Position numbers and translations under genes: made by a program. A DNA stretch of 64,000 nucleotides. Origin: Haloprofundus salilacus. GTDB lineage: Archaea; Halobacteriota; Halobacteria; Halobacteriales; Haloferacaceae. Shown here piece by piece: positions 1 to 64,000 of the stretch; the stretch's first letter is position 1, and each line of letters opens with the position of its first letter. The notes beneath the pieces are model-generated. The model was given only the letters and a program-made list of their open reading frames with translations, made no database searches and was not told the origin of the DNA. The stretch covers positions 2,604,001 to 2,668,000 of the forward strand of contig NZ_CP083723.1 in NCBI RefSeq assembly GCF_020150815.1, written 5' to 3'.

Positions 1-98
1 GCGACGACCGACTCTACCTCGAACTCCTCGCTGATGGCGGCGGCGGGGCATCCTTCGACGTCGCTCACCGACAGCTGCGCGTAGATTCCGGAGTTCAT
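1..98 (-). CDS. N-terminus of an HTH-10 (bacterio-opsin activator type) regulator, partial
   Basis: Only the first 32 codons are in the window; the gene runs off the left edge. The peptide begins MNSGIYAQLSVSDVEGCPAA, which matches the usual opening of haloarchaeal Bat/HTH-10 regulators (short beta strand, then a GCP motif). The family's DNA-binding HTH would be at the C-terminus, outside the window. The ATG at 96-98 reads away from the quinone reductase at 211, so the two genes are divergent. The family call rests on a short N-terminal resemblance only. Confidence 0.5.
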   Translation of the reverse strand, partial: MNSGIYAQLSVSDVEGCPAAAISEEFEVESVV

Positions 99-210
99 CG
101 AATAGTCGACGGAACGGTCGCGTCGTATAAGTCGGGCGCGAAACGAGGTGCGCGATCTCCCCCGTGCCGGGAGTGAGACTTTACCCCTGCGACGGATTGT
201 GACACCAAGT

Positions 211-1173
211 ATGCGTGCGATTAGATACCACGAACACGGCGACCCGGACGTACTGCGCGTCGACGAGGTGGCGAAACCGGTTCCGAACGAGGGCGAGATT
301 CGAATCGAACTGAAGGCGGCCGGCGTCAACCCCGTCGACACGTACTTCCGCGACGGGTCGTACCAACCGTTCACGCTCCCGATGGTCCCCGGCGTCGACT
401 TCGCGGGCGTCGTCGACGAGCTGGGTGCGGGCGTCACCGAGTTCGACGTCGGCGACCGCGTGTTCGGCACCGGGTTGGGTAACGATCGCTACGGAAGTGC
501 GGCCGAGTACGTGACCGTGCCGACTGACCGCGTCGCGAACCTCTCCGACGGCGTCTCGTTCGTCGAGGCAGGCGCGGCGGGTGTCGCAACCGTCACGGCG
601 TGGCGCGCCGTCGTCGATCACGCGGAACTCGAACCGGCCGAATACTGTCTCGTTCACGGCGGTAGCGGCGGCGTCGGTCACGCGGCGGTACAAATTGCCG
701 CCGCGTCGGGCGCTCGCGTCGTGACGACAGCGAGCGAGCAGTATCACGACGCCTTGGTGGACCTCGGCGCGCGGACAGTGCTCGACTACGGCCGCGACGA
801 CCTCGACTCGGCGGTCGTCGAGGCGACCGACGGCGGCCCGAACGTCGTCGTCGATCACATGCTCGAACGCTACCTCCAGTTCGACTGTGACGTGGCCGCG
901 CCGTACGCCCGCATCGTCCTCTTTCGCAATCGGCATCTGGAAGCCGGGTTCACGAACGTCCCCGCCGCCGGCGGGAAGGAACTGCAGTTCCACCTCATGA
1001 GCATGTACAACGCGCCGCAACTCGCCGACCCGCTGGAGCGCGTGGACAGACTCCTGGCCGACGGCCTCCTCGAGGTCGAAGTCGCCGGAGAGTACGGCTT
1101 CGACGAGGTGGCAGAGGCTCACCGGCGGGTGCGCGAAGAGAGTTTCCTCGGGAAGCTGGTCATCGTTCCCTGA
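211..1173 (+). CDS. NADPH:quinone reductase-like MDR oxidoreductase
   Basis: A 320-residue medium-chain dehydrogenase/reductase of the zeta-crystallin/quinone oxidoreductase type. Residues 1-110 form the GroES-like catalytic domain, and the Rossmann NADPH loop GGSGGVG lies near residue 150. No structural or catalytic zinc cysteines are seen, which fits the zinc-free quinone reductase branch. I start at the ATG at 211 (MRAIRYHEHG) because this is the typical family N-terminus; the 21 in-frame codons upstream look non-coding. It probably reduces quinones or alpha,beta-unsaturated carbonyls with NADPH in the cytoplasm. It sits beside the acyl-CoA cluster but is transcribed separately. Confidence 0.85.
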   Translation: MRAIRYHEHGDPDVLRVDEVAKPVPNEGEIRIELKAAGVNPVDTYFRDGSYQPFTLPMVPGVDFAGVVDELGAGVTEFDVGDRVFGTGLGNDRYGSAAEYVTVPTDRVANLSDGVSFVEAGAAGVATVTAWRAVVDHAELEPAEYCLVHGGSGGVGHAAVQIAAASGARVVTTASEQYHDALVDLGARTVLDYGRDDLDSAVVEATDGGPNVVVDHMLERYLQFDCDVAAPYARIVLFRNRHLEAGFTNVPAAGGKELQFHLMSMYNAPQLADPLERVDRLLADGLLEVEVAGEYGFDEVAEAHRRVREESFLGKLVIVP

Positions 1174-1210
1174 GCCGGAGGAACTGCCGTTCAGTCGGTT
1201 ACTCCCGTGT

Positions 1211-1486
1211 TCATCGGCGTCGGTCTCGGTAGAGGTAGACGACCGCGACGACGGGCAGTGCGGCGACGAGCGCGTAGTGCCACTCGTTCGCGAACACCGG
1301 TGGTGCCCAGTAGACGAGGACGACGAGATAGCCGACGAGCGTGCCGACGACCGTCCCGCCTCTCGCATCGCCGAAGTACTCCGCGAGCCCGCCGGCGACG
1401 GCGAACAGGACGATAGCGACGAGCATGACCGTCATCTCGTCGAGTGACGACAGAAAGCCGTGTCCGGGGTCGAAGAAACCCGGCAT
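1211..1486 (-). CDS. small membrane protein, unknown function
   Basis: A 91-residue protein with about three hydrophobic segments: residues about 18-35 (VMLVAIVLFAVAGGLAEYF), about 44-62 and about 70-86. It ends in a basic tail (YRDRRR), suggesting a cytoplasmic C-terminus. It converges on the quinone reductase with a 37-bp gap. I do not recognise a named family. The alternation of hydrophobic helices and charged turns, and codon use like the neighbours, support a real gene. The antisense frames here are not convincing. Confidence 0.6.
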   Translation of the reverse strand: MPGFFDPGHGFLSSLDEMTVMLVAIVLFAVAGGLAEYFGDARGGTVVGTLVGYLVVLVYWAPPVFANEWHYALVAALPVVAVVYLYRDRRR

Positions 1487-1644
1487 CGGCTCAGCCCCGC
1501 CTACCGGCTTTGCAATCCACGGCGAGAGCGGACTCGGAAACGTGACTCATAGGAGGAGTACGTCGGGTGAGCCATTGAGCGTTGCTTCACCAGAGCGACG
1601 CAGAGACAGCAGAGAACGCCGAGATTCGGGGACTCGGGGATCGA

Positions 1645-3297
1645 CTACTCACGGAGTTCGACGCGTCGAATCTTCCCGCTCGACGTTTTCGGGAGTTCGT
1701 CGATGAACTCGATCTCTCTGGGATAGGCGTGTTTGGCGAGTCGTTGGCGGACGAACTCGCGGATCGAGGCGGCCAGTTCGTCGTCGTGGTCGAACCCCTC
1801 GGTCGTGACGACGTACGCCTTCACGAGTTCGCCGCGGGTCTCGTCGGGGACGCCGACGACGGCCGCCTCCGCGACCGCCTCGTGTTCGAGCAGCGTGCTC
1901 TCGACCTCGAACGGGCCGATACGGTAACCCGACGAGAGGATGACGTCGTCGGCGCGGCCGACGAACCAGAGGTAGTCGTCGGCGTCGCGCTCGGCGGCGT
2001 CGCCCGTCAGAAACAGCTCTTCTCCCCCGCTTTCGACCCATGCCTCGGCGGTCTTCTCCGGTTCGTTCCAGTAGCCGCCGAAGTAGGTCGCCTCGCCCCG
2101 GGCGACCGCGAGTTCGCCGACTTCGTCCGCCTCGATCTCCGCGCCCGTCTCGGGATCGACGACTCGCACGTCGAACCCCGGAAGCGGCCGACCCATGCTC
2201 CCCGGCTTGACGTCCATCTCGCAGGCGTGGTGGTTGCCGGCGACCATCCCGCACTCTGTGACGCCGTAGTGGTCGTACACTGTCACGCTGAGTTCCTCGT
2301 CGAACCAGCGCATCACCTCCGGATTCAGTGGTTCGCCCGCGCTGTTGCCCTTCCGCAGCGAGAGGTCGTACGACTCGTGGGCGTCGCCGGCGGCGACCAA
2401 ACCTCGATACGCCGTCGGACTCGTGGCGAGGCTTGTCACGTCGTAGCGTTCCATCACCGCGTACCACGCCTCGGGGTCGAACTCGCCCTCGTAGAACACG
2501 TTCGGCACGCCCATGCTGACGGGGGCGATACCCGCCGTCAGCAGGCCGTACATCCATCCCGGGTCGGCCGCGCCCCACACAGTCTCGTCGCCGCCGAGGC
2601 CCATCGAGCACTGGAGGTACGGGTAGAGCGCCGCGAGCACGCGATGGGTGAGTTCGCAGCCCTTCGGCGGACCAGTCGTCCCGCTCGTGTACTCCAGCGT
2701 ACAGAGGTCGTCGGCCGAGGTTTCGGCCGTCTCGTACATCGTCGGTTGGTCGCCGACGAGCGCCTCGTACTCGAGGTCGCCGTCGTAGGCGCCATCACCG
2801 TCGACATCGGCGCCGTCGCGGTCGATGACGACAACGTTCTCGATGCCGACCTCGTCCTCGACGGCGGCGATCTTTTCACGATATCTGCTTGTCGTGACGA
2901 CCGTTCTCACCCCCGCGTCGGCCGCGCGGACCTCGATGGCGTTCGGACCGAACGCCGTGAACAGCGGAACGTACACCGCGCCGCGTCGCCAGATACCCAG
3001 AAACGTCGGGTACAGTTCCGGGAGCCGTGGAACGAGCGTCGCCACCGGTTCGCCGCAGTCGACGCCCAGCGATTCGAGCGCGTTCGCCACGCGCGCGCTC
3101 CGCTCGTCGAGGTCGGCGTAGGTGAGCGTCTCGCGCTCGCCCTCGGCGGCGCCCTCCCAGTAGACGGCCGGGCCGGATCCGACGTGCCGACAGACCGTCT
3201 CGTGGGCGACGTTGAAACGCTCGGGACCGTCCCAGTCGAAGTCGTCCCACACGTCGTCCCACGAGAACGACGCGCGGAGATCCTCGTACGTCGTCAT
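1645..3297 (-). CDS. AMP-forming acyl-CoA synthetase (acetyl/medium-chain type)
   Basis: A 550-residue member of the ANL superfamily that activates a carboxylic acid to its CoA thioester through an acyl-AMP. The phosphate-binding loop YTSGTTGPPKG lies near residues 203-213. It is followed by the YDHYGVTE adenine-binding motif, LTGDAAERDADDY, the hinge GRADDVILSSGYRIGPFEVE, and the catalytic lysine in PKTSSGKIRR near the C-terminus. The ATG at 3295-3297 (MTTYEDLRASFSW) is chosen over a much longer open frame whose first 127 codons are low-complexity and overlap the crotonase. It is the last gene of a minus-strand pair with the enoyl-CoA hydratase upstream. Chain-length preference cannot be read from sequence. 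Confidence 0.9.
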   Translation of the reverse strand: MTTYEDLRASFSWDDVWDDFDWDGPERFNVAHETVCRHVGSGPAVYWEGAAEGERETLTYADLDERSARVANALESLGVDCGEPVATLVPRLPELYPTFLGIWRRGAVYVPLFTAFGPNAIEVRAADAGVRTVVTTSRYREKIAAVEDEVGIENVVVIDRDGADVDGDGAYDGDLEYEALVGDQPTMYETAETSADDLCTLEYTSGTTGPPKGCELTHRVLAALYPYLQCSMGLGGDETVWGAADPGWMYGLLTAGIAPVSMGVPNVFYEGEFDPEAWYAVMERYDVTSLATSPTAYRGLVAAGDAHESYDLSLRKGNSAGEPLNPEVMRWFDEELSVTVYDHYGVTECGMVAGNHHACEMDVKPGSMGRPLPGFDVRVVDPETGAEIEADEVGELAVARGEATYFGGYWNEPEKTAEAWVESGGEELFLTGDAAERDADDYLWFVGRADDVILSSGYRIGPFEVESTLLEHEAVAEAAVVGVPDETRGELVKAYVVTTEGFDHDDELAASIREFVRQRLAKHAYPREIEFIDELPKTSSGKIRRVELRE

Positions 3298-3409
3298 CGG
3301 CGCCTCCGCCGGTCGGTCGAGTGCGGTCGTCCTGTCGTGCTTTGAGTACACATACCATGCTGATTCGAACGCGGAGACATAAACCTCGGCGTCAAGGTGG
3401 CTTCCGGTC

Positions 3410-4174
3410 TCATTCGGCGAAGTCGGGGTCGCGATTTTCGAGGAACGCGAGCGCGCCCTCCCGGGCGTCCGGTCCCGAGAAGAGGTAGCCCAGTCCGTTT
3501 CGCATCGCCTCGTCCTCGCCCGAAAAGCGTAGTGACGCGTTGAGCCACGTCTTCGTCGTCTCCAGCGACGCGGGCGAGGACCGCTTGAGCGCCGACACGA
3601 TGTCCGAGACGGCGTCGTCGACGTCGTTTTCGTCGACGGCTCTGGCGAACAGTCCCCAGTCGACGGCTTCTTCGGCATCGAGTTCCCGACCGGTCAGTGC
3701 GAGATCGGCGGCCCGCTGACGGCCGATTAGTCTGGCGAGTCGCTTCGCCCCGTAGAAGGGGTACGCGCCGATGCGCGTCTCGGGGAGCGCGAAGACGGTG
3801 TCGCGCGGGACCACCGTGAGGTCCGCCGAGATGAGGAGTTCGAAGCCGCCGCCGTAGGCGGAGCCGTTCGCCTTCGCGACGACCGGGACGGGTGAGTGCT
3901 CGATGGCGCCGAAACAGCCGAGTACGGTATCGGCGAGTTCGCGGACGTCCCGGGGGTTCTCTATGTCGGCGAGCGACTCGATGTCGTCGCCCGCGCAGAA
4001 CGCCCGCCCGCTCCCAGTGAGGACGATCGCGCGAGCGCCCTCGTCGTCGGCGCGGCGGACGCCGTCGGCGACGGCCGTCCACATCTCGAGCGTCATCGCG
4101 TTCAGTTTCTCCGGTCGATCGAGCCGAATCGTGCTCACGCCGTCTGCAAACTCGTAGGTAACGTGTTCGGTCAT
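3410..4174 (-). CDS. enoyl-CoA hydratase/isomerase (crotonase) family protein
   Basis: A 254-residue crotonase-fold protein. The first half carries LDRPEKLNAM and the oxyanion-hole segment GRAFCAGDDIESL. The second half has VVAKANGSAYGGGFELLISA, which supplies the second backbone NH. It probably hydrates or isomerises enoyl-CoA intermediates made by the acyl-CoA dehydrogenase of this cluster. The ATG at 4172-4174 (MTEHVTYEFADG) gives the normal family length; the longer frame runs into a mobile-element remnant. It lies 112 bp upstream of the acyl-CoA synthetase on the same strand, so the two may be co-transcribed. Confidence 0.88.
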   Translation of the reverse strand: MTEHVTYEFADGVSTIRLDRPEKLNAMTLEMWTAVADGVRRADDEGARAIVLTGSGRAFCAGDDIESLADIENPRDVRELADTVLGCFGAIEHSPVPVVAKANGSAYGGGFELLISADLTVVPRDTVFALPETRIGAYPFYGAKRLARLIGRQRAADLALTGRELDAEEAVDWGLFARAVDENDVDDAVSDIVSALKRSSPASLETTKTWLNASLRFSGEDEAMRNGLGYLFSGPDAREGALAFLENRDPDFAE

Positions 4175-4307
4175 GTGATAACAACACGCACGAGGGTCGA
4201 TAGTTCGTGCGGTCCGGAAGCCGCGGCGGCGACGTGGGTCGTTCGGAGGTCGTCCCCCGCGAGTCAAATCACCTCCACCGTTCGGATACACAGAAAGTGG
4301 GAGTTCG

Positions 4308-4328
4308 GCGTGCTGAATACAGAGCGCG
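4308..4328 (+). repeat. dispersed 21-bp repeat, copy 1
   Basis: The block GCGTGCTGAATACAGAGCGC and its last G match 13166-13186 at 19 of 21 positions. A second similar block follows in both places: CACTACAGGGGGTT here and CAGTACAGAGGGTT there. Both copies are in intergenic DNA with other signs of transposon debris, so a decayed insertion element is the likely source. Confidence 0.5.
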
Positions 4329-4392
4329 TCTCGGTCACTACAGGGGGTTCGGAATGACACTTCGCTCCGTCCCGTGTACTCTCGGTCGGTCC

Positions 4393-4545
4393 AATGTGAC
4401 CTCCTCCCCGTCGTAACCGACGGGGCTTCCCACGTCCGCACCGCTGGGTTGGGATATTTGCTGGTAGACGACCGGTCGGCATGACAGGCCGATGGCGGGG
4501 CCACACCGCCGTTACTCCTATCGCCGCCAAGGGGACTCGGAGTTA
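4393..4545 (-). mobile_element. 3'-end remnant of an IS200/IS605 (IS1341-type) TnpB element
   Basis: The perfect hairpin CCCCGTCG-TAAC-CGACGGGG at 4406-4425, read on the minus strand as GGGAAGCCCC...GGGGAGGAGGTCAC, resembles the right end that follows tnpB genes in haloarchaeal IS1341-type elements. This is recall of the family, not a search. The 100 bp to its right, read on the minus strand, resembles a tnpB tail (frame with YPNPAVRTWEAPS). No intact tnpB is present. In intact elements this end also encodes the omega/reRNA scaffold, so a guide-RNA-like transcript is conceivable but not shown. Confidence 0.45.
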
Positions 4546-4624
4546 TCTTGACCGAGACACCACATCGGTTCGAGAGGGTGTCTCGAACAGTCTGGGTCTC
4601 GGAGTCCCGATAGTGTGCATTTAG

Positions 4625-4755
4625 GTGGGCGGTGAGACCGCCTCGGTGTACGTCATGCGACGACCCGTGATTACCTGAATATCCGTATGAGCGTCAAAAT
4701 GCAGTCTGTGGAGGAGGTGTCGGATTCACGCCCGCCGTAAACCGCGGGATTCTCT
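4625..4755 (+). mobile_element. second possible IS605-type end remnant
   Basis: The segment GGATTCACGCCCGCCGTAAA followed by CCGCGGGATTCTCTCC (about 4724-4760) resembles another terminal hairpin class seen at haloarchaeal IS605-type elements. An upstream open stretch ends in the hairpin with a TAA stop (SVEEVSDSRPP), as tnpB genes often do. It may be the other end of the same collapsed element as 4393-4545, or an independent relic. Low certainty. Confidence 0.3.
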
Positions 4756-4929
4756 CCTCGAAGAAAGATAGTTCGATAGCAGAACCGAGACGTCTTCACA
4801 TCTACTAAGAGGTCCCGCTCGATCCCGCTCGATCAGTGATTGGAGACAATCAATATGCCACATTTGCACCCTCTGTTCAGCACAATCGTATCGAACCGTC
4901 GCTGATCGAGCATTTCAGCAGAGTCGAAG

Positions 4930-5916
4930 CTACCGGTTCGCGGGGGCGAGCGCCTCTATCGTCCGGAGCGTCAGGGCGTCGTCGGCCTGTCTCGGCACGG
5001 TGAGCATCGGTCGGTCGAGGACGTCGAGTTCGAGAATCGCCTCCAGTCGGTCCGCAGCGTCGGCGGGCGTCCCGGCGACGCCGAGTGCGTGCACCATCTC
5101 GTCGGTCACGGCGTCGGCCGCCGCTGCGCGGTCGCCGCTCCGCCACGCGTCCGCGACCCGGTCGGCCTCGTCGGGGAAGGCGATGGCGACGGCTCGGCGG
5201 TAGCCCTCGCCGCTGCCGACGTAGTAGGCGAGGTGGCCGCGGACGGCGTCGTACGCCGCCGATTCGTCCTCGGAGACCGCCGCCGGAACGTACGGCGCGA
5301 CGGCGATATCGTCGGGGTCTCGTCCGGCCTCCCGCGCCGCGTCGGCGACGACCTCGAACGCCTCCGAGAGTTCTTCGAAGGGGACGTTGTGCGGAATCCA
5401 GCCGTCGCAGACCCGTCCGGTCGCCCGCCTGTTGGCGGGACCAAGCGCCGCGTTGTACACCGGCACGTCCGCGTCGAGTCCCGGGAAGTCTGCCACCTCG
5501 AACAGTTCGCCGTCGTAGTCGACGGCGTCGGCGTCGCCGAGGTACGCCTTCGCGAGCTCGACCGTCTCGTGGATGCGGCGGACCGGCCGGTCGTAGCCGG
5601 TGCCGTGGAGGTCTTCGACGGCTTTCGGTGTGCTCGCGCCGACGCCAAGGGTCAGTCTGCCGGGTGAGAGGCGGTCGACCGATGCGGCGGCCATCGCGAT
5701 GACGGCCGGCGACCGCGAGAACACGTTGACGATGGCCGTGCCGAGTCCGACCGTCTCGGTGCGCATCGCGAGTTCCGCGAGTTGAACGAACGCGTCGGTG
5801 CCCCAGAGTTCGCTCACCCAGACGGCGTCGTAGCCGAGTTCCTCGGCCCGTTCGGCGACCGACGCCGGCGACTCCGAGGAGACATCCGGGAGCAGCAGTC
5901 CGAGCGGTGTCGTCAC
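4930..5916 (-). CDS. LLM-class flavin-dependent (F420-type) oxidoreductase
   Basis: A 328-residue luciferase-like monooxygenase/F420-reductase fold protein, with an N-terminal beta strand GLLLPDV, then GYDAVWVSEL, and the family core TVGLGTAIVNVFSRSPAVIA (residues about 56-75) followed by GRLTLGVGAS. In archaea such proteins commonly use coenzyme F420, as methylene-tetrahydromethanopterin reductase does. The start is GTG at 5914-5916, supported by AAGGAG overlapping the last codons of the upstream acyl-CoA dehydrogenase, about 10 nt before the start. The gap to that gene is 7 bp, so the two are translated from one message. Substrate unknown; a redox step on the same acyl chain is likely. Confidence 0.85.
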   Translation of the reverse strand: MTTPLGLLLPDVSSESPASVAERAEELGYDAVWVSELWGTDAFVQLAELAMRTETVGLGTAIVNVFSRSPAVIAMAAASVDRLSPGRLTLGVGASTPKAVEDLHGTGYDRPVRRIHETVELAKAYLGDADAVDYDGELFEVADFPGLDADVPVYNAALGPANRRATGRVCDGWIPHNVPFEELSEAFEVVADAAREAGRDPDDIAVAPYVPAAVSEDESAAYDAVRGHLAYYVGSGEGYRRAVAIAFPDEADRVADAWRSGDRAAAADAVTDEMVHALGVAGTPADAADRLEAILELDVLDRPMLTVPRQADDALTLRTIEALAPANR

Positions 5917-5923
5917 GACTCTG

Positions 5924-7138
5924 CTACTCCTTGTACCGCGCGACGTTCTCCAGTTCGGACTCGTCGACGTCGGAGAATGCGTCGCGGGCTATGACCCGCT
6001 TGTGTACCTCGTCGGCGCCGTCGACGAAGCGGAACTGTCGGACGTTCTGGTAGAAGTCGGCCAGCGGAAGGTCCTCGCCGATGGCGTTCGCGCCGCACAT
6101 CTGCATCGCCGTGTCGATGGCCTCCTGGACGACGTTCGAGGTGTAAAGTTTGCTCATCGACACCTCGATTCTGGCTTCGTCGCCCGCAGTGATTCGGTCG
6201 GCGGCGTGTCTGACCATGCAGCGCGCCGCGTGGAGTTCGGTCTCGGCCTCGGCGACGGCGAAGCGGATGCCCTGTTTCTCGGCGACGGGCGAGCCGAACG
6301 CCTCGCGCTCGCTGGTGTACGCCTTCGCCACGTCGAGCGCGCGCTGGGCCATCCCCGAGTAGCGCATGCAGTGTGTGAGCCGAGCCGGGCCGAGACGCTG
6401 CTGGGCGATGGAGAAGCCCTCGTTCTCCTCGCCCATGAGGTTCTCGACAGGGACGCGAACGTCCTCGAAGCGAATCTCGGCGTGGCTCGTCCCGAGCATT
6501 CCGTCGGCCATGTGCGGAATGCCGCGCTCGATCTCGACGCCCGGCGTGTCCGCCGGAACGAGGATGATAGAACAGCCGCTGTAGGGGTGGGCGTCGGGGT
6601 CGGTCCGCGCCATCACGAGGAAGACGTCGGCCTCCAGCCCGTTCGTCGTCCACCACTTGTGGCCGTCGATGACCCACTCGTCGCCCTCCTTTCTGGCTTC
6701 GGTGCGGAGCATCTTCGGGTCGGATCCGCCGCCCTGCATCGGTTCGGTCATGCAGAAGCCCGAGCGAACCTCGCCGGCGACGAGCGGCCGGAGCCACTCC
6801 TCTTTCTGTTCCTCGGTGGCGACGAGTTCGAAGGTGTGCATGTTCCCCTCGTCGGGCGCGTCGACGCGGATGGCGGGCGCGGCCAAAAGGCTCCGCCCCG
6901 CTTCCTCGAACGCCGGGAGCACGTCCCGAAACGCCATCCCCATCCCGCCGTACTCGGTCGAAACCTGCGGCGCGTAGATGTCGCGCTCGCGGGCCTCCTC
7001 TCTGAGCACGGCCAGTTGCTCGTCGGTCACCGGTCCCTCGCCGAGCAGGTCGCGTTCGACGGGAATCACCGTCTCGTCCACGAACTCGCGGACGCGTGCT
7101 GCGACCGCCTCCGCGCGTTCGGAGTCGTTGTACTCCAT
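5924..7138 (-). CDS. acyl-CoA dehydrogenase, ACAD10/11-like
   Basis: A 404-residue FAD flavoprotein of the acyl-CoA dehydrogenase family. FAD/substrate motifs include GFCMTEPMQGGGSDP, WWTTNGLEADVFLVMART and the C-terminal helical domain with LGPARLTHCMRYSGMAQRAL. Where medium-chain enzymes have the catalytic Glu in a YEG segment, this protein has FVDGADEVHKRVI with Asp373. From memory, the DGPDEVH-type segment is typical of the ACAD10/ACAD11 branch, which acts on phosphorylated 4-hydroxyacyl-CoA. Electrons would pass to ETF (etfBA at 47.3-49.0 kb). It precedes the LLM oxidoreductase by 7 bp. Confidence 0.9.
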   Translation of the reverse strand: MEYNDSERAEAVAARVREFVDETVIPVERDLLGEGPVTDEQLAVLREEARERDIYAPQVSTEYGGMGMAFRDVLPAFEEAGRSLLAAPAIRVDAPDEGNMHTFELVATEEQKEEWLRPLVAGEVRSGFCMTEPMQGGGSDPKMLRTEARKEGDEWVIDGHKWWTTNGLEADVFLVMARTDPDAHPYSGCSIILVPADTPGVEIERGIPHMADGMLGTSHAEIRFEDVRVPVENLMGEENEGFSIAQQRLGPARLTHCMRYSGMAQRALDVAKAYTSEREAFGSPVAEKQGIRFAVAEAETELHAARCMVRHAADRITAGDEARIEVSMSKLYTSNVVQEAIDTAMQMCGANAIGEDLPLADFYQNVRQFRFVDGADEVHKRVIARDAFSDVDESELENVARYKE

Positions 7139-7278
7139 AATCGTTCATGCGCGTTCTGTGCTAAAAGTTCTCTCACCCCGGTGATTTGCCGCTGCTGTCG
7201 CCGACGACGCCGACGTGGGTCGTGCGGGGGCGCGGGGTTCGCAGTCGGTCCCGCCAACAGGCGGGCGAGTCCGGAGCG

Positions 7279-8052
7279 CTACCGGGCGGTCCACCCACCG
7301 TCGACGGCGAGACACGCGCCGGTCACGTAGCTGGCGGCGTCGCTGGCGAGGAAGACGACGGGTCCGGCCAACTCCTCGGGGTCGGCGAAGCGGTCCAGCG
7401 GCGTTCGGTCGACGATGGACTGCCTGAGTTTGTCGTTCTCGCGCACCTCGGCCGTGAGGTCGGTGGCGACGTAGCCGGGCGCGACGACGTTCGCGCGCAC
7501 GTCGGGCGCCCAGTCGAGCGCGATGCTCTTCGTGACGCCAACGAGGCCGTGCTTCGACGCGACGTAGGGATGTTGCCGCGGCAGACCGACCACCCCGCCG
7601 ACGCTCGCGACGTTGACGAGCGACCCGCCGTCGCTCTCGCCGAGATACCTCGCCGCCTCTTGCGCGCACCGGAACGCGCCGCGGAGGTTCACGTCGAGGA
7701 CGAACTCGTAGCCGTCGGGATCGACGTCCTCGGGTCGGCCGAGCGCCGCGGCGGGGTTGACGCCTGCGTTGTTGACGACGACGTCGACGCCGCCGAAGGC
7801 GTCGGCGGTCTCCTCGAACAGCGCGTGAACCGCGTCGTCGTCGGTCACGTCCGTTGGGACGACGAGGCTCTCGACGCCGTACGATTCGACGGCTTCGGCC
7901 GCCGCCTCCACGTCCGACTCCGTCCGCGAGGTCGGAACGACCGTCGCCCCGGCGGAGGCGAGTCCCTCCGCGATGACGAGACCGATGCCGCGCGTGCCGC
8001 CGGTGACGACGGCGACGCGCCCCGTGAGGTCGAACTGGTCGAGCGCGTTCAT
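7279..8052 (-). CDS. short-chain dehydrogenase/reductase (3-oxoacyl reductase-like)
   Basis: A 257-residue classical SDR with the nucleotide loop VTGGTRGIG (about residues 17-25), the NNAGVNPAAA segment, and the catalytic YVASK (Tyr and Lys spaced by three). The C-terminus VTGACLAVDGGWTAR is typical of the 3-oxoacyl-ACP/CoA reductase or 3-hydroxyacid dehydrogenase branch. Its ATG overlaps the stop codon of the upstream acyl-CoA ligase (ATGA at 8049-8052), so the two are translationally coupled. In a levulinate-like scheme such an SDR would interconvert a 4-oxo and a 4-hydroxy acyl-CoA; ordinary 3-hydroxyacyl-CoA oxidation is equally possible. Confidence 0.9.
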   Translation of the reverse strand: MNALDQFDLTGRVAVVTGGTRGIGLVIAEGLASAGATVVPTSRTESDVEAAAEAVESYGVESLVVPTDVTDDDAVHALFEETADAFGGVDVVVNNAGVNPAAALGRPEDVDPDGYEFVLDVNLRGAFRCAQEAARYLGESDGGSLVNVASVGGVVGLPRQHPYVASKHGLVGVTKSIALDWAPDVRANVVAPGYVATDLTAEVRENDKLRQSIVDRTPLDRFADPEELAGPVVFLASDAASYVTGACLAVDGGWTAR

Positions 8053-9611
8053 CGTTCCCCCTCCTCGGACTTCGCGCCTTTCTCTGTCTCGCGGTCCCAG
8101 TGGTTCGGCTCCTCCTCACGCTCGCGGGAGCGGAGCTTCTGCTTCTGAATCTTCCCCGTGGGCGTGTAGGGGAATTCATCGACTAACTCGATATATCGCG
8201 GGACTTTGAACGACGCCAACTGTGCGCGACACGTCTCGACGATCTCCTCCTCGGTGAGTTCGTGGCCTTCCTTGACGCTGACGAGCGCCTTGACCACCTC
8301 CGTGTAGAACTCGTCGGGACTCGGGATGACCGCCACCTCGTCGACGGCGTCGAGCGCCTTGATGACGCCCTCGACCTCGTACGAGGAGATGTTCTCGCCC
8401 GCCCGCCGGACGATGTCCTTCTTGCGGTCGAGGAAGTAGACGAAGCCGTCCTCGTCGAGTTTGCCGTAGTCGCCCGTGTAGAACCAGCCGTCGTCGACGG
8501 CCTCGGCGGTCTTGTCGGGTTGGCAGTGGTAGCCGGCCATCAGCGCCGGGCAGTTCTGGATTATCTCGCCTTTCTCGCCGGTCGGAACGGGGTCGCCGTC
8601 GTCGTCGACGATTCGAATCCGCTTCTCGGCCGGCGGGAGACCGATGCTGCCGATGCGGCGCTTCTCGGGGTCGGTCGGATTGAGCATCAGAAGCGGGTCC
8701 TCAGTGAGCGAGTAGCCCTCGACGACGCGCAGGCCAAAGCGCTCCTCGAACGGTTCGATGAGTTCCGGCGGCGTCCCCGCCGAGAAGACGAGTTCGACCG
8801 GGTTGTCTGCGTCGTCGGGCGACTCGGCGACGTTGTCGAGCATCTTCAGCATGCTCCCCATCGCGTTGAACTCGGTGACGCCGTGCTCGCGGCACCACTC
8901 CCACCACCGCGACGAGGAGAACCGTTCATAGATGACGACCTCCGCACCCGCCGCCGCCGCGCCGAGCGTCGAGTAAATCTGGGCGTTGGCGTGGAATAGC
9001 GGCAGCGCGGTGAACAGCGTGTCCTCGTGGGTGAAGCCCATCCGCTTCTGGAAGTCGACCGCGCTCAGCGTCCAGTTCTCGTGCTGGCACTCGACGGCCT
9101 TCGGCGGTCCCGTCGTCCCCGAGGTGTACATGTGCAGGCCGACCGAGGTTTCGTCGCCCTCGTGGGGGTCGACGTCCGTCGATTGGTCGGCCGCGAGTGC
9201 CGGCAGCGACTCGTACTCGTCGATGTCCTCAGTCGTCAGAATCCGCTCGACGCTCGTTCCCTCGACGGCTTCCTCGGCGACTTCGAGGAGGTCGGGCGTC
9301 GTGACGAGCAGTTCCGGCCGCGAGAGTTTCAGCGAGTGACGCAGTTCGTCCGGCTTGTACTCGGGATTCGACGGCGCGGTAACGCTGTCGACGTACGCGT
9401 TCGCGAACATGAGAAAGAGGAACTCCGGACAGTTCGGCAGGAACAGCCCGACTGCGTCGTCCGCGTCGACGCCGAGCGACGACAGCGCGTTCGCGTACCG
9501 CTTCGACTCGTCGGCCACCTCCCGGTAGCTGTATCGAGCGTCCGGAAACGTCAGAAACGGCTTCTGCGGTGTTTTCTCGACTCGCGTTTCGAGCAGTGCT
9601 TCGATGCGCAT
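8049..9611 (-). CDS. AMP-forming acyl-CoA ligase
   Basis: A 520-residue ANL-family ligase with MYTSGTTGPPKAVE as the phosphate-binding loop (about residue 165), VEGYSLTEDPLL as the adenine motif, GDYGKLDEDGFVYFLDRKKD at the hinge, and the C-terminal lysine in PYTPTGKIQKQKLR. It is the first gene of a two-gene unit with the SDR. It lies divergent from the iron alcohol dehydrogenase, sharing a 116-bp intergenic region that contains a clean inverted repeat. The acyl substrate is unknown. Closest named groups are crotonobetaine/carnitine-CoA ligase-like and cyclohexanecarboxylate-CoA ligase-like proteins. Confidence 0.9.
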   Translation of the reverse strand: MRIEALLETRVEKTPQKPFLTFPDARYSYREVADESKRYANALSSLGVDADDAVGLFLPNCPEFLFLMFANAYVDSVTAPSNPEYKPDELRHSLKLSRPELLVTTPDLLEVAEEAVEGTSVERILTTEDIDEYESLPALAADQSTDVDPHEGDETSVGLHMYTSGTTGPPKAVECQHENWTLSAVDFQKRMGFTHEDTLFTALPLFHANAQIYSTLGAAAAGAEVVIYERFSSSRWWEWCREHGVTEFNAMGSMLKMLDNVAESPDDADNPVELVFSAGTPPELIEPFEERFGLRVVEGYSLTEDPLLMLNPTDPEKRRIGSIGLPPAEKRIRIVDDDGDPVPTGEKGEIIQNCPALMAGYHCQPDKTAEAVDDGWFYTGDYGKLDEDGFVYFLDRKKDIVRRAGENISSYEVEGVIKALDAVDEVAVIPSPDEFYTEVVKALVSVKEGHELTEEEIVETCRAQLASFKVPRYIELVDEFPYTPTGKIQKQKLRSREREEEPNHWDRETEKGAKSEEGER

Positions 9612-9650
9612 TCTCGGACGGAGGTACGGACATCCACCACATGTAGATTG

Positions 9651-9664
9651 TTGTTCGTGAACAA
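9651..9664. promoter_or_regulatory. inverted repeat TTGTTC-GT-GAACAA, candidate operator
   Basis: A perfect 6+6-bp inverted repeat with a 2-bp centre lies between the divergent acyl-CoA ligase (start 9611) and iron alcohol dehydrogenase (start 9728). It is the kind of site bound by dimeric repressors and could control both directions. No second identical copy was noticed in the window. Confidence 0.5.
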
Positions 9665-9697
9665 TTGACTCAGTTCGGGAGTACGTCCTTCGTCAAC

Positions 9698-9706
9698 ACT
9701 TATCAC
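9698..9706 (+). promoter_or_regulatory. TATA-like box for the iron alcohol dehydrogenase
   Basis: ACTTATCAC lies about 22-30 nt before the ATG at 9728, the spacing expected for a leaderless haloarchaeal transcript. This supports 9728 rather than the upstream in-frame ATG at 9665 as the start. Confidence 0.45.
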
Positions 9707-9727
9707 GGTTCGGCGTTCGGGAGGCGT

Positions 9728-10909
9728 ATGGTGCGCGAACACCGGTACGAGGCCGCCCGATTCGTCTGGGGTGAGGGTGCTATCGGGCGATTGGAGGGCT
9801 TGCTGTCGGAGGCGAGCGTCGAGCGAGCGATGGTGGTCTGCGGCGAACACGTCGGCGCGAACGAGGCGTTGATGGACGCGGTCGGCGACGCGCTCGGCGA
9901 ACGGCGCGTCCACACCTACACCGGGGCGCGCGGCGACACGCCGCTCCGAACGGTGGAGGCGGGCGTCGACGCGTTCCGCGAACACGATATCGACAGCCTC
10001 GTGAGCGTCGGCGGCGGCAGCGCCAGCGACACGGCGAAGGCCATCTCTGTCTTCGCGGCCGAAGATGGACGAAATCTCCACGAGATGAAGACGCGGACCA
10101 CGGATGACGGAGAGTCGCACGTCCCCGACCTCTCCGCGCCGAAGACGCCCGTCTTCGCGGTGTCGACGACGCTGTCGGCCGCCGAGGTGACGAACATATT
10201 CGGCGTCACCGACGAGGAAGCCGGGGACAAAGCCGTCGTCCTCGACGAGAAAATTCGACCCACGGCCTGCGTCTACGACCCGGACGCGACGGCGACGACG
10301 CCCCCCGCGACGATCGCCAGCACGGGGATGAACGCGCTCGACCACGCGGTGGAGATTCTCTACTCCGACGGCCACGCGGAGAACCCGTTCTACCAGGCGA
10401 CCGCGGAGAAAGCGATCGACCTGCTCGTCTCGAACCTCCCAGCGGCCGTCAACGACGGCGACCCGGACGCGCTGGCGGCCGCACAACTCGGCGCGGGTCT
10501 CAGCGGCTTCGGCATCGTCGGCGGCATCAGCATCAACCACGGCATCAACCACCCGCTCTGCGCTCGCCACCCGGTCTCGCACGGCGACGGCAACAGCATC
10601 CTCCTGCCGCACGGCATCCGCTTCACCTTCGACGCGGTGCCCGAGCGGATGGCACGCCTCGCCAGCGCGTTAGGCGTCGAGGTCGAGGGTGATTCGACCG
10701 CAGACGAGGCGACACTGGAGGCGATGTGCGACGTGATTCGAGAACTGCAGAAGGAAATCGACGTCCCGTACCGTCTGCGCGACGTGGGCGTCGACCGCGA
10801 CGACTTCGAAGCAATGGCCGAGATTGCCGCCCACGACTCTGCGATGGCGAACAACCCGAAGCGAATCACCGAATCCGACATCGTCGATCTCCTCGAAGCG
10901 GCCTGGTGA
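9728..10909 (+). CDS. iron-containing alcohol dehydrogenase
   Basis: A 393-residue group III alcohol dehydrogenase. The NAD-binding motif is VSVGGGSASDTAKA. Metal ligands are expected in YDPDATATTP, GMNALDHAVE, GISINHGINHPL and VSHGDGNSILLPH, and all are present. The family includes 4-hydroxybutyrate dehydrogenases, hydroxyacid-oxoacid transhydrogenase (ADHFE1) and maleylacetate reductases, so action on a hydroxy acid of this pathway is plausible. The ATG at 9728 is preferred because of the TATA-like box at 9698-9706. It is divergent from the ligase-SDR unit and converges on the next ligase. Confidence 0.88.
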   Translation: MVREHRYEAARFVWGEGAIGRLEGLLSEASVERAMVVCGEHVGANEALMDAVGDALGERRVHTYTGARGDTPLRTVEAGVDAFREHDIDSLVSVGGGSASDTAKAISVFAAEDGRNLHEMKTRTTDDGESHVPDLSAPKTPVFAVSTTLSAAEVTNIFGVTDEEAGDKAVVLDEKIRPTACVYDPDATATTPPATIASTGMNALDHAVEILYSDGHAENPFYQATAEKAIDLLVSNLPAAVNDGDPDALAAAQLGAGLSGFGIVGGISINHGINHPLCARHPVSHGDGNSILLPHGIRFTFDAVPERMARLASALGVEVEGDSTADEATLEAMCDVIRELQKEIDVPYRLRDVGVDRDDFEAMAEIAAHDSAMANNPKRITESDIVDLLEAAW

Positions 10910-10936
10910 CCGGCGAATTTCGTCCCGCCGGGCCGC

Positions 10937-12592
10937 TCAGATGCGGCGCCCCTCGTCCTCCCAGTACCTCTCGCGGAGTTCCGTCTTGAGCACCTTCCCG
11001 TAGGAGCTCCGCGGGAGTTCGTCGACGACTTCGACGGTTTTCGGCTTCTTGTACGCCGCCAGCGACTCCGCGCAGCGCTCTGTCACCTCCGCAGCGAGAC
11101 GGTCGGCGTCGACGTCCGCGTCCGGTCGCGGCTCGACGATTGCGGTCACTTTCTCGCCCCAGTAGTCGTCGGGGACGCCGATAACCGCGGCGTTCGACAC
11201 CTCCTCGTGTTCGATGACGACCTCCTCGACCTCTCGGGGGAAGACGTTCATCCCGCCAGTGATTATCATGTCCTTCTTGCGATCCATGATGTAGAGGTAG
11301 CCCTCGTCGTCGAGGCGGCCGATATCGCCGGTGTGGAGCCACCTTCCGGAAGCCTCCTGTGCTTCCGACTCCCCGTTCGCGTCGCTCGTGGGGAGTTCGG
11401 AGAACGCTGCCTCCGTCTCCTCGGGGAGGTTCAGATAGCCGGGCGTGACGTGCGGTCCCGTCACTACTACCTCACCGGGTTCGCCGGTCGAGACTTCTCT
11501 GCCGTCGTCGTCGACGACGCGGACGTGCGCGATGTCGACCTCGCGTCCGGCCGACGCGAGTCGTTCCTCGTTCCCGTCGAGCGCCCGTCTGTGGTCGTCT
11601 CGGTCGAGCAGCGTCACCAACATCGGACACTCCATCTGAGCGTACGACTGGACGAACACGTCGCCGAATCGCTCCATCCCCTCGGCGAGTCGCGCGGCGC
11701 TCATCGGCGACCCGGCGTAGTAGACGTTCTTCAGCGAACTCGTGTCGCGGCCGCCGTCGTAGGCGTCCAAGAGCTTGTACACCATCGTCGGGGCGAGGAA
11801 GACGGTGTTCACCCCACGGGACTCCACCGCGTCGAGAAAGCGGTCGGGGGCGAACCCGTCTTCGACGTGGTTCGCGCCGCCCGAGAGTACCGTCGACTCG
11901 ACCAGAAAGCCCGACCCGTGGGTCAGCGGCGCGGCGTGGAGCGTCACCTCCCCCGCGCGCTGGTCGAGGACGTCTTTCAGTCCGAGCGCCGTCGTGAGCC
12001 ACGTACCGTGGGTGTGCTGGACGCCCTTCGGTCGACCCGTTGTCCCCGAGGTGTACATCACCGCACACGGGTCGTCGAGCGCGATGTCGACGGGTCGATC
12101 GGTGGGATCGGCGTCGAGGAGCGAGTCGTACGACCGAACGTCGACCCCCGGCGCGCTCTCCTTCCACGCGTCGGCGGTCACACCGTCGCCGTCGCCATTG
12201 CCGTCTCCGTCGACGACGACCGTTGCCCGTACCGACGACTCCATCTCGGCGCAGTGGTTGGCGAACGACGCCTCGGTGACTAGCACGTCCGCATCCGCGT
12301 CGTCGACGAGCATGTCGTGCTCTCGGGGGGTGAGCATCGAGTTGAGCGGCACCTTGCTCGCGCCGAGTCGGTAGAGCGCGAACGACGTTTCGACGAACGC
12401 GGCGTGGTTGCGCGTGAGGATGGCAACCCGGTCGCCGCGTTCGACGCCCAGTTCCGCCAGCCCTCCGGCCAGTCGGCGGACGTGGTCGGCGAGTTCCCGG
12501 TAGCTCCGCTCTCCGCGGACGCCTCGCCCCGACAGCGCGGTGGCGTCGGGATGGTGTCGCGCCGTCCGTTCGAGCGCGTGTTCGAGATTCAT
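10937..12592 (-). CDS. AMP-forming acyl-CoA ligase (long-chain/feruloyl-CoA type)
   Basis: A 551-residue ANL ligase with MYTSGTTGRPKGVQHTHG as phosphate loop, GDIGRLDDEGYLYIMDRKKD at the hinge and the catalytic lysine in PRSSYGKVLKTEL. I start at the ATG at 12590-12592 (MNLEHALERTARHHPD), the usual family opening; the five residues in front look non-coding. The promoter side faces the MaoC gene at 12667, so these two are divergent with about 75 bp between them. This is the third of four acyl-CoA ligases within 19 kb. Which acid each activates cannot be decided from sequence. Confidence 0.88.
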   Translation of the reverse strand: MNLEHALERTARHHPDATALSGRGVRGERSYRELADHVRRLAGGLAELGVERGDRVAILTRNHAAFVETSFALYRLGASKVPLNSMLTPREHDMLVDDADADVLVTEASFANHCAEMESSVRATVVVDGDGNGDGDGVTADAWKESAPGVDVRSYDSLLDADPTDRPVDIALDDPCAVMYTSGTTGRPKGVQHTHGTWLTTALGLKDVLDQRAGEVTLHAAPLTHGSGFLVESTVLSGGANHVEDGFAPDRFLDAVESRGVNTVFLAPTMVYKLLDAYDGGRDTSSLKNVYYAGSPMSAARLAEGMERFGDVFVQSYAQMECPMLVTLLDRDDHRRALDGNEERLASAGREVDIAHVRVVDDDGREVSTGEPGEVVVTGPHVTPGYLNLPEETEAAFSELPTSDANGESEAQEASGRWLHTGDIGRLDDEGYLYIMDRKKDMIITGGMNVFPREVEEVVIEHEEVSNAAVIGVPDDYWGEKVTAIVEPRPDADVDADRLAAEVTERCAESLAAYKKPKTVEVVDELPRSSYGKVLKTELRERYWEDEGRRI

Positions 12593-12666
12593 GCCACCTG
12601 CTAGCACAAACCGTGCATAAAGCTTCGCCCCGGGAGGAGCAGTTATGTGTCGTGTTCGCGTACCGC

Positions 12667-13128
12667 ATGCCGATGTCAGGACCGGTTCGCTACTACGACG
12701 ACCTCTCGGTGGGTGACGTGTTCGAGACCCGCGGGCGCACCATCACGGAGACGCACCTCGTCACCCACGCCGGGAACACTGGAGACATGAACGAGTTGCA
12801 GATGAACGCGGCCTACGCGGCGGAGACGGAGTTCGGCGAGCGACCGGTTCACGCGCCGCTGACGTACTCGGTGATGGAGGGACTCATCACGAGCGACTTC
12901 CGAAACGAGGCGTCGAACGTCTGTTACTACGGTCTCGATTCGATGCGGATTCCCGCACCGACGTTCGTCGGCGATACCATCTCTGTCGAGCGAGAGGTCG
13001 TCGACAAGCGCGAGAAGCCGCCGGGCGGCATCGTGGCGTTCCGCGACGAGGTGACGACCGACGACGGGAGGACGGTACTCGTCTGCGAGACGCTGGAGTA
13101 CATTCGAGAGCGGCCGGAAGAGGAGTAA
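12667..13128 (+). CDS. MaoC-like hot-dog protein, catalytic His replaced
   Basis: A 153-residue single hot-dog domain of the MaoC/R-hydratase family (YYDDLSVGDVFETRGRTITE opening). In true hydratases the signature reads Asp-x-Asn-Pro-x-His-x-Asp. Here the corresponding stretch is TGDMNELQMN: the Asp is kept but the His is Gln and the second Asp is Asn. It may therefore be a non-hydratase, a thioesterase-like protein or a CoA-binding partner. Two close ATGs exist at 12667 and 12673; I take the first. It lies divergent from the ligase at 10937-12592. Confidence 0.8.
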   Translation: MPMSGPVRYYDDLSVGDVFETRGRTITETHLVTHAGNTGDMNELQMNAAYAAETEFGERPVHAPLTYSVMEGLITSDFRNEASNVCYYGLDSMRIPAPTFVGDTISVEREVVDKREKPPGGIVAFRDEVTTDDGRTVLVCETLEYIRERPEEE

Positions 13129-13130
13129 AC

Positions 13131-13250
13131 GGCTCTGTTGAAATCCTCAAATCGGAACAGAAGTCGCGTGTTGAATACAGAGTGCGAATGTCGCACGAGG
13201 TCTGGCTCAATTTACGAAGTTAGTTACCGCTCAGTACAGAGGGTTGAACT
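13131..13250 (+). mobile_element. possible insertion-sequence end and debris
   Basis: GGCTCTGTTGAAATCCTC at 13132-13149 resembles the terminal inverted repeat I recall for several haloarchaeal insertion sequences. It is followed by the 21-bp motif shared with 4308-4328 and the TACAGAGGGTTGAACTGAC block. No transposase is present and no second inverted end was found nearby, so at most this is a solo end or a relic. Confidence 0.3.
13166..13186 (+). repeat. dispersed 21-bp repeat, copy 2
   Basis: GCGTGTTGAATACAGAGTGC and the following G match 4308-4328 with two C/T differences. The second block of the pair is at about 13232-13253. Intergenic in both places. Confidence 0.5.
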
Positions 13251-13318
13251 GACCGTCATCTACATCGCTGATGAAACAATCGAGACACTGCATCAAAACA
13301 GGAACGCCCGATACGAGC

Positions 13319-13678
13319 TCACAGTGCGACAGGTACTTGGAGACCGGGATCGGCCTCGATGATCGAAGAGAGCAGCGGTTGCGACTGGTCGAACCGCTCC
13401 GTCGGTACTACATGTTGGCGCTCTGGGTCGTATTCGATGACCCCTTTCGATGCTAACTTCGGGATGTGCTCGTGATACAACGAGAGGCGAATCTCTGCGA
13501 GTACCTCTTCAGAAACCTCTGTAACTGGCGCGTGGTGATTATACTTCAGTATTGCCTTAGAGAGATCGTTCACCGTTAACGAACGGTGTTCTTCTGCGAG
13601 TACCGCAAGCACAATTCGACGATGCTGATCCCGACAGAGGTCCAGTACCGTGTCGAATTCGATGGAATCCCTGCTCAT
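13319..13678 (-). CDS. DUF7344-type winged-helix protein
   Basis: A 119-residue protein beginning MSRDSIEFDTVLDLCRDQHR. The pattern of CRDQHRRIVLAVLAEE, SLTVNDLSKAI, EIRLSLYHEHIPKLASKGVI and EYDPERQHV is the haloarchaeal DUF7344 winged-helix domain, in which a short recognition helix is followed by a beta wing. Such proteins are taken to be transcription regulators or parts of signalling proteins. The ATG at 13676-13678 is chosen over a GTG nine bases upstream. It is adjacent to the HTH-10 regulator on the same strand, 68 bp away. The target is unknown; the acyl-CoA genes on either side are natural candidates. Confidence 0.8.
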   Translation of the reverse strand: MSRDSIEFDTVLDLCRDQHRRIVLAVLAEEHRSLTVNDLSKAILKYNHHAPVTEVSEEVLAEIRLSLYHEHIPKLASKGVIEYDPERQHVVPTERFDQSQPLLSSIIEADPGLQVPVAL

Positions 13679-13746
13679 TACGTCCACTGTAGGTAGTTCA
13701 CGCGGTTGACCTTGGCTTTTTAGTATTCAACCCCTTTTTAAGACTG

Positions 13747-14406
13747 CTATCGTGAGGGAGTCGTGGCGTCGGTCAGCGTACTCCCGAGAATCTGTTTGAT
13801 TCCCCGCCGGAGCCGAGAGCCGACGGCTTGTTCTGAGATCCCGAGATCGTCGCCGAGGTCTTCCATCGTCACCTCGCGCGGGGATTCGAAGTAGCCGCGC
13901 TCGAAGGCGAGTTCCAACGTCTCTTGCTGTTTATCGGTTAACGCCGCCTCGGTCCTCGTCTCGACCGGCGTGAGCGCATGCAGTTCGGTCAGTGTGATCG
14001 GAATGTCCAACTCTCGACAGCGAGACTGAAAGGCTGCAATCTCGCTTCGAGCGTCCCCGCGGACCTCGAACGTCCACTGCTTGTTCGTTCCAACAGCTTC
14101 GATGAGCGCGATCTTCGTTTCCGTTAACGTGGTTAGGACGTCGTCGTAATCTACCGCCCACTCGACGCGCAGCAGATACTCGTCTTCGACGGAGTCGATG
14201 AGGTCGATCTGCTTTACACCCGGATGCCTGGTAAACGCTCCCTCGACATCGTCAACGGCAGTCCCTCGAACCCAGAAATAGGGGATCACCACGTCTCGTG
14301 CGGGAATGATTCGCTCCAGTTCGACCGTCACGCCCGGCAGCTGTTCGAATATGGTTCCCAAGGGGAACTGCTCAGACGGAACCGTAAAGGTAGCCTCAGT
14401 AGCCAT
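13747..14406 (-). CDS. HTH-10 (bacterio-opsin activator type) transcription regulator
   Basis: A 219-residue protein with an N-terminal sensor-like region (residues about 1-150, MATEATFTVPSEQFPLGTIF) and a C-terminal HTH-10 domain: LTDKQQETLELAFERGYFESP, then REVTMEDLGDDLGISEQAVG as the helix-turn-helix and SRLRRGIKQIL. The ATG at 14404-14406 is the usual family start; the longer frame adds an unconvincing 24 residues. These Bat-like regulators control varied haloarchaeal genes. Its place inside the acyl-CoA cluster suggests pathway control, which is inference. Confidence 0.88.
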   Translation of the reverse strand: MATEATFTVPSEQFPLGTIFEQLPGVTVELERIIPARDVVIPYFWVRGTAVDDVEGAFTRHPGVKQIDLIDSVEDEYLLRVEWAVDYDDVLTTLTETKIALIEAVGTNKQWTFEVRGDARSEIAAFQSRCRELDIPITLTELHALTPVETRTEAALTDKQQETLELAFERGYFESPREVTMEDLGDDLGISEQAVGSRLRRGIKQILGSTLTDATTPSR

Positions 14407-14529
14407 TTGCCGAACTGTAGCGTTCTGGTCATAAATACTTACCATGGGGCATCGCAAGCGAGGTACGAACGAGCCCAACCATACATTTTCTACATCTCGT
14501 GATCGTACTGCTGTTAGCTACCGTTCGTC

Positions 14530-14715
14530 TCAGCCGATCTTTTCGACGACGAGGTGGCCGGTGTTTCGTATCTCTACGGCGTACTGATAATCGTTGTGAA
14601 CCGTTAGATCAACGGAGACACCACTCGCGTCACCGGTAGTAGACACGGGTCGGTCGAGCGCCTCCGGATCGATGTGGTCGTAGAGAGTAATTCCAAGCGC
14701 TCTCGGAAAGTCCAT
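14530..14715 (-). CDS. HalOD1-domain protein, start uncertain or truncated
   Basis: The 61 codons from the ATG at 14715 encode the core of a halobacterial output domain 1 (LYDHIDPEALD, then two beta strands ending HLVVEKIG). The domain's first helix, GERQLIAVIEDVDP, is encoded in frame just upstream, overlapping the 3' end of the MaoC gene (stop at 14742), but no ATG, GTG or TTG lies in that extension. Either translation begins at 14715 with a shortened domain, or the original start has been lost. HalOD1 proteins are small haloarchaeal signalling outputs. Confidence 0.6.
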   Translation of the reverse strand: MDFPRALGITLYDHIDPEALDRPVSTTGDASGVSVDLTVHNDYQYAVEIRNTGHLVVEKIG

Positions 14716-14741
14716 CGGGTCGACGTCCTCGATGACTGCGA

Positions 14742-15200
14742 TCAGCTGTCGCTCGCCGAACGCCGTCGGAAGAAACTCGTGATTCGTAGCGTCATCACTG
14801 GCGTCTCTTCCTGATTGGTGACGGTCTGTTCGACGGTGACGAGCCCCCGGTCGGGTTTCGACGCCGACGGGCGCTTCTCGACGACTTCGACGCGGACCGA
14901 GAGCGTGTCGCCGGCGCGGACCGGCGCGAGGAAGTTCGCATCCTCGATGCCCGTCCCGCCCATCACCGACGTGTGCGCGTAGAAGTCGTCGGTGACGAGG
15001 CGGTTGGCGATAGCCATCGTGTGCAGGCCGCTGGCGACGAGTTCGTCGAACACGGAGTCCTCGACGGCTTCGACGTCTACGTGGAACGGTTGGGGGTCGT
15101 AGCGGTCGGCGAACGCGATTATCTCCGCGCGGGTCAGCGTTCGCCCGCCCGTCTCGAAGCGGTCGCCGACGGCCAACTCCTCGAAGTGGAGCGTCTCCAT
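14742..15200 (-). CDS. MaoC-like (R)-specific enoyl-CoA hydratase
   Basis: A 152-residue hot-dog domain with the intact hydratase signature FADRYDPQPFHVD, where Asp and His are the catalytic pair. It therefore probably adds water across a 2-enoyl-CoA. It begins 4 bp after the phosphotransferase stop, so it is the downstream member of a kinase-hydratase unit. In a phosphorylation/elimination route the hydratase would act on the enoyl-CoA left after phosphate loss. Its own 3' end overlaps an in-frame extension of the HalOD1 gene. Confidence 0.88.
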   Translation of the reverse strand: METLHFEELAVGDRFETGGRTLTRAEIIAFADRYDPQPFHVDVEAVEDSVFDELVASGLHTMAIANRLVTDDFYAHTSVMGGTGIEDANFLAPVRAGDTLSVRVEVVEKRPSASKPDRGLVTVEQTVTNQEETPVMTLRITSFFRRRSASDS

Positions 15201-15204
15201 CGGC

Positions 15205-16272
15205 TCACCACGCCCGCGTCCCGTCGATGGCGTCTTCGGCGTACGACAGCAGCGCGGGCGTCCCCTCGTCCATGGCCGCGTAGAGGGGGTCGTCGCTGTC
15301 GCCCGAAAGGTGCCGCGCGTAGAACATCTCGCAGACGCCCGCCAGCTTGTACGTCGCGAGCACCAGGTAGAACGTCGGGTGCTCGAAGGCGATGCCCGTT
15401 CGTTCCTCGTACCGTTCGACGAGTTTGCGGCGGGTCGGGTAGCCCTCTCGAGCCGTGAACGACGGCATCAGCTCCGGAATCGGCGGTTCCCCGTCGGGGT
15501 CGTCGTGCCAGAACAGCAGCATCCAGCCCAAATCCGACAGCGGCGCGCCGAGCGTCGAGAGCTCCCAGTCGACGACGGCGCTCACCCGCGGCGGCGTACC
15601 GGGCGCGAGGATGACGTTGTCGAGTTTGTAGTCGCCGTGGACGAGTGTGTGCGCGTGTTCTTCGGGTACGTTGGCGCCGAGCCACGCCTCCACTTCGTCT
15701 CGCCCCGGCAACCCTCCCGGACGCTCGGTCCGGCCAGCGGCCCACTCCATCTGCTTGCCCCACCGGTCGACCTGTCGTCGGAGGTAGCCTTCGGGGCGGC
15801 CGAACTCGCCGAGACCCACGGATTCGAAGTCGAGGTCGTGAACCGCCGCCAGCGAGTCGACGAGTTCGTGGCCGAGCGCCGCCCGTCGGTCGGTGGTCGC
15901 GAACCGCCCGGGTTCGTCGAGTCGGACCACGTCGCCGTCGACGCGCTCCATGAGGTAGAACTCGCTACCAATGATGGCGTCGTCCTCGCAGTGCAGCACC
16001 GTCGGCGGGACGGGCACCGTCGTCCCCTGCAGCGCGTCCATCACGCGGTACTCCCGTCCCACGTCGTGTGCGGTGTCGGCGGTCTCGCCCGGCGGCGGCC
16101 GCCGCAGGACGAGTTCGCGCTCGTCCCACGTGACGAACAGCGTCTCGTTCGAGTGTCCCTCCCGGTGCCACTCGACGGCGAACGTCTCCGCCTCGCCCAA
16201 CTCGGACGCGAGATACATCCGGAGTCGGCGCTCGTCGACGAGTCGCTCCTCGTACCTCCGCTCGTTGGTCAT
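15205..16272 (-). CDS. APH-family phosphotransferase, ACAD10/11-kinase-like
   Basis: A 355-residue aminoglycoside-phosphotransferase-fold kinase. The ATP-binding lobe has LFVTWDERELVLRRPP. The catalytic loop HGDYKLDNVI and the metal-binding DWELSTLGAPLSDLGW are intact. This sub-family (domain of ACAD10/ACAD11, and LvaA of the levulinate pathway) phosphorylates the 4-hydroxyl of hydroxyacyl-CoA rather than antibiotics. The gene is 4 bp ahead of a MaoC hydratase and 69 bp behind a HAD hydrolase, so HAD, kinase and hydratase are probably one transcript. The assignment to hydroxyacyl-CoA is from family context, not from a substrate-specific residue. Confidence 0.88.
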   Translation of the reverse strand: MTNERRYEERLVDERRLRMYLASELGEAETFAVEWHREGHSNETLFVTWDERELVLRRPPPGETADTAHDVGREYRVMDALQGTTVPVPPTVLHCEDDAIIGSEFYLMERVDGDVVRLDEPGRFATTDRRAALGHELVDSLAAVHDLDFESVGLGEFGRPEGYLRRQVDRWGKQMEWAAGRTERPGGLPGRDEVEAWLGANVPEEHAHTLVHGDYKLDNVILAPGTPPRVSAVVDWELSTLGAPLSDLGWMLLFWHDDPDGEPPIPELMPSFTAREGYPTRRKLVERYEERTGIAFEHPTFYLVLATYKLAGVCEMFYARHLSGDSDDPLYAAMDEGTPALLSYAEDAIDGTRAW

Positions 16273-16341
16273 CGGTACCAGTTGACGAACTACCGCCTAA
16301 TATCCACCGCCGCGAGGGACCCGCGCCGCTGCGAACCACCG

Positions 16342-17073
16342 TCAGCGCTCGGCGCCGACGATATCGAGGATAGCTCGCAGGACGTCGACGCGGTAGTCGA
16401 CGGCGGGGCCGTCGTCCGCACCGTACGCGACGGTGTACATCCCGGCGGCGGCCGCGCCCGCCACGTCGTGTTCGTAGCGGTCGCCGACCATCAGCGCCGT
16501 CGCCGGCGGGACGTCGGCGGCGGCCAGCGCCGCCTCGAACATCGCCGGGGCCGGTTTCGTCCGTCCGATCGACTCGGAGGTCGTCACCGAGTCGAAGGCG
16601 TCCCCCAGTCCGAAGATGTCGAAGATGAGAGTCGCTTCGGCAGTGTTGATGTCGCTGATAACGCCGACGTAAAGGCGGGATTCGGCGAGTCGTTCGACGG
16701 TCTCGACCGCTCCCGGGTTCGGCCGGAGCGTCTCTCGCTGGACGCGCTCGAACAGCGGTGCCCACTCCTCGACCGGGACCGACTCGCCGACGACGGCGTC
16801 GACGGCGAGACCGTAGGCCGTGCGCGAGGACCGGAACTCGGTTCCTTCCCGTTCACGGAAGTGGCTGCCGACCTCCTCGCGCCACGTCGCCAGCGCGTCG
16901 TCGACGGGCGTCGACAGGTCGTATCGCTCGGCGAGCGCCTCAACGAAGCGGCGGTGGGATTGGCGCGCGGAGTCAACGTCGAGGAGCACGCCGCCGATAT
17001 CCCAAAACACGGCTCGCCAGTCGTTCGTGGCGTCGTTCGCGTCGTCGTTCACCTCCGGGGATTGGCGAGCCAC
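16342..17073 (-). CDS. HAD-superfamily hydrolase
   Basis: A 243-residue HAD-IA protein. Motif I is FWDIGGVLLD: the nucleophile Asp is present, but the general acid two residues on is Gly, as in some haloacid-dehalogenase or epoxide-hydrolase-N-domain relatives. Motif II is GVISDIN, motif III RTKPAP and motif IV VGDRYEHDVAGA. The missing second Asp makes ordinary phosphatase activity less certain. The start is GTG at 17071-17073. It is the first gene of the HAD-kinase-MaoC unit; human ACAD10 begins with a HAD domain followed by the same kinase type. It is divergent from the ligase at 17194. Confidence 0.85.
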   Translation of the reverse strand: MARQSPEVNDDANDATNDWRAVFWDIGGVLLDVDSARQSHRRFVEALAERYDLSTPVDDALATWREEVGSHFREREGTEFRSSRTAYGLAVDAVVGESVPVEEWAPLFERVQRETLRPNPGAVETVERLAESRLYVGVISDINTAEATLIFDIFGLGDAFDSVTTSESIGRTKPAPAMFEAALAAADVPPATALMVGDRYEHDVAGAAAAGMYTVAYGADDGPAVDYRVDVLRAILDIVGAER

Positions 17074-17193
17074 CGCGATGAACCCTCCGGCGAGGGTGTC
17101 AACGCGGCTCCCGAGTTATCCGCCACCGGGTCGCCGACGAACGCTTCCGCTGTCGGCAGAACTAATGTGGGTGACTATCGTCTGTCACGGTAG

Positions 17194-18885
17194 ATGATGT
17201 CATCCACGGAGCTGACTCTTCGACCGTTCTTCTGGCGCGCGACGAGGCTCTTTCCGGAGAAAGAGGTCGTCTCGCGGGGACCGGACGGGATGACCCACTA
17301 CACCTACCGCGAGTTCGGCGACAGGGCTCGAAAACTCGCCGGGGCGCTGTCGTCGCTCGGCGTCGAACCGGGCGACCGCGTCGGCACCGTCGGGTGGAAC
17401 ACCCACCGTCACTACGAGGCGTACTTCGCCATCCCGCTGATGGGCGCACAGCTACACACCATTAACGCCGTGCTGCCCGACGACCACGTCGAGTTCATCG
17501 TCGGCGACGCCGACGACGAGGTGTTGCTCGTCGACCCCGGCGAACCGTTCGAGACCGTCGAGCGACTGTGGGGACGCTTCGATGGCGTCCACGAGGTCGT
17601 CGTGCTAGACGACCAAATTCCTGAAACCGACCTCGACTGCGTCACTGCCTACGAGGACCTCGTCGCCGACGCCGACCCGCTGAAGTGGCCCGACCTCTCG
17701 GAGGACCAACCCGCGGGGATGTGCTACACGTCGGGGACGACGGGGAAGCCGAAAGGCGTCGAGTACACCCAGAAGATGATGTACAGCCACTCGATGATGG
17801 TCGCGACGCCGTCGGCCATCGGCGTCGACGAGAGCGACGTCGTCATGCACGTCGTGCCGATGTACCACGTCAACTCGTGGGAACTCCCCTTCTCGGCGGC
17901 GATGGCGGGCGCAAAGCAAGTGTATCCGGGTCCGTCGCCGGACGCCGAGACACTCGCGCGACTCATCGAGGAGGAAGGGGTGACGCTCACCGCCGGGGTG
18001 CCAACGGTCTGGATAAACCTGCTCGACTACCTCGACGAGCACGATGCCGACGTCAGCAGCCTCGACCGCATCGTCGTCGGCGGGAGCGCCGCACCGAGCG
18101 CCGTCATGCGCCGCTTCGAGGACGAACACGACGTCACCATCGAGCACGCGTGGGGGATGACCGAGACGATGAGCATCGGCAGCGTCTCGCGGCCGAAGAG
18201 CCACATGCGCGACTGGGACCGCGAGGAGCGATTCGAGAAACGGGCCAAGCAGGGACTGCTCTCGCCGGGCATGGAGATGAAGATTGTCAACGACGAGGGA
18301 GAGGAAGTGCCGTGGGACGGCGAGACCGTCGGCGAGCTGTACGTCCGCGGGCCGACGATCGTCAGCGAGTACTACAACCGGCCGGAGGCCGACGAGGGGA
18401 GCTTCGAGGACGGCTGGCTGAAAACTGGCGACATCGCGACGGTCGACGAGGACGGCTACCTCGAACTCGTCGACCGAGCGAAGGACGTCATCAAGAGCGG
18501 CGGCGAGTGGATATCGAGCATCGAACTGGAGAACAAACTGATGGAACACGACGACGTGCTCGAAGCCGCCGTCATCGGCGTGCCGCACGAGCGCTGGCGT
18601 GAGCGACCGGTCGCCTGCGTCCAGCGGAAGTCGGGGACGACGCTCTCGGCCGACGACGTGCTCGCGTTCCTCGAAGAGAGCTATCCGCGGTGGTGGCTCC
18701 CCGACAACGTGGTGTTCGTAGAGGAGGTCCCAAAGACGGCGACCGGAAAGTTCGACAAGAAACGGCTCCGCGACGAGTACGGCGACGCCGAACTCCCACG
18801 CGCGCCCGGCGACGAACGAGATGCCGACGACGGCGACGTGAGTCCGACTGACGACGGCGACGCGAGTGCGACCGACGGCCGGTGA
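17194..18885 (+). CDS. AMP-forming long-chain acyl-CoA ligase
   Basis: A 563-residue ANL ligase with YTSGTTGKPKGVEYT (about residues 178-192), AWGMTETMSIGS, the hinge GDIATVDEDGYLELVDRAKD, SGGEWISSIELE, and the catalytic lysine in PKTATGKFDKKRL. It resembles the FadD3/medium-to-long-chain group common in haloarchaea. The last 30 residues are an acidic, Asp-rich tail. The MFS carrier gene follows 73 bp downstream on the same strand, so uptake and activation of the acid may be linked. The ATG at 17194 is followed directly by a second ATG; either could serve. Confidence 0.9.
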   Translation: MMSSTELTLRPFFWRATRLFPEKEVVSRGPDGMTHYTYREFGDRARKLAGALSSLGVEPGDRVGTVGWNTHRHYEAYFAIPLMGAQLHTINAVLPDDHVEFIVGDADDEVLLVDPGEPFETVERLWGRFDGVHEVVVLDDQIPETDLDCVTAYEDLVADADPLKWPDLSEDQPAGMCYTSGTTGKPKGVEYTQKMMYSHSMMVATPSAIGVDESDVVMHVVPMYHVNSWELPFSAAMAGAKQVYPGPSPDAETLARLIEEEGVTLTAGVPTVWINLLDYLDEHDADVSSLDRIVVGGSAAPSAVMRRFEDEHDVTIEHAWGMTETMSIGSVSRPKSHMRDWDREERFEKRAKQGLLSPGMEMKIVNDEGEEVPWDGETVGELYVRGPTIVSEYYNRPEADEGSFEDGWLKTGDIATVDEDGYLELVDRAKDVIKSGGEWISSIELENKLMEHDDVLEAAVIGVPHERWRERPVACVQRKSGTTLSADDVLAFLEESYPRWWLPDNVVFVEEVPKTATGKFDKKRLRDEYGDAELPRAPGDERDADDGDVSPTDDGDASATDGR

Positions 18886-18942
18886 CGATGGAGACGACTG
18901 ACACGACTGACACGACTCGGCCGCCGCGAGAGCGCCACACTC

Positions 18943-18949
18943 TAGGAGG
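18943..18949 (+). promoter_or_regulatory. Shine-Dalgarno site for the MFS gene
   Basis: AGGAGGAG around 18942-18949 lies about 9 nt before a GTG at 18959. It is one of the clearest ribosome-binding sites in the window and decides the GTG start. Confidence 0.6.
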
Positions 18950-18958
18950 AGTTCTCCC

Positions 18959-20206
18959 GTGTACTCGTGGGTGAAGCGCTCGAACGTCTACTACGGCTGG
19001 TTCGTCGCCGTCGCGTGCTTCCTCGGCGCGACGGTCGTCTTCGGCGTCTCGTACTCGTTCGGCGTCTTCTTCGACCGGATGCTCGTTGAGTTCGGTCGGT
19101 CGCGGGGGGAGACGTCGCTCATCTTCGGCGTCCAGACGTTCGTGATGTACGTCGGCGCGGCCGTCGTCGGCGGCTTCGTCGACCGATACGGGACGCGCCC
19201 GCTGCTGCTGACCTCGATGGGCTTTCTGACCGTCGGGTTAGGCGGCCTCGCCCTGAGCACCTCGTTCCTGCAGGTGCTCCTGTTCTACGGCGTCGTCACG
19301 TCGCTCGGGCTGAGCATCGTGTACGTCGTCTCGTTCGCGACGGTGCCGCGCTGGTTCGACCGCCGGCGCGGCTTCGCGGGCGGCCTCGCCAGTTCGGGGA
19401 CGGGCGTCGGGATGTTAGTCGCCACGCCCGCTGCATCGGCGCTCATCGTCGCCGTCGGGTGGCGGTGGACGTACGGGCTGTTTCTGGTCGGTGCGCTCGC
19501 GATGCTGGCGGTTGCCGTCGCGTTCGTCGCCGACAGTCCGCGTCGTCTCGACGTGGACGCCGCCGTGGAGTTCGACGGCGGTGCGCCCGCCGAGCGCGAA
19601 GCGATGCCGTGGCGGGCCCAGTTACGCGAGACGATCGCCGTCGCGCGCACGCCGTCGTTTCTGCTCGTCCTCGTCGGATGGGTTTGCATCTACGCGACGC
19701 TGTACGTCGTCTTCGCGCACCTCGTCGTCTACACGACCGACGCCGGCCTCGGCCGCGGTGTCGGCGTCTGGGCACTCACCCTCGTCGGCGCAGCGACGAG
19801 CGTCGCCCGCCTCGGTATCGGCCACGTCGCCGACAGACTCGGTCGGACGCGGGTGTTCGTCGCCTGCTCGGCGACGATGGGTATCTCGACGCTCGTGCTG
19901 GCGGCGACGGAGTCCGCGACGGCGGTGTTCGTCTTCGCGCTGGTCTACGGGACCGCCTACGGCGGCAACGGCGCGCTGCTCTCGCCGCTCACGGCGGACC
20001 TGTTCGGTGCGGAAAACATCAACGTCGTCTTCGGTCTCGTCTCCGTCTCCTTCGCCATCTCGGGGCTCTTGGCCCCGCCGTCGGCGGGTCTCGTTTACGA
20101 CGCGTTCGCGAGCTACGCACCCGCGTTCGCCGTCTCGGGCGCCCTCGGCATCCTCGGCGCGGGGATGGTCGCGGCGGCCGACCGGTTGACGACGACTACA
20201 GGGTGA
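18959..20206 (+). CDS. MFS transporter, oxalate/formate antiporter-like (OFA) family
   Basis: A 415-residue, 12-helix major facilitator. Features include the opening YYGWFVAVACFLGATVVFGV, the loop-2-3 motif FVDRYGTRPLLL, and IGHVADRLGRTRVF in the second half, together typical of OFA/monocarboxylate carriers. A GTG start follows a strong AGGAGGAG site. By position it is probably the importer for the acid degraded by the surrounding acyl-CoA genes. It is convergent with leuS, with a 10-bp gap. Confidence 0.88.
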   Translation: MYSWVKRSNVYYGWFVAVACFLGATVVFGVSYSFGVFFDRMLVEFGRSRGETSLIFGVQTFVMYVGAAVVGGFVDRYGTRPLLLTSMGFLTVGLGGLALSTSFLQVLLFYGVVTSLGLSIVYVVSFATVPRWFDRRRGFAGGLASSGTGVGMLVATPAASALIVAVGWRWTYGLFLVGALAMLAVAVAFVADSPRRLDVDAAVEFDGGAPAEREAMPWRAQLRETIAVARTPSFLLVLVGWVCIYATLYVVFAHLVVYTTDAGLGRGVGVWALTLVGAATSVARLGIGHVADRLGRTRVFVACSATMGISTLVLAATESATAVFVFALVYGTAYGGNGALLSPLTADLFGAENINVVFGLVSVSFAISGLLAPPSAGLVYDAFASYAPAFAVSGALGILGAGMVAAADRLTTTTG

Positions 20207-20216
20207 GTCTGCCGAC

Positions 20217-23078
20217 CTACTCGATGTGAATCGCCGGGCGGAACGGCACCGCCGCGGAGGCTCTGTCGCCGGGGTCGTAGGCGTCCTCGCCCTCGACGTA
20301 CAGTTCCACGTCGGCGTCGAACTCGTGGGCGAGGAACGCCGTCGCCTCCTCGTAGGCGGCGTGTTCGTCCATCTCGGCCATCGCGTCGACCGCCGCGTTG
20401 TCTCGTCCGCGGACCACGTCTACGAGGTCCTGCACCAGTTGGTTGACCTCGTTGCCCTTCTCGCGCAGGTCAGGGTTCTGCATGACCTGACCCATCACCG
20501 CGCCCACGTCGTCGCCGGCGTCGGCGACCACGTCGAACACCTCGCGCTTCCAGTCGGCGGCGACGTACACCCGAACCACGTCGGGGTCCGTCTCGGTGAC
20601 GCCGACGATGTCGCGCACGTCGTCGGTCAGGCGCTCTATCTGGCGCTCCTGTAGTTCGACGTCCGGTCGAATCAGGTCCTCGTCCACCTCGGGCCACGGC
20701 GCGTCCTCGGCGGGGGTACCGGTCAACTGCTCGTGCAGTTCGTTCGTCAGGAACGGGACGAACGGGGCCAAGAGGCGCAGCCGCGTCTCCAGTACTTGTC
20801 TGAGGGTCCAGCGCGCGCCCGGACGGTCGGTGTCGGTCCGGCGGCGGTACCAGCGCAGGTTCTCCTCGAAGCCGTAGAAGGCGGCCTGACTCGCGCTGCG
20901 CGTCTCGGAGCTCTCCATCGACTCGGTGACGCTCTCGACGGTAGCCTGCAATTTCGACAGCAGCCAACGGTCGACGTGTTCGAGGTGCTTCTCGCCTTCG
21001 GGGCCGTCCACGAGTTCCTGCGCGCGGTTCCAGAAGCGGTCCAACTGGTTGCGGACGCTCTCGACCTGATCGTCGCGCCAGTCGTAGTCCTGCCACGGCT
21101 CCGCGGAGTTCAGCAGGAAGAAGCGGACGGTGTCCGCGCCGTACTCCTCGATGGCGGTGCCGGGGAGGACGACGTGGCCCTTCGAGGAGGACATCTTCTC
21201 GCCCTCAAGCAGCCCCATCCCCATCACGACGATGCCCTGCGGCCAGTTCGGTTCGTCGAACAGCTCGGCGTGGTGGAACAGGTAGAACGTCAGGTGGTTC
21301 GAGATGAGGTCGTTCGCCGAGAAGCGGTAGTCGACCGGGTACCAGTAGTCCCACTCCTCGCGCAGTTCCAGTGCGCGCTCGTCGGGGTCATCGACCGCCT
21401 CCGCGCCGTAGAACAGCGTGTCGAAGAACTCTCTGGTCAACTTCTCTGTAGGCACGTCCTGCAGACGGTGTGCGACCGTGTAGTAGGACATGTAGATGGT
21501 CGAGTCCGACAGCGGTTCGATGACGAAGTCGGTGTCCCACGGCAGGCGCGTCCCCAGTCCGTAGTTACGGATGCAGGGCCACTCGTTCAGCCAGTCGATG
21601 GTGTGGTCGTACTCGCCGCGCGTGTTCTCCGGGATGGCGTCCATCCCCTCGACGATTCGCTTGGTCTTCGCTTTCCACGCCTCGTCGTTGTACCGCAGGA
21701 ACCACGTGTCCTGCTCGGCGACGACGACGTCGCCGCCGCACCGGCAGATGACCTCCTCGGAGAACTCGTACATCGTGTCGAACGCGCCGGAGTCGCGGTA
21801 GTCCTCGCGGAACCGGTCGCGGATGTCCTCGACGACTTCGCCGGCGTACTCGCCGTACATGTCGAGCATCGCGCCGCTGTGGAACTCTTTATTGTAGAGT
21901 TCCTTCGTCGCCTCAGCCAGCGCCGGGTCGTCCGAGGACTCGATGCCGCGCGACTCGACGGCGACCCGCGCCGGAATCTCGCCGTAGTCCTCGATTTCCA
22001 AGATAGGAACGGGTTCGATGGCTTCGACCGCCGCAGGGTCGATGCCGTACGCTTCCATCCGCTCGGCGTCGGCTTTCGCCTCCTGCAGCGCCACGTAGTC
22101 GTCCGGCGAATGCGCGGGCACCGACATGACGACGCCCGTCGCGTTGTCGGCGTCGACGAACGAGGCGGGCAGCACCAGCACCTTGTCTTCGGTGATGGGG
22201 TTCATGACATGGCGGCCGACGAGTTCCTCGCCGCTGACCGTCTCGTAGACTTCCACGTCGTACGCCTGCAGACGCAGCTTCTCGGCCGCCTGCGCCGAGA
22301 CGAACCACTGCTCTCCATCTACGTCGGCGACGACGTACTCGGCGTCGGGGTCGATGTAGGCGTTCGTGACGCCGTAGACCGTCTCGGGGCGGAGCGTCGC
22401 CATCGGCGCGACGACCGTCTCGCCGTCTCGCTCGAAGGAAAAGCGCACCAGCGTGTACTCCTGGTACTCGGCAGTCTCGCCCTCCAGCAGGTCGTGGGTC
22501 GTCACCGGTTGCTGCTCGTTCGTGCAGTACTTGACCGGGTGTAGCCCCTTCTCCAGCAGGCCTCGGTCCTTCAGCGTCTCGTACTGCCACGTGATGAACT
22601 TCGAGTAGCGCTCGTCGTTCGTGGTGAACTCGCGCCGCCAGTCGACGGAGAGACCCAGCGACTGCATCCCCTTCTTGTAGTGTTCCTCGATGAAGTGGCG
22701 GGCGAACCCCATCGGTGTCTCCAGCTCCTTGAGGGTCTCCTCCGGGACGTTGTACGTGTCTTTCAGGACGCTCAGTTGCTTCTCCTCGCCCTTCTTCAGG
22801 CGCTCGACGGCGCCGATGATTGGCGTGCCGGTGACGTGCCACCCCATCGGGAACAGCACGTTGTCGCCCTGCTGTCGTCGGTAGCGGGCGTAGACGTCCG
22901 GGACGGTGTACGTTCGCGCGTGGCCGATGTGCATGCCGCCGCTCGGATACGGGTACGGCACCGTGATGAACGTCGTCTCGTCCCCTTCGGGGGCGTCAGC
23001 CGGGTCGGCTTCGTAGCGACCGGTCTCGGCCCAGCGCTCCCGCCAGCGCTCTTCGAGTTCCTGCGGGTCGTAATCCAT
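20217..23078 (-). CDS. leuS: leucyl-tRNA synthetase
   Basis: A 953-residue class I aminoacyl-tRNA synthetase that charges tRNA-Leu. The HIGH signature is MHIGHARTYTVPD, the CP1 editing domain occupies roughly residues 200-500, and the KMSKS loop is GEKMSSSKGHVV. The C-terminal anticodon-binding domain ends in AIHIE. The start MDYDPQELEERW at 23076-23078 is the usual haloarchaeal one; the longer upstream frame is spurious. No intein or frameshift is seen. Confidence 0.97.
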   Translation of the reverse strand: MDYDPQELEERWRERWAETGRYEADPADAPEGDETTFITVPYPYPSGGMHIGHARTYTVPDVYARYRRQQGDNVLFPMGWHVTGTPIIGAVERLKKGEEKQLSVLKDTYNVPEETLKELETPMGFARHFIEEHYKKGMQSLGLSVDWRREFTTNDERYSKFITWQYETLKDRGLLEKGLHPVKYCTNEQQPVTTHDLLEGETAEYQEYTLVRFSFERDGETVVAPMATLRPETVYGVTNAYIDPDAEYVVADVDGEQWFVSAQAAEKLRLQAYDVEVYETVSGEELVGRHVMNPITEDKVLVLPASFVDADNATGVVMSVPAHSPDDYVALQEAKADAERMEAYGIDPAAVEAIEPVPILEIEDYGEIPARVAVESRGIESSDDPALAEATKELYNKEFHSGAMLDMYGEYAGEVVEDIRDRFREDYRDSGAFDTMYEFSEEVICRCGGDVVVAEQDTWFLRYNDEAWKAKTKRIVEGMDAIPENTRGEYDHTIDWLNEWPCIRNYGLGTRLPWDTDFVIEPLSDSTIYMSYYTVAHRLQDVPTEKLTREFFDTLFYGAEAVDDPDERALELREEWDYWYPVDYRFSANDLISNHLTFYLFHHAELFDEPNWPQGIVVMGMGLLEGEKMSSSKGHVVLPGTAIEEYGADTVRFFLLNSAEPWQDYDWRDDQVESVRNQLDRFWNRAQELVDGPEGEKHLEHVDRWLLSKLQATVESVTESMESSETRSASQAAFYGFEENLRWYRRRTDTDRPGARWTLRQVLETRLRLLAPFVPFLTNELHEQLTGTPAEDAPWPEVDEDLIRPDVELQERQIERLTDDVRDIVGVTETDPDVVRVYVAADWKREVFDVVADAGDDVGAVMGQVMQNPDLREKGNEVNQLVQDLVDVVRGRDNAAVDAMAEMDEHAAYEEATAFLAHEFDADVELYVEGEDAYDPGDRASAAVPFRPAIHIE

Positions 23079-23206
23079 ACCCGACTTTGAGGGAGGCAGA
23101 CTAAAATAACTCCTATACTTGACTTGTGAGACTGTCGGATAGCGGCAAAAATTGCGCAATACGCTACCGCGTGACAGACTGGGTCGGCGAGAGAACCGGC
23201 GTCGGG

Positions 23207-23272
23207 CCAGTGCCCACGTCGGACCGTCTCGGTGTCGAACGAGCGCCCGCGTCAGACCGTCTCGGTGTCGAA
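23207..23272 (-). repeat. 33-bp tandem duplication at the 3' end of the next gene
   Basis: Two adjacent 33-bp units (23240-23272 and 23207-23239) differ at 4 positions. The proximal unit contains the last codons FDTETV and the TGA stop of the gene at 23252-23722. In the distal unit the TGA is CGA. Confidence 0.75.
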
Positions 23273-23722
23273 CACGCCGTCTACCGCAGACGGGTGAACG
23301 TCGAGCGTGTACGGGACGAGATACGCCGTCGCCACCGCGAGGACGTTCGCGATGACGGTGACGAGGGTGGTCGTCGAGGCCGCCGCCTCGACCGGCGTGT
23401 TCGAGACGAGACCGAGTGCGATAACCTGATAGCCGAAGCCACAGCCGACGAGTAAAACGAGCGATTCGACGCGCCGCGCGTGCGCTCTCCGATCGTGAGT
23501 CACGGACGGCGTCCGCCGGCGGACCCAGACGACGCCGGCGACGAACGCCGCGAGTACGGCGAACGTGAAGGTGACGGTCGGATCGGGTCGAGCGTCGACG
23601 CCGAGCGTCCGAAGAGAGAGCGAGAGGCTGACGAACAGGAAGGTAAACAGGAATGCAGTCGTCGTCGCCCACTGGACGCCGCCGACGAGCGCGGTTCTGA
23701 ACAACGGGCGATACGTACTCAC
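23252..23722 (-). CDS. four-helix membrane protein, unknown function
   Basis: A 156-residue protein with four hydrophobic segments: about 12-36 (ALVGGVQWATTTAFLFTFL), 48-66, 88-106 and 113-138. A basic cytoplasmic loop RRRTPSVTHDRRAHARRVES lies between the second and third. This layout resembles haloarchaeal DUF2391/DUF-type small membrane proteins, but I do not recognise the family. The start is GTG at 23720-23722, supported by a TATA-like box 23-31 nt upstream. The 3' end lies in a 33-bp tandem duplication. Confidence 0.65.
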   Translation of the reverse strand: MSTYRPLFRTALVGGVQWATTTAFLFTFLFVSLSLSLRTLGVDARPDPTVTFTFAVLAAFVAGVVWVRRRTPSVTHDRRAHARRVESLVLLVGCGFGYQVIALGLVSNTPVEAAASTTTLVTVIANVLAVATAYLVPYTLDVHPSAVDGVFDTETV

Positions 23723-23734
23723 GAAAACGAATAT

Positions 23735-23753
23735 GTGAAGAGTTCACTTATAC
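23735..23753 (-). promoter_or_regulatory. TATA-like box overlapped by an inverted repeat
   Basis: On the minus strand TATAAGTG (23744-23751) sits about 22-30 nt before the GTG at 23722, giving a leaderless promoter. The inverted repeat GTGAA-GAG-TTCAC at 23735-23747 overlaps its downstream edge, a position where a bound repressor would block TBP or polymerase. Confidence 0.4.
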
Positions 23754-23941
23754 CTCACGACTCGAAGAAGGCCATAATTGTGAAACAGTATACATCTAAG
23801 AGAGATACGATAGCCGGAGCGGGGTGGTCCAACGTATCACGAGGGATAGCGCGAAGACGACCGAGAGACGGATGTCGCAGAGTGAGAAGTATCAGCGCCG
23901 GGTGTGTCAGCGTCGACTCAGTTGGGGCGTCAGCGTCGAAC

Positions 23942-24385
23942 TCAGTCGATATCGATGCGGTGGTTGTCCTCGTCGTCTGAGCGGTGCTCTTTCGGGAGGT
24001 AGACGGTGAGCACACCGTTGGTGTAGGTCGCTTTCGCCTCCTCTTCCATCACGGTCTCGGGGAGCCGAATCGACCGGTTGACGGACTCGCTGCGGCGCTC
24101 ACGGCGGATATACTCGCCGGAGTCGTCGTCACGGGTCATCTCGCGGGTGCCGCCGATGGTGAGCGTTCGGTCGGTCACCGAGAGTTCGATCTGGTCTTTC
24201 TCGAAGCCGGGCATGTCGGCGGTGACGACGAACTCGTCGTCCTCGTCGGCGACGTCGACGGAGAGGCCGGTGGTGTTCCACATCGGGCGGTTCTCCTCGA
24301 ACTGTCGGTTCATTCCCTCGAACTGCTTGCTCATGCGCTCGAACAGCTCTTCGAAGTCGTCGAACGGGTTGGAACGTCGCATCAT
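23942..24385 (-). CDS. Hsp20/alpha-crystallin small heat-shock protein
   Basis: A 147-residue small heat-shock protein. Residues 1-45 are the variable N-terminal arm (FDDFEELFERMSKQFEGMNR), about 46-130 the alpha-crystallin domain with FVVTADMPGFEKDQIELSV and TYTNGVLTVYLPK. The tail ends in HRIDID, giving the I-x-I anchor used for oligomer assembly. Two ATGs open the gene (24385 and 24382). A second, different Hsp20 gene is directly upstream on the same strand. It is an ATP-independent chaperone. Confidence 0.93.
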   Translation of the reverse strand: MMRRSNPFDDFEELFERMSKQFEGMNRQFEENRPMWNTTGLSVDVADEDDEFVVTADMPGFEKDQIELSVTDRTLTIGGTREMTRDDDSGEYIRRERRSESVNRSIRLPETVMEEEAKATYTNGVLTVYLPKEHRSDDEDNHRIDID

Positions 24386-24420
24386 CTTGATTTCACCGAG
24401 ACCCTATAAGGCGCCGTTCG

Positions 24421-24429
24421 AATATAAAG
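24421..24429 (-). promoter_or_regulatory. TATA-like box of the first Hsp20 gene
   Basis: TTTATATT on the minus strand, 36-44 nt before the ATG at 24385, predicts a leader of about 10-15 nt. The 137-bp gap between the two Hsp20 genes therefore carries its own promoter. Confidence 0.4.
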
Positions 24430-24522
24430 GTTGCTGGAACCCAGATAGCAATTCTCACGTCAGGGGCCATCTACAGCAGAAATTTTACATCTTCCAAAGA
24501 ATAAATAGGGAATAATAGTCGC

Positions 24523-24942
24523 TCACTCGATGTCGATACGGTGACCCTCGTCGTCGTCGCGGCGGTCCTGTTTCGGCAGTCGGACGGTCAGGACGCCGTG
24601 TCGGTACGAGGCGTCCGACGCTTCCTCCTCGACCGGTTCGGGGAAGTGGACGGTTCGGGAGACGCTCCGCTGGGTCCGTTCGCGGCGGAGAAATGCGTCG
24701 TCGCTCGTCTCGGACGTGTCACTGTGCTCGGCGCGAATCGTCAGTTGGCGGTCGCGCACCGCGAGGTCGATGTCGTCGGTCTCGTACCCCGGCAGGTCGG
24801 CGGTGACAACGAACTCGTCGCCGCGTTCCTCGAGGTCGACGGAGATGTCTTTGAGCTTCGACATCCCCGACGACTCGAAGTTCCGACTCAGTTGGTCGAA
24901 CAGGCGCTCGATCTCCTCGAACGGATTGTTGCGGTCGGGCAT
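24523..24942 (-). CDS. Hsp20/alpha-crystallin small heat-shock protein, second copy
   Basis: A 139-residue small heat-shock protein related to its neighbour. It has the N-arm NNPFEEIERLFDQLSRNF, then FVVTADLPGYETDDIDLAV and SYRHGVLTVRLPK in the alpha-crystallin domain, and ends HRIDIE, again an I-x-I type tail. The ATG at 24940-24942 (MPDRNNPF) is selected over a longer frame. The two genes are clearly paralogous but well diverged, so the duplication is not recent. Confidence 0.92.
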   Translation of the reverse strand: MPDRNNPFEEIERLFDQLSRNFESSGMSKLKDISVDLEERGDEFVVTADLPGYETDDIDLAVRDRQLTIRAEHSDTSETSDDAFLRRERTQRSVSRTVHFPEPVEEEASDASYRHGVLTVRLPKQDRRDDDEGHRIDIE

Positions 24943-25041
24943 AACGCGTGAGAGTTGGGGGGCCGACAGTAAGAATATTATCCGCACTGCGCGCTCGACG
25001 GGGCGAGGAGAGGGAGTACGAACGGTCGCGAACGCGGCGAC

Positions 25042-25848
25042 TCAGTAGAGTACGTGGCGCGTGTCGTACGACCCGAGGCGGCGCACCCATCCGTTCTTCG
25101 CGATCTCCTCGACGTCGGCGACGGCCTCCTTCGCGCGCTCCTCGTACAGACCGGCCTCGAAGTCGATGTGGAACAGATAGTCGCCCAGGCGGTTGCCGCT
25201 CGGACGCGACTCGATGCGTGAGAGGTTGATATCCCGCTCGGCGAACGCTTCGAGCAGTTCGAGCAACAGTCCGGGGTAGTTCGCGTTCGGGTAGACGATG
25301 AGCGAGGTTTTGCCGCCCGCCTCCGAGCGCTCCTCAACGGGGGCGACGACCAGAAACCGCGTCGCGTTCGAGGAGCGGTCCTGGATATCCTCGGCGAGCA
25401 CGCGGAGGTCGGACCCAGCCGTGTCGGGGTGGGCGATACCAGCGACGTGGGGGTCGTCGCGGGCGCGTTCGACGCCGCGGGCGGTGCTGGCGACGGCCTC
25501 CAGTGACACGTCCGGATAGTTCTCTTCGAGATAGGTGCGGCACTGCGCGAGCGCCTGCGAGTGGCTGGCGACCGCGTCGAACGACTCGCCCTGCGCGACC
25601 AGCGCATGGCGAATCGGCGTGATGAGTTCGCCGACGACGCTCACCTCGCGCTCGGCGAGAGAGTCGAGGCTCTCGGTGACGCTGCCTTCGATGCTGTTCT
25701 CGATGGGGACGACGCCGCGGCGGAACTCGCCGTCGGCGACGGCGTCGACGATGCTTGCGACCGACTCGCGAAACTCCACGTCGTCGGCGACGGCGCTGGC
25801 GGCGCGATGCGAGTACGTCCCCGCGGGACCGAGGGTGACTGCCTGCAT
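25042..25848 (-). CDS. pheA: prephenate dehydratase
   Basis: A 268-residue monofunctional prephenate dehydratase converting prephenate to phenylpyruvate in phenylalanine synthesis. The N-terminus LGPAGTYSHRAAS is the family signature. The catalytic region contains NATRFLVV (the TRF motif). A C-terminal ACT domain (about residues 185-265) has GLLLELLEAF and the ESRPSG motif that binds phenylalanine for feedback control. It lies 63 bp from hisH on the same strand. Confidence 0.95.
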   Translation of the reverse strand: MQAVTLGPAGTYSHRAASAVADDVEFRESVASIVDAVADGEFRRGVVPIENSIEGSVTESLDSLAEREVSVVGELITPIRHALVAQGESFDAVASHSQALAQCRTYLEENYPDVSLEAVASTARGVERARDDPHVAGIAHPDTAGSDLRVLAEDIQDRSSNATRFLVVAPVEERSEAGGKTSLIVYPNANYPGLLLELLEAFAERDINLSRIESRPSGNRLGDYLFHIDFEAGLYEERAKEAVADVEEIAKNGWVRRLGSYDTRHVLY

Positions 25849-25911
25849 TGCCGGTTCGTTGTCGCGAACGGGGGAAAAACGCGTCGGGTGCGACAGAACG
25901 GACTGTCCGGA

Positions 25912-26577
25912 TTACCGCTCGGCGCAGAACTCGACGAAATTCCGCAGGATGCGAAGCCCCGTCTCGCCGCTCTTCTCGGGGTGGAACTGCGTGCCGAAGA
26001 CGGTGCCGTCCTCGTTTGCGACGACAGCCGGGAACTCGACGCCGTAGTCGGTGGTGGCGATGACGGCATCGTCGTCTTCGGGAACCGCGTAGTACGAGTG
26101 GACGAAGTAGGCGTGTTCGCCATTCACGCCCTCGACGAGCGGGTGGTCGCGCTCGACGGAGAGTTCGTTCCAGCCCATGTGCGGTACCTTTTGACCCTCG
26201 GAGAAGCGGACGTTCGTGCCGGGGATGAAGCCGAGTCCCTCCACGTCGCCCTCGCCGGCGTGTTCGGCCTCCTCGCTCGTCGTCAGCAGCATCTGCATCC
26301 CGAGGCAGATTCCGAAGATGGGTTGGCTGCGCTCTTCTGCCGCCTCCAGCGCCTCCCTGTACGGGTCGGCGTTCTCCATCCCCTCGCGGAACGCGCCCAC
26401 ACCGGGGAGGACGATGCCGTCGGCATCGGCAAATGTGTCAGTATCGTCGGTGACGGTCACGTCTGCGCCCGCACGTTCGAGGCCGCGAACGGCGCTACGG
26501 AGATTTCCGAGGCCGTAGTCGACGACCACGATGGAGGCAAGCGCCTCCTCTGCGGGCGTCGGCGATGTCGTACTCAT
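25912..26577 (-). CDS. hisH: imidazole glycerol phosphate synthase, glutaminase subunit
   Basis: A 221-residue class I glutamine amidotransferase that feeds ammonia to HisF in histidine synthesis. The start of the fold is VDYGLGNLRSAVRGL. The nucleophile Cys is in FGICLGMQML, and the His and Glu of the triad are in GTQFHPEKSG. The first about 15 residues are a short extension before the core. hisF is not in this window, but hisE is at 32949, so his genes are scattered as usual in haloarchaea. Confidence 0.95.
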   Translation of the reverse strand: MSTTSPTPAEEALASIVVVDYGLGNLRSAVRGLERAGADVTVTDDTDTFADADGIVLPGVGAFREGMENADPYREALEAAEERSQPIFGICLGMQMLLTTSEEAEHAGEGDVEGLGFIPGTNVRFSEGQKVPHMGWNELSVERDHPLVEGVNGEHAYFVHSYYAVPEDDDAVIATTDYGVEFPAVVANEDGTVFGTQFHPEKSGETGLRILRNFVEFCAER

Positions 26578-26807
26578 GCGCGAAGGTAGGTGACCCAGCG
26601 TCCAAGTGTGTTTCCGTCCGGGCGAACATGACCGTCTCGGAGACGGAGAGCGAAGCGCGGAGAAACCGAGAGGAGGGAGAAGAGAGAAGTGGAGAGGAGA
26701 GACGAGAGAAACGAGAGAGCGCCGACGAGCGCGTTACTTCATTAGCGACTCGGCCATCCGGCGCAGGAAGCCCAGAAGCAGTTCGATGGGAACTGCGACC
26801 GGTTCCG

Positions 26808-27416
26808 TTAGAACTCGCCGAGATTCGACTGTCCGGTTTCGCCGTCGCGCGCCCCCGCGATGTCGGCGGCGCGGGCGATGACCGACTCGAACGTCTCCTT
26901 TTGACTTCGGTCGTACAGCGTCGCCGCGGGGTGGACCGAGATGAGCACGCGGTACGGTCGGTCGCCGAATCGCACTTCCTCGATCTCCCCCGCCTCCTTC
27001 GTGACCGACGCCGAGCGGTCCAGCAGGTGCTCGGTGGGAACCTTCCCCAGCGTCACCACGAGGTCCGGGTCGACGCGTTTTATCTCCGTATCGAGGTAGG
27101 CGCGGCAGTTCGCCAGTTCCGCCTTCGAGGGGTCGCGATTCTCCGGCGGCCGACAGCGGACGCAGTTCGTGATTCGAACGTCTGCGCGCGCGAGGCCCAC
27201 GTCGCGGAGCGCGTCGTCGAGGACGCTCCCCGAGCGGCCGACGAACGGCTCGCCCTGCTCGTCCTCCCGTTGGCCCGGCGCCTCGCCGACGAAGAGGATG
27301 TCGGCGTCTTCGGGACCGCTACCGTTGACGATTCGACTGCGAGAGTCGACGAGCGCCGAACAACGCGTACACGCTTCGACGCACAGTCCGTCCATCTGTG
27401 CTCGTTCGTCGTCCAT
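26808..27416 (-). CDS. uracil-DNA glycosylase, iron-sulfur family (family 4)
   Basis: A 202-residue base-excision-repair enzyme. The active-site motif is GEAPGQREDEQGEPFVGRSG (about residues 44-63). The second motif is near ISVHPAA at the C-terminal side. Cysteines 16, 19, 88 and 104 fit the C-x2-C ... C-x15-C pattern that binds the 4Fe-4S cluster of family 4 enzymes. It removes uracil from DNA; with high-GC DNA, cytosine deamination makes this enzyme important. Confidence 0.93.
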   Translation of the reverse strand: MDDERAQMDGLCVEACTRCSALVDSRSRIVNGSGPEDADILFVGEAPGQREDEQGEPFVGRSGSVLDDALRDVGLARADVRITNCVRCRPPENRDPSKAELANCRAYLDTEIKRVDPDLVVTLGKVPTEHLLDRSASVTKEAGEIEEVRFGDRPYRVLISVHPAATLYDRSQKETFESVIARAADIAGARDGETGQSNLGEF

Positions 27417-27472
27417 ACGATACGTGCCGAACGGCAGCGGCTTAACTGTCGTCAGTTACCGCCGACCGATGC

Positions 27473-28027
27473 TCAGTCGGCACTCCACTGACGCGCCGCG
27501 CGCGCGGCGAGACGCGCGACCCGCACCGGTTCGGGTCGGCCGCCGTCGAGCGTGAACTCGCGGACGGTCGCGTCGGCTTCGTCGTCGTCGCACCCTACAG
27601 CCCTGACGAACAGCGTCTCGCCGTCGACGTCGACGCGGCGACGCGGCGGCTGAGCGCGGTAGAGACGCCGACGTTCGCCGAGGTCGTCTCCCGAAAAATG
27701 AGTTCGGAGCGCGTTGTCCAGTCCGGGACTCCGCTCGAACGAGACCGACAGCACCGGGCGGTCGACGCCGGCGTGAACCGCCCGGAGGTCGACCACGTTG
27801 AACCACGCGGGCGCGATACCTGCGAGGAGGAGAACCCGAACGTCCTCTCTGCCGAGCGAGTCGAACAGCGAGACGACGGCGGCCGTCGCGTCCGTCCCGC
27901 CGACCGTACAGGTCTCGAACGCGACGCCGTCGACGACGCCGTCGGCGCGGACGACGACGCCGCCGATGACGCTCGCGTCGTCGCCGTCGGAGAAGGCGAC
28001 GCCAAGCGCTCGTGCGCCCGCCTTCAC
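27473..28027 (-). CDS. DUF99 family protein
   Basis: A 184-residue protein of the archaeal DUF99 family, with GVAFSDGDDASVIGGVVVRADG at the start and the core LLLAGIAPAWFNVVD then RPVLSVSFERSPG. Some DUF99 members have been linked to endonuclease activity on damaged DNA; I do not assign a function. Translation probably begins with GTG at 28025-28027, which overlaps the stop of the upstream DUF5786-like gene (GTGA), so the two are coupled. Confidence 0.85.
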   Translation of the reverse strand: MKAGARALGVAFSDGDDASVIGGVVVRADGVVDGVAFETCTVGGTDATAAVVSLFDSLGREDVRVLLLAGIAPAWFNVVDLRAVHAGVDRPVLSVSFERSPGLDNALRTHFSGDDLGERRRLYRAQPPRRRVDVDGETLFVRAVGCDDDEADATVREFTLDGGRPEPVRVARLAARAARQWSAD

Positions 28028-28200
28028 TCGTTCTTTATGTCCTTCAGCGTGTTCAGAAGTTCCTCGTTCGACGCACCGATTTCGAACTCCACGCTCCCCT
28101 TGTGGTTGTTTTCACTGGTCGCGACGCCGTCCTCTTCGTCGAAGTCGGTGCTGTACTCCTGGTTCTCCTGTTCGGATTCATCGTAGCTCCCAAAGCCCAT
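28024..28200 (-). CDS. small acidic DUF5786-like protein
   Basis: A 58-residue, strongly acidic protein (MGFGSYDESEQENQEYSTDF opening; ends LLNTLKDIKNE). The pattern of a charged N-terminal half and a C-terminal segment VEFEIGASNEELLNTLKDIK matches haloarchaeal DUF5786 proteins as I recall them. The stop TGA overlaps the GTG start of the DUF99 gene by 4 nt, strong evidence for a real translated gene. Function unknown. Confidence 0.8.
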   Translation of the reverse strand: MGFGSYDESEQENQEYSTDFDEEDGVATSENNHKGSVEFEIGASNEELLNTLKDIKNE

Positions 28201-28242
28201 ACACGTAAACCTTGCCGATTCACACGGAAAAAGCTCTCGGAA

Positions 28243-28259
28243 TCATTGAGACACAATGA
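28243..28259. repeat. inverted repeat TCATTG-N5-CAATGA
   Basis: A 6-bp inverted repeat with a 5-nt spacer in the 110-bp region between the divergent DUF5786 and MBL genes. Possible operator; no other support. Confidence 0.25.
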
Positions 28260-28310
28260 CAAACACGCCGCATCCACGGCTGTTTTCACCGTCCGAACCC
28301 AGGAGCCTGT

Positions 28311-28958
28311 ATGGAACCGATATGCGTCACCGCAGACGCCGAGGAGTTCACCTGTAACGCGTACCTCGTCCTCGGCGAGCACACGACGCTCGTCGACGCG
28401 GGGACGATGCCAGGCGTAGTCGACGTGATTCGGGAACACACCGACGAACTCGACGCCGTCGTGCTCACCCACCAGCACACCGACCACATCGGTGAACTCA
28501 ACGCCGTCCTCGACGCGTTCGACGCCGACCTCTACGCCCACGGCGACCACCCGCGGCGGACGCACGCGCTCGAACCCGACGAGACTGTCCCTATCGGCGA
28601 CGAGATAGCGGAAGTCGTGTACACGCCGGGTCACGCCACCGACCACGTCTCGCTCGTCACCGAGACGAAACTGTACAGCGGTGACGTGGTCGTCTACAAC
28701 GATGGCGCGTTCGACGACGGCAGCTTCGGACGCACCGACATGGCCGGGCAGTCCCGCGAGCGACTCATCGAGAGCCTCCACGACCTCCTCGAGTATCTCC
28801 CCGAAACGGTGACGGGGATGTACCCCGGCCACGGCGACGTCTTCGAGGCGAGCGAGGCCGGTGGCGACGCCGAGGACGACGGAGACACCGTCCGCGACGT
28901 GGTCGAACGCGCGCTCGAACGGGCCGAGCGACGCAAACCGAAGTACCCCGAGCAGTAA
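28311..28958 (+). CDS. MBL-fold metallo-hydrolase
   Basis: A 215-residue metallo-beta-lactamase-fold hydrolase. The metal-binding motif is THQHTDHIGE (H-x-H-x-D-H). Later ligands are in TPGHATDHVS, LYSGDVVVYN and YPGHGDVFE. The glyoxalase-II-like pattern suggests thioester or ester hydrolysis, but the substrate is not evident. The C-terminus is a charged helix (RDVVERALERAERRKPKYPE). It is divergent from the DUF5786-DUF99 pair. Confidence 0.9.
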   Translation: MEPICVTADAEEFTCNAYLVLGEHTTLVDAGTMPGVVDVIREHTDELDAVVLTHQHTDHIGELNAVLDAFDADLYAHGDHPRRTHALEPDETVPIGDEIAEVVYTPGHATDHVSLVTETKLYSGDVVVYNDGAFDDGSFGRTDMAGQSRERLIESLHDLLEYLPETVTGMYPGHGDVFEASEAGGDAEDDGDTVRDVVERALERAERRKPKYPEQ

Positions 28959-29006
28959 GTACGTCGCGAAGCGGGGAGTTATGTCGTCCGCGGGCCACTA
29001 CAGCGC

Positions 29007-29372
29007 ATGGCGACCACGACGACCCGCCGCGTCGACGCCGCGCCGCTGACTCGACTCCACTACGTGGGCGTCGCGCTGGCCGCCGTCACGGGCGTCGTCC
29101 ACCTCGTCCTCGGGATTTCGAACCTCGCGAGTACGCTCGGGGTCCTGTTCGTCCTCGCCGGAGCCGGCTACGTCGGCGGCGTCGTGCTCCTGGTTCGAGG
29201 CGTTCGTCGGCCGCCGCTGTATCTCGCCGGTATCGGCTTCACCGTCGTCCAACTCATCGCCTACGTCGTACTCAACGCCGGGAACCTGTTCAGCCCGGTC
29301 GCTGTCGTCGACAAAGCGGCGCAGTTGCTTCTCGTCGGGGTACTTGTCACGCTGTACAGAAAGGAGACTTGA
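29007..29372 (+). CDS. four-helix membrane protein of DUF7475 type or similar
   Basis: A 121-residue protein with four clear helices: residues about 18-38 ([20 protein letters not shown]), 42-62, 69-90 and 97-115. The first helix carries a His-containing VVHLVLG segment common to a family of small haloarchaeal membrane proteins. Ends in basic YRKET. Convergent with rpl40e. Function unknown. Confidence 0.75.
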
Positions 29373-29376
29373 GGTA

Positions 29377-29526
29377 TCAGGCGTTGCGCGGTTCCTTCGA
29401 CTTCGGGCGAAGGTGCTTGTAGCCACACTTGCGGCAGAAGTCGCTTCGCTTCGGGTTTCGGGCGTTACAGCGCATGCAGATCTGTTTTTCCAGCGTTCGG
29501 TTGACGGCGTGCTCGAATTTAGGCAT
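29377..29526 (-). CDS. rpl40e: 50S ribosomal protein L40e
   Basis: A 49-residue zinc-binding ribosomal protein starting [20 protein letters not shown]. Two zinc pairs are visible, CMRC (Cys17, Cys20) and CRKC (Cys31, Cys34), separated by a basic stretch [10 protein letters not shown]. Length and sequence match archaeal L40e. It is a component of the large ribosomal subunit. Confidence 0.95.
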
Positions 29527-29709
29527 GCCACGTGCTTCCGGTGCGAGTCGTATAACGCTTGCGAGAACGGGGCGGAGCGCCGACTGTCGAACGCCGCGAC
29601 TTCGGACCGTCGTCGACGGATACGATGGACACTGATGGACACGACGGGCGCCGACGGCTGTCGCTCGTCGAACCGACTGCCCGCGCGAAAATCGGTCGAG
29701 TGCCGTGCG

Positions 29710-29976
29710 TTACGCGCCCGCTTCCTGCAGCGCCGCCTCGATGTCCTCGCGCTGGGTGACGCCGACGAACCGGTCGACGACGCCGTCGTCGTTCTCAACG
29801 ACGAGCGTCGGCAGCGAGCGGACCTGATACTGGTTCGCGACGTCCTGTTCCTCGTCGACGTTGACCTTCTCGAAGTCGACATCGCCGTAGTCGGCCTCCA
29901 GCTCTTCGAGAATCGGGTCCTGCGTCTTGCACGGGCCGCACCAGTCCGCATAGAAGTCCTTGAGTCGAACAGTCAT
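29710..29976 (-). CDS. thioredoxin
   Basis: An 88-residue thioredoxin with the redox-active WCGPC at residues 12-16, the cis-Pro segment SLPTLVVE and [13 protein letters not shown] at the end. It is short for a thioredoxin because the first beta strand and helix of the classical fold are missing, as in many archaeal/glutaredoxin-like small thioredoxins. Cytoplasmic dithiol-disulfide exchange. Confidence 0.93.
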
Positions 29977-30129
29977 GGTTTCCCGACACGGGGTTACCTA
30001 TCGCCCTGCATAAGAGTTTCTCACCTGTTCGCCGACCGTACCAGAGCGGAGCGACGCGACGTATCGGACGCACGACCGGTCGGCGTGCGAGTCGAAAAGT
30101 TTACGCAGGGGACAGACAGAGGTGCCCCC

Positions 30130-30291
30130 ATGAGCAAGGGAGACAACAGCGGCGGCCTGATGTCGAGTGCGGGTCTCGTCCGCTACTTCGACGCCGAGGA
30201 CCGAAACGCCATCCGGATGAACCCCAAGACGGTGGTGGCGTTCGGTCTGCTGTTCGGTATCGGCGTCCTCGTGTTGAACCTCGTCGCGTAG
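30130..30291 (+). CDS. preprotein translocase subunit Sec61-beta
   Basis: A 53-residue protein beginning [20 protein letters not shown], with the conserved N-terminal [11 protein letters not shown] followed by a single transmembrane helix (about residues 33-53, [19 protein letters not shown]). This is the archaeal Sec61-beta (SecG-equivalent) of the SecYE translocon. The ATG at 30130 is the only sensible start. pdxT follows 41 bp downstream. Confidence 0.93.
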
Positions 30292-30332
30292 ACAACGCGT
30301 CCTTTTTCCGCGACACCCCCTAACCAGAGCGC

Positions 30333-30932
30333 ATGCTCACCGCAGGCGTCGTCGCCGTCCAAGGCGACGTGTCCGAACACGCCCGCGCCGTCGAACGCGC
30401 CGCCCGCGCCCACGGCGAAAAGGCGGAACTCGTCGAGATACGCCACGCCGGCATCGTCCCCGACTGCGACGTACTGCTCATGCCCGGCGGCGAGTCGACG
30501 ACTATCTCGCGGCTGCTCCGCCGCGAAGGCATCGACGAGGAGATTCGCGCCCACGTCGTCGCCGGGAAACCCGTCCTCGCCACCTGTGCGGGTCTCATCG
30601 TCGCCGCCCGCGATGCGAAGGACGAACGCGTCCATAACCTCGATATTCTCGACGTGACCGTCGACCGCAACGCGTTCGGCCGCCAGAAGGACAGTTTCGA
30701 GGCACCGCTCGAGGTCGACGGTCTCGACGACCCCTTCCCTGCAGTTTTCATTCGCGCGCCGCTCGTCGACGACGTGGGCGACGACGTGTCGGTGCTCGCG
30801 CGGTGGGACGGCACGCCCGTCGCGGTCAAGCAGGGGCCGGTCGTCGCCACCTCCTTTCATCCGGAACTGACCGAGGACGGTCGTCTCCATCGACTGGCGT
30901 TCTTCGAGCAGGCGGCGGCGGCGTCGCGGTAA
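30333..30932 (+). CDS. pdxT: pyridoxal 5'-phosphate synthase glutaminase subunit
   Basis: A 199-residue glutaminase that supplies ammonia to PdxS for vitamin B6 synthesis. Characteristic segments are GVVAVQGDVSEHARA, LLMPGGESTTISRLL, the nucleophile Cys in LATCAGLIVAARD, and the His of the triad in ATSFHPELTED. pdxS is not in this window. Confidence 0.96.
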   Translation: MLTAGVVAVQGDVSEHARAVERAARAHGEKAELVEIRHAGIVPDCDVLLMPGGESTTISRLLRREGIDEEIRAHVVAGKPVLATCAGLIVAARDAKDERVHNLDILDVTVDRNAFGRQKDSFEAPLEVDGLDDPFPAVFIRAPLVDDVGDDVSVLARWDGTPVAVKQGPVVATSFHPELTEDGRLHRLAFFEQAAAASR

Positions 30933-30998
30933 GGAGACGTGGGAGGAATCTCAGCCGATACGACACTTTATTTGCAGCGGGTGTGTCTGCGCTGATAC

Positions 30999-32867
30999 AT
31001 GTCGGGCGAGACGTTGCTGGAGGAGTTGGTGAGCCTTCCCGAGATAACCAGACAGAGCGCCTCGCCGGATGGCGAGCGCGTCGCCTTCTACTACAACGGC
31101 ACGGGTCGCAACGAGATTTTCGTCCTCGACGTCGACACCGGCGAGGCCGAGCAGTGGACCGACGGTGACGCTCCCCGGCAGACGTGGTGGCCGCTCTCGT
31201 GGTCAGCCGACGGCGAGCGAGTGTTCTTCCACCTTGACGCCGACGGCGACGAACAGAACGACATCTACGCGCTCGAAAGCGACGGGACGACCGAACCCGT
31301 CGTCGAAACCGAGGGTCAGACCAACCTCCACGCGGTCGGCGACGACGGCGAGACGCTGCTGGTCGCCTCGAACTACGAGGAACAGATGGACCTCTACCGT
31401 CACAACCTCTTGAGCGGCAAGATGGAGAAGGTCACCGACCACGACCAAGTCTGGGAGTCCTGTCTCTCGCGTGACTGCGAGCGTGTCGCTTACGCCGCGA
31501 ACGAGTCCGACGACGCCGACAACCGAGACACATATCTGGTCGGCGTCGACGGATCGAAGCGGAAAAGGCTTGACGTCGGCGTCGTGGGGTCACATACAGA
31601 CCCCGCCGACTGGGGACCCGACGGCGACCGGCTACTGATTGCCGACAACAGCGAGGATTTCGGTCGCTGCGGCGTCTACGACCTTACGTCCGGCGAGGTC
31701 CGGTGGTACGGTGACCTCGAATACGAGGAGTCGCCCGCGTGTTTCACTGCAGATAGCACGCGATTTCTCGCCGAGCGCGTCCGCGGCGCCACTGTCGTCC
31801 CGGTAGTGTACGACGTTGAAACCGGCAACAGTTTCGAGTGCCCGCTCACCAACGGCGTCGCTGAGTTCGGATGGCGGAGCACGAACCTGCTCATGGACGA
31901 CCGGGCACTCCTCTCGTACACGACGCCGGTCCGCCAGAGAGAACTCGTCGCCTACGACCTCGATACGAACGACACCGAGACGCTGTTCCAACCCGATACC
32001 GGCCGCTTCTCTACCGACGACTTCGTCGACGCCGAATACCTCACCGTTGAGTCCGACGGCGTCCCCGAGACGCGACAGGCGGCCGTCGAACACGACCCCT
32101 ACGAGACGCTCGAAATTGAGGCGCTGTTCTACGACTCCGGGCAGTGCCCCTCTGCGCTTCTGGTCAACCCCCACGGCGGCCCCCGTCGCGCCGATCAAAA
32201 GGCGTTCCACTACCGGACGCAGTACCTGCTCTCTCATGGATATTCGATTCTGCAAGTGAACTTCCGCGGGTCGAGTGGACGCGGCCGCGAGTTCGCCCGG
32301 AAGCTCGTCGGCGACTTTGGTGGGGCCGAGCAAGGCGACATCGCCACTGTCACCGAACACGTACTCGAAACGCGCGACTGGCTCGACGGGAATCGCGTCT
32401 GCGTCTTCGGCGGATCGTTCGGGGGCTACTCGACGTATTGGCAGATAGTCCAGTATCCGGACCTCTATGCGGCCGCAGCACCAGTCGTCGGCTACACCGA
32501 CCTCGAATTGATGTACGAGGAGGCGATGCCGCAGTTCCGAACCGGGTTCATGCAGAAGTATCTCGGCACGCCCGAGGAGAATCCAGAACTCTATCGTGAG
32601 CGGAGTCCCGTCACGCACGCCGAAAACCTCGAAGCGCCGCTGTTGATGGCCCACGGAGTAAACGACCGCCGCGTCCCTGTCTCGCAGGCGCGCGTCTTCC
32701 GCAACACGCTGAGAGAACACGGCTATGAGGAGGGCGAGAAGGGAGAATTCGAGTACCACGAACTCGGCGAACGTGGCCACAACACTGCCGACATGAACCA
32801 GCGACAGTACACCCTCCGACTGCTCGAATCGTTTCTGAACCGCCGTCTCAGTACATCGGAGATCTAA
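30999..32867 (+). CDS. S9 family (prolyl oligopeptidase-type) peptidase
   Basis: A 622-residue serine peptidase. Residues about 20-370 form a beta-propeller with repeated strand pairs such as SPDGERVAFYYNG and LSRDCERVAYAAN. Residues about 380-620 are an alpha/beta-hydrolase domain with nucleophile FGGSFGGYST, the acid in GVNDRRVPV and His in GERGHNT. No signal peptide is visible, so it is probably cytoplasmic and trims oligopeptides. The codon use is slightly richer in A/T than its neighbours in places (for example GAATATCTCGG-like stretches), but there is no clear break. Confidence 0.93.
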   Translation: MSGETLLEELVSLPEITRQSASPDGERVAFYYNGTGRNEIFVLDVDTGEAEQWTDGDAPRQTWWPLSWSADGERVFFHLDADGDEQNDIYALESDGTTEPVVETEGQTNLHAVGDDGETLLVASNYEEQMDLYRHNLLSGKMEKVTDHDQVWESCLSRDCERVAYAANESDDADNRDTYLVGVDGSKRKRLDVGVVGSHTDPADWGPDGDRLLIADNSEDFGRCGVYDLTSGEVRWYGDLEYEESPACFTADSTRFLAERVRGATVVPVVYDVETGNSFECPLTNGVAEFGWRSTNLLMDDRALLSYTTPVRQRELVAYDLDTNDTETLFQPDTGRFSTDDFVDAEYLTVESDGVPETRQAAVEHDPYETLEIEALFYDSGQCPSALLVNPHGGPRRADQKAFHYRTQYLLSHGYSILQVNFRGSSGRGREFARKLVGDFGGAEQGDIATVTEHVLETRDWLDGNRVCVFGGSFGGYSTYWQIVQYPDLYAAAAPVVGYTDLELMYEEAMPQFRTGFMQKYLGTPEENPELYRERSPVTHAENLEAPLLMAHGVNDRRVPVSQARVFRNTLREHGYEEGEKGEFEYHELGERGHNTADMNQRQYTLRLLESFLNRRLSTSEI

Positions 32868-32948
32868 TCCGAGGCAGCCACCCGACGCGGACCTCTGTGC
32901 CACCGACGAAACGCACGCTTTTCACCGTCGGCGCGCGTCCGGCCCGAT

Positions 32949-33272
32949 ATGAGCGATACGGAGCCGGAGACGGACGCGGTCGACCCCGACGACATCCTCG
33001 ACGACCTGTTCGCGCTCGTCGAACAGCGCAAGGAGGAACTCCCCGAGGGTTCCTACACGACGTCGCTTTTCACCCACGAGAAGGGTGAAAACGCCGTTCT
33101 CGAAAAGCTCGGCGAGGAGTCGACGGAGATCGTTCTCGCGGCGAAAGACGACGACAGAGAGGAGTTGGCCCACGAGAGCGCCGACTTCGTCTACCACCTG
33201 TTCGTGCTGCTGTCGATGAAGGAGATGACGCTCGACGACCTGCGGGCGGAACTCGCGGCCCGATTCGGCTGA
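32949..33272 (+). CDS. hisE: phosphoribosyl-ATP pyrophosphatase
   Basis: A 107-residue all-helical MazG-like enzyme that hydrolyses phosphoribosyl-ATP to phosphoribosyl-AMP in histidine synthesis. Signature segments are SYTTSLFTHEKGENAVLEKL, GEESTEIVLAAKDDD and the metal-binding ESADFVYHLFVLL. About 20 extra acidic residues precede the core, a common haloarchaeal feature. Confidence 0.96.
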   Translation: MSDTEPETDAVDPDDILDDLFALVEQRKEELPEGSYTTSLFTHEKGENAVLEKLGEESTEIVLAAKDDDREELAHESADFVYHLFVLLSMKEMTLDDLRAELAARFG

Positions 33273-33298
33273 GCGAGAGCAGTGCGAACAGAAAGCGG

Positions 33299-33709
33299 TC
33301 AGTCGGAGACGAACTGCGCCAACTGTGGCTGTCGCCGGTCGACGTCGAAGTGCGGTTGGACCGACCCCGCGGCGGCGATGCGGTCGAGCGTCAGCATCGG
33401 GTCGCCGCCTGCGCGTTCGGTTTCGGCATACAGCGCCTCGATAGCGGCGCGTTCGAGCGCGAGCGAGTCGAGTTTTCCGAGCAGGAGCGCGAAGGCGACG
33501 CCCGCGCGACCGTCGGGAAACGAATCGAGCACGTGAGAGAAGTCGGCGGCCTCGGGTGGAGCGACCGAGTCGCCGGATAACTCGGTCGGTTGGGTCCGCA
33601 GACAGACCGTACAGAGGTCGACGGCGTCGCTACGCTCGGGTGCGTACTCGCGGAGCTCCTCGGGGACGGCGAAAGAGACCGTTGCCGATTCGCAACTCGA
33701 ACAGACCAT
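33299..33709 (-). CDS. DUF6276-like zinc-ribbon-containing protein
   Basis: A 136-residue protein with an N-terminal CSSC pair (Cys3, Cys6) and a later CTVC pair near residue 35, which together could form a zinc ribbon. It is followed by a conserved helical part with GRAGVAFALLLGKLDSLALE. I recall this as the haloarchaeal DUF6276 family; no function is known. Convergent with hisE. Confidence 0.75.
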   Translation of the reverse strand: MVCSSCESATVSFAVPEELREYAPERSDAVDLCTVCLRTQPTELSGDSVAPPEAADFSHVLDSFPDGRAGVAFALLLGKLDSLALERAAIEALYAETERAGGDPMLTLDRIAAAGSVQPHFDVDRRQPQLAQFVSD

Positions 33710-33871
33710 ACTCGAGTGAAGGGCGCGGACCCCGAAAAACGCGCGGCTCCCGGCATTCGAGACGAGTCGCCGTCGCGTGATTTCCGGGAGACGATGGGCG
33801 GACTACGCAGATGCATCGCTGGCGGGCGAGAGAATAGAGAGGAGAAAAGTGAGATATGCGTGCGTCGGCGC

Positions 33872-34564
33872 TCAATCGGCCGTGACCGTCTCGGGCTCTT
33901 TGGCGGCGGCTTCTTCGGCTTCCCGCTCGGCTTTCTCCTCCTCTTCCTTCTTGGCCTTGATCTTCTTCATGCGGAAGATTTCCTCGCGCTCCTGCTCTTC
34001 GAGTTTCTGCTCGATGTACTCCTGACCCTCGTAGAGGTCCGGAAGCACCTTGAACTCCAGTGCGTTGACGCGGCGCTTCGTCGTCTCGATCTCGTGGAGC
34101 ATCTTCTTCATCGCCGTCTCGACCTCGGCGGCGAGGATGATGGATTCGAGCAGTTCCTCGTAGGCGTCGGCGGCCTCGTCGATGCGCGCCGAGGAGCCGA
34201 GCAGGCCGTAGCCGCGCTGGTCGAGGCTCTTTCTCACTCGGCTGGACTCGATCTGGGGGACGACGACACCCATGATGTTCTTCGACTGCGTCGTGATCTC
34301 GGGGTGCTCCTTCAGCGCCGCGGCCGCGCCGCGGACGGCGACGTCTCCCTCCATCGCGCGCGCCATGTTGATCTTGTGCTGGGCGCGCTCGTAGTCGTCG
34401 GACAGGCCCGACCGCACGTCCTGCGCTTGGTCGAGGATGTCCATGAACTCCATGATGAGGCCGTCGCGCTTCTGTTCGAGCGTGTCGTGACCGCGCTCGG
34501 AGAGTTCGATGCGGTCCTCGATCTCCATGAGGTTCTTGCGGGTCGGTTTGACGTCTTCGGCCAT
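33872..34564 (-). CDS. atpD: A-type ATP synthase subunit D
   Basis: A 230-residue long coiled-coil central-stalk subunit. The opening [20 protein letters not shown] and the C-terminal arm [19 protein letters not shown] are the family signatures. It is followed by an Ala/Glu-rich tail. It rotates inside the A3B3 head, coupling proton flow to ATP synthesis. It is separated from atpB by 127 bp, the second gap in an otherwise tight operon. Confidence 0.95.
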
Positions 34565-34691
34565 CTGTTGTCGGAAGATTGCGGATGGAGGCGGTTAACC
34601 TTTTTCTGTTTTCCCGCCGCTGACGGAGTCGGTAGCCGTCGGAAGTGCTGCCGCTCTCGGCGGTCGATAAACGAAGAGAAACGCGTCGAGG

Positions 34692-36119
34692 TTAGTCCGC
34701 GGCGACTTCTTCGGCTTCGGCCTCGCCGACGTCCTCGCGGTAGTACTTCTCGATGAGCTCCTCGTCGATGCGGTTGAGTTCTGGCTTCGGGAACATCGAC
34801 AGCAGGTCCCAGCCGATGTCGAGCGTCTCGTCGATGGTGCGGTTGGTGTCGAAGCCCTGGTCGACGAACTCCTCCTCGAAGCGGTCCGCGAAGTCGAGGT
34901 AGAGGTTGTCGCGCTCGGAGAGTGCCTCGCGGCCGACGATGTTCACCAGGTCGCGGAGGTCCTCACCCTCCGCGTACGCGGCGTACATCTGGTCGGAGAC
35001 GTCCGCGTGGTCCTCACGGGTGAGGCCTTCGCCGATACCGTCGTCCATCAGCCGGGAGAGGCTGGGCAGCGGGTTTATCGGCGGCTCGATGCCCTGCGAG
35101 TTGAGGTTCCGGTCGATGTAGATCTGCCCCTCAGTGATGTAGCCGGTCAGGTCCGGAATCGGGTGCGTGTCGTCGTCACCTGGCATCGTGAGGATGGGAA
35201 TCTGCGTGACGGAGCCCTCGCGGCCCTCGATGCGACCCGCGCGCTCGTACAGCTGCGCAAGGTCAGTGTACATGTAGCCGGGGTAGCCACGTCGGCCCGG
35301 CACCTCTTCACGCGCTGCACCGATTTCACGCAGCGCTTCACAGTAGTTGGTCATGTCCGTGAGGATGACCAGCACGTGGTAGTCCTTCTCGAAGGCGAGG
35401 TACTCGGCGGTCGTCAGCGCCATCCGCGGCGTGACCGTCCGCTCGACGGCGGGGTCGTCCGCGAGGTTCATGAAGACCACGGAGCGCTCCAGCGCACCGG
35501 TGCGCTCGAAGTCCTCCATGAACTCGTTGGCCTCTTCGGCGGTGATACCCATCGCCCCGAAGATGACGGCGAACTCGGAGCCGTCGTCGTCGCCCTCGTC
35601 GTCTTCCTCCTCGGGCACCGTCGCCTGACGGGCGATCTGGAGCGCGAGGTTGTTGTGCGGTAGGCCGGACGCCGAGAAGATAGGCAGTTTCTGCCCGCGG
35701 ACGAGCGTGTTCATCCCGTCGATGGCGGAGACGCCCGACTGGATGAACTCCTCGGGGTACTCCCGCGAGAACGGGTTGATCGCCTCACCGATGATGTCGT
35801 GGCGCTCGTCAGGGACGATCTCCGGGCCGCCGTCGATGGGCTGGCCGGATCCGTCGAGCACCCGCCCGAGGAGGTCCTCGGTGACGGGCATCTTCAGCGT
35901 CTCGCCGAGGAAACGGACGGACGCGTTTCGGTCGATACCGGTGGTTCCCTCGAACACCTGGATGGCCACGAGGCCCTCCGAGGATTCGAGAATCTGGCCG
36001 CGCTTCGTCTCGCCGTTCGGCGTCTCGATCTCGACGATCTCGTCGTAGCCGACGGGTTCGTCGACTTCGGCGAACACCAGCGGGCCGCTGATCTCGGTGA
36101 TGGTTTGGTACTCTTTCAT
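34692..36119 (-). CDS. atpB: A-type ATP synthase subunit B
   Basis: A 475-residue non-catalytic regulatory subunit of the A1 head. It starts [20 protein letters not shown] and has [20 protein letters not shown] where catalytic subunits have the Walker A loop, and the conserved [20 protein letters not shown] and SLSRLM segments. An acidic insertion [14 protein letters not shown] is haloarchaea-like. Its ATG touches the atpA stop (1-bp overlap at 36119). Confidence 0.97.
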
Positions 36120-37879
36120 TAGTAGAGCTCCCGGAGTTCTTCGGCGATATCGTCTTTGAGATCGGCGATGTACTCCTCGTAGTTCTCCTGGACGCCAACG
36201 CGGTTGATGCGCGGCGCGGCGTCGATGGCCGTGATCTCCTCGACGGGGACGCCGGCTTCGAGCGCCTTGAACGCCTCGTCGTGGTAGTGGTGGATGGCCG
36301 TCAGGAGCAGGTACGTCTTCTCCGGCGAACAGTAGGTGTCGACCGGGTGGAACGCGTTCTGCTGGAGGTACGCTTCACGGAGGTAGCGCGCGACGTCGAG
36401 CGTCAGCTGCTGGTCCTCCGGCAGCGCGTCCTTGCCGACCAGCTGAACGATCTCCTGCAGTTCGCTCTCCTCGTCGAGCACGTCGACGCCCCACTGGCGC
36501 TCCTCGGGCCAGTCGTCGGCGACGTTCTCGATGAACCACGGGTCGAGCTGGTTCTTGTACAGCGAGTACGACTCGCCCCAGTTGATCGCCGGGAAGTGCC
36601 GCCGTTCCGCGAGGTCGGCGTCCAGCGCCCAGAACGTCTTCACGATGCGGAGCGTGTTCTGGGTGACCGGCTCGGAGAAGTCGCCGCCCGGCGGCGACAC
36701 CGCGCCGATAGCCGAGACGGAGCCTTCGGTTCCGTTGATGTTCTCGAAGTAGCCGGCGCGCTCGTAGAACTGCGAGAGGCGCGCGGCGAGGTAGGCGGGG
36801 TAGCCCTCCTCGCCGGGCATCTCCTCCAGTCGGGAGGAGATCTCGCGCATCGCCTCAGCCCACCGCGAGGTGGAGTCGGCCATCAGCGCAACGTCGTAGC
36901 CCATGTCGCGGTAGTACTCAGCGATGGTGATGCCCGTGTAGATGCACGACTCACGTGCGGCGACGGGCATGTTCGACGTGTTCGCGATGAGCGACGTCCG
37001 GGCCATCAGCGGGTTGCCGGTCGTCGGGTCCTCCAGTTCGGGGAAGTCCTCGATGACCTCGGTCATCTCGTTGCCGCGCTCGCCGCAGCCGACGTAGATG
37101 ATGATGTCGGCGTCGGCGTACTTCGCGAGCTGGTGCTGAGTGACCGTCTTCCCGGAGCCGAACGGTCCCGGAATCGCGGCCGTTCCACCTTTCGCGATGG
37201 GGAAGAGGCCGTCGAGGATGCGCTGTCCCGACACGAGCGGGGTGCGCGGCGTCTTCTTCTCGGCGGAGGGACGGGGCTGACGGACCGGCCACTCCTGGTG
37301 CATCGTGATCTCCTCGCCGTTGTCGAGTTCGACGACCGTCTCCTGTACGGTGAACGAACCCGACTCGACGGAGGAAACCTCGCCGCCTTCGAAGGTCGGC
37401 GGAACGAGCACCTTGTGGTCGATGGTGACCGTCTCCTCGACAGTGCCGACGACGTCGCCGGGGGCGACCTCGTCGCCCTCCGAGACCTCGGCGACGAACT
37501 CCCACTGTTTCTCCATCTCGATGCCGGGCGCGTCGACGCCGCGGTCGAGGAAGGCGCTGTTCATCTTCTCTTCGAGAACGTCGAGCGGTCGCTGGACGCC
37601 GTCGTAGATGGAGTCCAGCAGGCCGGGACCGAGGTCGACAGTCAGCGGTTCGCCCGTGTTCTCGACGGGTTCGCCGGGACTGACGCCCGAGGTCTCCTCG
37701 TACACTTGGATGGTCGTGGTGTCGCCTTCGATCTCGATGACTTCGCCCATCAGCCCTTCGTCACCGACGTACACGACGTCGTTCATCCGGGCGTCGAGGT
37801 CGACGGCGGTCACGACCGGACCGCTCACGCTCTGAATTCGGCCGTCCTCTCGGACGGTCTCCTGTGTTGCTTGGCTCAT
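36119..37879 (-). CDS. atpA: A-type ATP synthase catalytic subunit A
   Basis: A 586-residue catalytic ATPase subunit. The Walker A loop is [16 protein letters not shown], preceded by the archaeal non-homologous region (about residues 115-190). [27 protein letters not shown] gives the conserved catalytic region. No intein interrupts the P-loop, although inteins are known at this site in some archaea. It overlaps atpF by 4 bp upstream. Confidence 0.98.
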
Positions 37880-38208
37880 TGATTCTCGTCCTCCATTAGG
37901 TCGATACCGATTGCTCGTTTGATCTGCTCGCGCAGTCCACCGCCGCCCGCGCTGCCCGAACCGAGCGTAACGAGCGTCGGTTCGATACTCTGTTCGACGG
38001 ACTGTCGGACGTTGCGCGAGAGGTGCGCGAGGTCCTCGTCGTGCATCACGACGATGCCGACGTCGTCGTCGGCGAGCGTCTCCTCGACGGCGGCGTCGAG
38101 GCGCTCGTCTTTCTCATCCTCGGGGACGTTCTGGAACTTCCGAACGCCCGCGAGGCGGAAGCCGGTGGTGAAGTCGGGGCTGCCGATAACGGCGATCTCC
38201 TGACTCAT
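37876..38208 (-). CDS. atpF: A-type ATP synthase subunit F
   Basis: A 110-residue Rossmann-like small central-stalk subunit, with [20 protein letters not shown] at the start and [14 protein letters not shown] in the middle. It binds subunit D and helps regulation. Overlaps atpC upstream and atpA downstream by 4 bp each, indicating translational coupling. Confidence 0.96.
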
Positions 38209-39251
38209 AGTATCACCAGTTCCTCTTCGATCTCGTCCTCCGAGAGGCCCGCCTCGCGTCCGCGGGCGATGGCGCGGATGTTCTCTACTTCCCGCTCCTT
38301 GGCGAGAATGTAGGAGATAACCGGCGACACCGACAGCGGGAACACGTGGCCGAGACTTCCCGAGTACTCCAACAGCGCCGCTTCGAGCGCACGTTCGAAG
38401 CCGATGAGGGAGTCCGCGCGTTCGAGCTCGTCGAGTGCCGACGAGAGTCGGTCGCCGTAGACGCTGTCTCGAATCCGCGACACCAACTCGTCGGGGTTCT
38501 GTGCCAGCTGCGACAGCTCGGTCGCGCTGAACAGTCGCCCGCCGTCGATGTAGTACTCCGAAGGGTCGATGTCCGCCCCGCTGCGGGCGAGACGGAGCGC
38601 GTTCCGCGCGTTGCGGAAGTCGATCTCGGCGTACAGGAACTCACGGTACTGCTCGGTCGCCTCGTTGACGACGAGACCGTCGAGCAGGTTTTCGTAGAAC
38701 GCGCGGTCGACGGCGTTCTCCAGCGGGACCAGTACGCCCGACTCCTCGTAGTCGTCGTACGCCGCTCTGAGCGGTCGTCCGTAGATGGTCCCGTCGAGGG
38801 AGTCGACCACCTCTTCGATGGTCGTCGCTTCGAGCAGTCGCTCTATTCGACGGTCGCCGAACTCACCGGCACGGATGAGGTCGGTCTCGACCTCCTCGCG
38901 CGGCGTATCGGTGTAGATACCGCGGATGACCGTCTTCACGTTCCACGCGTCGAACTTCCGGAGGTAGCGTGCGATGAGGTCGTAGAGTCGCCCGTTGGCC
39001 CAGTCGAGAATGTCGTTGAACTGCTTCGCGAGGTTGCGGTTCAGCGCGAACTCGATCAGGTCGACGCCCGAAAAACGGGCCCCGAGGGCGTTGATCTCCT
39101 CTTCGTACGTCGACTCCTCCATGAAGCGAGCGATCTCGGCGGGGCCCATCCGGAGGAGTTTGCGGTAGTCCTCGTCGTCGTACAGCGCACCGCGTCGCGA
39201 ACGGACGCGGGCGTTGACGTACTCCGGATTCGAGCTGCCGGTTGCGCTCAT
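38205..39251 (-). CDS. atpC: A-type ATP synthase subunit C
   Basis: A 348-residue, mostly helical subunit that sits on the rotor ring and links it to the central stalk. NPEYVNARVRSRRGALYDDE opens the protein, and three repeated helical units each contain an N-x-R / FRNARNALRLARSGAD-type segment. Overlaps atpE and atpF by 4 bp. Confidence 0.95.
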   Translation of the reverse strand: MSATGSSNPEYVNARVRSRRGALYDDEDYRKLLRMGPAEIARFMEESTYEEEINALGARFSGVDLIEFALNRNLAKQFNDILDWANGRLYDLIARYLRKFDAWNVKTVIRGIYTDTPREEVETDLIRAGEFGDRRIERLLEATTIEEVVDSLDGTIYGRPLRAAYDDYEESGVLVPLENAVDRAFYENLLDGLVVNEATEQYREFLYAEIDFRNARNALRLARSGADIDPSEYYIDGGRLFSATELSQLAQNPDELVSRIRDSVYGDRLSSALDELERADSLIGFERALEAALLEYSGSLGHVFPLSVSPVISYILAKEREVENIRAIARGREAGLSEDEIEEELVIL

Positions 39252-39829
39252 TGGTCGAATAGTCGGGCGCTCACGTCCTTCAAATTATCCTCCCAGACGG
39301 AGTCGAGGACGGAGTCGAACGTGTTGTTCACCCGAACGCGGGAGTTTTTGCCTTCGACGTAGACGCCGCCGATACAGTCGCGGTCGCCCACGAACTCGTA
39401 GCCGTCGTAGTCGGCGAGAATCTCGGTGATGAGCGTCTCGTCGTCGGCACGTCCGTACACGTACACCTCGTCTTCGTCTTCGAACTCCGTCGAGGCCGCG
39501 TCGAGCAACTCACGGGTGAGTTCCTCGCGGTCGTCACCGGAGAGATCGACGAGTTCCGCTTCGACCTGCTCGTACACGTCTTCGAGCACGTCGCGGCGGG
39601 CTTCGAGGCGCTTCTGCTTCGCTTGCAGTTTCGCGCTCGACAGCGTCTGTTCGCGCTCCTGCGCGATTTTCCGCTCGACTTCGCGTTTCCGCTCTTCGAG
39701 CAGTTCCTCTGCGTCGGCCTCGGCTTCGGCGACGATCTCGTCGGCGCGTGCTTGGCCCTCCTCGCGGAGGTTCTCCGCACGTGCGCGGGCCTCGTCTCGA
39801 ATGTCCTCAACGACAGTATCCAAACTCAT
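39248..39829 (-). CDS. atpE: A-type ATP synthase subunit E
   Basis: A 193-residue peripheral-stalk subunit. Residues about 1-85 are a long Ala/Glu/Arg coiled coil, and the C-terminal domain contains YVYGRADDETLITEIL and IGGVYVEGKNSRVRVNNTFD. It pairs with subunit H to hold the head against rotation. It begins 21 bp after atpK. Confidence 0.95.
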   Translation of the reverse strand: MSLDTVVEDIRDEARARAENLREEGQARADEIVAEAEADAEELLEERKREVERKIAQEREQTLSSAKLQAKQKRLEARRDVLEDVYEQVEAELVDLSGDDREELTRELLDAASTEFEDEDEVYVYGRADDETLITEILADYDGYEFVGDRDCIGGVYVEGKNSRVRVNNTFDSVLDSVWEDNLKDVSARLFDQ

Positions 39830-39850
39830 GGTGGAAAGAGAGGGGCTGGT

Positions 39851-40114
39851 TTAGACCAGGAAGATGACGACGAGCGCGAGAATGACGAGCGTCTCCGGCA
39901 GGACCGTCAGAATCAGGCCCTGCACGAAGAGGCTCTCGTCCTCGGCGATAGCGCCGACTGCCGCGGCACCGATACCGCGCTCGGCGTAGCCCGCGCCGAA
40001 CGCGGCGAGGCCGACGGCGAGCGCCGCTGCCGCCGACGGCTCGATGGCGGGGCCGCTGGCGGTTCCTTCTGCCTGCAATGCAACGTTTGCGAGTTCGGGT
40101 AGGGTTTCGAACAT
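39851..40114 (-). CDS. atpK: A-type ATP synthase subunit K (proteolipid)
   Basis: An 87-residue two-helix membrane subunit; multiple copies form the rotor ring. The proton-binding Glu74 is in LPETLVILAL in helix 2, and helix 1 has AAALAVGLAAFGAGYAERG. The first about 20 residues may be a leader. It is preceded by a 203-bp gap carrying a decayed copy of the atpI 3' end, so its expression signals may differ from the rest of the operon. Confidence 0.96.
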   Translation of the reverse strand: MFETLPELANVALQAEGTASGPAIEPSAAAALAVGLAAFGAGYAERGIGAAAVGAIAEDESLFVQGLILTVLPETLVILALVVIFLV

Positions 40115-40128
40115 AGTGGATGAGTCGT

Positions 40129-40146
40129 CAGTACCGTGTGGTACTG
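40129..40146 (-). repeat. hairpin CAGTACC-N4-GGTACTG before atpK
   Basis: A perfect 7-bp inverted repeat with a 4-nt loop, 15 bp upstream of the atpK start. It could form in the mRNA leader. It lies at the end of the decayed atpI copy and may be incidental. Confidence 0.4.
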
Positions 40147-40212
40147 TTTTCGGTCGTCTCCGAACAGTTCGTATTTGACCGCACAGCCGTCATAAAGCTT
40201 CCCAAAGAAGTC
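40147..40212 (-). pseudogene. decayed duplicate of the atpI 3' end
   Basis: The 22 codons read DFFGKLYDGCAVKYELFGDD and RK. They align without gaps to the atpI C-terminal segment encoded at 40336-40401 (EFFGKFYEGGGKEYEPFGYD, RR): about 12 of 22 residues are identical, plus several conservative pairs. Many base changes are at third positions, so both copies evolved as coding sequence. It lies between atpI (stop 40318) and atpK and cannot be a complete gene. It is best explained as the leftover end of a replaced or duplicated atpI. Confidence 0.65.
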
Positions 40213-40317
40213 CGTCAGCGGTGGCGAAAGCGAGCGATTCGGGCCACTTTCGGATGTCACAGTCTACCGAGGCAGTCGCTTTCAGGGTTTAAAAACGAAG
40301 GCGTGAGCGGCGAGGCG

Positions 40318-42519
40318 TCAGTCCTCGGTGGTGTATCGCCGGTCGTAGCCGAACGGCTCGTACTCCTTGCCGCCACCCTCGTAGAACTTCCCGAAGAACT
40401 CCACGTACTCGAGACGGACCGCCTGCAGGCCGGCGCTCGTGACGCCGAGCGCGAGCACGAGCAGGTGGCCCAGCACGAGCACGACGAGGCCGACGAGGAC
40501 GAGCGCGGCTCCGCCGTGGACGAGGCCGGGATACATGATCGCTTCGGCCCCGTACTCGCTGGTGACGTACTCCGGACCGTAGCTGAGCATGAAGTGGAAC
40601 TCGCCGTGGTGCTGGTACGCTCCGAAGAACAGGAGGTTGACGACGAACGCCATTCCCGCCTTCGCGAGCAGCACCGCGGCGATCCGCGTGTACGACAGCA
40701 CGTTGACGAGCACGTTCAGCGCCTCGACGACCTCGATCGGTTCGCCGAGGGCGAGCAGTACGACTCCGGCGAAGAACGCGGCGATGCCGATCCAGCCGAC
40801 GATGGCTGGGAAGCCGGTGAAGCCGAGTGGAATCACGCCGTTAGCCGAGAACGTCTGGTAGACGAACTCCGGGGCGGTGCCCTTCAGGATGTCGCTGAAG
40901 ACGAACACCCACAGGCCGTTGAGCATGAGGAGCCACGAGCCGCTCTCGTACACCGCGTGCTTGAGGTCGTGGTGCTCGTTGACCTCGACGAAGTCGAGAA
41001 TCCACCCGAGGTTCAGGTGGAAGATACCGACGAGCACACTCACGACCAGCCAGCCGGTCGCCCAGCCGATCTGGGACGGCGACAGACCCTTCAGCAGTGG
41101 TGCGTGACCGAGTCCGAGCGCCCCCTCCCAGAAGTACGTCGAGATGAGGTGCAGCCCGAAGATTTCGCCGTACAGCACGCCGAATAGCATCGTGAACAGG
41201 CCGGCCCAAATGGTAATCCCGCCCATGCTCTTGAACGCCTCGCTGTCGAACTTCGTGTAGAGGTAGTAGCCGATGCCGGTGTATATGGCACCGTAGCCAA
41301 GGTCACCGATCATGAACCCAAAGAAGGCCGGGAACGTCAGGAAGACGAGCACCGACGGGTCGAACTCGTTGTACTTCGGTCGGCTGACCGCGTTGACGAG
41401 CACCTCGAACGGCTTGGCGACGCCCGGGTTATCCTGAATAACGGGCGGGTCGTCGCGCTGCATCACGACGCTGTTGCCGCCGTCGGCGCGCACTTCGTCG
41501 TCGCCGCTGCCGCCGTCGGCGGCGGCCGCGGGTTCGCCGGTCGAACCGTCGACCTGGTCGATCCACGCCTCGTGTCCACCGCTCTTGAAGCTCGCGCGTT
41601 CTATCTCCTCGACTTCGACGTGCTGGCTCACGTCGTCGCGGAGCGCGCTCGCGAACTGCGTGTAGCGCTCGGTCGGAATCCAGCCCTCGGCGACGAAGGC
41701 GTTCTCCGTCGTCGCGAACGAGAGCGGCGCTTCGGTCTTCTGGACCTCGATGGAGAGCTGTTCCTCGGCGGCGAGCAGGAAGCCTGCGGCGTCGACCTTG
41801 ACCTCCTCGAGTTCGTTCTCGACCTTCGACAGTTGGGACTCGATCTGCTGTTCACGGTGACGGAGTTCGTCGACGTACTCCTCGGGACTCGACTCGGACT
41901 GAGGAATCTCGTACGTCGAGAAGTCGGTGCCGACGAGCGCCTCGTCGAGCGCGCCCTCAGCCGCGTCCTCGGGGTACGCGAAGACCGCGAACACGTCGTC
42001 GCCCTCGAAGATCTCGAACGCGTCGATCGTCTCGGCGTCCGCGAGCGCGCGCTCGACCTCGTTGCGGTTCCCCTCGCCGACGGCGACCTGCAGGGTGTTG
42101 TAGCCCGACAGCAGGTCGAGGTCGATGCCGAGGTCCGCGAACGGTTTGACGGCGTCGATGTCTTCTCGGACGTTTCGGAGGTCGTCGCGGAGGTCTTCGC
42201 GGCGGTCGTCGAGTTCGTTGACCTCGGCGCGGATCTCCGCGAGTTCGGCTTCGACTTCCTCGTCGTCGTCGAACGTTCGAGTCGGCCCCGCGTCGTCATC
42301 GTCGACGTCGAGGATGCTCTCCAGCGACCGGACGGTGACGAGTTTGTCCGAGGCTTCCTCGGCACCAGAGACGGGGTCACCGCGCGAGAATCCCTCCCAC
42401 GAGTCGGTGTAGTCGGTTACGTGCAGGAGGTTCAGGTCGTGCACCGTCTCGATGACGTCGTCCATGAACCGCTTGGACCCGGTCACCGAGACCTTACTCA
42501 TCTGTTCAGGTCTGAGCAT
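40318..42519 (-). CDS. atpI: A-type ATP synthase subunit I
   Basis: A 733-residue subunit a homologue that forms the proton half-channels. Residues about 1-360 are cytoplasmic with coiled coils (EAELAEIRAEVNELDDRRED). The second half holds about 7-8 transmembrane helices, including YTRIAAVLLAKAGMAFVVNL, which contains the conserved Arg of the channel. The 3' end is partly duplicated just downstream. The start overlaps the atpH gene by 14 bp. Confidence 0.96.
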   Translation of the reverse strand: MLRPEQMSKVSVTGSKRFMDDVIETVHDLNLLHVTDYTDSWEGFSRGDPVSGAEEASDKLVTVRSLESILDVDDDDAGPTRTFDDDEEVEAELAEIRAEVNELDDRREDLRDDLRNVREDIDAVKPFADLGIDLDLLSGYNTLQVAVGEGNRNEVERALADAETIDAFEIFEGDDVFAVFAYPEDAAEGALDEALVGTDFSTYEIPQSESSPEEYVDELRHREQQIESQLSKVENELEEVKVDAAGFLLAAEEQLSIEVQKTEAPLSFATTENAFVAEGWIPTERYTQFASALRDDVSQHVEVEEIERASFKSGGHEAWIDQVDGSTGEPAAAADGGSGDDEVRADGGNSVVMQRDDPPVIQDNPGVAKPFEVLVNAVSRPKYNEFDPSVLVFLTFPAFFGFMIGDLGYGAIYTGIGYYLYTKFDSEAFKSMGGITIWAGLFTMLFGVLYGEIFGLHLISTYFWEGALGLGHAPLLKGLSPSQIGWATGWLVVSVLVGIFHLNLGWILDFVEVNEHHDLKHAVYESGSWLLMLNGLWVFVFSDILKGTAPEFVYQTFSANGVIPLGFTGFPAIVGWIGIAAFFAGVVLLALGEPIEVVEALNVLVNVLSYTRIAAVLLAKAGMAFVVNLLFFGAYQHHGEFHFMLSYGPEYVTSEYGAEAIMYPGLVHGGAALVLVGLVVLVLGHLLVLALGVTSAGLQAVRLEYVEFFGKFYEGGGKEYEPFGYDRRYTTED

Positions 42520-42838
42520 GCACCGCCTCCTCGAACCGTTCTACGGTATACTCTACCGCCTCCTCGACGTTCGACTGCGCCTCGGAGACGAGTTCCTCGC
42601 GGGCGCGCTCGCCCTCCTCGAGGATAGTCTCGCGTTCGGCCTCGATCTCTTCGCGGGCCTCCGCGAGACGGCGCTCCTCTAATTCGGACGCCTCCGCTTC
42701 TGCCTCGGCCCGAATCTGCTCGGCGCGGTCGCGGGCGTCGGAGATCAGTTCGTCGCGCTCGCGCTCAGCCTGCGCGATGATGTCGTCGGCGTCGGATTCG
42801 GCCGACTTGATCCGTTCGAGAACCTCTGGTCTCGGCAT
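42506..42838 (-). CDS. A-type ATP synthase subunit H
   Basis: A 110-residue, almost uninterrupted coiled coil (DADDIIAQAERERDELISDA, then EREREEL-like heptads) forming the peripheral stalk with subunit E; the family is also called AhaH. The start MPRPEVLERIKSAESDAD at 42836-42838 is the natural one; the longer upstream frame is spurious. It is the first gene of the operon; the promoter must lie in the 187 bp towards the divergent methyltransferase. Confidence 0.93.
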   Translation of the reverse strand: MPRPEVLERIKSAESDADDIIAQAERERDELISDARDRAEQIRAEAEAEASELEERRLAEAREEIEAERETILEEGERAREELVSEAQSNVEEAVEYTVERFEEAVHAQT

Positions 42839-43025
42839 ACTCACTAATCGTTGGAAACTTGCACCACGGCCGTATAAGGTGTTTGCGGAACCCGTCGCAG
42901 GAACTCGAACGCGGCGGGCTTTCGCGGAGCCGACGACTGCACCGACAGCGGGACCGTCCGGACGCCGAACCGGTCGCTGCCGGAGAATCCGCAGGATTAT
43001 GCCCGCCGAGTCCGAACCGCCGACA

Positions 43026-43649
43026 ATGGGTATCCTCGAGGACAAGGGACGGGCGCGACTGTTCTACAAGTACCTCTCGAAGGTGTACGACCAGGTCAAC
43101 CCGTTCATCTGGAACGAACAGATGCGCACGGAGGCGCTGGCGCTACTCGACATCGAGCAGGGCGATCGCGTCCTCGACGTCGGCTGCGGAACCGGCTTCG
43201 GCACCGAAGGACTGCTCCAGCACACCGACGACGTTCACGGACTCGACCAGAGCGTCCACCAGATGGAGAAGGCGTTCCAGAAGTTCGGCAAGCGCGACAA
43301 AGTCAAATTCTACCGCGGCGACGCCGAGCGCCTCCCGTTCACCGACGACAGCTTCGACATCGTCTGGTCCTCCGGTTCCATCGAGTACTGGCCCAACCCG
43401 GTCGACGCGCTCGCGGAGTTCCGCCGCATCGTCAAACCCGGCAAGCAGGTGCTCGTCGTCGGCCCGAACTACCCGAAGACGACGGTGATGCAGAAAGTCG
43501 CCGACTCCATCATGCTCTTTTACGACGAGGAGGAGGCCGACCGGATGTTCGAGGAGGCGGGATTCGAAGACGTCGAACACGTGCTGATGGGACCGTCGTA
43601 CGACCCGGACATCGCCATCACCACCGTCGCCCGCGCGCCCGAGGAGTAG
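43026..43649 (+). CDS. SAM-dependent methyltransferase, quinone-methylating type
   Basis: A 207-residue class I methyltransferase. The opening MGILEDKGRARLFYKYLSKV with YDQVNPFIWNEQM resembles the plant MPBQ/MSBQ methyltransferases and haloarchaeal homologues. Motif I is VLDVGCGTGFGTEG, motif II SFDIVWSSGSIEYWPN, and post-motif LVVGPNYPKTTVMQK. Haloarchaea make methylated menaquinones, so methylation of the quinone ring is plausible. The ATG at 43026 is preferred over one at 42999. Divergent from the ATP synthase operon. Confidence 0.88.
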   Translation: MGILEDKGRARLFYKYLSKVYDQVNPFIWNEQMRTEALALLDIEQGDRVLDVGCGTGFGTEGLLQHTDDVHGLDQSVHQMEKAFQKFGKRDKVKFYRGDAERLPFTDDSFDIVWSSGSIEYWPNPVDALAEFRRIVKPGKQVLVVGPNYPKTTVMQKVADSIMLFYDEEEADRMFEEAGFEDVEHVLMGPSYDPDIAITTVARAPEE

Positions 43650-43679
43650 CGCGTCGGAGACGAAGCGCGTCGGAGACGA
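43648..43679 (+). repeat. perfect 16-bp tandem repeat at the methyltransferase stop
   Basis: The unit AGCGCGTCGGAGACGA occurs twice in a row starting within the TAG stop codon. A degenerate third unit (GGCCGGAGACGG) follows at about 43691. Simple tandem duplication. Confidence 0.7.
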
Positions 43680-43776
43680 CTAGCACGACGGCCGGAGACG
43701 GCTTCGCATCCGATTCTCGCGTTCTCTCTTTCCGGCTCTCTCGTTCGTCGAGCGCCGACGGCCACCGAACGCTCGT

Positions 43777-44265
43777 TCACCGAACGACCACCGAGAGCGT
43801 CGCGAGCGGTCGTCCGTCGTAGCGGATGTCGACGGTCACCGACGACCCGGCGGTCAGGTCGGGGTCGTTGGTGTCGGCGACGGCGAACGACGCCGTCTCG
43901 CCGGCGCTCCAGCGGGCGTCCGCGGCGGAATTGAACGGTCCCGTCGGGCCGGGACGAAAGCCCCACTCGGAGAAAAACGGAAGCGCGGGCTGTTCGGCGA
44001 GCGGCGCGCCGTCGACGCTGACGCGAAGGTCGAGGCGGCGCACGTCGAGCGTCTCGCCGCCCCGGTGGACGAACCGCAGCGTGTCGTCACTGACCGTGAG
44101 CGACAGCACCGCCCGCGCGCCGTCGGACGACATCTGTGCGTGGTCGAGCGCGACGGCACCGACGCTGGCGGCAAGACCGATCGACACGAACAGCAGGAGG
44201 ACAATGCCGACGGCGGGGACCGACGCGCGGGAGCGGTACGACACGTCGCGCAGTGGTCCGGTCAT
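43777..44265 (-). CDS. type IV pilin-like/archaellin-like N-terminal domain protein
   Basis: A 162-residue protein with basic N-terminus RDVSYRSRAS, then a hydrophobic segment VPAVGIVLLLFVSIGLAASV (about residues 15-35), and a beta-rich extracellular domain. A positively charged stretch followed immediately by a helix without a classical signal peptidase I site is the class III (prepilin) layout of archaeal pilin-like proteins. The conserved prepilin-peptidase glutamate is not obvious, so it may be a membrane-anchored pilin-like protein instead. No other pilus genes are adjacent. Confidence 0.65.
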   Translation of the reverse strand: MTGPLRDVSYRSRASVPAVGIVLLLFVSIGLAASVGAVALDHAQMSSDGARAVLSLTVSDDTLRFVHRGGETLDVRRLDLRVSVDGAPLAEQPALPFFSEWGFRPGPTGPFNSAADARWSAGETASFAVADTNDPDLTAGSSVTVDIRYDGRPLATLSVVVR

Positions 44266-44472
44266 CGGTGATAAGGGTCCGTTTGCATCTGGGGGCGGTG
44301 TTTAGTCGAGTTACTCACCGAACGTTGAGGGAGCGACAACCGGCCGAACGGCCACCACAGGGTGGGACTTCGGTGAATCGCTCGCCTCCTGTTCATACCA
44401 CCAGAAAATCCCTCACTACCCATCCGGGGACGAGAGAGATATCAGCATAAAACGACTCTATAGCGACTCCGA

Positions 44473-45810
44473 TCAGGATACGACGCGGACGTGCGTCGGC
44501 GGCGACGCGAGCGAGTCGTTCGGGTCACCGACGTTCATAGCATCGTCGGGGCTGAGTTCGATGGAGACGAAGGAGTTACCGCGGATGGCCTGCACGACGA
44601 ACTCGCCGTCGGGGGCGGGCGTCCAGAGGACGCCGTCGGCGTTCGTGCGCCCGAGGAACGCCGGTTGCTCGTTACTGTCCGGCCGTCCGATGCTAATGTT
44701 GCCCTGTACGGGGTCGCCAGTCGCCGCGTTGACGAGTTCGATGCGGAGCGGCCCGCCGGCGTAAGTCTGGTTGACCCGCAGTTCGAGTCCCGAACGAGTG
44801 TTGTCGACCGCTTGGCCGACGTGCACGCCGTCGAGGCGGATTCGCTGGATCTCCCTGAACACCTGTCCGTCGTTTCCGCGATCGACGTAGGCGGTGAGGT
44901 CGCCGCCGGCGTACTGCACCTTACCGACGAAGATGTTGCTCGCCTGTACGCCGGTCGGACTGTTGAACTCGCCGCGCTGCATGATGACCGGATACGCCCG
45001 CTCCATCACATCGGGGAGGTCGCCGACGGAGATCCGTCCGGACGCCTCGGAGGTGCGCCGCGTCCCGTCGTACACCTCGCGGACGTAGACGCCGTCGTCG
45101 ATGGTCGAGAGGACGACACCGTCGTCGGTGGTCTGGACGAACGTTCGGGTGAAACTGTCCCCGCCGCGGAGGGCGTTCGCGGCGCGTTCACGAATCGGTC
45201 CGCGCATCGTCTGCAGTTCGAGTTTGACCGATCCGACCCGACCGTCGATGTTGAACGACTCGATGTCGTCGGCCGTCGTCGCGAGCATCGTCGCGTTCTC
45301 TCGGAGTTCCGCCGCCTCGGTGTGGACGTGCGCCAGTCGAATCAGGAGTTCCCTGGCGGAGAGCTCCCCGTCGGCGTGGGCGGCCAGCGCCGCCCGCTCC
45401 TCCGCGCGGAGGTCGTCGACGCGGATTTCGAGTTCGGTCAGCGCGCGCAGAACCGCTTTGCGGCGCTCGTCTTCGTTCTCCATGGCGGCGAGTCGTTGTC
45501 GCATCGTTCGCGTCCGGAGGTCGGTCTGCAGTCGCGTCTCTCGGACGCTCAACGCGGCGCTCAGATTCGACGACGACGTTCCGAACTCTGCGGCGGTCGC
45601 GTCGTCGTCAAGCATCAACACGCTCGTCTCGTTGTGGATCTCGGCGAGCGAGAGATTCGATTCGGTGGTCGGCGACTCGGCGGAGGGCGAGGTCGGGGAA
45701 TCGACGGCCGGCGGCGCGGCGACGACGACGCCAGCGACCGACGAGACCAGGAGGAGGACCGCAGTGACCAGCGCGGCGGACTGTCTCATCAACGGCGCGT
45801 ACACAGCCAT
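44473..45810 (-). CDS. DUF7096-like secreted/envelope protein
   Basis: A 445-residue protein with an N-terminal signal (SAALVTAVLLLVSSVAGVVV, then AAPPAVD). It continues with a helical coiled-coil region (about residues 75-195, RMRTLQTDLRTRT-like heptads of Arg/Glu/Leu) and a beta-rich C-terminal half with GKVQYAGGDLTAYVDRGNDG and TNADGVLWTPAPDGEFVVQA, a carboxypeptidase-regulatory-like fold. I recall this as DUF7096, an uncharacterised haloarchaeal family. ATGs at 45810, 45807 and 45786 are all possible. It is divergent from the membrane-anchored regulator at 46021. Confidence 0.75.
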   Translation of the reverse strand: MAVYAPLMRQSAALVTAVLLLVSSVAGVVVAAPPAVDSPTSPSAESPTTESNLSLAEIHNETSVLMLDDDATAAEFGTSSSNLSAALSVRETRLQTDLRTRTMRQRLAAMENEDERRKAVLRALTELEIRVDDLRAEERAALAAHADGELSARELLIRLAHVHTEAAELRENATMLATTADDIESFNIDGRVGSVKLELQTMRGPIRERAANALRGGDSFTRTFVQTTDDGVVLSTIDDGVYVREVYDGTRRTSEASGRISVGDLPDVMERAYPVIMQRGEFNSPTGVQASNIFVGKVQYAGGDLTAYVDRGNDGQVFREIQRIRLDGVHVGQAVDNTRSGLELRVNQTYAGGPLRIELVNAATGDPVQGNISIGRPDSNEQPAFLGRTNADGVLWTPAPDGEFVVQAIRGNSFVSIELSPDDAMNVGDPNDSLASPPTHVRVVS

Positions 45811-46020
45811 CATATTAAAACCGGTCGCTGTCCGACACACGACGACCTACCGACACGAATCGGCGGTGGCGGATCCGCGGCCGCAATCAGACGGAACCGA
45901 ACCTGCGGTGTAGCTGTGGCGACACCCTGCTGTGGCGGCGTCGTGGCGTCCGGCGGTCGGACGCCTGTCGGACGTCCGATGGAAAGCGTTTTGCCGTACC
46001 CCTGAGAGTTGGTGAACTGT

Positions 46021-47187
46021 ATGCGGTACGCCGCCCTCGTGCTCGCCCTCCTCGTCTTCTCAGCCGGGTTCGCTCCACCGGCCGCCGCCGTCGTCGGTAC
46101 CGACGACGGACAGAGAGCGACGGCGTTCCAGACGGACGAACCGCCGAAGACGCAACTCGTCATCGCCATCCAAGGCAACGGCGACGCGAGGTGGTCGGTC
46201 GTCACGCGTTATCCGCTGCGCGGTGACAACAGCACGGCGGCGTTCGAACAACTCGTCGCCGACCTCCGAAACGGCGAAGCCAACGCCACGGTCGACGAAG
46301 GGACGTTCGAGCAGTTCGCGACCCTTTCCTCGGAGGCGACAGGCCGCCAGATGGAGATACAGAACGTCACCTACGAGGGCACCGTTCGGAACGAGACCGG
46401 CGTCCTGAACATGACGTTCACGTGGACGAACTTCGCGCAGGAGACGGACCAAGGACTCAGAGTCAGCGACGCGTTCGAGACCCCCGACGGCGGGACGTGG
46501 TTCCCCCGCCTCACAGCGGACCAGCAACTCGTCATCCGAACGCCGACGAACTGGGAGATACAGAGCAACTTCCAGGCGACCAAAGACAACGACTCGCTCG
46601 TCGTCGACGGTCCCCGCGACCTCACTGACAGGTCGGGTACGGGTAACGTCATCTTCGTCTCGTACGACTCGCCGGGGCCCGGACGCCTGACGCCCGGCGG
46701 CGAGAACGAGAACGACCTCGCACTCATCGCAGGCGTCGGCGCAGTACTCGTCTTCGCGGCGATGATCGCCGCCGTCGTCCTCCGGCGTCGACAGGAGTTC
46801 GACGAGGCCGACGAAAAGATCGTCACCGTCGACGGCCCGTCGACGACGCCTCGACCGACCGACGACGGCGGGGGATCCGTCGCCGACCCATCGCCCGAAG
46901 AACCGGCGGTCGAAGACGACGTCGACCTCTCGCTGCTCTCGGACGGCGAACGCGTCGAACGACTGCTCGAACGCAACGGCGGCCGGATGCGACAGGCCAA
47001 CATCGTCGCGGAGACCGGTTGGTCCGACGCGAAGGTTTCGCAGTTGCTCTCGTCTTTGGCCGACGAGGGACGCGTCGAAAAACTCCGCCTCGGCCGCGAG
47101 AACCTGATTTCGCTCCCCGACGACGGTGGCGACAGCGACGACGACGGAGACGGCGACACCAGCGGCAACGGTGGGAAACGGCGATAA
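46021..47187 (+). CDS. membrane-anchored winged-helix regulator (DUF7345/DUF7343 type)
   Basis: A 388-residue one-component membrane protein. Residues about 1-25 are a signal peptide (ALVLALLVFSAGFAPPAAA), about 30-225 an extracytoplasmic domain with conserved MTFTWTNFA and WFPRLTADQQLVI, and about 231-253 a transmembrane helix followed by RRRQ. Then comes a Pro/Asp-rich linker and a cytoplasmic winged helix (about 303-366, LLERNGGRMRQANIVAETGW then SDAKVSQLLSSLADEGRVEK). It should sense something outside and act on DNA inside. The start ATG at 46021 is preferred to a GTG at 46009. Confidence 0.85.
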   Translation: MRYAALVLALLVFSAGFAPPAAAVVGTDDGQRATAFQTDEPPKTQLVIAIQGNGDARWSVVTRYPLRGDNSTAAFEQLVADLRNGEANATVDEGTFEQFATLSSEATGRQMEIQNVTYEGTVRNETGVLNMTFTWTNFAQETDQGLRVSDAFETPDGGTWFPRLTADQQLVIRTPTNWEIQSNFQATKDNDSLVVDGPRDLTDRSGTGNVIFVSYDSPGPGRLTPGGENENDLALIAGVGAVLVFAAMIAAVVLRRRQEFDEADEKIVTVDGPSTTPRPTDDGGGSVADPSPEEPAVEDDVDLSLLSDGERVERLLERNGGRMRQANIVAETGWSDAKVSQLLSSLADEGRVEKLRLGRENLISLPDDGGDSDDDGDGDTSGNGGKRR

Positions 47188-47279
47188 CGAACTCGTCGCC
47201 GAGTGAGAATTTGTCGCGCGTCGTCGTTTTTCGCCCTCTCGTTCCGAAAACGTTTACCGACGAGTGGAGGTAGTGGTCG

Positions 47280-48071
47280 ATGATGAAGATTCTCGTAACC
47301 GTCAAGGAAGTCGCCGAAGTCGAAGACGACTTCGAGATCGACGGGCTCGGAATCGACGAGGCGTACCTCGAGTACGACCTCAACGAGTGGGACGACTACG
47401 CCGTCGAGGAGGCGGTACAGATCGCCGAGAGCGGTGACGACGTCGAAGTCGTCAGCGTCACCATCGGTCCCGAACGGAGCGAGGAGACGATTCGGATGGC
47501 GCTCGCGAAGGGCGCCGACCGTGCAATTCGCGTCTGGGACGACGCGTTCGAGAGCGTCGACCTGCTCGACGTGGCCGCGAAGACGCGACTGCTCGCCGCC
47601 GTCGTCGAGCAGGAGGAACCCGACCTCGTGCTGACCGGCGTCCAGGCCTCCGACGACGGCTTCGGTGCGACGGGCGTCTCCGTCGCCGACGCCGTCGGCT
47701 TCGAGTGGGCCGCCGTCGTCAACGAACTCGAACTGGAAGAGAGCGTCGCCAACGTCCGCCGCGAACTCGAAGGTGGCGTCGAGGAACTCACGGAAGTCGA
47801 TCTCCCCGCGGTGTTCACCATCCAGACGGGCATCAACGAGCCGCGCTACGCGAGCCTGCGCGGGATTCGGCAGGCCCAGCGCAAGGAGATTGCCCCGATG
47901 GGACTCGACGACCTCGGTCTCGACGCCTCGGCGCTCGACAGCCCCATCGAACTCACGGGGATGCGCGAACCCGAGAGCGAATCGGACGCCACCATCTTCG
48001 AGGGCGACGCCGAGGAGACCGCCGCCCAACTTGCGGACGTTCTCCGCGAGAAGGGGGTGGGCGCACAATGA
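47280..48071 (+). CDS. etfB: electron transfer flavoprotein, beta subunit
   Basis: A 263-residue ETF-beta. The core is MKILVTVKEVAEVEDDFEID, then EAVQIAESGDDVEVVSVTIG, DLVLTGVQASDDGFGATGVS and GINEPRYASLRGIRQAQRKE, the AMP/ETF-interaction signature. It accepts electrons from acyl-CoA dehydrogenases such as the one at 5.9 kb. Its TGA overlaps the etfA start (ATGA at 48068-48071). Confidence 0.95.
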   Translation: MMKILVTVKEVAEVEDDFEIDGLGIDEAYLEYDLNEWDDYAVEEAVQIAESGDDVEVVSVTIGPERSEETIRMALAKGADRAIRVWDDAFESVDLLDVAAKTRLLAAVVEQEEPDLVLTGVQASDDGFGATGVSVADAVGFEWAAVVNELELEESVANVRRELEGGVEELTEVDLPAVFTIQTGINEPRYASLRGIRQAQRKEIAPMGLDDLGLDASALDSPIELTGMREPESESDATIFEGDAEETAAQLADVLREKGVGAQ

Positions 48072-49015
48072 CCGTCCTCGCTATCGCCGACCACCGCCGC
48101 GGTGACCTCCGCGACGTGAGCTACGAGCTCGTCACCGCGGGCCGACAGCTCGCCGACGCGACCGGCGGCGACCTCCACGTGGCCGTCATCAGCGGCGAGG
48201 TCGACGAGTTCGCCGAGAACCTCAATCTCGACGGCGTTGACGCCGTCCACACCGTCGAGAACGGCGAGGAGTTCAACCACGACGTGTACGCGGGCGCGGT
48301 CGAGGCGCTCTACGGCGAACTCGAACCCGCGGTCCTGTTGATGCCCAACAGTGTCAACGGTCTCGACTACGCGCCCGCCGTCGCGAACGCGCTCGACCTG
48401 CCGCTCGTCTCCGACGCCGTCGACTTCGACTACGACGATGGACTCACGGCGACCCGCGAGATGTACGAGTCGAAGGTCGAGACGACCGTCGACGTGGATG
48501 CAGAACACGTCGCCGTCACGATTCGCGGCGGCGAGTGGCCCGCCGCGACGAACGTGGGCGACGCCGAGGTGTCGGCGTTCGACTACAGCCCCGAGGGCGA
48601 ACTCGGTTCCCGCGTGCTGGGCTTCGAGGAGGTCACCGGCGGCGACGTCGACATCACCGAGGCGGACGTGCTCGTCTCGGTCGGTCGCGGCATCGAGGAG
48701 GAGGAGAACCTCGAACTCGTCGAGGAACTCGCCGACGCGCTCGGCGCGACCCTCTCCTCGTCGCGGCCCATCGTCGACGCCGGGTGGCTCCCGCCGAACC
48801 GGCAGGTCGGCCAGTCCGGCAAGGTCGTCACGCCGGACGTCTACCTCGCCGTCGGCATCTCCGGGGCGGTTCAGCACGTCGCCGGGATGAAAGGCTCCGA
48901 CACCATCGTCGCTATCAACACTGACCCGAACGCCCCCATCTTCGACATCGCCGACTACGGCATCATCGGGGACCTGTTCGAGGTCGTTCCAGAACTGATC
49001 GAGCAGTTCTCCTGA
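48068..49015 (+). CDS. etfA: electron transfer flavoprotein, alpha subunit
   Basis: A 315-residue ETF-alpha. The N-terminal half is VLAIADHRRGDLRDVSYELV. The FAD-binding C-terminal half has SSRPIVDAGWLPPNRQVGQS, VAVGISGAVQHVAGMKGSD and AINTDPNAPIFDIADYGIIG. It binds FAD and forms the heterodimer with EtfB. The start at 48068 (MTVLAIADHRRG) is fixed by overlap with etfB. A multi-hairpin element begins at its stop codon. Confidence 0.95.
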   Translation: MTVLAIADHRRGDLRDVSYELVTAGRQLADATGGDLHVAVISGEVDEFAENLNLDGVDAVHTVENGEEFNHDVYAGAVEALYGELEPAVLLMPNSVNGLDYAPAVANALDLPLVSDAVDFDYDDGLTATREMYESKVETTVDVDAEHVAVTIRGGEWPAATNVGDAEVSAFDYSPEGELGSRVLGFEEVTGGDVDITEADVLVSVGRGIEEEENLELVEELADALGATLSSSRPIVDAGWLPPNRQVGQSGKVVTPDVYLAVGISGAVQHVAGMKGSDTIVAINTDPNAPIFDIADYGIIGDLFEVVPELIEQFS

Positions 49016-49129
49016 ACCTTTTTCGCTGTCGCCGAAAGGCGCGTAGCGCCTTTCGAGACGACGAGAAACGCCGTAGGCGTCTCTCGAACCGCGCTCGGCC
49101 GCTTCGCGGCCTCGCTCGGTAAAAGGTTC
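49015..49129. repeat. cloverleaf-like multi-hairpin element after etfA
   Basis: A 9-bp outer inverted repeat, GAACCTTTT at 49015-49023 and AAAAGGTTC at 49121-49129, encloses three hairpins. They are CGAAAGGCGC-GTA-GCGCCTTTCG (49033-49055), an 11-bp stem with one mismatch and again a GTA loop (49062-49086), and GGCCGC-TTC-GCGGCC (49097-49111). The whole can fold as a four-way junction. It may end etfBA transcription, process RNA, or be a mobile palindromic unit; no T-run of bacterial-terminator type follows. Confidence 0.75.
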
Positions 49130-49355
49130 ATCAAAAGCACTCCTCACTCATTTCAGCGCGGCAAGCCGCGCTTCCATTCGTTCGTCGGCCGAAGATCGCA
49201 AAGCGGTTTTCGCACGTGACAGAACCGCGTGCTGTGAATGGCCTCGCTCGCGGACCAGTCCCGCGTGAAATCGGCCGAGGAAAGACACCAAGTGGCGGAC
49301 TCGTTTTCTCTCCGTTTCGGTACGTACTTCCCTGACCACCCCTACCTGTCCGATA
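49130..49355. other. intergenic leader before the prenyl synthase
   Basis: No gene is recognised in this 226-bp stretch. It contains another perfect hairpin, GCGCGGC-AA-GCCGCGC at 49156-49171. The region just before 49356 (ACCTGTCCGATAATGG) carries a weak purine-poor leader; no clear ribosome-binding site is seen. Confidence 0.5.
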
Positions 49356-50198
49356 ATGGAGTATTTGGAGCGCCGGGTCGCGATGGTCAACGACCGTCTC
49401 GAAGCGGTCGTCGAGTCGGTCGAACCCGACGAGTTGTCCGAGCAACTCGGCCACGTCTCCCTCGCGGGTGGCAAACGCGTGCGACCCACGGTGACGCTCC
49501 TCGTCTGCGAAGCGGTCGGCGGCGACCCAGCCGACGCCGTCGACTTCGCCGTCGGCGTCGAACTCGTCCACAACGCGTCGCTCGTCGTCGACGACATCAT
49601 CGACCGGTCGGATCTTCGCCGGGGGACGCCGAGCGCGTGGGCCGAGTACAGCTACGGGTCGGCGATTCTCGCCTCCGACGGCCTGCTCGGCGAGGCGTTC
49701 GCGCTCTTTTCGGCCGAGGAGCAGGCGATGCAGGTCGTCGCCGAGTCGATGGTCGAACTCGGCGAGGGCGAGGCGACGGAGCTCGTCGCGCAACCGACGG
49801 ACGAGGAGGAGTACATGGAACTCGCGCGCCGGAAGACGGGTGCGCTGTTCCGCGCCGCCGCCGAAGTCGGCGCGGTCGCCGGGGGAGCGGACCCGTTCGC
49901 GGTCGAATCGTTCGGCGAGTACGCCGAGCGCGTCGGCATCGCGTTCCAGATTCGCGACGACGTGCTCGACGCGACGGCCGACTCGGCGGACCTCGGCAAG
50001 CCCGCCGGACAGGACGAGACGATGGAACGCCCGTCGCTCGTCCAGATTACGGACCTGACGCCCGAGGAGGCCGACGGACGCGCCCGAGCGCAGTCGGAGG
50101 CGGCGCTCGACGCGCTCGACGCGACGGATATCTCCGAGTCGGACGCGAGAAAGTATCTCCGCGATCTCGCGGAGTTCGTCGTCGTCCGCGAGCGCTGA
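49356..50198 (+). CDS. short-chain polyprenyl diphosphate synthase (GGPP/FPP type)
   Basis: A 280-residue trans-prenyltransferase. The first aspartate-rich motif VDDIIDRSDLRRG has DDxxD at residues 79-83, and the second is QIRDDVLDA in the usual place. The conserved LAGGKRVRP and KTGALFRAA segments are present. It makes the C15-C20 isoprenoid diphosphates for archaeal lipids or other isoprenoids. It is somewhat short (family about 300-350), with a reduced C-terminus. Other, longer paralogues are usual in haloarchaea, so the exact product is uncertain. Confidence 0.9.
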   Translation: MEYLERRVAMVNDRLEAVVESVEPDELSEQLGHVSLAGGKRVRPTVTLLVCEAVGGDPADAVDFAVGVELVHNASLVVDDIIDRSDLRRGTPSAWAEYSYGSAILASDGLLGEAFALFSAEEQAMQVVAESMVELGEGEATELVAQPTDEEEYMELARRKTGALFRAAAEVGAVAGGADPFAVESFGEYAERVGIAFQIRDDVLDATADSADLGKPAGQDETMERPSLVQITDLTPEEADGRARAQSEAALDALDATDISESDARKYLRDLAEFVVVRER

Positions 50199-50231
50199 CG
50201 TTCGTCGCCTCCGGACGCCGACTCTCGCTTC

Positions 50232-51389
50232 TTATGCCGGTTCCGCGCCGGTCGGATACTTCGACTCCGCGATGGCGAATGTGAGCGTGCTCAACACGCC
50301 GAGCAGCGTCCCCGCCGTGAGCGCCAGCGCGAGGTCAGTCAACGTGAGCGTCCGAACCAGCGCTACCGTCTCGCCCGCCGGGAGCAGCCCCGAGAGGAAA
50401 AAGCCCGACAGTGCGTAGAGTACGAGCGCGATGGCGACGACGTAGAACGGCGCGTTGAGGTAGCGCCACTTGAACTCGTCGACGAGATACTCGTCGGTCA
50501 CCTGGCCGAGACTGCTCGTGACGCCCGCCGCGGCGAACCATTGGACCGCGCCGTGGACAAACGCCGCCGCCAACGCCGGGGCGGTGAGCGACCCGCCGAC
50601 GGCGCGTTCGACCGCCTGTATCGTCTCGACGCCCTGCGCGCCGCCGACGATGATGAGCGCAGCGGCGACGACGTAGGTGATGAGCGTCACCCGTCCGGCG
50701 TAGAGGATGTTCCGCGCGCGCGCTGCCGCGTCGTCGACGAACCGTTCCAAACCGAGTCCGCGAAACAGGACGTACAGACCGAGGAGCGCGGAGATGAGTC
50801 CGAGCACCGTCGCGCCTTCGACATCGAACAGCGTCGCGATGGTGACGAACGGGTAGATGAGCAGCAGGATGCCAAGCGGGACGAGGATGGTCCCGCGCGT
50901 CTCGGGGTCGTCGAGCACCTGCTTTATCGTGTAGTACATCGACTCCAGGTCCTGCGCTTGCCGGACGACGACTCGCCGGACGCTGTCGATGGGGACCCGA
51001 GAGCGGATGACCGGCAGCACCGACTCGTCCTGCGCGCCGTCGGTGATGACGACGGCGCGGACGTTCTCGCCGGTCTGGAGACCCGCTAACACTTCGTCGA
51101 CCTCGTCGCCGACGGCGCGGTTGGCCTTCACGTCGTTGCCGTTGAGACCCGTGACGGCGGCGACTTCGACCTCCTCGGCGTCGTCGGGGTCGCCGTCGGC
51201 GAACTCGGAAACGAGGTCGTCGTGGACGTGGATGCCCTGAAAGAGGACGTTTACGTCGGAGTCCTCCGGGTCGGCCGTCGCGAGCGCGACCGCGGCGTCC
51301 TCGACGGCGTCGCGACCGACTACCGGCGTCCTCACGCCGGTTTTGCGGCCGAGGTCGTCGTCAAGGTCGACACAGAGGACGAGCAGCAT
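50232..51389 (-). CDS. DUF373 family membrane protein
   Basis: A 385-residue archaeal DUF373 protein. Residues about 1-145 are a soluble Rossmann-like domain starting VLCVDLDDDLGRKTGVRTPV with DAQDESVLPVIRSRVPIDSV. The remainder holds about seven transmembrane helices (for example ILVPLGILLLIYPFVTIATL and LITYVVAAALIIVGG). The family is widespread in archaea; function unknown. It is 65 bp upstream of no obvious partner on its strand and converges on the prenyl synthase. Confidence 0.9.
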   Translation of the reverse strand: MLLVLCVDLDDDLGRKTGVRTPVVGRDAVEDAAVALATADPEDSDVNVLFQGIHVHDDLVSEFADGDPDDAEEVEVAAVTGLNGNDVKANRAVGDEVDEVLAGLQTGENVRAVVITDGAQDESVLPVIRSRVPIDSVRRVVVRQAQDLESMYYTIKQVLDDPETRGTILVPLGILLLIYPFVTIATLFDVEGATVLGLISALLGLYVLFRGLGLERFVDDAAARARNILYAGRVTLITYVVAAALIIVGGAQGVETIQAVERAVGGSLTAPALAAAFVHGAVQWFAAAGVTSSLGQVTDEYLVDEFKWRYLNAPFYVVAIALVLYALSGFFLSGLLPAGETVALVRTLTLTDLALALTAGTLLGVLSTLTFAIAESKYPTGAEPA

Positions 51390-51454
51390 CGTCAGCGGCT
51401 ACGCCAGCATGCTATATTTGCTTTCGGGAGCGTCGGCGCTCTCCGGTCGGCCAG

Positions 51455-51757
51455 TTATCGGCCTTCGAGTTCTGAGAGGACGCGCCGGAGTCGGCGACGG
51501 CTCGACAGATACGACGCGCCGCCGGTGACGAGAAAGAACATGCCGATGCCGACGAACAGCAGCCCCAGCGTGTCGGTCGCATCGCCGACGAACAGCCGAT
51601 ACAGTGCGACGCCGAACAGAAACGACGAAAACCCCGTTCTGACGTGTGCGAGCGTCGTCCGCTCGCGGGCGAGACGCGTTCGTTCGACCGCCAAATCCCG
51701 GTGCGACGTTGCCGACGCGGACGCGTCGTCGGACGGGTCGGTGCCAAAGTCGGCCAT
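51455..51757 (-). CDS. DUF202-domain small membrane protein
   Basis: A 100-residue protein. An acidic N-terminus is followed by the DUF202 signature LAVERTRLARERTTLAHVRT (charged helix) and two transmembrane helices (GFSSFLFGVALYRLF and LLFVGIGMFFLVTGG). A basic tail RRRLRRVLSELEGR follows. The start MADFGTDPSDD at 51755-51757 is preferred; the long open frame covering it is antisense to the radical SAM gene. Function unknown, related to a domain of some SPX/VTC proteins. Confidence 0.82.
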   Translation of the reverse strand: MADFGTDPSDDASASATSHRDLAVERTRLARERTTLAHVRTGFSSFLFGVALYRLFVGDATDTLGLLFVGIGMFFLVTGGASYLSSRRRLRRVLSELEGR

Positions 51758-51922
51758 CGTCGACAGTTCGACGCCGACGCGAAAGCGCGTTTCGTCGCAG
51801 ACGTCGAACATCGTCGTGGACACCGAGTGCAGACGCGCACCGAATGCGAACAGCCACCACACGCGAGCGAAAGACGAGTCGCACGCCTTTTGACGCTGCG
51901 CCGAATACAACGTCGATAGCGA

Positions 51923-52918
51923 ATGATTTCGAAGGGCTGCGAACAGTGCGCTATGGGTGGGAAGATGGTACTCTTCGTCTACGGGTACTGCGACCAGCGG
52001 GACTGTTTCTACTGCCCTCTCGGCGAGAATCGCAAGAACGTCACCGACGTGTACGCCAACGAGCGACTCGTCGAGGAGGACGAGGACGTCATCCGCGAGG
52101 CCAAGCGGATGGACGCGCTCGGCACCTCTATCACCGGCGGCGAACCGCAGGAGGCGCTCGACAAGACCTGCCGGTACCTCCGCCTCCTGAAGGAGGAGTT
52201 CGGCGAGGACCACCACACTCACCTCTACACCGGTATCACGGGGGGTCGCGAGAACATGTGCCGCCTCGCCGAGGCCGGACTCGACGAGATTCGGTTCCAC
52301 CCGCCTTTGGAACTGTGGGGCGAGATGCACGGCACCGAGTGGGAGGAGATTCTGTACATCGCCCGCGAGGAAGGGCTGACGCCCGCCTTCGAGATTCCGG
52401 GCATCCGCGCCGAGGAGGAGTTCTTGGAGTTCCTCGACGAGGGCGCGGCCGAGTTCTGCAACGTCAACGAGTTCGAGATGTCCGACGGGAACTATCGAAG
52501 AATGCAGGAGGAGGGCTACGAACTGCAGGAGGGCCACATGTCGGCCGTCGACGGCTCGAAGGAGGCCATCTTGGACGTGATGGGCGACCACGAGCGCGTC
52601 TACTTCTGTACCTCCGTCTTCAAGGACGCCGCCCAGCACCGCAACCGCCTGAAGCGCATGGCCCGCAACATCCGCCGCGAGTTCGATGAGATAACCGACG
52701 ACGGCACGCTCGTCTACGGCAAGACGTGGGAACCGGAGGCACGACTGCAGGAACTCGGCGTTCCGGAGGAGTTCTACACCGTCAAATCCGACCACGTCGA
52801 ACTCGCGTGGTGGCTCCTCGAAGAGATGATCGAGGAGGGCGACGTCGAGAAAGGCGAAATCGTCGAGCAGTATCCGACCGTCGACGGGACAGTGGTCGAG
52901 CGAACGCCGTTGGCGTAG
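51923..52918 (+). CDS. radical SAM protein with CX4CX2C cluster motif
   Basis: A 331-residue radical SAM-type protein. The cluster cysteines are Cys23, Cys28 and Cys31 in YCDQRDCFYCPLG, one residue more than the canonical CX3CX2C. ITGGEPQEALD is the SAM-binding GGEP motif, followed by THLYTGITGG and IRFHPPLE. An extra pair, Cys6 and Cys9 (GCEQCAMG), precedes the core and could bind zinc or a second cluster. The substrate is unknown. Archaeal homologues exist, so it is likely conserved rather than damaged. Confidence 0.85.
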   Translation: MISKGCEQCAMGGKMVLFVYGYCDQRDCFYCPLGENRKNVTDVYANERLVEEDEDVIREAKRMDALGTSITGGEPQEALDKTCRYLRLLKEEFGEDHHTHLYTGITGGRENMCRLAEAGLDEIRFHPPLELWGEMHGTEWEEILYIAREEGLTPAFEIPGIRAEEEFLEFLDEGAAEFCNVNEFEMSDGNYRRMQEEGYELQEGHMSAVDGSKEAILDVMGDHERVYFCTSVFKDAAQHRNRLKRMARNIRREFDEITDDGTLVYGKTWEPEARLQELGVPEEFYTVKSDHVELAWWLLEEMIEEGDVEKGEIVEQYPTVDGTVVERTPLA

Positions 52919-53030
52919 GATCGGTTCGGATATTTTCGGCCCAGATTTTTGCGAGGAGGATTGCGAGCGTAGCCTCGTCGGCGAGCGGACGCCGTTAGTG
53001 TGACGTAGTCTCTGCTTTCGTGTCCACAAC

Positions 53031-53717
53031 TCAGACGTACTCGACGGTGAGCGCGTAGTACGCGCTCGGGCCGAACACGAGCGCCGCGGCGACGACGGTC
53101 CACTCGTCGACTGCGACGCCGAGAGCGGTCACGACGGCCAGGAGACAGACACCGGCGGCGACGCCGACGAGGACGAACAGCCGACGTGTCGACGGCGACG
53201 GAAACGCGCCGCGTCGAGCGGCGTAGAGGCCCCCTGTGAGCGAGACGAGAAGCGCGTCCGCCGTCGCGTACAACGCGGTGTCGGCGATAAATCCGAGCGA
53301 GAGGAGTCCGACGGCGAGTCCGAGACAAGCGAGCGCCGTCCGAGCGGGGGTGAGCGGGTTCACTGCGGCGCCGTACCGGAGGTAGTAGCCGAGCGGCGGC
53401 AGAAGCGCCAGCAGCGCCAACAGGATACCGAACGTGAACCCGGCGAGCGGGGAGGCGAGCGCGATCCCGCCGAGCGTCGCCTCGACGAGGAGGACGGTCC
53501 CGACGAGGCATCCGAGCGCGAGCACCGCCATCGGCGGGAGCACGGCCGTCGGGTCGTCGTCGTGGACGACGGCGTAGGCGGCGAACGGGTAGCCGAGCGC
53601 GACGGCGACGAGCGTCGTCCGGAGGACGTCGCCGGTGAGGACGAGCGACGAGACCAGAAACGAAAGCGAGAGAAACGCCCCGGTGACGAGCGCGAACTCC
53701 GGGACGTGACGACCCAT
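53031..53717 (-). CDS. polytopic membrane protein, unknown function
   Basis: A 228-residue protein with about seven hydrophobic helices (for example FALVTGAFLSLSFLVSSLVL, TTLVAVALGYPFAAYAVV, GFTFGILLALLALLPPLGYY and LFVLVGVAAGVCLLAVVTAL). I do not recognise a named family. The start at 53715-53717 (MGRHVPEF) is chosen because the first 24 codons of the longer frame lack hydrophobic or conserved character. Divergent from the TRAM-domain gene with 89 bp between starts. Confidence 0.7.
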   Translation of the reverse strand: MGRHVPEFALVTGAFLSLSFLVSSLVLTGDVLRTTLVAVALGYPFAAYAVVHDDDPTAVLPPMAVLALGCLVGTVLLVEATLGGIALASPLAGFTFGILLALLALLPPLGYYLRYGAAVNPLTPARTALACLGLAVGLLSLGFIADTALYATADALLVSLTGGLYAARRGAFPSPSTRRLFVLVGVAAGVCLLAVVTALGVAVDEWTVVAAALVFGPSAYYALTVEYV

Positions 53718-53806
53718 GACGGAACGTTCGAACGGGGCGGCAAAACGGGTTTCGACCCGGTGAGCGATACACAAGCGTTTAGACGACACCCTGAGTAGTC
53801 ACGTCC

Positions 53807-54259
53807 ATGCCGGACTGTCCATTGGCCGACGAGTGCCCGAGTTTTTCGGAGCGAATCCAGGGAATGGGATGCCAACACTACGGCGACCGAGGCGGCGCCG
53901 AGTGGTGCAACCACTACAGCATGCCCATCCGCGACCTGAAGCAACAGCCCGTCAAACCCGGCGAAGAGGTCGTCGTCGAGGTGACCGACATCCACGAGAG
54001 CGGCGCAGGCGTCGGGCGAACCGAGGACGGTTTCATCGTGTTCGTCGACGGGGTTCTCCCCGACGCGCGGGCGCTAGTGAAGATTACGAAAGTGAAGTCG
54101 AGTCACGCCCGCGCCGAGGAGGTCGAACGACTCCCGATGGACCCCGAGTCCGAAGACCCGGAAGCGGAGCAGAGCGGCGACGGCGAGGACGACAGCGACG
54201 GGGGAGGGCCGAAACGCCCTACCGCGCTCGGTAGCCGCGACAACTTCTGGGGTTCGTAA
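53807..54259 (+). CDS. TRAM-domain protein with Cys-rich N-terminus
   Basis: A 150-residue protein. The N-terminal 40 residues carry four cysteines and histidines (CPLADEC, GMGCQHYG, WCNHYS), probably a metal site. They are followed by a TRAM domain (about residues 48-108, GEEVVVEVTDIHESGAGVGR, then DGFIVFVDGVLPDARALVKI), an RNA-binding OB-like fold. A disordered acidic tail ends the protein. Archaeal TRAM proteins are RNA chaperone-like or act with tRNA-modifying enzymes. Confidence 0.9.
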   Translation: MPDCPLADECPSFSERIQGMGCQHYGDRGGAEWCNHYSMPIRDLKQQPVKPGEEVVVEVTDIHESGAGVGRTEDGFIVFVDGVLPDARALVKITKVKSSHARAEEVERLPMDPESEDPEAEQSGDGEDDSDGGGPKRPTALGSRDNFWGS

Positions 54260-54348
54260 GCGCCGGCCGTCAGCGACGCGGCCCCCACGGACAGTCCCGA
54301 CTTTCGGTTTTCTGTACCCTTTTTGCCGACGGCGTTCGACGCACGCGT

Positions 54349-54810
54349 ATGGACGAACAGGACGTGACCGAGATACTCGAACAGGCGGGCTTTGCGCCCG
54401 ACGAGAGCGTCCTGACGCACCGACAGGCCGAGGTGCTCGCGCTCCGCGAGCGCGGCGTCCGGCAGTCCGACATCGCCGATTTCCTCGGCACGTCGCGGGC
54501 GAACGTCTCCAGCATCGAGGCCAGCGCCCGCGACAACGTGGCGAAAGCCCGCGAGACGGTGGCGTTCGCCGAGGCGCTGACCGCTCCCGTTCGGGTCGAG
54601 GTGCCGGAGGGGACGGATCTCTACGACGTGCCGAAGCAGGTGTACGACGCCTGCGACGCCGCGGGCGTGAAGGTGAACCACACCGCCCCCGATCTGATGA
54701 AGATCGTCAGCGACGCCGCGGGCGACGCCATCCGCGGGCGCGAGGTTCGAGTACCGCTTCTCGTCGGCGTCACCAGTGAGGGCGCGGTTCGCGTCCGGCG
54801 GTCGACGTAG
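54349..54810 (+). CDS. Tfx family DNA-binding protein
   Basis: A 153-residue Tfx-type regulator. The N-terminal HTH is LTHRQAEVLALRERGVRQSD then IADFLGTSRANVSSIEASAR (about residues 25-65). The C-terminal DUF2118-like part contains GVKVNHTAPDLMKIVSDAAG and VPLLVGVTSEG. Tfx was first described as activating the fmdECB operon in methanogens; the haloarchaeal target is unknown. Confidence 0.93.
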   Translation: MDEQDVTEILEQAGFAPDESVLTHRQAEVLALRERGVRQSDIADFLGTSRANVSSIEASARDNVAKARETVAFAEALTAPVRVEVPEGTDLYDVPKQVYDACDAAGVKVNHTAPDLMKIVSDAAGDAIRGREVRVPLLVGVTSEGAVRVRRST

Positions 54811-54889
54811 AGGGCAAGGGCAACCGACGCTTCTGCGCGGGTTGCCGACTTGGGAGGTACTTTCTGTGTGCGGCCGCCTCGCACACCAC

Positions 54890-55675
54890 ATGGACCTCGG
54901 AGTATCCGGAGACGTAGCACTGGTGACGGCGAGTTCGAGCGGCCTCGGCCACGCGAGCGCCGAGTCGCTGGCGGCCGAAGGCGCACACGTTGTCGTCTGC
55001 GGCCGCGACGAGGAGAGACTCGACGCGGCGGCCGAGAAACTGGAGTCGGTCGGCGACGGCGACGTGCTCGCGGTGCCGACGGACCTCACCGACCGCGACG
55101 ACGTCGCGGCGCTCGTGGAGGCGACCGTCGAAGAGTTCGGCCAGTTGGACCACCTCGTCACCTCCGCGGGCGGCCCGCCGAGTGGGAGTTTCGACGATAT
55201 GTCCTCCGAGGACTGGTACGGCGCGTACGACCTGCTCGTGATGAGCGCCGTCTGGACCGTCAAGGAGGCCGAACCCCACCTGAAGGAGAGCGACGCGGGC
55301 ACCATCACCTGCATCACGTCGACGAGCGTCCGAGAGGTCATCGACGACCTCATCCTCTCGAACAGCGTCCGCCGCGGCGTCATCGGCCTCGTCAAGTCGC
55401 TCTCGCGGGAGTTCGCCCCCGACGTGCGAGTCAACGCCGTCTTGCCGGGCGCACACGAGACCTCGCGCGTCGAGGAACTCGTGGAGGACGCCGTCGAACG
55501 CGGCGACGTCGATAGCTACGAGGAAGGGCTAGAGGGCTGGTCGAACGGCATCCCGATGGGCCGCATCGGCAAGCCCGAGGAACTGGGCGATACCGTCGCG
55601 TTCCTCGCGAGCGACCGCGCGAGTTTCGTAAACGGCGTCGCGCTCCCCGTCGACGGCGGGAAGCTGCGGAGCTAG
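54890..55675 (+). CDS. short-chain dehydrogenase/reductase
   Basis: A 261-residue classical SDR with TASSSGLGHASAESLAAEGA (glycine-rich loop, here Ser-rich), NVVT-like SAGGPPSGSF, and Asn/Ser in TCITSTSVREVI. The usual YxxxK is not obvious: the segment SVRRGVIGLVKSL suggests Tyr is replaced, with Lys retained. This divergent active site resembles the haloarchaeal 3-oxoacyl-ACP-reductase-like SDRs, so the substrate is unclear. The ATG at 54890 is at the natural N-terminus. It is separate from the Tfx gene by 79 bp. Confidence 0.85.
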   Translation: MDLGVSGDVALVTASSSGLGHASAESLAAEGAHVVVCGRDEERLDAAAEKLESVGDGDVLAVPTDLTDRDDVAALVEATVEEFGQLDHLVTSAGGPPSGSFDDMSSEDWYGAYDLLVMSAVWTVKEAEPHLKESDAGTITCITSTSVREVIDDLILSNSVRRGVIGLVKSLSREFAPDVRVNAVLPGAHETSRVEELVEDAVERGDVDSYEEGLEGWSNGIPMGRIGKPEELGDTVAFLASDRASFVNGVALPVDGGKLRS

Positions 55676-55686
55676 CCCTCATGGCC

Positions 55687-55911
55687 TCAGTCACCGGTCG
55701 AGGGCGGAATCTTGTCGGGAGATCGGCCCGTTCTAAGACGAATTTTGCTCCGCATCGCGTCGGCTTTCTCGTCGGCGGACTGTTCATCCACCATATTGGT
55801 GCTAACCTCTCTGTCGCTGTCGAAGATGAACGTCAATTGTGCGTGGACGGGACTAACAGTCAATGACGTAATGAATGATCTTGGGCTGCTAATGGCTACC
55901 TCAGCATACAA
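55687..55911 (-). CDS. doubtful short ORF at the edge of the AT-rich islet
   Basis: 74 codons, or 36 from the internal ATG at 55794 (MVDEQSADEKADAMRSKIRL). The C-terminal part has plausible composition for a haloarchaeal protein, but the N-terminal half does not. It could be a gene remnant or chance. I keep it only because this side of the islet has no other gene. Confidence 0.25.
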   Translation of the reverse strand: MYAEVAISSPRSFITSLTVSPVHAQLTFIFDSDREVSTNMVDEQSADEKADAMRSKIRLRTGRSPDKIPPSTGD

Positions 55912-55915
55912 CCGC

Positions 55916-56063
55916 CATTAATATATCCGAATTGATAAGTTTCTGTACATCAGTACTGGAGTTCTTCGGCTGTGTACTATATTCTATCTATCCTATTTAT
56001 CATTTATAAATTCGTCTAGGCTGATTATACCACCAGAGGATAAATTATAAATTACTGATTTAG
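55916..56063. other. AT-rich left edge of the islet
   Basis: About 150 bp with runs such as TTTATCATTTATAAATTCG, the most AT-rich stretch of the window. At least two TATA-like boxes face right (ATTTATAAATT at 56003-56013 and CTTATAAT at 56067-56074). No gene is recognised. The composition contrasts sharply with the high-GC DNA on both sides. Confidence 0.6.
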
Positions 56064-56168
56064 AATCTTATAATTGCGATTGGAGATAGACAATATAAAG
56101 CGAGCAGGAGAAGCGCGATTAAGATCGTAGCAGCGGGTACCGGAGTAGTTGGCGGAGTTCGACCTCTG

Positions 56169-56996
56169 ATGCAGACGGTTGCAGCAGATTCGGTAAACCG
56201 TGACTTCGAAGATTCCGACAGTGATTCGTCCGGGAGTAAGATCCTCGAGCATGGAACTCTTCTCCGTCAGTACGATGCCCGAGCAGTGAGTGGTACGGTG
56301 GACTATTGGCAAATCAAGTTCGAGATGTTGACCAACTCCATCTCCTACGACGGTGACAACACCTACAATGGGATGAAAGGCAATAGTACGGATGTCACAT
56401 CAAGCCACAACAAGTGGAACACTAATGATACGAAATACTGGGTGGGTAGCGGAACAACTCAACAAGAGGAGGCCGATGAGTACGACCACATCTCGAACTT
56501 AGCGGGTGACTTCGCAGGTATCATCCCGGTACTCGGGGATGCCCTAACCGCATTTGAAGTTCTCGTTCACCTGACGGATTTATTTGAGGACGCTGGAGGC
56601 GAGGTCATCAATCGCGATTGGACTTGGGGTGACGCATTCAGCGGTGCTCCTCAGAGTGAAATCTTCAATAGATTCGATGCGGAATGCGATCCTGGCGAAC
56701 GCGCCGGGTTTACAGCCACGGACTACGCGTCGGCAGAGAGATATGATGGTACCGGGAAATTCCTCAGCGCAGAGACGGAATTTCTAGTAAACTTCGCTGC
56801 ACCAGAAACGAGCCCGTCTTCGCTGACGCGAATGTCAGCCTCGTCTTTGGAGTCAAAGGGGATCAGTACAGTGTCGGCAAAACAGATCAGGAGAAATCCT
56901 CTAAAATACGGTTTCACTCCCAGGGAGGCGAGTGACCTAAAACCAAGTGATATTGTCTACTTCGCACCGGTCGATATCGAAGTCACTACAGGGTAG
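56169..56996 (+). CDS. unknown, probably secreted protein of an acquired islet
   Basis: 275 residues from the ATG at 56169; no named family recognised. In-frame codons upstream, back to 56064, encode SRRSAIKIVAAGTGVVGG, a Tat-like twin-arginine signal, but no ATG, GTG or TTG lies in that frame. The protein is rich in N, T, S, D and Y. It contains a Gly/Leu hydrophobic stretch AGIIPVLGDALTAFEVLVHL (about residues 117-136) followed by LTDLFED, and a basic segment KQIRRNPLKYGFTPREASDL near the end. Low GC and the convergent small membrane gene suggest a horizontally acquired pair. Confidence 0.65.
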   Translation: MQTVAADSVNRDFEDSDSDSSGSKILEHGTLLRQYDARAVSGTVDYWQIKFEMLTNSISYDGDNTYNGMKGNSTDVTSSHNKWNTNDTKYWVGSGTTQQEEADEYDHISNLAGDFAGIIPVLGDALTAFEVLVHLTDLFEDAGGEVINRDWTWGDAFSGAPQSEIFNRFDAECDPGERAGFTATDYASAERYDGTGKFLSAETEFLVNFAAPETSPSSLTRMSASSLESKGISTVSAKQIRRNPLKYGFTPREASDLKPSDIVYFAPVDIEVTTG

Positions 56997-57015
56997 TTCA
57001 AAGACGCTCCAAATA

Positions 57016-57192
57016 TCATTTTTTGAGATGCCAGTAAACTCCGCCCACTATTATTCCGGTTATTGCTAAAGTAAGGGCGTATCCAGCCGGTCCAGTAACG
57101 ACTGAAGAGACGACAAGTCCCACGAGAATGAGAATTCCAACGACCCCTGCAAACACCATCCGAAACTTGAAATAATCTTCTGGGAGTTCCAT
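57016..57192 (-). CDS. 58-residue two-helix membrane protein
   Basis: Starts MELPEDYFKFRMVFAGVVGI. Two hydrophobic helices are clear: about residues 12-33 and 37-54 (YALTLAITGIIVGGVYW), with a short GPAG turn. It ends HLKK. It converges on the unknown protein at 56169-56996 with a 19-bp gap and shares its low GC. The layout (small two-helix membrane protein beside a possibly secreted protein) is like an immunity or accessory protein, which is inference only. Confidence 0.7.
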   Translation of the reverse strand: MELPEDYFKFRMVFAGVVGILILVGLVVSSVVTGPAGYALTLAITGIIVGGVYWHLKK

Positions 57193-57351
57193 GATTTTTC
57201 TGATAATTGAGAAGTGATAAATCTACCTCCGTAACGTCAAGGGAGGATATTGGGATAAAGGGGCGAAGCAGAACATAACGGATTCAAGACGGGTAGCACG
57301 AGGGGCGATAGTTCGAAGCGGAAGAAATTCCGGAGGGCACCAATCCCAAGC

Positions 57352-58368
57352 TCAGAATAGCCCCTCCGCCTTCAGCACCGAAACCACCTCTCTCACGCGC
57401 TGCGCCCCCTCCTTCGGCACGACGAGCACCCGGTCGTCGTAGGCGACGACGGCGAGTCCGTCGACGCCGACCAGCGAGACGTGTTTGTCGTCGCTGGCGA
57501 CGACGTTATCCGCCGCGTCGATGGCCAGATAGTCGCCGAGCGCGACGTTACCGTCCTCGTCGGCGTCGAGCACGCGTTCGAGCGCGTCCCACGACCCTAA
57601 ATCGTCCCAGTCGAACGTCGCGGAGACGACGGCGGCGTGGTCGGCGCGCTCCATCACCGCGTAGTCGACGCTCACGTCGTCGACGGCGGCGAATCCCGCT
57701 TCTTCGTTTCCGTCGTCGAGCGCGTCGACGAGGGGTGCGAGTTCCGTGTCGCGGGCGGCGGTGAGGAACGCATCGGGCGTCCACGCGAAGATGCCCGCGT
57801 TCCACAGATACCCCGAATCGACGTATTCGGCTGCAGTTTCACTATCTGGTTTCTCGTGGAACGCCGCGAGGTCGGCGTGCGGTTCGGGTTTTTCGCGCCG
57901 CTCGCCGGGTTCGATATAGCCGTAGCCGGTGTCCGGTCGAGTGGGTTCGACGCCGAAGGTGACGAGCGCGCCCGTCTCGGCCGCGACGCGAGCGCCCGCG
58001 CGGGCGACGGATTCGAAGTTCCCAGAAACGGTGTGGTCGCTCGGGAGGACGAGCACGACGCAGTCACCGACTTCCTCGCGGATGCGGTGGGTCGCGTACG
58101 TCAGCGCCGGACCGGTGTCCTTGCCTTCGGGTTCAACGAGCACCGTCGCTTCGGGGGCGTGCTCGGGGATCTCGTCGGCGAAATCAGAGCGGGTACAGAC
58201 GAACAAGTGGTCGGCGAAGCTCGCACGTTCAGCGGTTTGCGAGAGTAGCGAGTCGTCGTCCGACGCCGACAGCGAGAGGTACTGTTTCGGGCGGTGGCTC
58301 CGACTCGCGGGGTACAGTCGGGTTCCGGTGCCACCGGCGAGTACGAGCGCGACGAGCGGTCTGTCCAT
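57352..58368 (-). CDS. mannose-1-phosphate guanylyltransferase-like nucleotidyltransferase
   Basis: A 338-residue sugar nucleotidyltransferase. The pyrophosphorylase signature is LVLAGGTGTRLYPASRSHRP followed by KQYLSL, and the second signature FHEKPDSETA and NAGIFAW are present. This fits GDP-mannose pyrophosphorylase for glycan or S-layer glycosylation. The C-terminal half has about 110 residues of a shortened beta domain. It begins 64 bp from the DUF7091 gene on the same strand. Confidence 0.92.
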   Translation of the reverse strand: MDRPLVALVLAGGTGTRLYPASRSHRPKQYLSLSASDDDSLLSQTAERASFADHLFVCTRSDFADEIPEHAPEATVLVEPEGKDTGPALTYATHRIREEVGDCVVLVLPSDHTVSGNFESVARAGARVAAETGALVTFGVEPTRPDTGYGYIEPGERREKPEPHADLAAFHEKPDSETAAEYVDSGYLWNAGIFAWTPDAFLTAARDTELAPLVDALDDGNEEAGFAAVDDVSVDYAVMERADHAAVVSATFDWDDLGSWDALERVLDADEDGNVALGDYLAIDAADNVVASDDKHVSLVGVDGLAVVAYDDRVLVVPKEGAQRVREVVSVLKAEGLF

Positions 58369-58430
58369 GGGTCACGAACTCGTGCGAGGGCAAAAACGAC
58401 GGCGACTGCAGCTGAGCCGGGAGACCGAGC

Positions 58431-58712
58431 TTACCACGTCTCGACGACGCCCGCGCGGACGTCTTCGGCGCAGCCCTGACAGTCGGGGTGGTCAGCGTCG
58501 AAGCAGGCGGGGCGGCCCTCGTCGTCAACGGCGACGGCTCTGCGCTCGGCGTAGCGGCGGCAGACGAGTTTGGCGCGACCTTCCTCGTCGGTGGGGAGCG
58601 CGTCGGGGACGCCCCCCGACTGCCCCTCGCGGTAGGCGCGCCTGGACTCGGCCCACTGCCGACCCGCCTTGCGGAACGTCTGTCTGACGAAGCGTTCGAG
58701 GCGCGGGTCCAT
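58431..58712 (-). CDS. DUF7091-like Cys-rich protein
   Basis: A 93-residue protein starting MDPRLERFVRQTFRKAGRQW, with a C-terminal cysteine cluster C-(x)-C at HPDCQGCAEDV and an earlier LVCRRYAERRAVAVDDEGRP then ACFDADHPDC, together a likely metal site. I recall this as haloarchaeal DUF7091. The start at 58710-58712 is preferred to the longer frame. Function unknown. Confidence 0.75.
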   Translation of the reverse strand: MDPRLERFVRQTFRKAGRQWAESRRAYREGQSGGVPDALPTDEEGRAKLVCRRYAERRAVAVDDEGRPACFDADHPDCQGCAEDVRAGVVETW

Positions 58713-58989
58713 ACGCTCGAATTGCGGCCAAACGGTAATAATCCTCGTGGAGTCAACGCGTTCACTTTCGCTCGCCGGGCGGGAATCGGGAGATTGTCGG
58801 CAAAAGCCGCCGCCGAATCTGGCGAATTCGAGCGCCCAGAGCGTCAGACACGCGTCCGACACAGAGCGGCGAGAGGAGCCGCCAAACCCCGGTCTTCACT
58901 TCCGGTTCGGTGCCGGAACTTTTTATACCAGTAGGAGCCAACGGGCGTATGCCTCTCGTAGAAAACCAAAGAAGAGGCAGTGAGACCAC

Positions 58990-59925
58990 ATGACAGATTT
59001 GCGTACACACGCAGCGGAGATTGCGGAACAGTTCTCGGACCACCTCGACGTGGACGAAGACGACATCGAAGAGCGACTGGACAACCTCGTCAACGAGTAC
59101 AAGGTCCCTGTGGAGGAGGCGCGCCGCAGCGTCGTCAATCACTACCTCGACGAGGCGGGACTCGAACGCGATGCGATTCGCGCGGGCGGCGGCGGCAGTC
59201 AGGCCGTCGAAGTCGCGGACATCGACGAGGACGAACAGTGGGTCGACCTCACGGTCAAACTCGTCGAACTGTGGGAGCCGCGTAGCGACTCCATCTCGCA
59301 GGTCGGCCTGCTGGGCGACGAGTCCGGCACCATCAAGTTCGTCTCCTTCACCACGTCCGAGCTACCGGAACTGGAGGAGGGAGCGGTGTACTCCCTGCAG
59401 AACGTCGTCACCGACGAGTACCAGGGGCGGTACTCGGTGAAGCTCAACCGGACGACGACCATCACGGAACTCGACGAAGACATCGAAGTCGGCGACGACT
59501 CGGTGAGCGTCGAAGGCGCGTTCGTCGACATCCAGAGCGGCAGCGGCCTCATCAAGCGCTGCCCCGAGGAAGGCTGCACGCGCGTGCTCCAGAACGGCCG
59601 CTGCTCGGAACACGGCAGCGTCGAAGGCGAGTTCGACCTGCGCATCAAGGGCGTCCTCGACGACGGCAACGAGGTGCAGGAGGTCATCTTCAACAAGGAG
59701 ATGACCGAGGAACTCACCGGCATCGCACTGGAAGAGGCCAAACAGATGGCGATGGACGCGCTCGACACGACCATCGTCGCCGACGAGATGGCCGAGGACG
59801 TGCTCGGACGCTACTACCGCGTCTCCGGGCCGACGCTCGGCCGCTACGTGCTCGTCAACGAGTTCGAACAGCTCACCGGTCCGATCGACGCCGAGGCCGT
59901 GCTCATCAAAGCGAGGTCGATGTGA
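58990..59925 (+). CDS. replication factor A (RPA), OB-fold single-stranded DNA-binding protein
   Basis: A 311-residue archaeal RPA. It starts MTDLRTHAAEIAEQFSDHLD (a helical UBA-like region about 1-70), then two OB folds (about 75-165 with LVELWEPRSDSISQVGLLGD and TIKFVSFTTSELPELEEGAVY, and about 170-290). A zinc-finger motif CPEEGCTRVLQNGRCSEHG (CX4C, CX8C, CX2H) lies between. It coats single-stranded DNA in replication and repair. The partner protein gene follows at 59927, one base after the stop. Confidence 0.95.
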   Translation: MTDLRTHAAEIAEQFSDHLDVDEDDIEERLDNLVNEYKVPVEEARRSVVNHYLDEAGLERDAIRAGGGGSQAVEVADIDEDEQWVDLTVKLVELWEPRSDSISQVGLLGDESGTIKFVSFTTSELPELEEGAVYSLQNVVTDEYQGRYSVKLNRTTTITELDEDIEVGDDSVSVEGAFVDIQSGSGLIKRCPEEGCTRVLQNGRCSEHGSVEGEFDLRIKGVLDDGNEVQEVIFNKEMTEELTGIALEEAKQMAMDALDTTIVADEMAEDVLGRYYRVSGPTLGRYVLVNEFEQLTGPIDAEAVLIKARSM

Positions 59926-59926
59926 A

Positions 59927-60520
59927 ATGAGTCAATCCGCACCCACCCGCGAAGTCGCCCGACGCGTCTTCGCCCAAGAGTTCAACGACGCTGCATACAC
60001 GTTCAAAGAGTCCGACGACGAGCGCGCGCCCGTCTACCTGTTGCTGCCCTCCGGCGCGCAGGCGAACCGCGTGTTCCTCGTCGGCACGCTGACCGAGAAG
60101 GAAGACGTCGGCGAAGACAACGAATACTGGCGGGGCCGCATCGTCGACCCCACCGGGACGTTCTTCGTCTACGCCGGGCAGTACCAGCCCGAAGCGGCGA
60201 GCACGCTCCGCGAACTCGACGCGCCGGCGTACGTCTCCATCGTCGGCAAACCGCGGACGTACGAGACCGACGACGGGACGGTGAACGTCTCGGTCCGCCC
60301 CGAGTCCATCAGCAAAGTCGACGCCGCGACGCGCGACCGCTGGGTCGTCGAGACCGCAGAGCGGACGCTCGAACGCGTCGAGCGGTTCGACGACGAGGGC
60401 AACGAGTACGGTCGGATGGCCCGCGAGCAGTACGAGCTCCCGGTCGACAGCTACCGACAGACCGCCATCGCCGCGCTCCAGAGCCTCGAGACGACCGACG
60501 AGCTCGAAGCCGAAGCGTAG
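59927..60520 (+). CDS. RPA-associated protein (Rpap)
   Basis: A 197-residue protein with an OB fold (about residues 45-140, RVFLVGTLTEKEDVGEDNEY then WRGRIVDPTGTFFVYAGQYQ) and a C-terminal winged-helix-like part with YGRMAREQYELPVDSYRQTA. It matches the haloarchaeal Rpap proteins encoded just downstream of rpa genes. Such proteins bind RPA and may recruit it. Start ATG at 59927 with a 1-bp gap to RPA, so the two are translationally coupled. Confidence 0.93.
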   Translation: MSQSAPTREVARRVFAQEFNDAAYTFKESDDERAPVYLLLPSGAQANRVFLVGTLTEKEDVGEDNEYWRGRIVDPTGTFFVYAGQYQPEAASTLRELDAPAYVSIVGKPRTYETDDGTVNVSVRPESISKVDAATRDRWVVETAERTLERVERFDDEGNEYGRMAREQYELPVDSYRQTAIAALQSLETTDELEAEA

Positions 60521-60785
60521 TCGCCGAATCGACTGACATCGCAAGCGACACACCACCGGCTGCGCTCCGGACCGAACGCGCGCACGCATTCCCCCAGCGC
60601 ACCCGGTTCGGAGCCGCGGTCGTAACGCGGTGGCCTGGTCGGACTGGAAACTGACGACGAAGTCGCACGGAGAGCGGCGGCTACCGAGAGAATCGACGAC
60701 AGAACGCCGCCCGGCACGGCGCGAGCGGAAACGCGTCGGGTGTTGCAGCACCCGGACGCCGGGCATCCCAACCACGGAAAGCCCA

Positions 60786-61007
60786 GTGAGCACTGATAGC
60801 CCACTCTCACAAGAAGCTACGGAATCGGAGCACAGAGAGAGAAACGTCACCGGACCGCACCGCGCCTACGACGACCACGGCCGCCTCGACCACCGCTACT
60901 GGCGGTGCGAACGCTGCGGGTTCGAGAGCGTCGACCCGCGCCTTCGCGACGGCTGTTTCCGTTGCGGTTCGGACGTCGAGAGGGAGGGAGGCGGCGATGC
61001 CGACTGA
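60786..61007 (+). CDS. small zinc-ribbon protein
   Basis: 73 residues from a GTG at 60786 (STDSPLSQEATESEHRER after the start). A single zinc ribbon is visible, CERCGFESVD then DGCFRCGSDV (two CX2C knuckles 14 residues apart). It is downstream of the RPA pair but separated by 265 bp, so it may be independent. The next small gene begins inside its last codons (60997). Confidence 0.7.
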   Translation: MSTDSPLSQEATESEHRERNVTGPHRAYDDHGRLDHRYWRCERCGFESVDPRLRDGCFRCGSDVEREGGGDAD

Positions 61008-61230
61008 CCGCGACTCGCCGAGCGCCGACTGGCGACGAGTGTACGCGGAGATGGGCGTCGACTCGAATACCGACGACGAGGAGGAACAACGTCTCGACGA
61101 GGAGCGAATCGACGCCTACGCGGACGAAGCGAGCGCCGACAGCGCGGACGACACCAGCACCGAAGACGGAGACGAAGCTCCGCGACGCGAACACGGAGAC
61201 GGGCGGTCGCGTCGAGAGAGTCACGCCTGA
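60997..61230 (+). CDS. small acidic protein
   Basis: 77 residues, strongly acidic (TDDEEEQRLDEERIDAYAD, then EDGDEAPRREHG). It overlaps the zinc-ribbon gene by 11 bp in a different frame, so a coupled pair is likely. No fold is recognisable; probably disordered. Moderate confidence because such frames also arise by chance in high-GC DNA, though its composition is typical of true haloarchaeal acidic proteins. Confidence 0.5.
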   Translation: MPTDRDSPSADWRRVYAEMGVDSNTDDEEEQRLDEERIDAYADEASADSADDTSTEDGDEAPRREHGDGRSRRESHA

Positions 61231-61293
61231 CCTCGCGCTGTTACCCTCATTCGTCGTGACTCGCGAGCGAACTGTCCCCCGGCCCCGTCACTG

Positions 61294-62730
61294 ATGCGCC
61301 AGGCGACCGTACCCTCCACAGTCGCCATGCAGACGCCACCAGCCACGCCCGTCGTCAGTTCGCCCGCGCCCGACGAGTACGCGACCGTGGTCGATGCCAT
61401 CGACGTGGGTGCCGACCCCGACGGCCAAACGCCGTTCGACGTCGCACCGCACCTCGACGACGACACGCTCGTTCGATTTTCGCCCGGGACGTACTTATTC
61501 GAACCGCTCCGAGCAGAAGGTCTTTCGAACGCGGCGCTGTACGCGCCCGACGGCGCGACACTCGTCTCGAACGGTACGGGCCTCCACGACGCCATCCACC
61601 TCCGCAACGCCAGCGACGTGCACGTCGAGGGGTTCGACCTCGAACAGCGACCCGACGACCCCGCGCGGACGAAACTCGTCGTCGACGGCGGGACGAACAG
61701 CCTCCGCGACTACCGCGTCGTCGGTCCCTACAACCCGAACGACTACTCGGGGGAGGGCCGGTCCGGAAACCGGAGCCGAAATCAGGCGGTGCTTCTCGAA
61801 TGCGCCGGCGAGTCAACCGAGTTGCTCGTCGAACGCGTCGACCTGTGCGACGGCGGAATGGCGTCGGCCCTCTTCGTCGACCCGACGCTCGAAGCGAGCG
61901 ACGATTTCCGGCCCGGTGGGACCGTGGCGTTCGTCGACTGTTGCGTCGAGGGGTGGACCGAGGGTCTCTACGCCAGCGCCCACGCCGGACCGCTCGTCGT
62001 CCGCGGCGGACGGTACGCCAACAGCAACGTCGTACAGGTTCGGACGGGTGGCCCGAACGCGCTGGTCGAGAACGTGGACGTGGCGCTGGACGACCTCGCA
62101 GCGGTTCCCACCGAGCGGACGACGCGCGGAATCTGGGCGCGCGAAGGCGAGTGCACCCGCGTCGTCGACTGCGACGTCGTCGTCGCCGAGTCGTTCGGCG
62201 TCGTCGAAAGCGACGTCGAATCGGGCAGCAAATCGGACGAGGTGCCGAGCGTATCGGGCGCAATCGTCCACGGCGCGAAGGCGGGATGCCTCCGCATAGA
62301 AGAGACGAGCATCGTCGTCGACGCCGACGGTGTAAACGCGGTGCGGTCGCTCGCAGCGAAGGGCGATCCGTTCTACGCGCCGTCGATGGTCGAACACGGG
62401 GAGACGGTCGACCCGACGACGCTCGACCGGCGACTCGAACTCCTCGACGCGACGATTCGCGGCGACGCCGACGGCGTCGGAACGTACGGCCGGATGGCGG
62501 TCGACGTCCGAAACCGCCGACACGACTCGACGGTTCGAGAGTGTGAGATTCGACAGTCGGGGCGCGAGCGCGACGGCGTGCGCGTCGTCGCCGCCGACCG
62601 GGTCAGCGTCGTCGATTCCATCGTCGACGTGACTGGCGTGCAGTTCGACGTGGACGAGCGGAGCGCGGAGACGTTCGTGCGGTCGGGAGTGAGCGACGGC
62701 AGCGGTTCAGACACGGTATCTCGAACGTGA
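61294..62730 (+). CDS. right-handed beta-helix (pectate-lyase-like fold) protein
   Basis: 478 residues from the first ATG (467 from the second at 61327). Repeated short units such as VENVDVALDDLAAVP, LRIEETSIVVDADGVN, LELLDATIRGDADGVG and VVDSIVDVTGVQFDVD are parallel beta-helix rungs (about residues 90-460), as in pectate lyases and polysaccharide-degrading or binding proteins. There is no clear signal peptide; it may be cytoplasmic or exported by an unusual route. No catalytic motif is recognised. It follows the RPA-linked small genes with a 63-bp gap. Confidence 0.8.
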   Translation: MRQATVPSTVAMQTPPATPVVSSPAPDEYATVVDAIDVGADPDGQTPFDVAPHLDDDTLVRFSPGTYLFEPLRAEGLSNAALYAPDGATLVSNGTGLHDAIHLRNASDVHVEGFDLEQRPDDPARTKLVVDGGTNSLRDYRVVGPYNPNDYSGEGRSGNRSRNQAVLLECAGESTELLVERVDLCDGGMASALFVDPTLEASDDFRPGGTVAFVDCCVEGWTEGLYASAHAGPLVVRGGRYANSNVVQVRTGGPNALVENVDVALDDLAAVPTERTTRGIWAREGECTRVVDCDVVVAESFGVVESDVESGSKSDEVPSVSGAIVHGAKAGCLRIEETSIVVDADGVNAVRSLAAKGDPFYAPSMVEHGETVDPTTLDRRLELLDATIRGDADGVGTYGRMAVDVRNRRHDSTVRECEIRQSGRERDGVRVVAADRVSVVDSIVDVTGVQFDVDERSAETFVRSGVSDGSGSDTVSRT

Positions 62731-62799
62731 CGTACAGGCGATGGAACTGATTACTCGTCTGACGAATGATTAAGTACCACGAGGTCCCAAATCCAGAAT

Positions 62800-63216
62800 A
62801 TGGGCAACAAAAACAAGACTATCTCGTTCCGCGTCAACGAGGACGCGTTCGAGACGCTCCGCGAGATCGCCGAGGAGCGGGACATCTCGCTGTCGGCGGT
62901 GTTTCGCGACTACGTGGACACGCTCGTTGCCCACGACGGTCAGGTACGAGTCGTCCCCGAAGACGAGTTAGAACGGAGTTACGACGACGGCGCAACGGGG
63001 TTCCCGCCGACCGTCGAGGTTCCGAAAAGTTTCATCCGCGAGCACGAGCGCCTCGAACTGGAGACCGAACACCTCCGCGAGCAACTGGAGGAGCACAAGC
63101 GCTACGTCAACTACCTCCGCGAGCAACTCGAAGAACTCGACGGCGACGACGAGGACGTCATTCAACTCGAGGAGTTGGACGGCGAACGCGACGACCAGCC
63201 GTTCCGTCTGGGCTGA
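62800..63216 (+). CDS. ribbon-helix-helix (CopG-like) protein with coiled coil
   Basis: A 138-residue protein. The N-terminal ribbon-helix-helix reads KTISFRVNEDAFETLREIAE then ERDISLSAVFRDYVDTLV (residues about 6-43), typical of CopG/MetJ-type DNA binding. A long charged helix follows (about 75-115, HERLELETEHLREQLEEHKR then YVNYLREQLEEL), a coiled coil for dimerisation, and an acidic tail. Probably a DNA-associated regulator; target unknown. Confidence 0.85.
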   Translation: MGNKNKTISFRVNEDAFETLREIAEERDISLSAVFRDYVDTLVAHDGQVRVVPEDELERSYDDGATGFPPTVEVPKSFIREHERLELETEHLREQLEEHKRYVNYLREQLEELDGDDEDVIQLEELDGERDDQPFRLG

Positions 63217-63241
63217 CGGTCGTTCTCCTCCGGTTCCGTCG

Positions 63242-63697
63242 TTACCGCGTCAGCGACTGCTTCGCTTCGGCAGACTTCTGTTGCATCTCCCGGTTGCCGT
63301 CGACGGCGGCGAGCGATTCGACCGCTTCGAGCGTCCGCACCGACTGGTCGAGAAACGAGAGCACGTCGCCGGGGTAGGCGTACAGCATATAGTCGTCGGT
63401 CATCACGTCGACGATGGCGTCGGGACCGAGACCCTGCGCGCGGAGGTCCAGCAGGTAGCTGACGAACTTGCGCTCGGGGTGGCCGCAGTACGGGTTGGTG
63501 TCGCAGTCGCAGTCGAGGAAATCCTGCGCGAAGTCCAGCACCCGCTCGCGAGTCGCCTCGTCGAGTTTTTCGAGACCGTCGCCCGTGTAGAGCACGTCCA
63601 GCGTCGCGCCCTTGAACGCGCCCTTCGGGATGCTCGTCTCCAGTTGAGAGGCGATCTGACGGTGGTTCTTCAGATAGATTTTGTCCGTGATGGCCAC
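63242..63697 (-). CDS. conserved haloarchaeal protein, DUF5814-like
   Basis: A 151-residue protein starting with GTG (VAITDKIYLKNHRQIASQLE). Conserved features include IPKGAFKGATLDVLYTGDGL, a Cys cluster CDCDTNPYCGHPERKFV (three cysteines and a histidine, possibly metal-binding), and GLGPDAIVDVMTDDYMLYAY then PGDVLSFLDQSVRTL. I recall it as DUF5814, sometimes fused to helicase-like proteins. The start at 63695-63697 fits a leaderless gene; the longer frame running into the tRNA is spurious. Confidence 0.78.
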   Translation of the reverse strand: MAITDKIYLKNHRQIASQLETSIPKGAFKGATLDVLYTGDGLEKLDEATRERVLDFAQDFLDCDCDTNPYCGHPERKFVSYLLDLRAQGLGPDAIVDVMTDDYMLYAYPGDVLSFLDQSVRTLEAVESLAAVDGNREMQQKSAEAKQSLTR

Positions 63698-63875
63698 TGT
63701 TGAACGGTGATAGACGGGTCGGCCCCAAAAGCGTCTCGCCTCTCCACTCTGCTGGTCGCAATTCATTGAACGGCGAGCGGTGGTCGCGCGGCCGTGAGCG
63801 TGTGCCCTGTCGCCGGATAGCGAATGCACAGTAAGTCGTAACGTATTTGAATCGCAGAAGAGTACGATTGGATGT

Positions 63876-63949
63876 GTCCGGGTTGGGGTAGTGGACCATC
63901 CTTCAGCCTTGTGGAGGCTGAGACGCGGGTTCGATTCTCGCACCTGGAC
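63876..63949 (+). tRNA. tRNA-His (anticodon GTG)
   Basis: A cloverleaf is present, including the extra G-1 (63876) pairing with C73, an acceptor stem with one G-U pair, and the anticodon stem CAGCC/GGCTG (63904-63920) with loop TTGTGGA, giving anticodon GTG. The T arm is GCGGG-TTCGATT-CTCGC. The 3' CCA is not encoded. The encoded G-1 is the identity element of histidine tRNAs. Confidence 0.95.
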
Positions 63950-64000
63950 CTGTTTTTCTATTGATAATTTGTGGGCCTATAACCATCGTTAAGCAGATCT

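Follow-up and report, generated by a model that had tools for sequence, protein, structure and literature searches.

The window, a 64,000-nucleotide stretch of Haloprofundus salilacus DNA, contains an AT-rich inserted islet of 1.68 kb (positions 55676–57351, no strand assigned), delimited by GC content and congener comparison, that fills the space between the stop codons of two conserved convergent genes, encoding an SDR protein (stop at 55,673–55,675) and a nucleotidyltransferase (stop at 57,352–57,354). GC content dropped from 0.66–0.70 to 0.40–0.54 across ~55,750–57,350, compared to 0.62–0.70 in the two flanks, rising again at the nucleotidyltransferase gene, and upon scanning all 64 kb, we found no 1.5-kb stretch with a lower GC content than 55,801–57,300 (0.474 vs 0.649). 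This agrees with the abrupt drop described in an earlier note on this DNA, and the two convergent open reading frames (ORFs) that it had placed in the islet, of 275 and 58 aa, were located as described. In four other genomes of the genus, the orthologous flanking genes, also convergent (92–98% protein identity for the SDR, 88–93% for the nucleotidyltransferase), nearly abut, with stop-to-stop distances of 12, 18, 142, and 199 bp vs 1,676 bp here, indicating that the islet is either a species-specific insertion or was lost from the four others. This comparison with the empty site had been suggested beforehand, and we encountered no relative carrying the islet at normal GC content. A search of 99 relatives with the islet DNA yielded no copy, only matches of 30–39 bp, and the islet ends showed no convincing boundary repeats, with two-copy matches of 12–16 nt only, as had likewise been noted for direct repeats. 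The islet's left end holds a 74-aa ORF on the minus strand (55687–55911), possibly a gene remnant, for which we found no relatives in 60 genomes; ~30–40 bp of this region are common to three unrelated genomes.

The larger gene encodes a halocin H4-like protein, recognized from the ORF list and by family homology, in a frame that is open from stop to stop at 56064–56996 on the plus strand. Gene callers would place its start at the ATG at 56169, yielding 275 aa (56169–56996, plus strand). We found this start to be too late and the 275-residue extent of the earlier note to be wrong, because a twin-arginine (Tat) signal, YKASRRSAIKIVAAGTGVVGGVRPLMQTVAADS, precedes the ATG in the same open frame. 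The translation before and across the ATG, IAIGDRQYKASRRSAIKIVAAGTGVVGGVRPLMQTVAADS, is that of a typical twin-arginine signal, which spans 56079–56186 (plus strand), with the arginine pair encoded at 56106–56111. Reading the open frame from 56064, we found no in-frame ATG, GTG, or TTG upstream of the arginine pair, such that the twin-arginine sequence SRRSAIKIVAAGTGVVGG lies in the open frame of the protein with no in-frame start of these three kinds, a feature that the earlier note had missed. Non-standard in-frame options are ATA at 56070 and ATT at 56073 and 56079, and starts at AUU and AUA exist in translation table 11. Two TTG codons, at 56074 and 56080, sit one frame off the Tat signal. 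A TATA-box-like TTATAAAT (56046–56053, plus strand), which presumably marks a leaderless promoter, lies 21–34 nt upstream of these candidate TTG starts, and the nearest relative, in genome G023, has a TTG start at the matching place. The window gene may hence use an AUU or AUA start, may have been recently inactivated by a one-base change, or may carry a sequencing or assembly error.

The best-surviving alternative to a functional toxin gene takes up the second of these options. Here, the gene would belong to the same family and be a pseudogene, in which a one-base frame change put the Tat signal out of frame with the TTG start (56074/56080), with no exported toxin being made and the small neighboring protein remaining as an orphan immunity gene. 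The lack of an in-frame ATG, GTG, or TTG before the signal, the TTG start of G023, the fit of the TATA-like box to a start near 56074–56080, and the in-frame stops of other family members (G126b, G228, and G329) all point in this direction, whereas over 300 codons of the frame remain uninterrupted and conserved, AUU and AUA are available as starts, and an assembly error could produce the same picture. We consider this a real possibility that stops short of being probable; with no in-frame standard start codon, the window copy may have been freshly inactivated.

After the signal, the encoded protein comprises ~266–275 residues with one Cys only, and its post-signal hydropathy maximum, at residues 145–152 of the 305-aa reading, together with the family alignment, defines a Gly/Leu-rich hydrophobic region, NLAGDFAGIIPVLGDALTAFEVLVHLTDLF (56496–56585, plus strand), as the candidate membrane-active part. 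Its counterpart in HalH4-like members is their hydrophobic ALTALNPAMGSLALGA region, and the family alignment further revealed a family-wide C-terminal motif, SP..L..M(S/T)..L...GI......I...P, at 56811–56993 (plus strand). In both its size and its hydrophobic region, the protein agrees with the H4 family (mature ~30–35 kDa).

The earlier statement that the large protein belongs to no recognized family holds for the Pfam and NCBIfam scans, which gave no match for either window protein, but not for sequence comparison at large, which places it in a family that includes halocin H4. Pfam scans of the family members returned nothing beyond the Tat signal, the family profile run against PDB sequences gave signal-peptide-like matches only, and no relatives were found in viral contigs or in phage or plasmid records. 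AlphaFold models from three-row alignments were too poor (pLDDT ~34) to be used for a fold search. Among 99 genomes, relatives of the window protein occurred in G023 (35% identity, E=5e-39) and G066 (27%, E=1.5e-8), and a profile of these three members matched 15 of the 392 genomes of the order, including G115 at 6.5e-12; one of the 15, G359, was a spurious short match and was dropped. With a 17-row profile (A2), we found full-length members in one family in ~17 of its 125 genomes and in the window's own family in 5 of 171, where weak matches covering only the first 40–120 positions were taken as shared Tat signals, excluded as members, and used as controls. The Tat signal is near-universal in the family, with A2 column R11 invariant in the 17 members and R10 present in at least 90%. 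Most member genes are AT-rich relative to their own genome (0.40–0.64 vs 0.50–0.71). Stop codons lie inside the frames of G126b, G228, and G329 (L137, L139, and L135), and with several members carrying in-frame stops, decay of H4-like genes is common. Just upstream of the H4-like genes of Natrialba aegyptia and G121 (L147, 3874–4665; L026, 6022–6798) we noticed an HTH-like protein of 258–263 aa, perhaps a regulator.

We linked this family to halocin H4 (HalH4, HFX_5264) of Haloferax mediterranei through intermediates. As query we used a presumed HalH4 sequence, whose mature start (ATGSSVT) and end (QRSRKQ) agree with the PCR primers that PMC12893001 lists as H4F and H4R. This sequence matched G115 at 1.2e-33 over 340 residues, G103 also resembled halocin H4, and orthologues with 53–54% identity were found in Natrinema gari JCM 14663 and Natrialba aegyptia DSM 13077. 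To exclude the signal peptides as the cause of the similarity, we removed them and built mature-only profiles outward from the window group, leaving out all H4-like members. The first three-member profile detected HalH4 at 22.5 bits (E 2e-5, 5000 sequences), and after one extension the score rose to 98.9 bits (E ~1e-28, 5000 sequences). With the extended profile, 500 HalH4 shuffles and reversed members reached at most 5.1 bits and the control Tat proteins at most 6.1, all but two, which gave partial matches of 19.7 and 32.2 bits; one of these is a 1907-aa protein with local similarity to the family. This protein, encoded on the minus strand at L171 (G317:C1:2310000-2324000), contains PKD-like repeats, and its residues ~177–287 resemble the middle of the family at 27–32 bits. 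The tree joined HalH4 to its orthologues from N. gari and N. aegyptia (100/99) and paired the window protein with the member from G023, likewise at 100/99. From these comparisons, it is well supported that the window protein belongs to a haloarchaeal family of predicted Tat-exported proteins that includes halocin H4. The earlier suggestion of a Tat-exported, halocin-like protein thus gained support from the family's Tat signals and the HalH4 profile similarity, and the prospect that the protein might turn out to be an intracellular enzyme did not materialize.

Compared with the known halocins, the window protein shares with HalH4 the ~30-kDa mature protein, the hydrophobic Gly/Leu/Ala region, the C-terminal motif, and significant profile similarity of the mature part, and a Tat-type signal, as in HalH4, is present in its open frame. 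Unlike HalH4, the window gene has no standard in-frame start, and identity to the H4-like members is only ~17–28%. Halocin C8/HalI, made from the single precursor ProC8, is likewise a haloarchaeal antimicrobial with Tat export and proteolytic maturation; its immunity is provided by the N-terminal portion of that precursor, whereas the candidate immunity protein of the window is a separate gene. Halocin C8 is Cys-rich, and we rejected membership of the C8 family for the window protein, which has a single Cys and no Cys-rich C-terminal peptide. HalH4 is reported to be cleaved by the protease HlyR4, which frees an antimicrobial C-terminal fragment (PMC12893001). HFX_0892 (HmHapP) is, as we propose for the window protein, a secreted precursor activated by a halolysin, but it releases an N-terminal active fragment rather than a C-terminal one as in HalH4 (PMC12893001). 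The window genome has nine matches to Peptidase_S8, the subtilisin family.

We found small surface-anchored proteins to be a recurrent companion of the family genes. Among the neighbors of the first 17 relatives, a small Tat lipoprotein (twin arginine, then lipobox Cys) of 135–181 aa recurred, and 17 further members, fetched after this pattern had been seen, served as an independent set. A partner was defined identically in all sets as a protein of 90–220 aa with an arginine pair and a lipobox within 600 bp of the toxin gene (extended to 1100 bp for three genes whose frames are interrupted), and with this rule, which was reached after two earlier versions (one over-strict) rather than fixed in advance, a lipoprotein lay beside 9/17 genes of the discovery set, 14/17 of the independent set, and 1/37 of other Tat genes used as controls. 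The first version of the rule, which predates our inspection of the independent set, led to much the same result there. The ORF density in the same loci gave an expectation of ~7% (p = 8e-7 for the discovery and 6e-14 for the independent set), where a few members are near-copies (G258c/G385; G400b-d) and some control loci have short flanks. Overall, 23 of the 34 relatives had an adjacent Tat-lipobox lipoprotein by script, and 25 upon adding two read by eye (G126, 536 bp away; G400c, truncated, 47 bp away); G288, G275, and G140 are members with no recognized partner. The H4 orthologues of N. gari and N. aegyptia each have a convergent Tat lipoprotein of 135–139 aa at 45–85 bp. As the partners are found on both sides of the toxin genes and in both orientations, it is the linkage that is conserved and not the operon order; they also fall into several sequence groups, and partner type does not agree with the toxin tree. 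For a diverse set of small proteins that are anchored to the surface and linked to a secreted antimicrobial, the simplest role would, by analogy, be immunity. In G400 (L039 in reverse orientation, 7850–9075; L129; L130), three closely related H4-like toxins each precede a set of one to three lipoproteins that are related to one another and in some cases truncated, possibly a repeated toxin-immunity array. The literature searched contained no published immunity gene for HalH4, and we know of none.

At the window's toxin gene there is no adjacent Tat-lipobox lipoprotein; in its place, the minus strand at 57016–57192 encodes a 58-aa protein with two predicted transmembrane helices, identified from the ORF list and hydropathy, which is our candidate immunity protein. 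It is convergent with the toxin gene, 19 bp from its stop, thereby filling the downstream slot that a lipoprotein often holds in relatives, and a TATA-box-like TTTATC (57216–57221, minus strand), presumably a leaderless promoter, lies 24–29 nt upstream of its ATG. The basic residues (KFR, KK) suggest that both ends face the inside. The main doubt about this assignment is that the 58-aa protein could be unrelated to the toxin, the AT-rich DNA having either given rise to an ORF by chance or harbored an independent small membrane gene. No search that we made found relatives of it, partner type is out of step with the toxin tree, and small two-helix neighbors accompany 8–11% of control Tat genes (3/37 at 150 bp), with no significant enrichment of such neighbors near family genes relative to the 37 controls. 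Its convergent position in the lipoprotein slot and the TATA-like box at leaderless distance speak against this, as do the dinucleotide shuffles of the region, only 2/3000 of which gave an ORF that begins with ATG, reaches at least 55 aa, and encodes two hydrophobic helices, making a chance origin unlikely. Small membrane proteins also occur downstream of the toxin genes of G121 (72 aa, 50 bp) and G400 (131 aa, 16 bp), and 366 bp upstream of that of G066; the resulting link between such proteins and the family toxins is suggestive only. A kinship of the 58-aa protein with the G066 protein, based on a KFR...KK pattern (shuffle p = 0.04), is not claimed. On balance, an unrelated small gene seems rather unlikely to us. 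The immunity or accessory partner proposed in the earlier note stands by analogy with the lipoproteins beside most relatives, but not on the 58-aa protein's own homology or on neighbor enrichment.

Taken together, we consider the islet to be, probably, a horizontally acquired cassette of a halocin H4-type toxin and its immunity protein, the latter in a 58-aa membrane variant. If still expressed, the large gene would yield a precursor exported by the Tat pathway, which a halolysin (subtilisin-type protease) outside the cell would cleave into a membrane-active fragment. The conserved hydrophobic region would then insert into the membrane of competitors, inhibiting other haloarchaea, while the 58-aa two-helix protein in the producer's own membrane would block the toxin, a task that in most relatives probably falls to the Tat-exported lipoprotein. 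Lipoproteins and small membrane proteins also provide immunity to bacterial bacteriocins, as for NisI and microcin V immunity; like the window pair, these combine a small anchored protein with a secreted toxin, a likeness of layout only. That the pair instead combines a secreted protein for surface interaction or adhesion with an accessory protein in the membrane appears improbable. In favor of this reading, proteins that are secreted, variable, and patchy in their distribution may be surface factors too, and the 1907-aa protein with PKD-like repeats weakly matches the family's middle part; the homology to an experimentally known halocin, the consistent small surface-anchored partner in the family, and the lack of repeats and sorting signals argue against it.

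In the proposed toxin-immunity cassette, the toxin belongs, as a remote member, to a type already known; as far as we found, what appears new is the partner linkage and the membrane-protein version in the window, for neither of which a non-exhaustive literature search returned a description. According to a 2024 review, most halocins have not been fully sequenced and are hence hard to detect in other taxa (PMC11509114). We lean, by a modest degree, toward a wider view in which HalH4 is one of a large, fast-diverging family of haloarchaeal toxins whose AT-rich cassettes move horizontally and pair every toxin with a surface-anchored immunity protein of its own, in most cases a Tat lipoprotein and sometimes a small membrane protein, with partner types being swapped in the course of evolution and the window carrying the smallest, membrane-type version. 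The family provides ~34 further halocin candidates with likely partners, including the N. gari and N. aegyptia orthologues, which makes halocin immunity directly testable by simple expression assays. Our observations also suggest that some short AT-rich islets of haloarchaea hold conflict cassettes that annotation has overlooked, because their start codons are TTG or absent and their families are not in Pfam.
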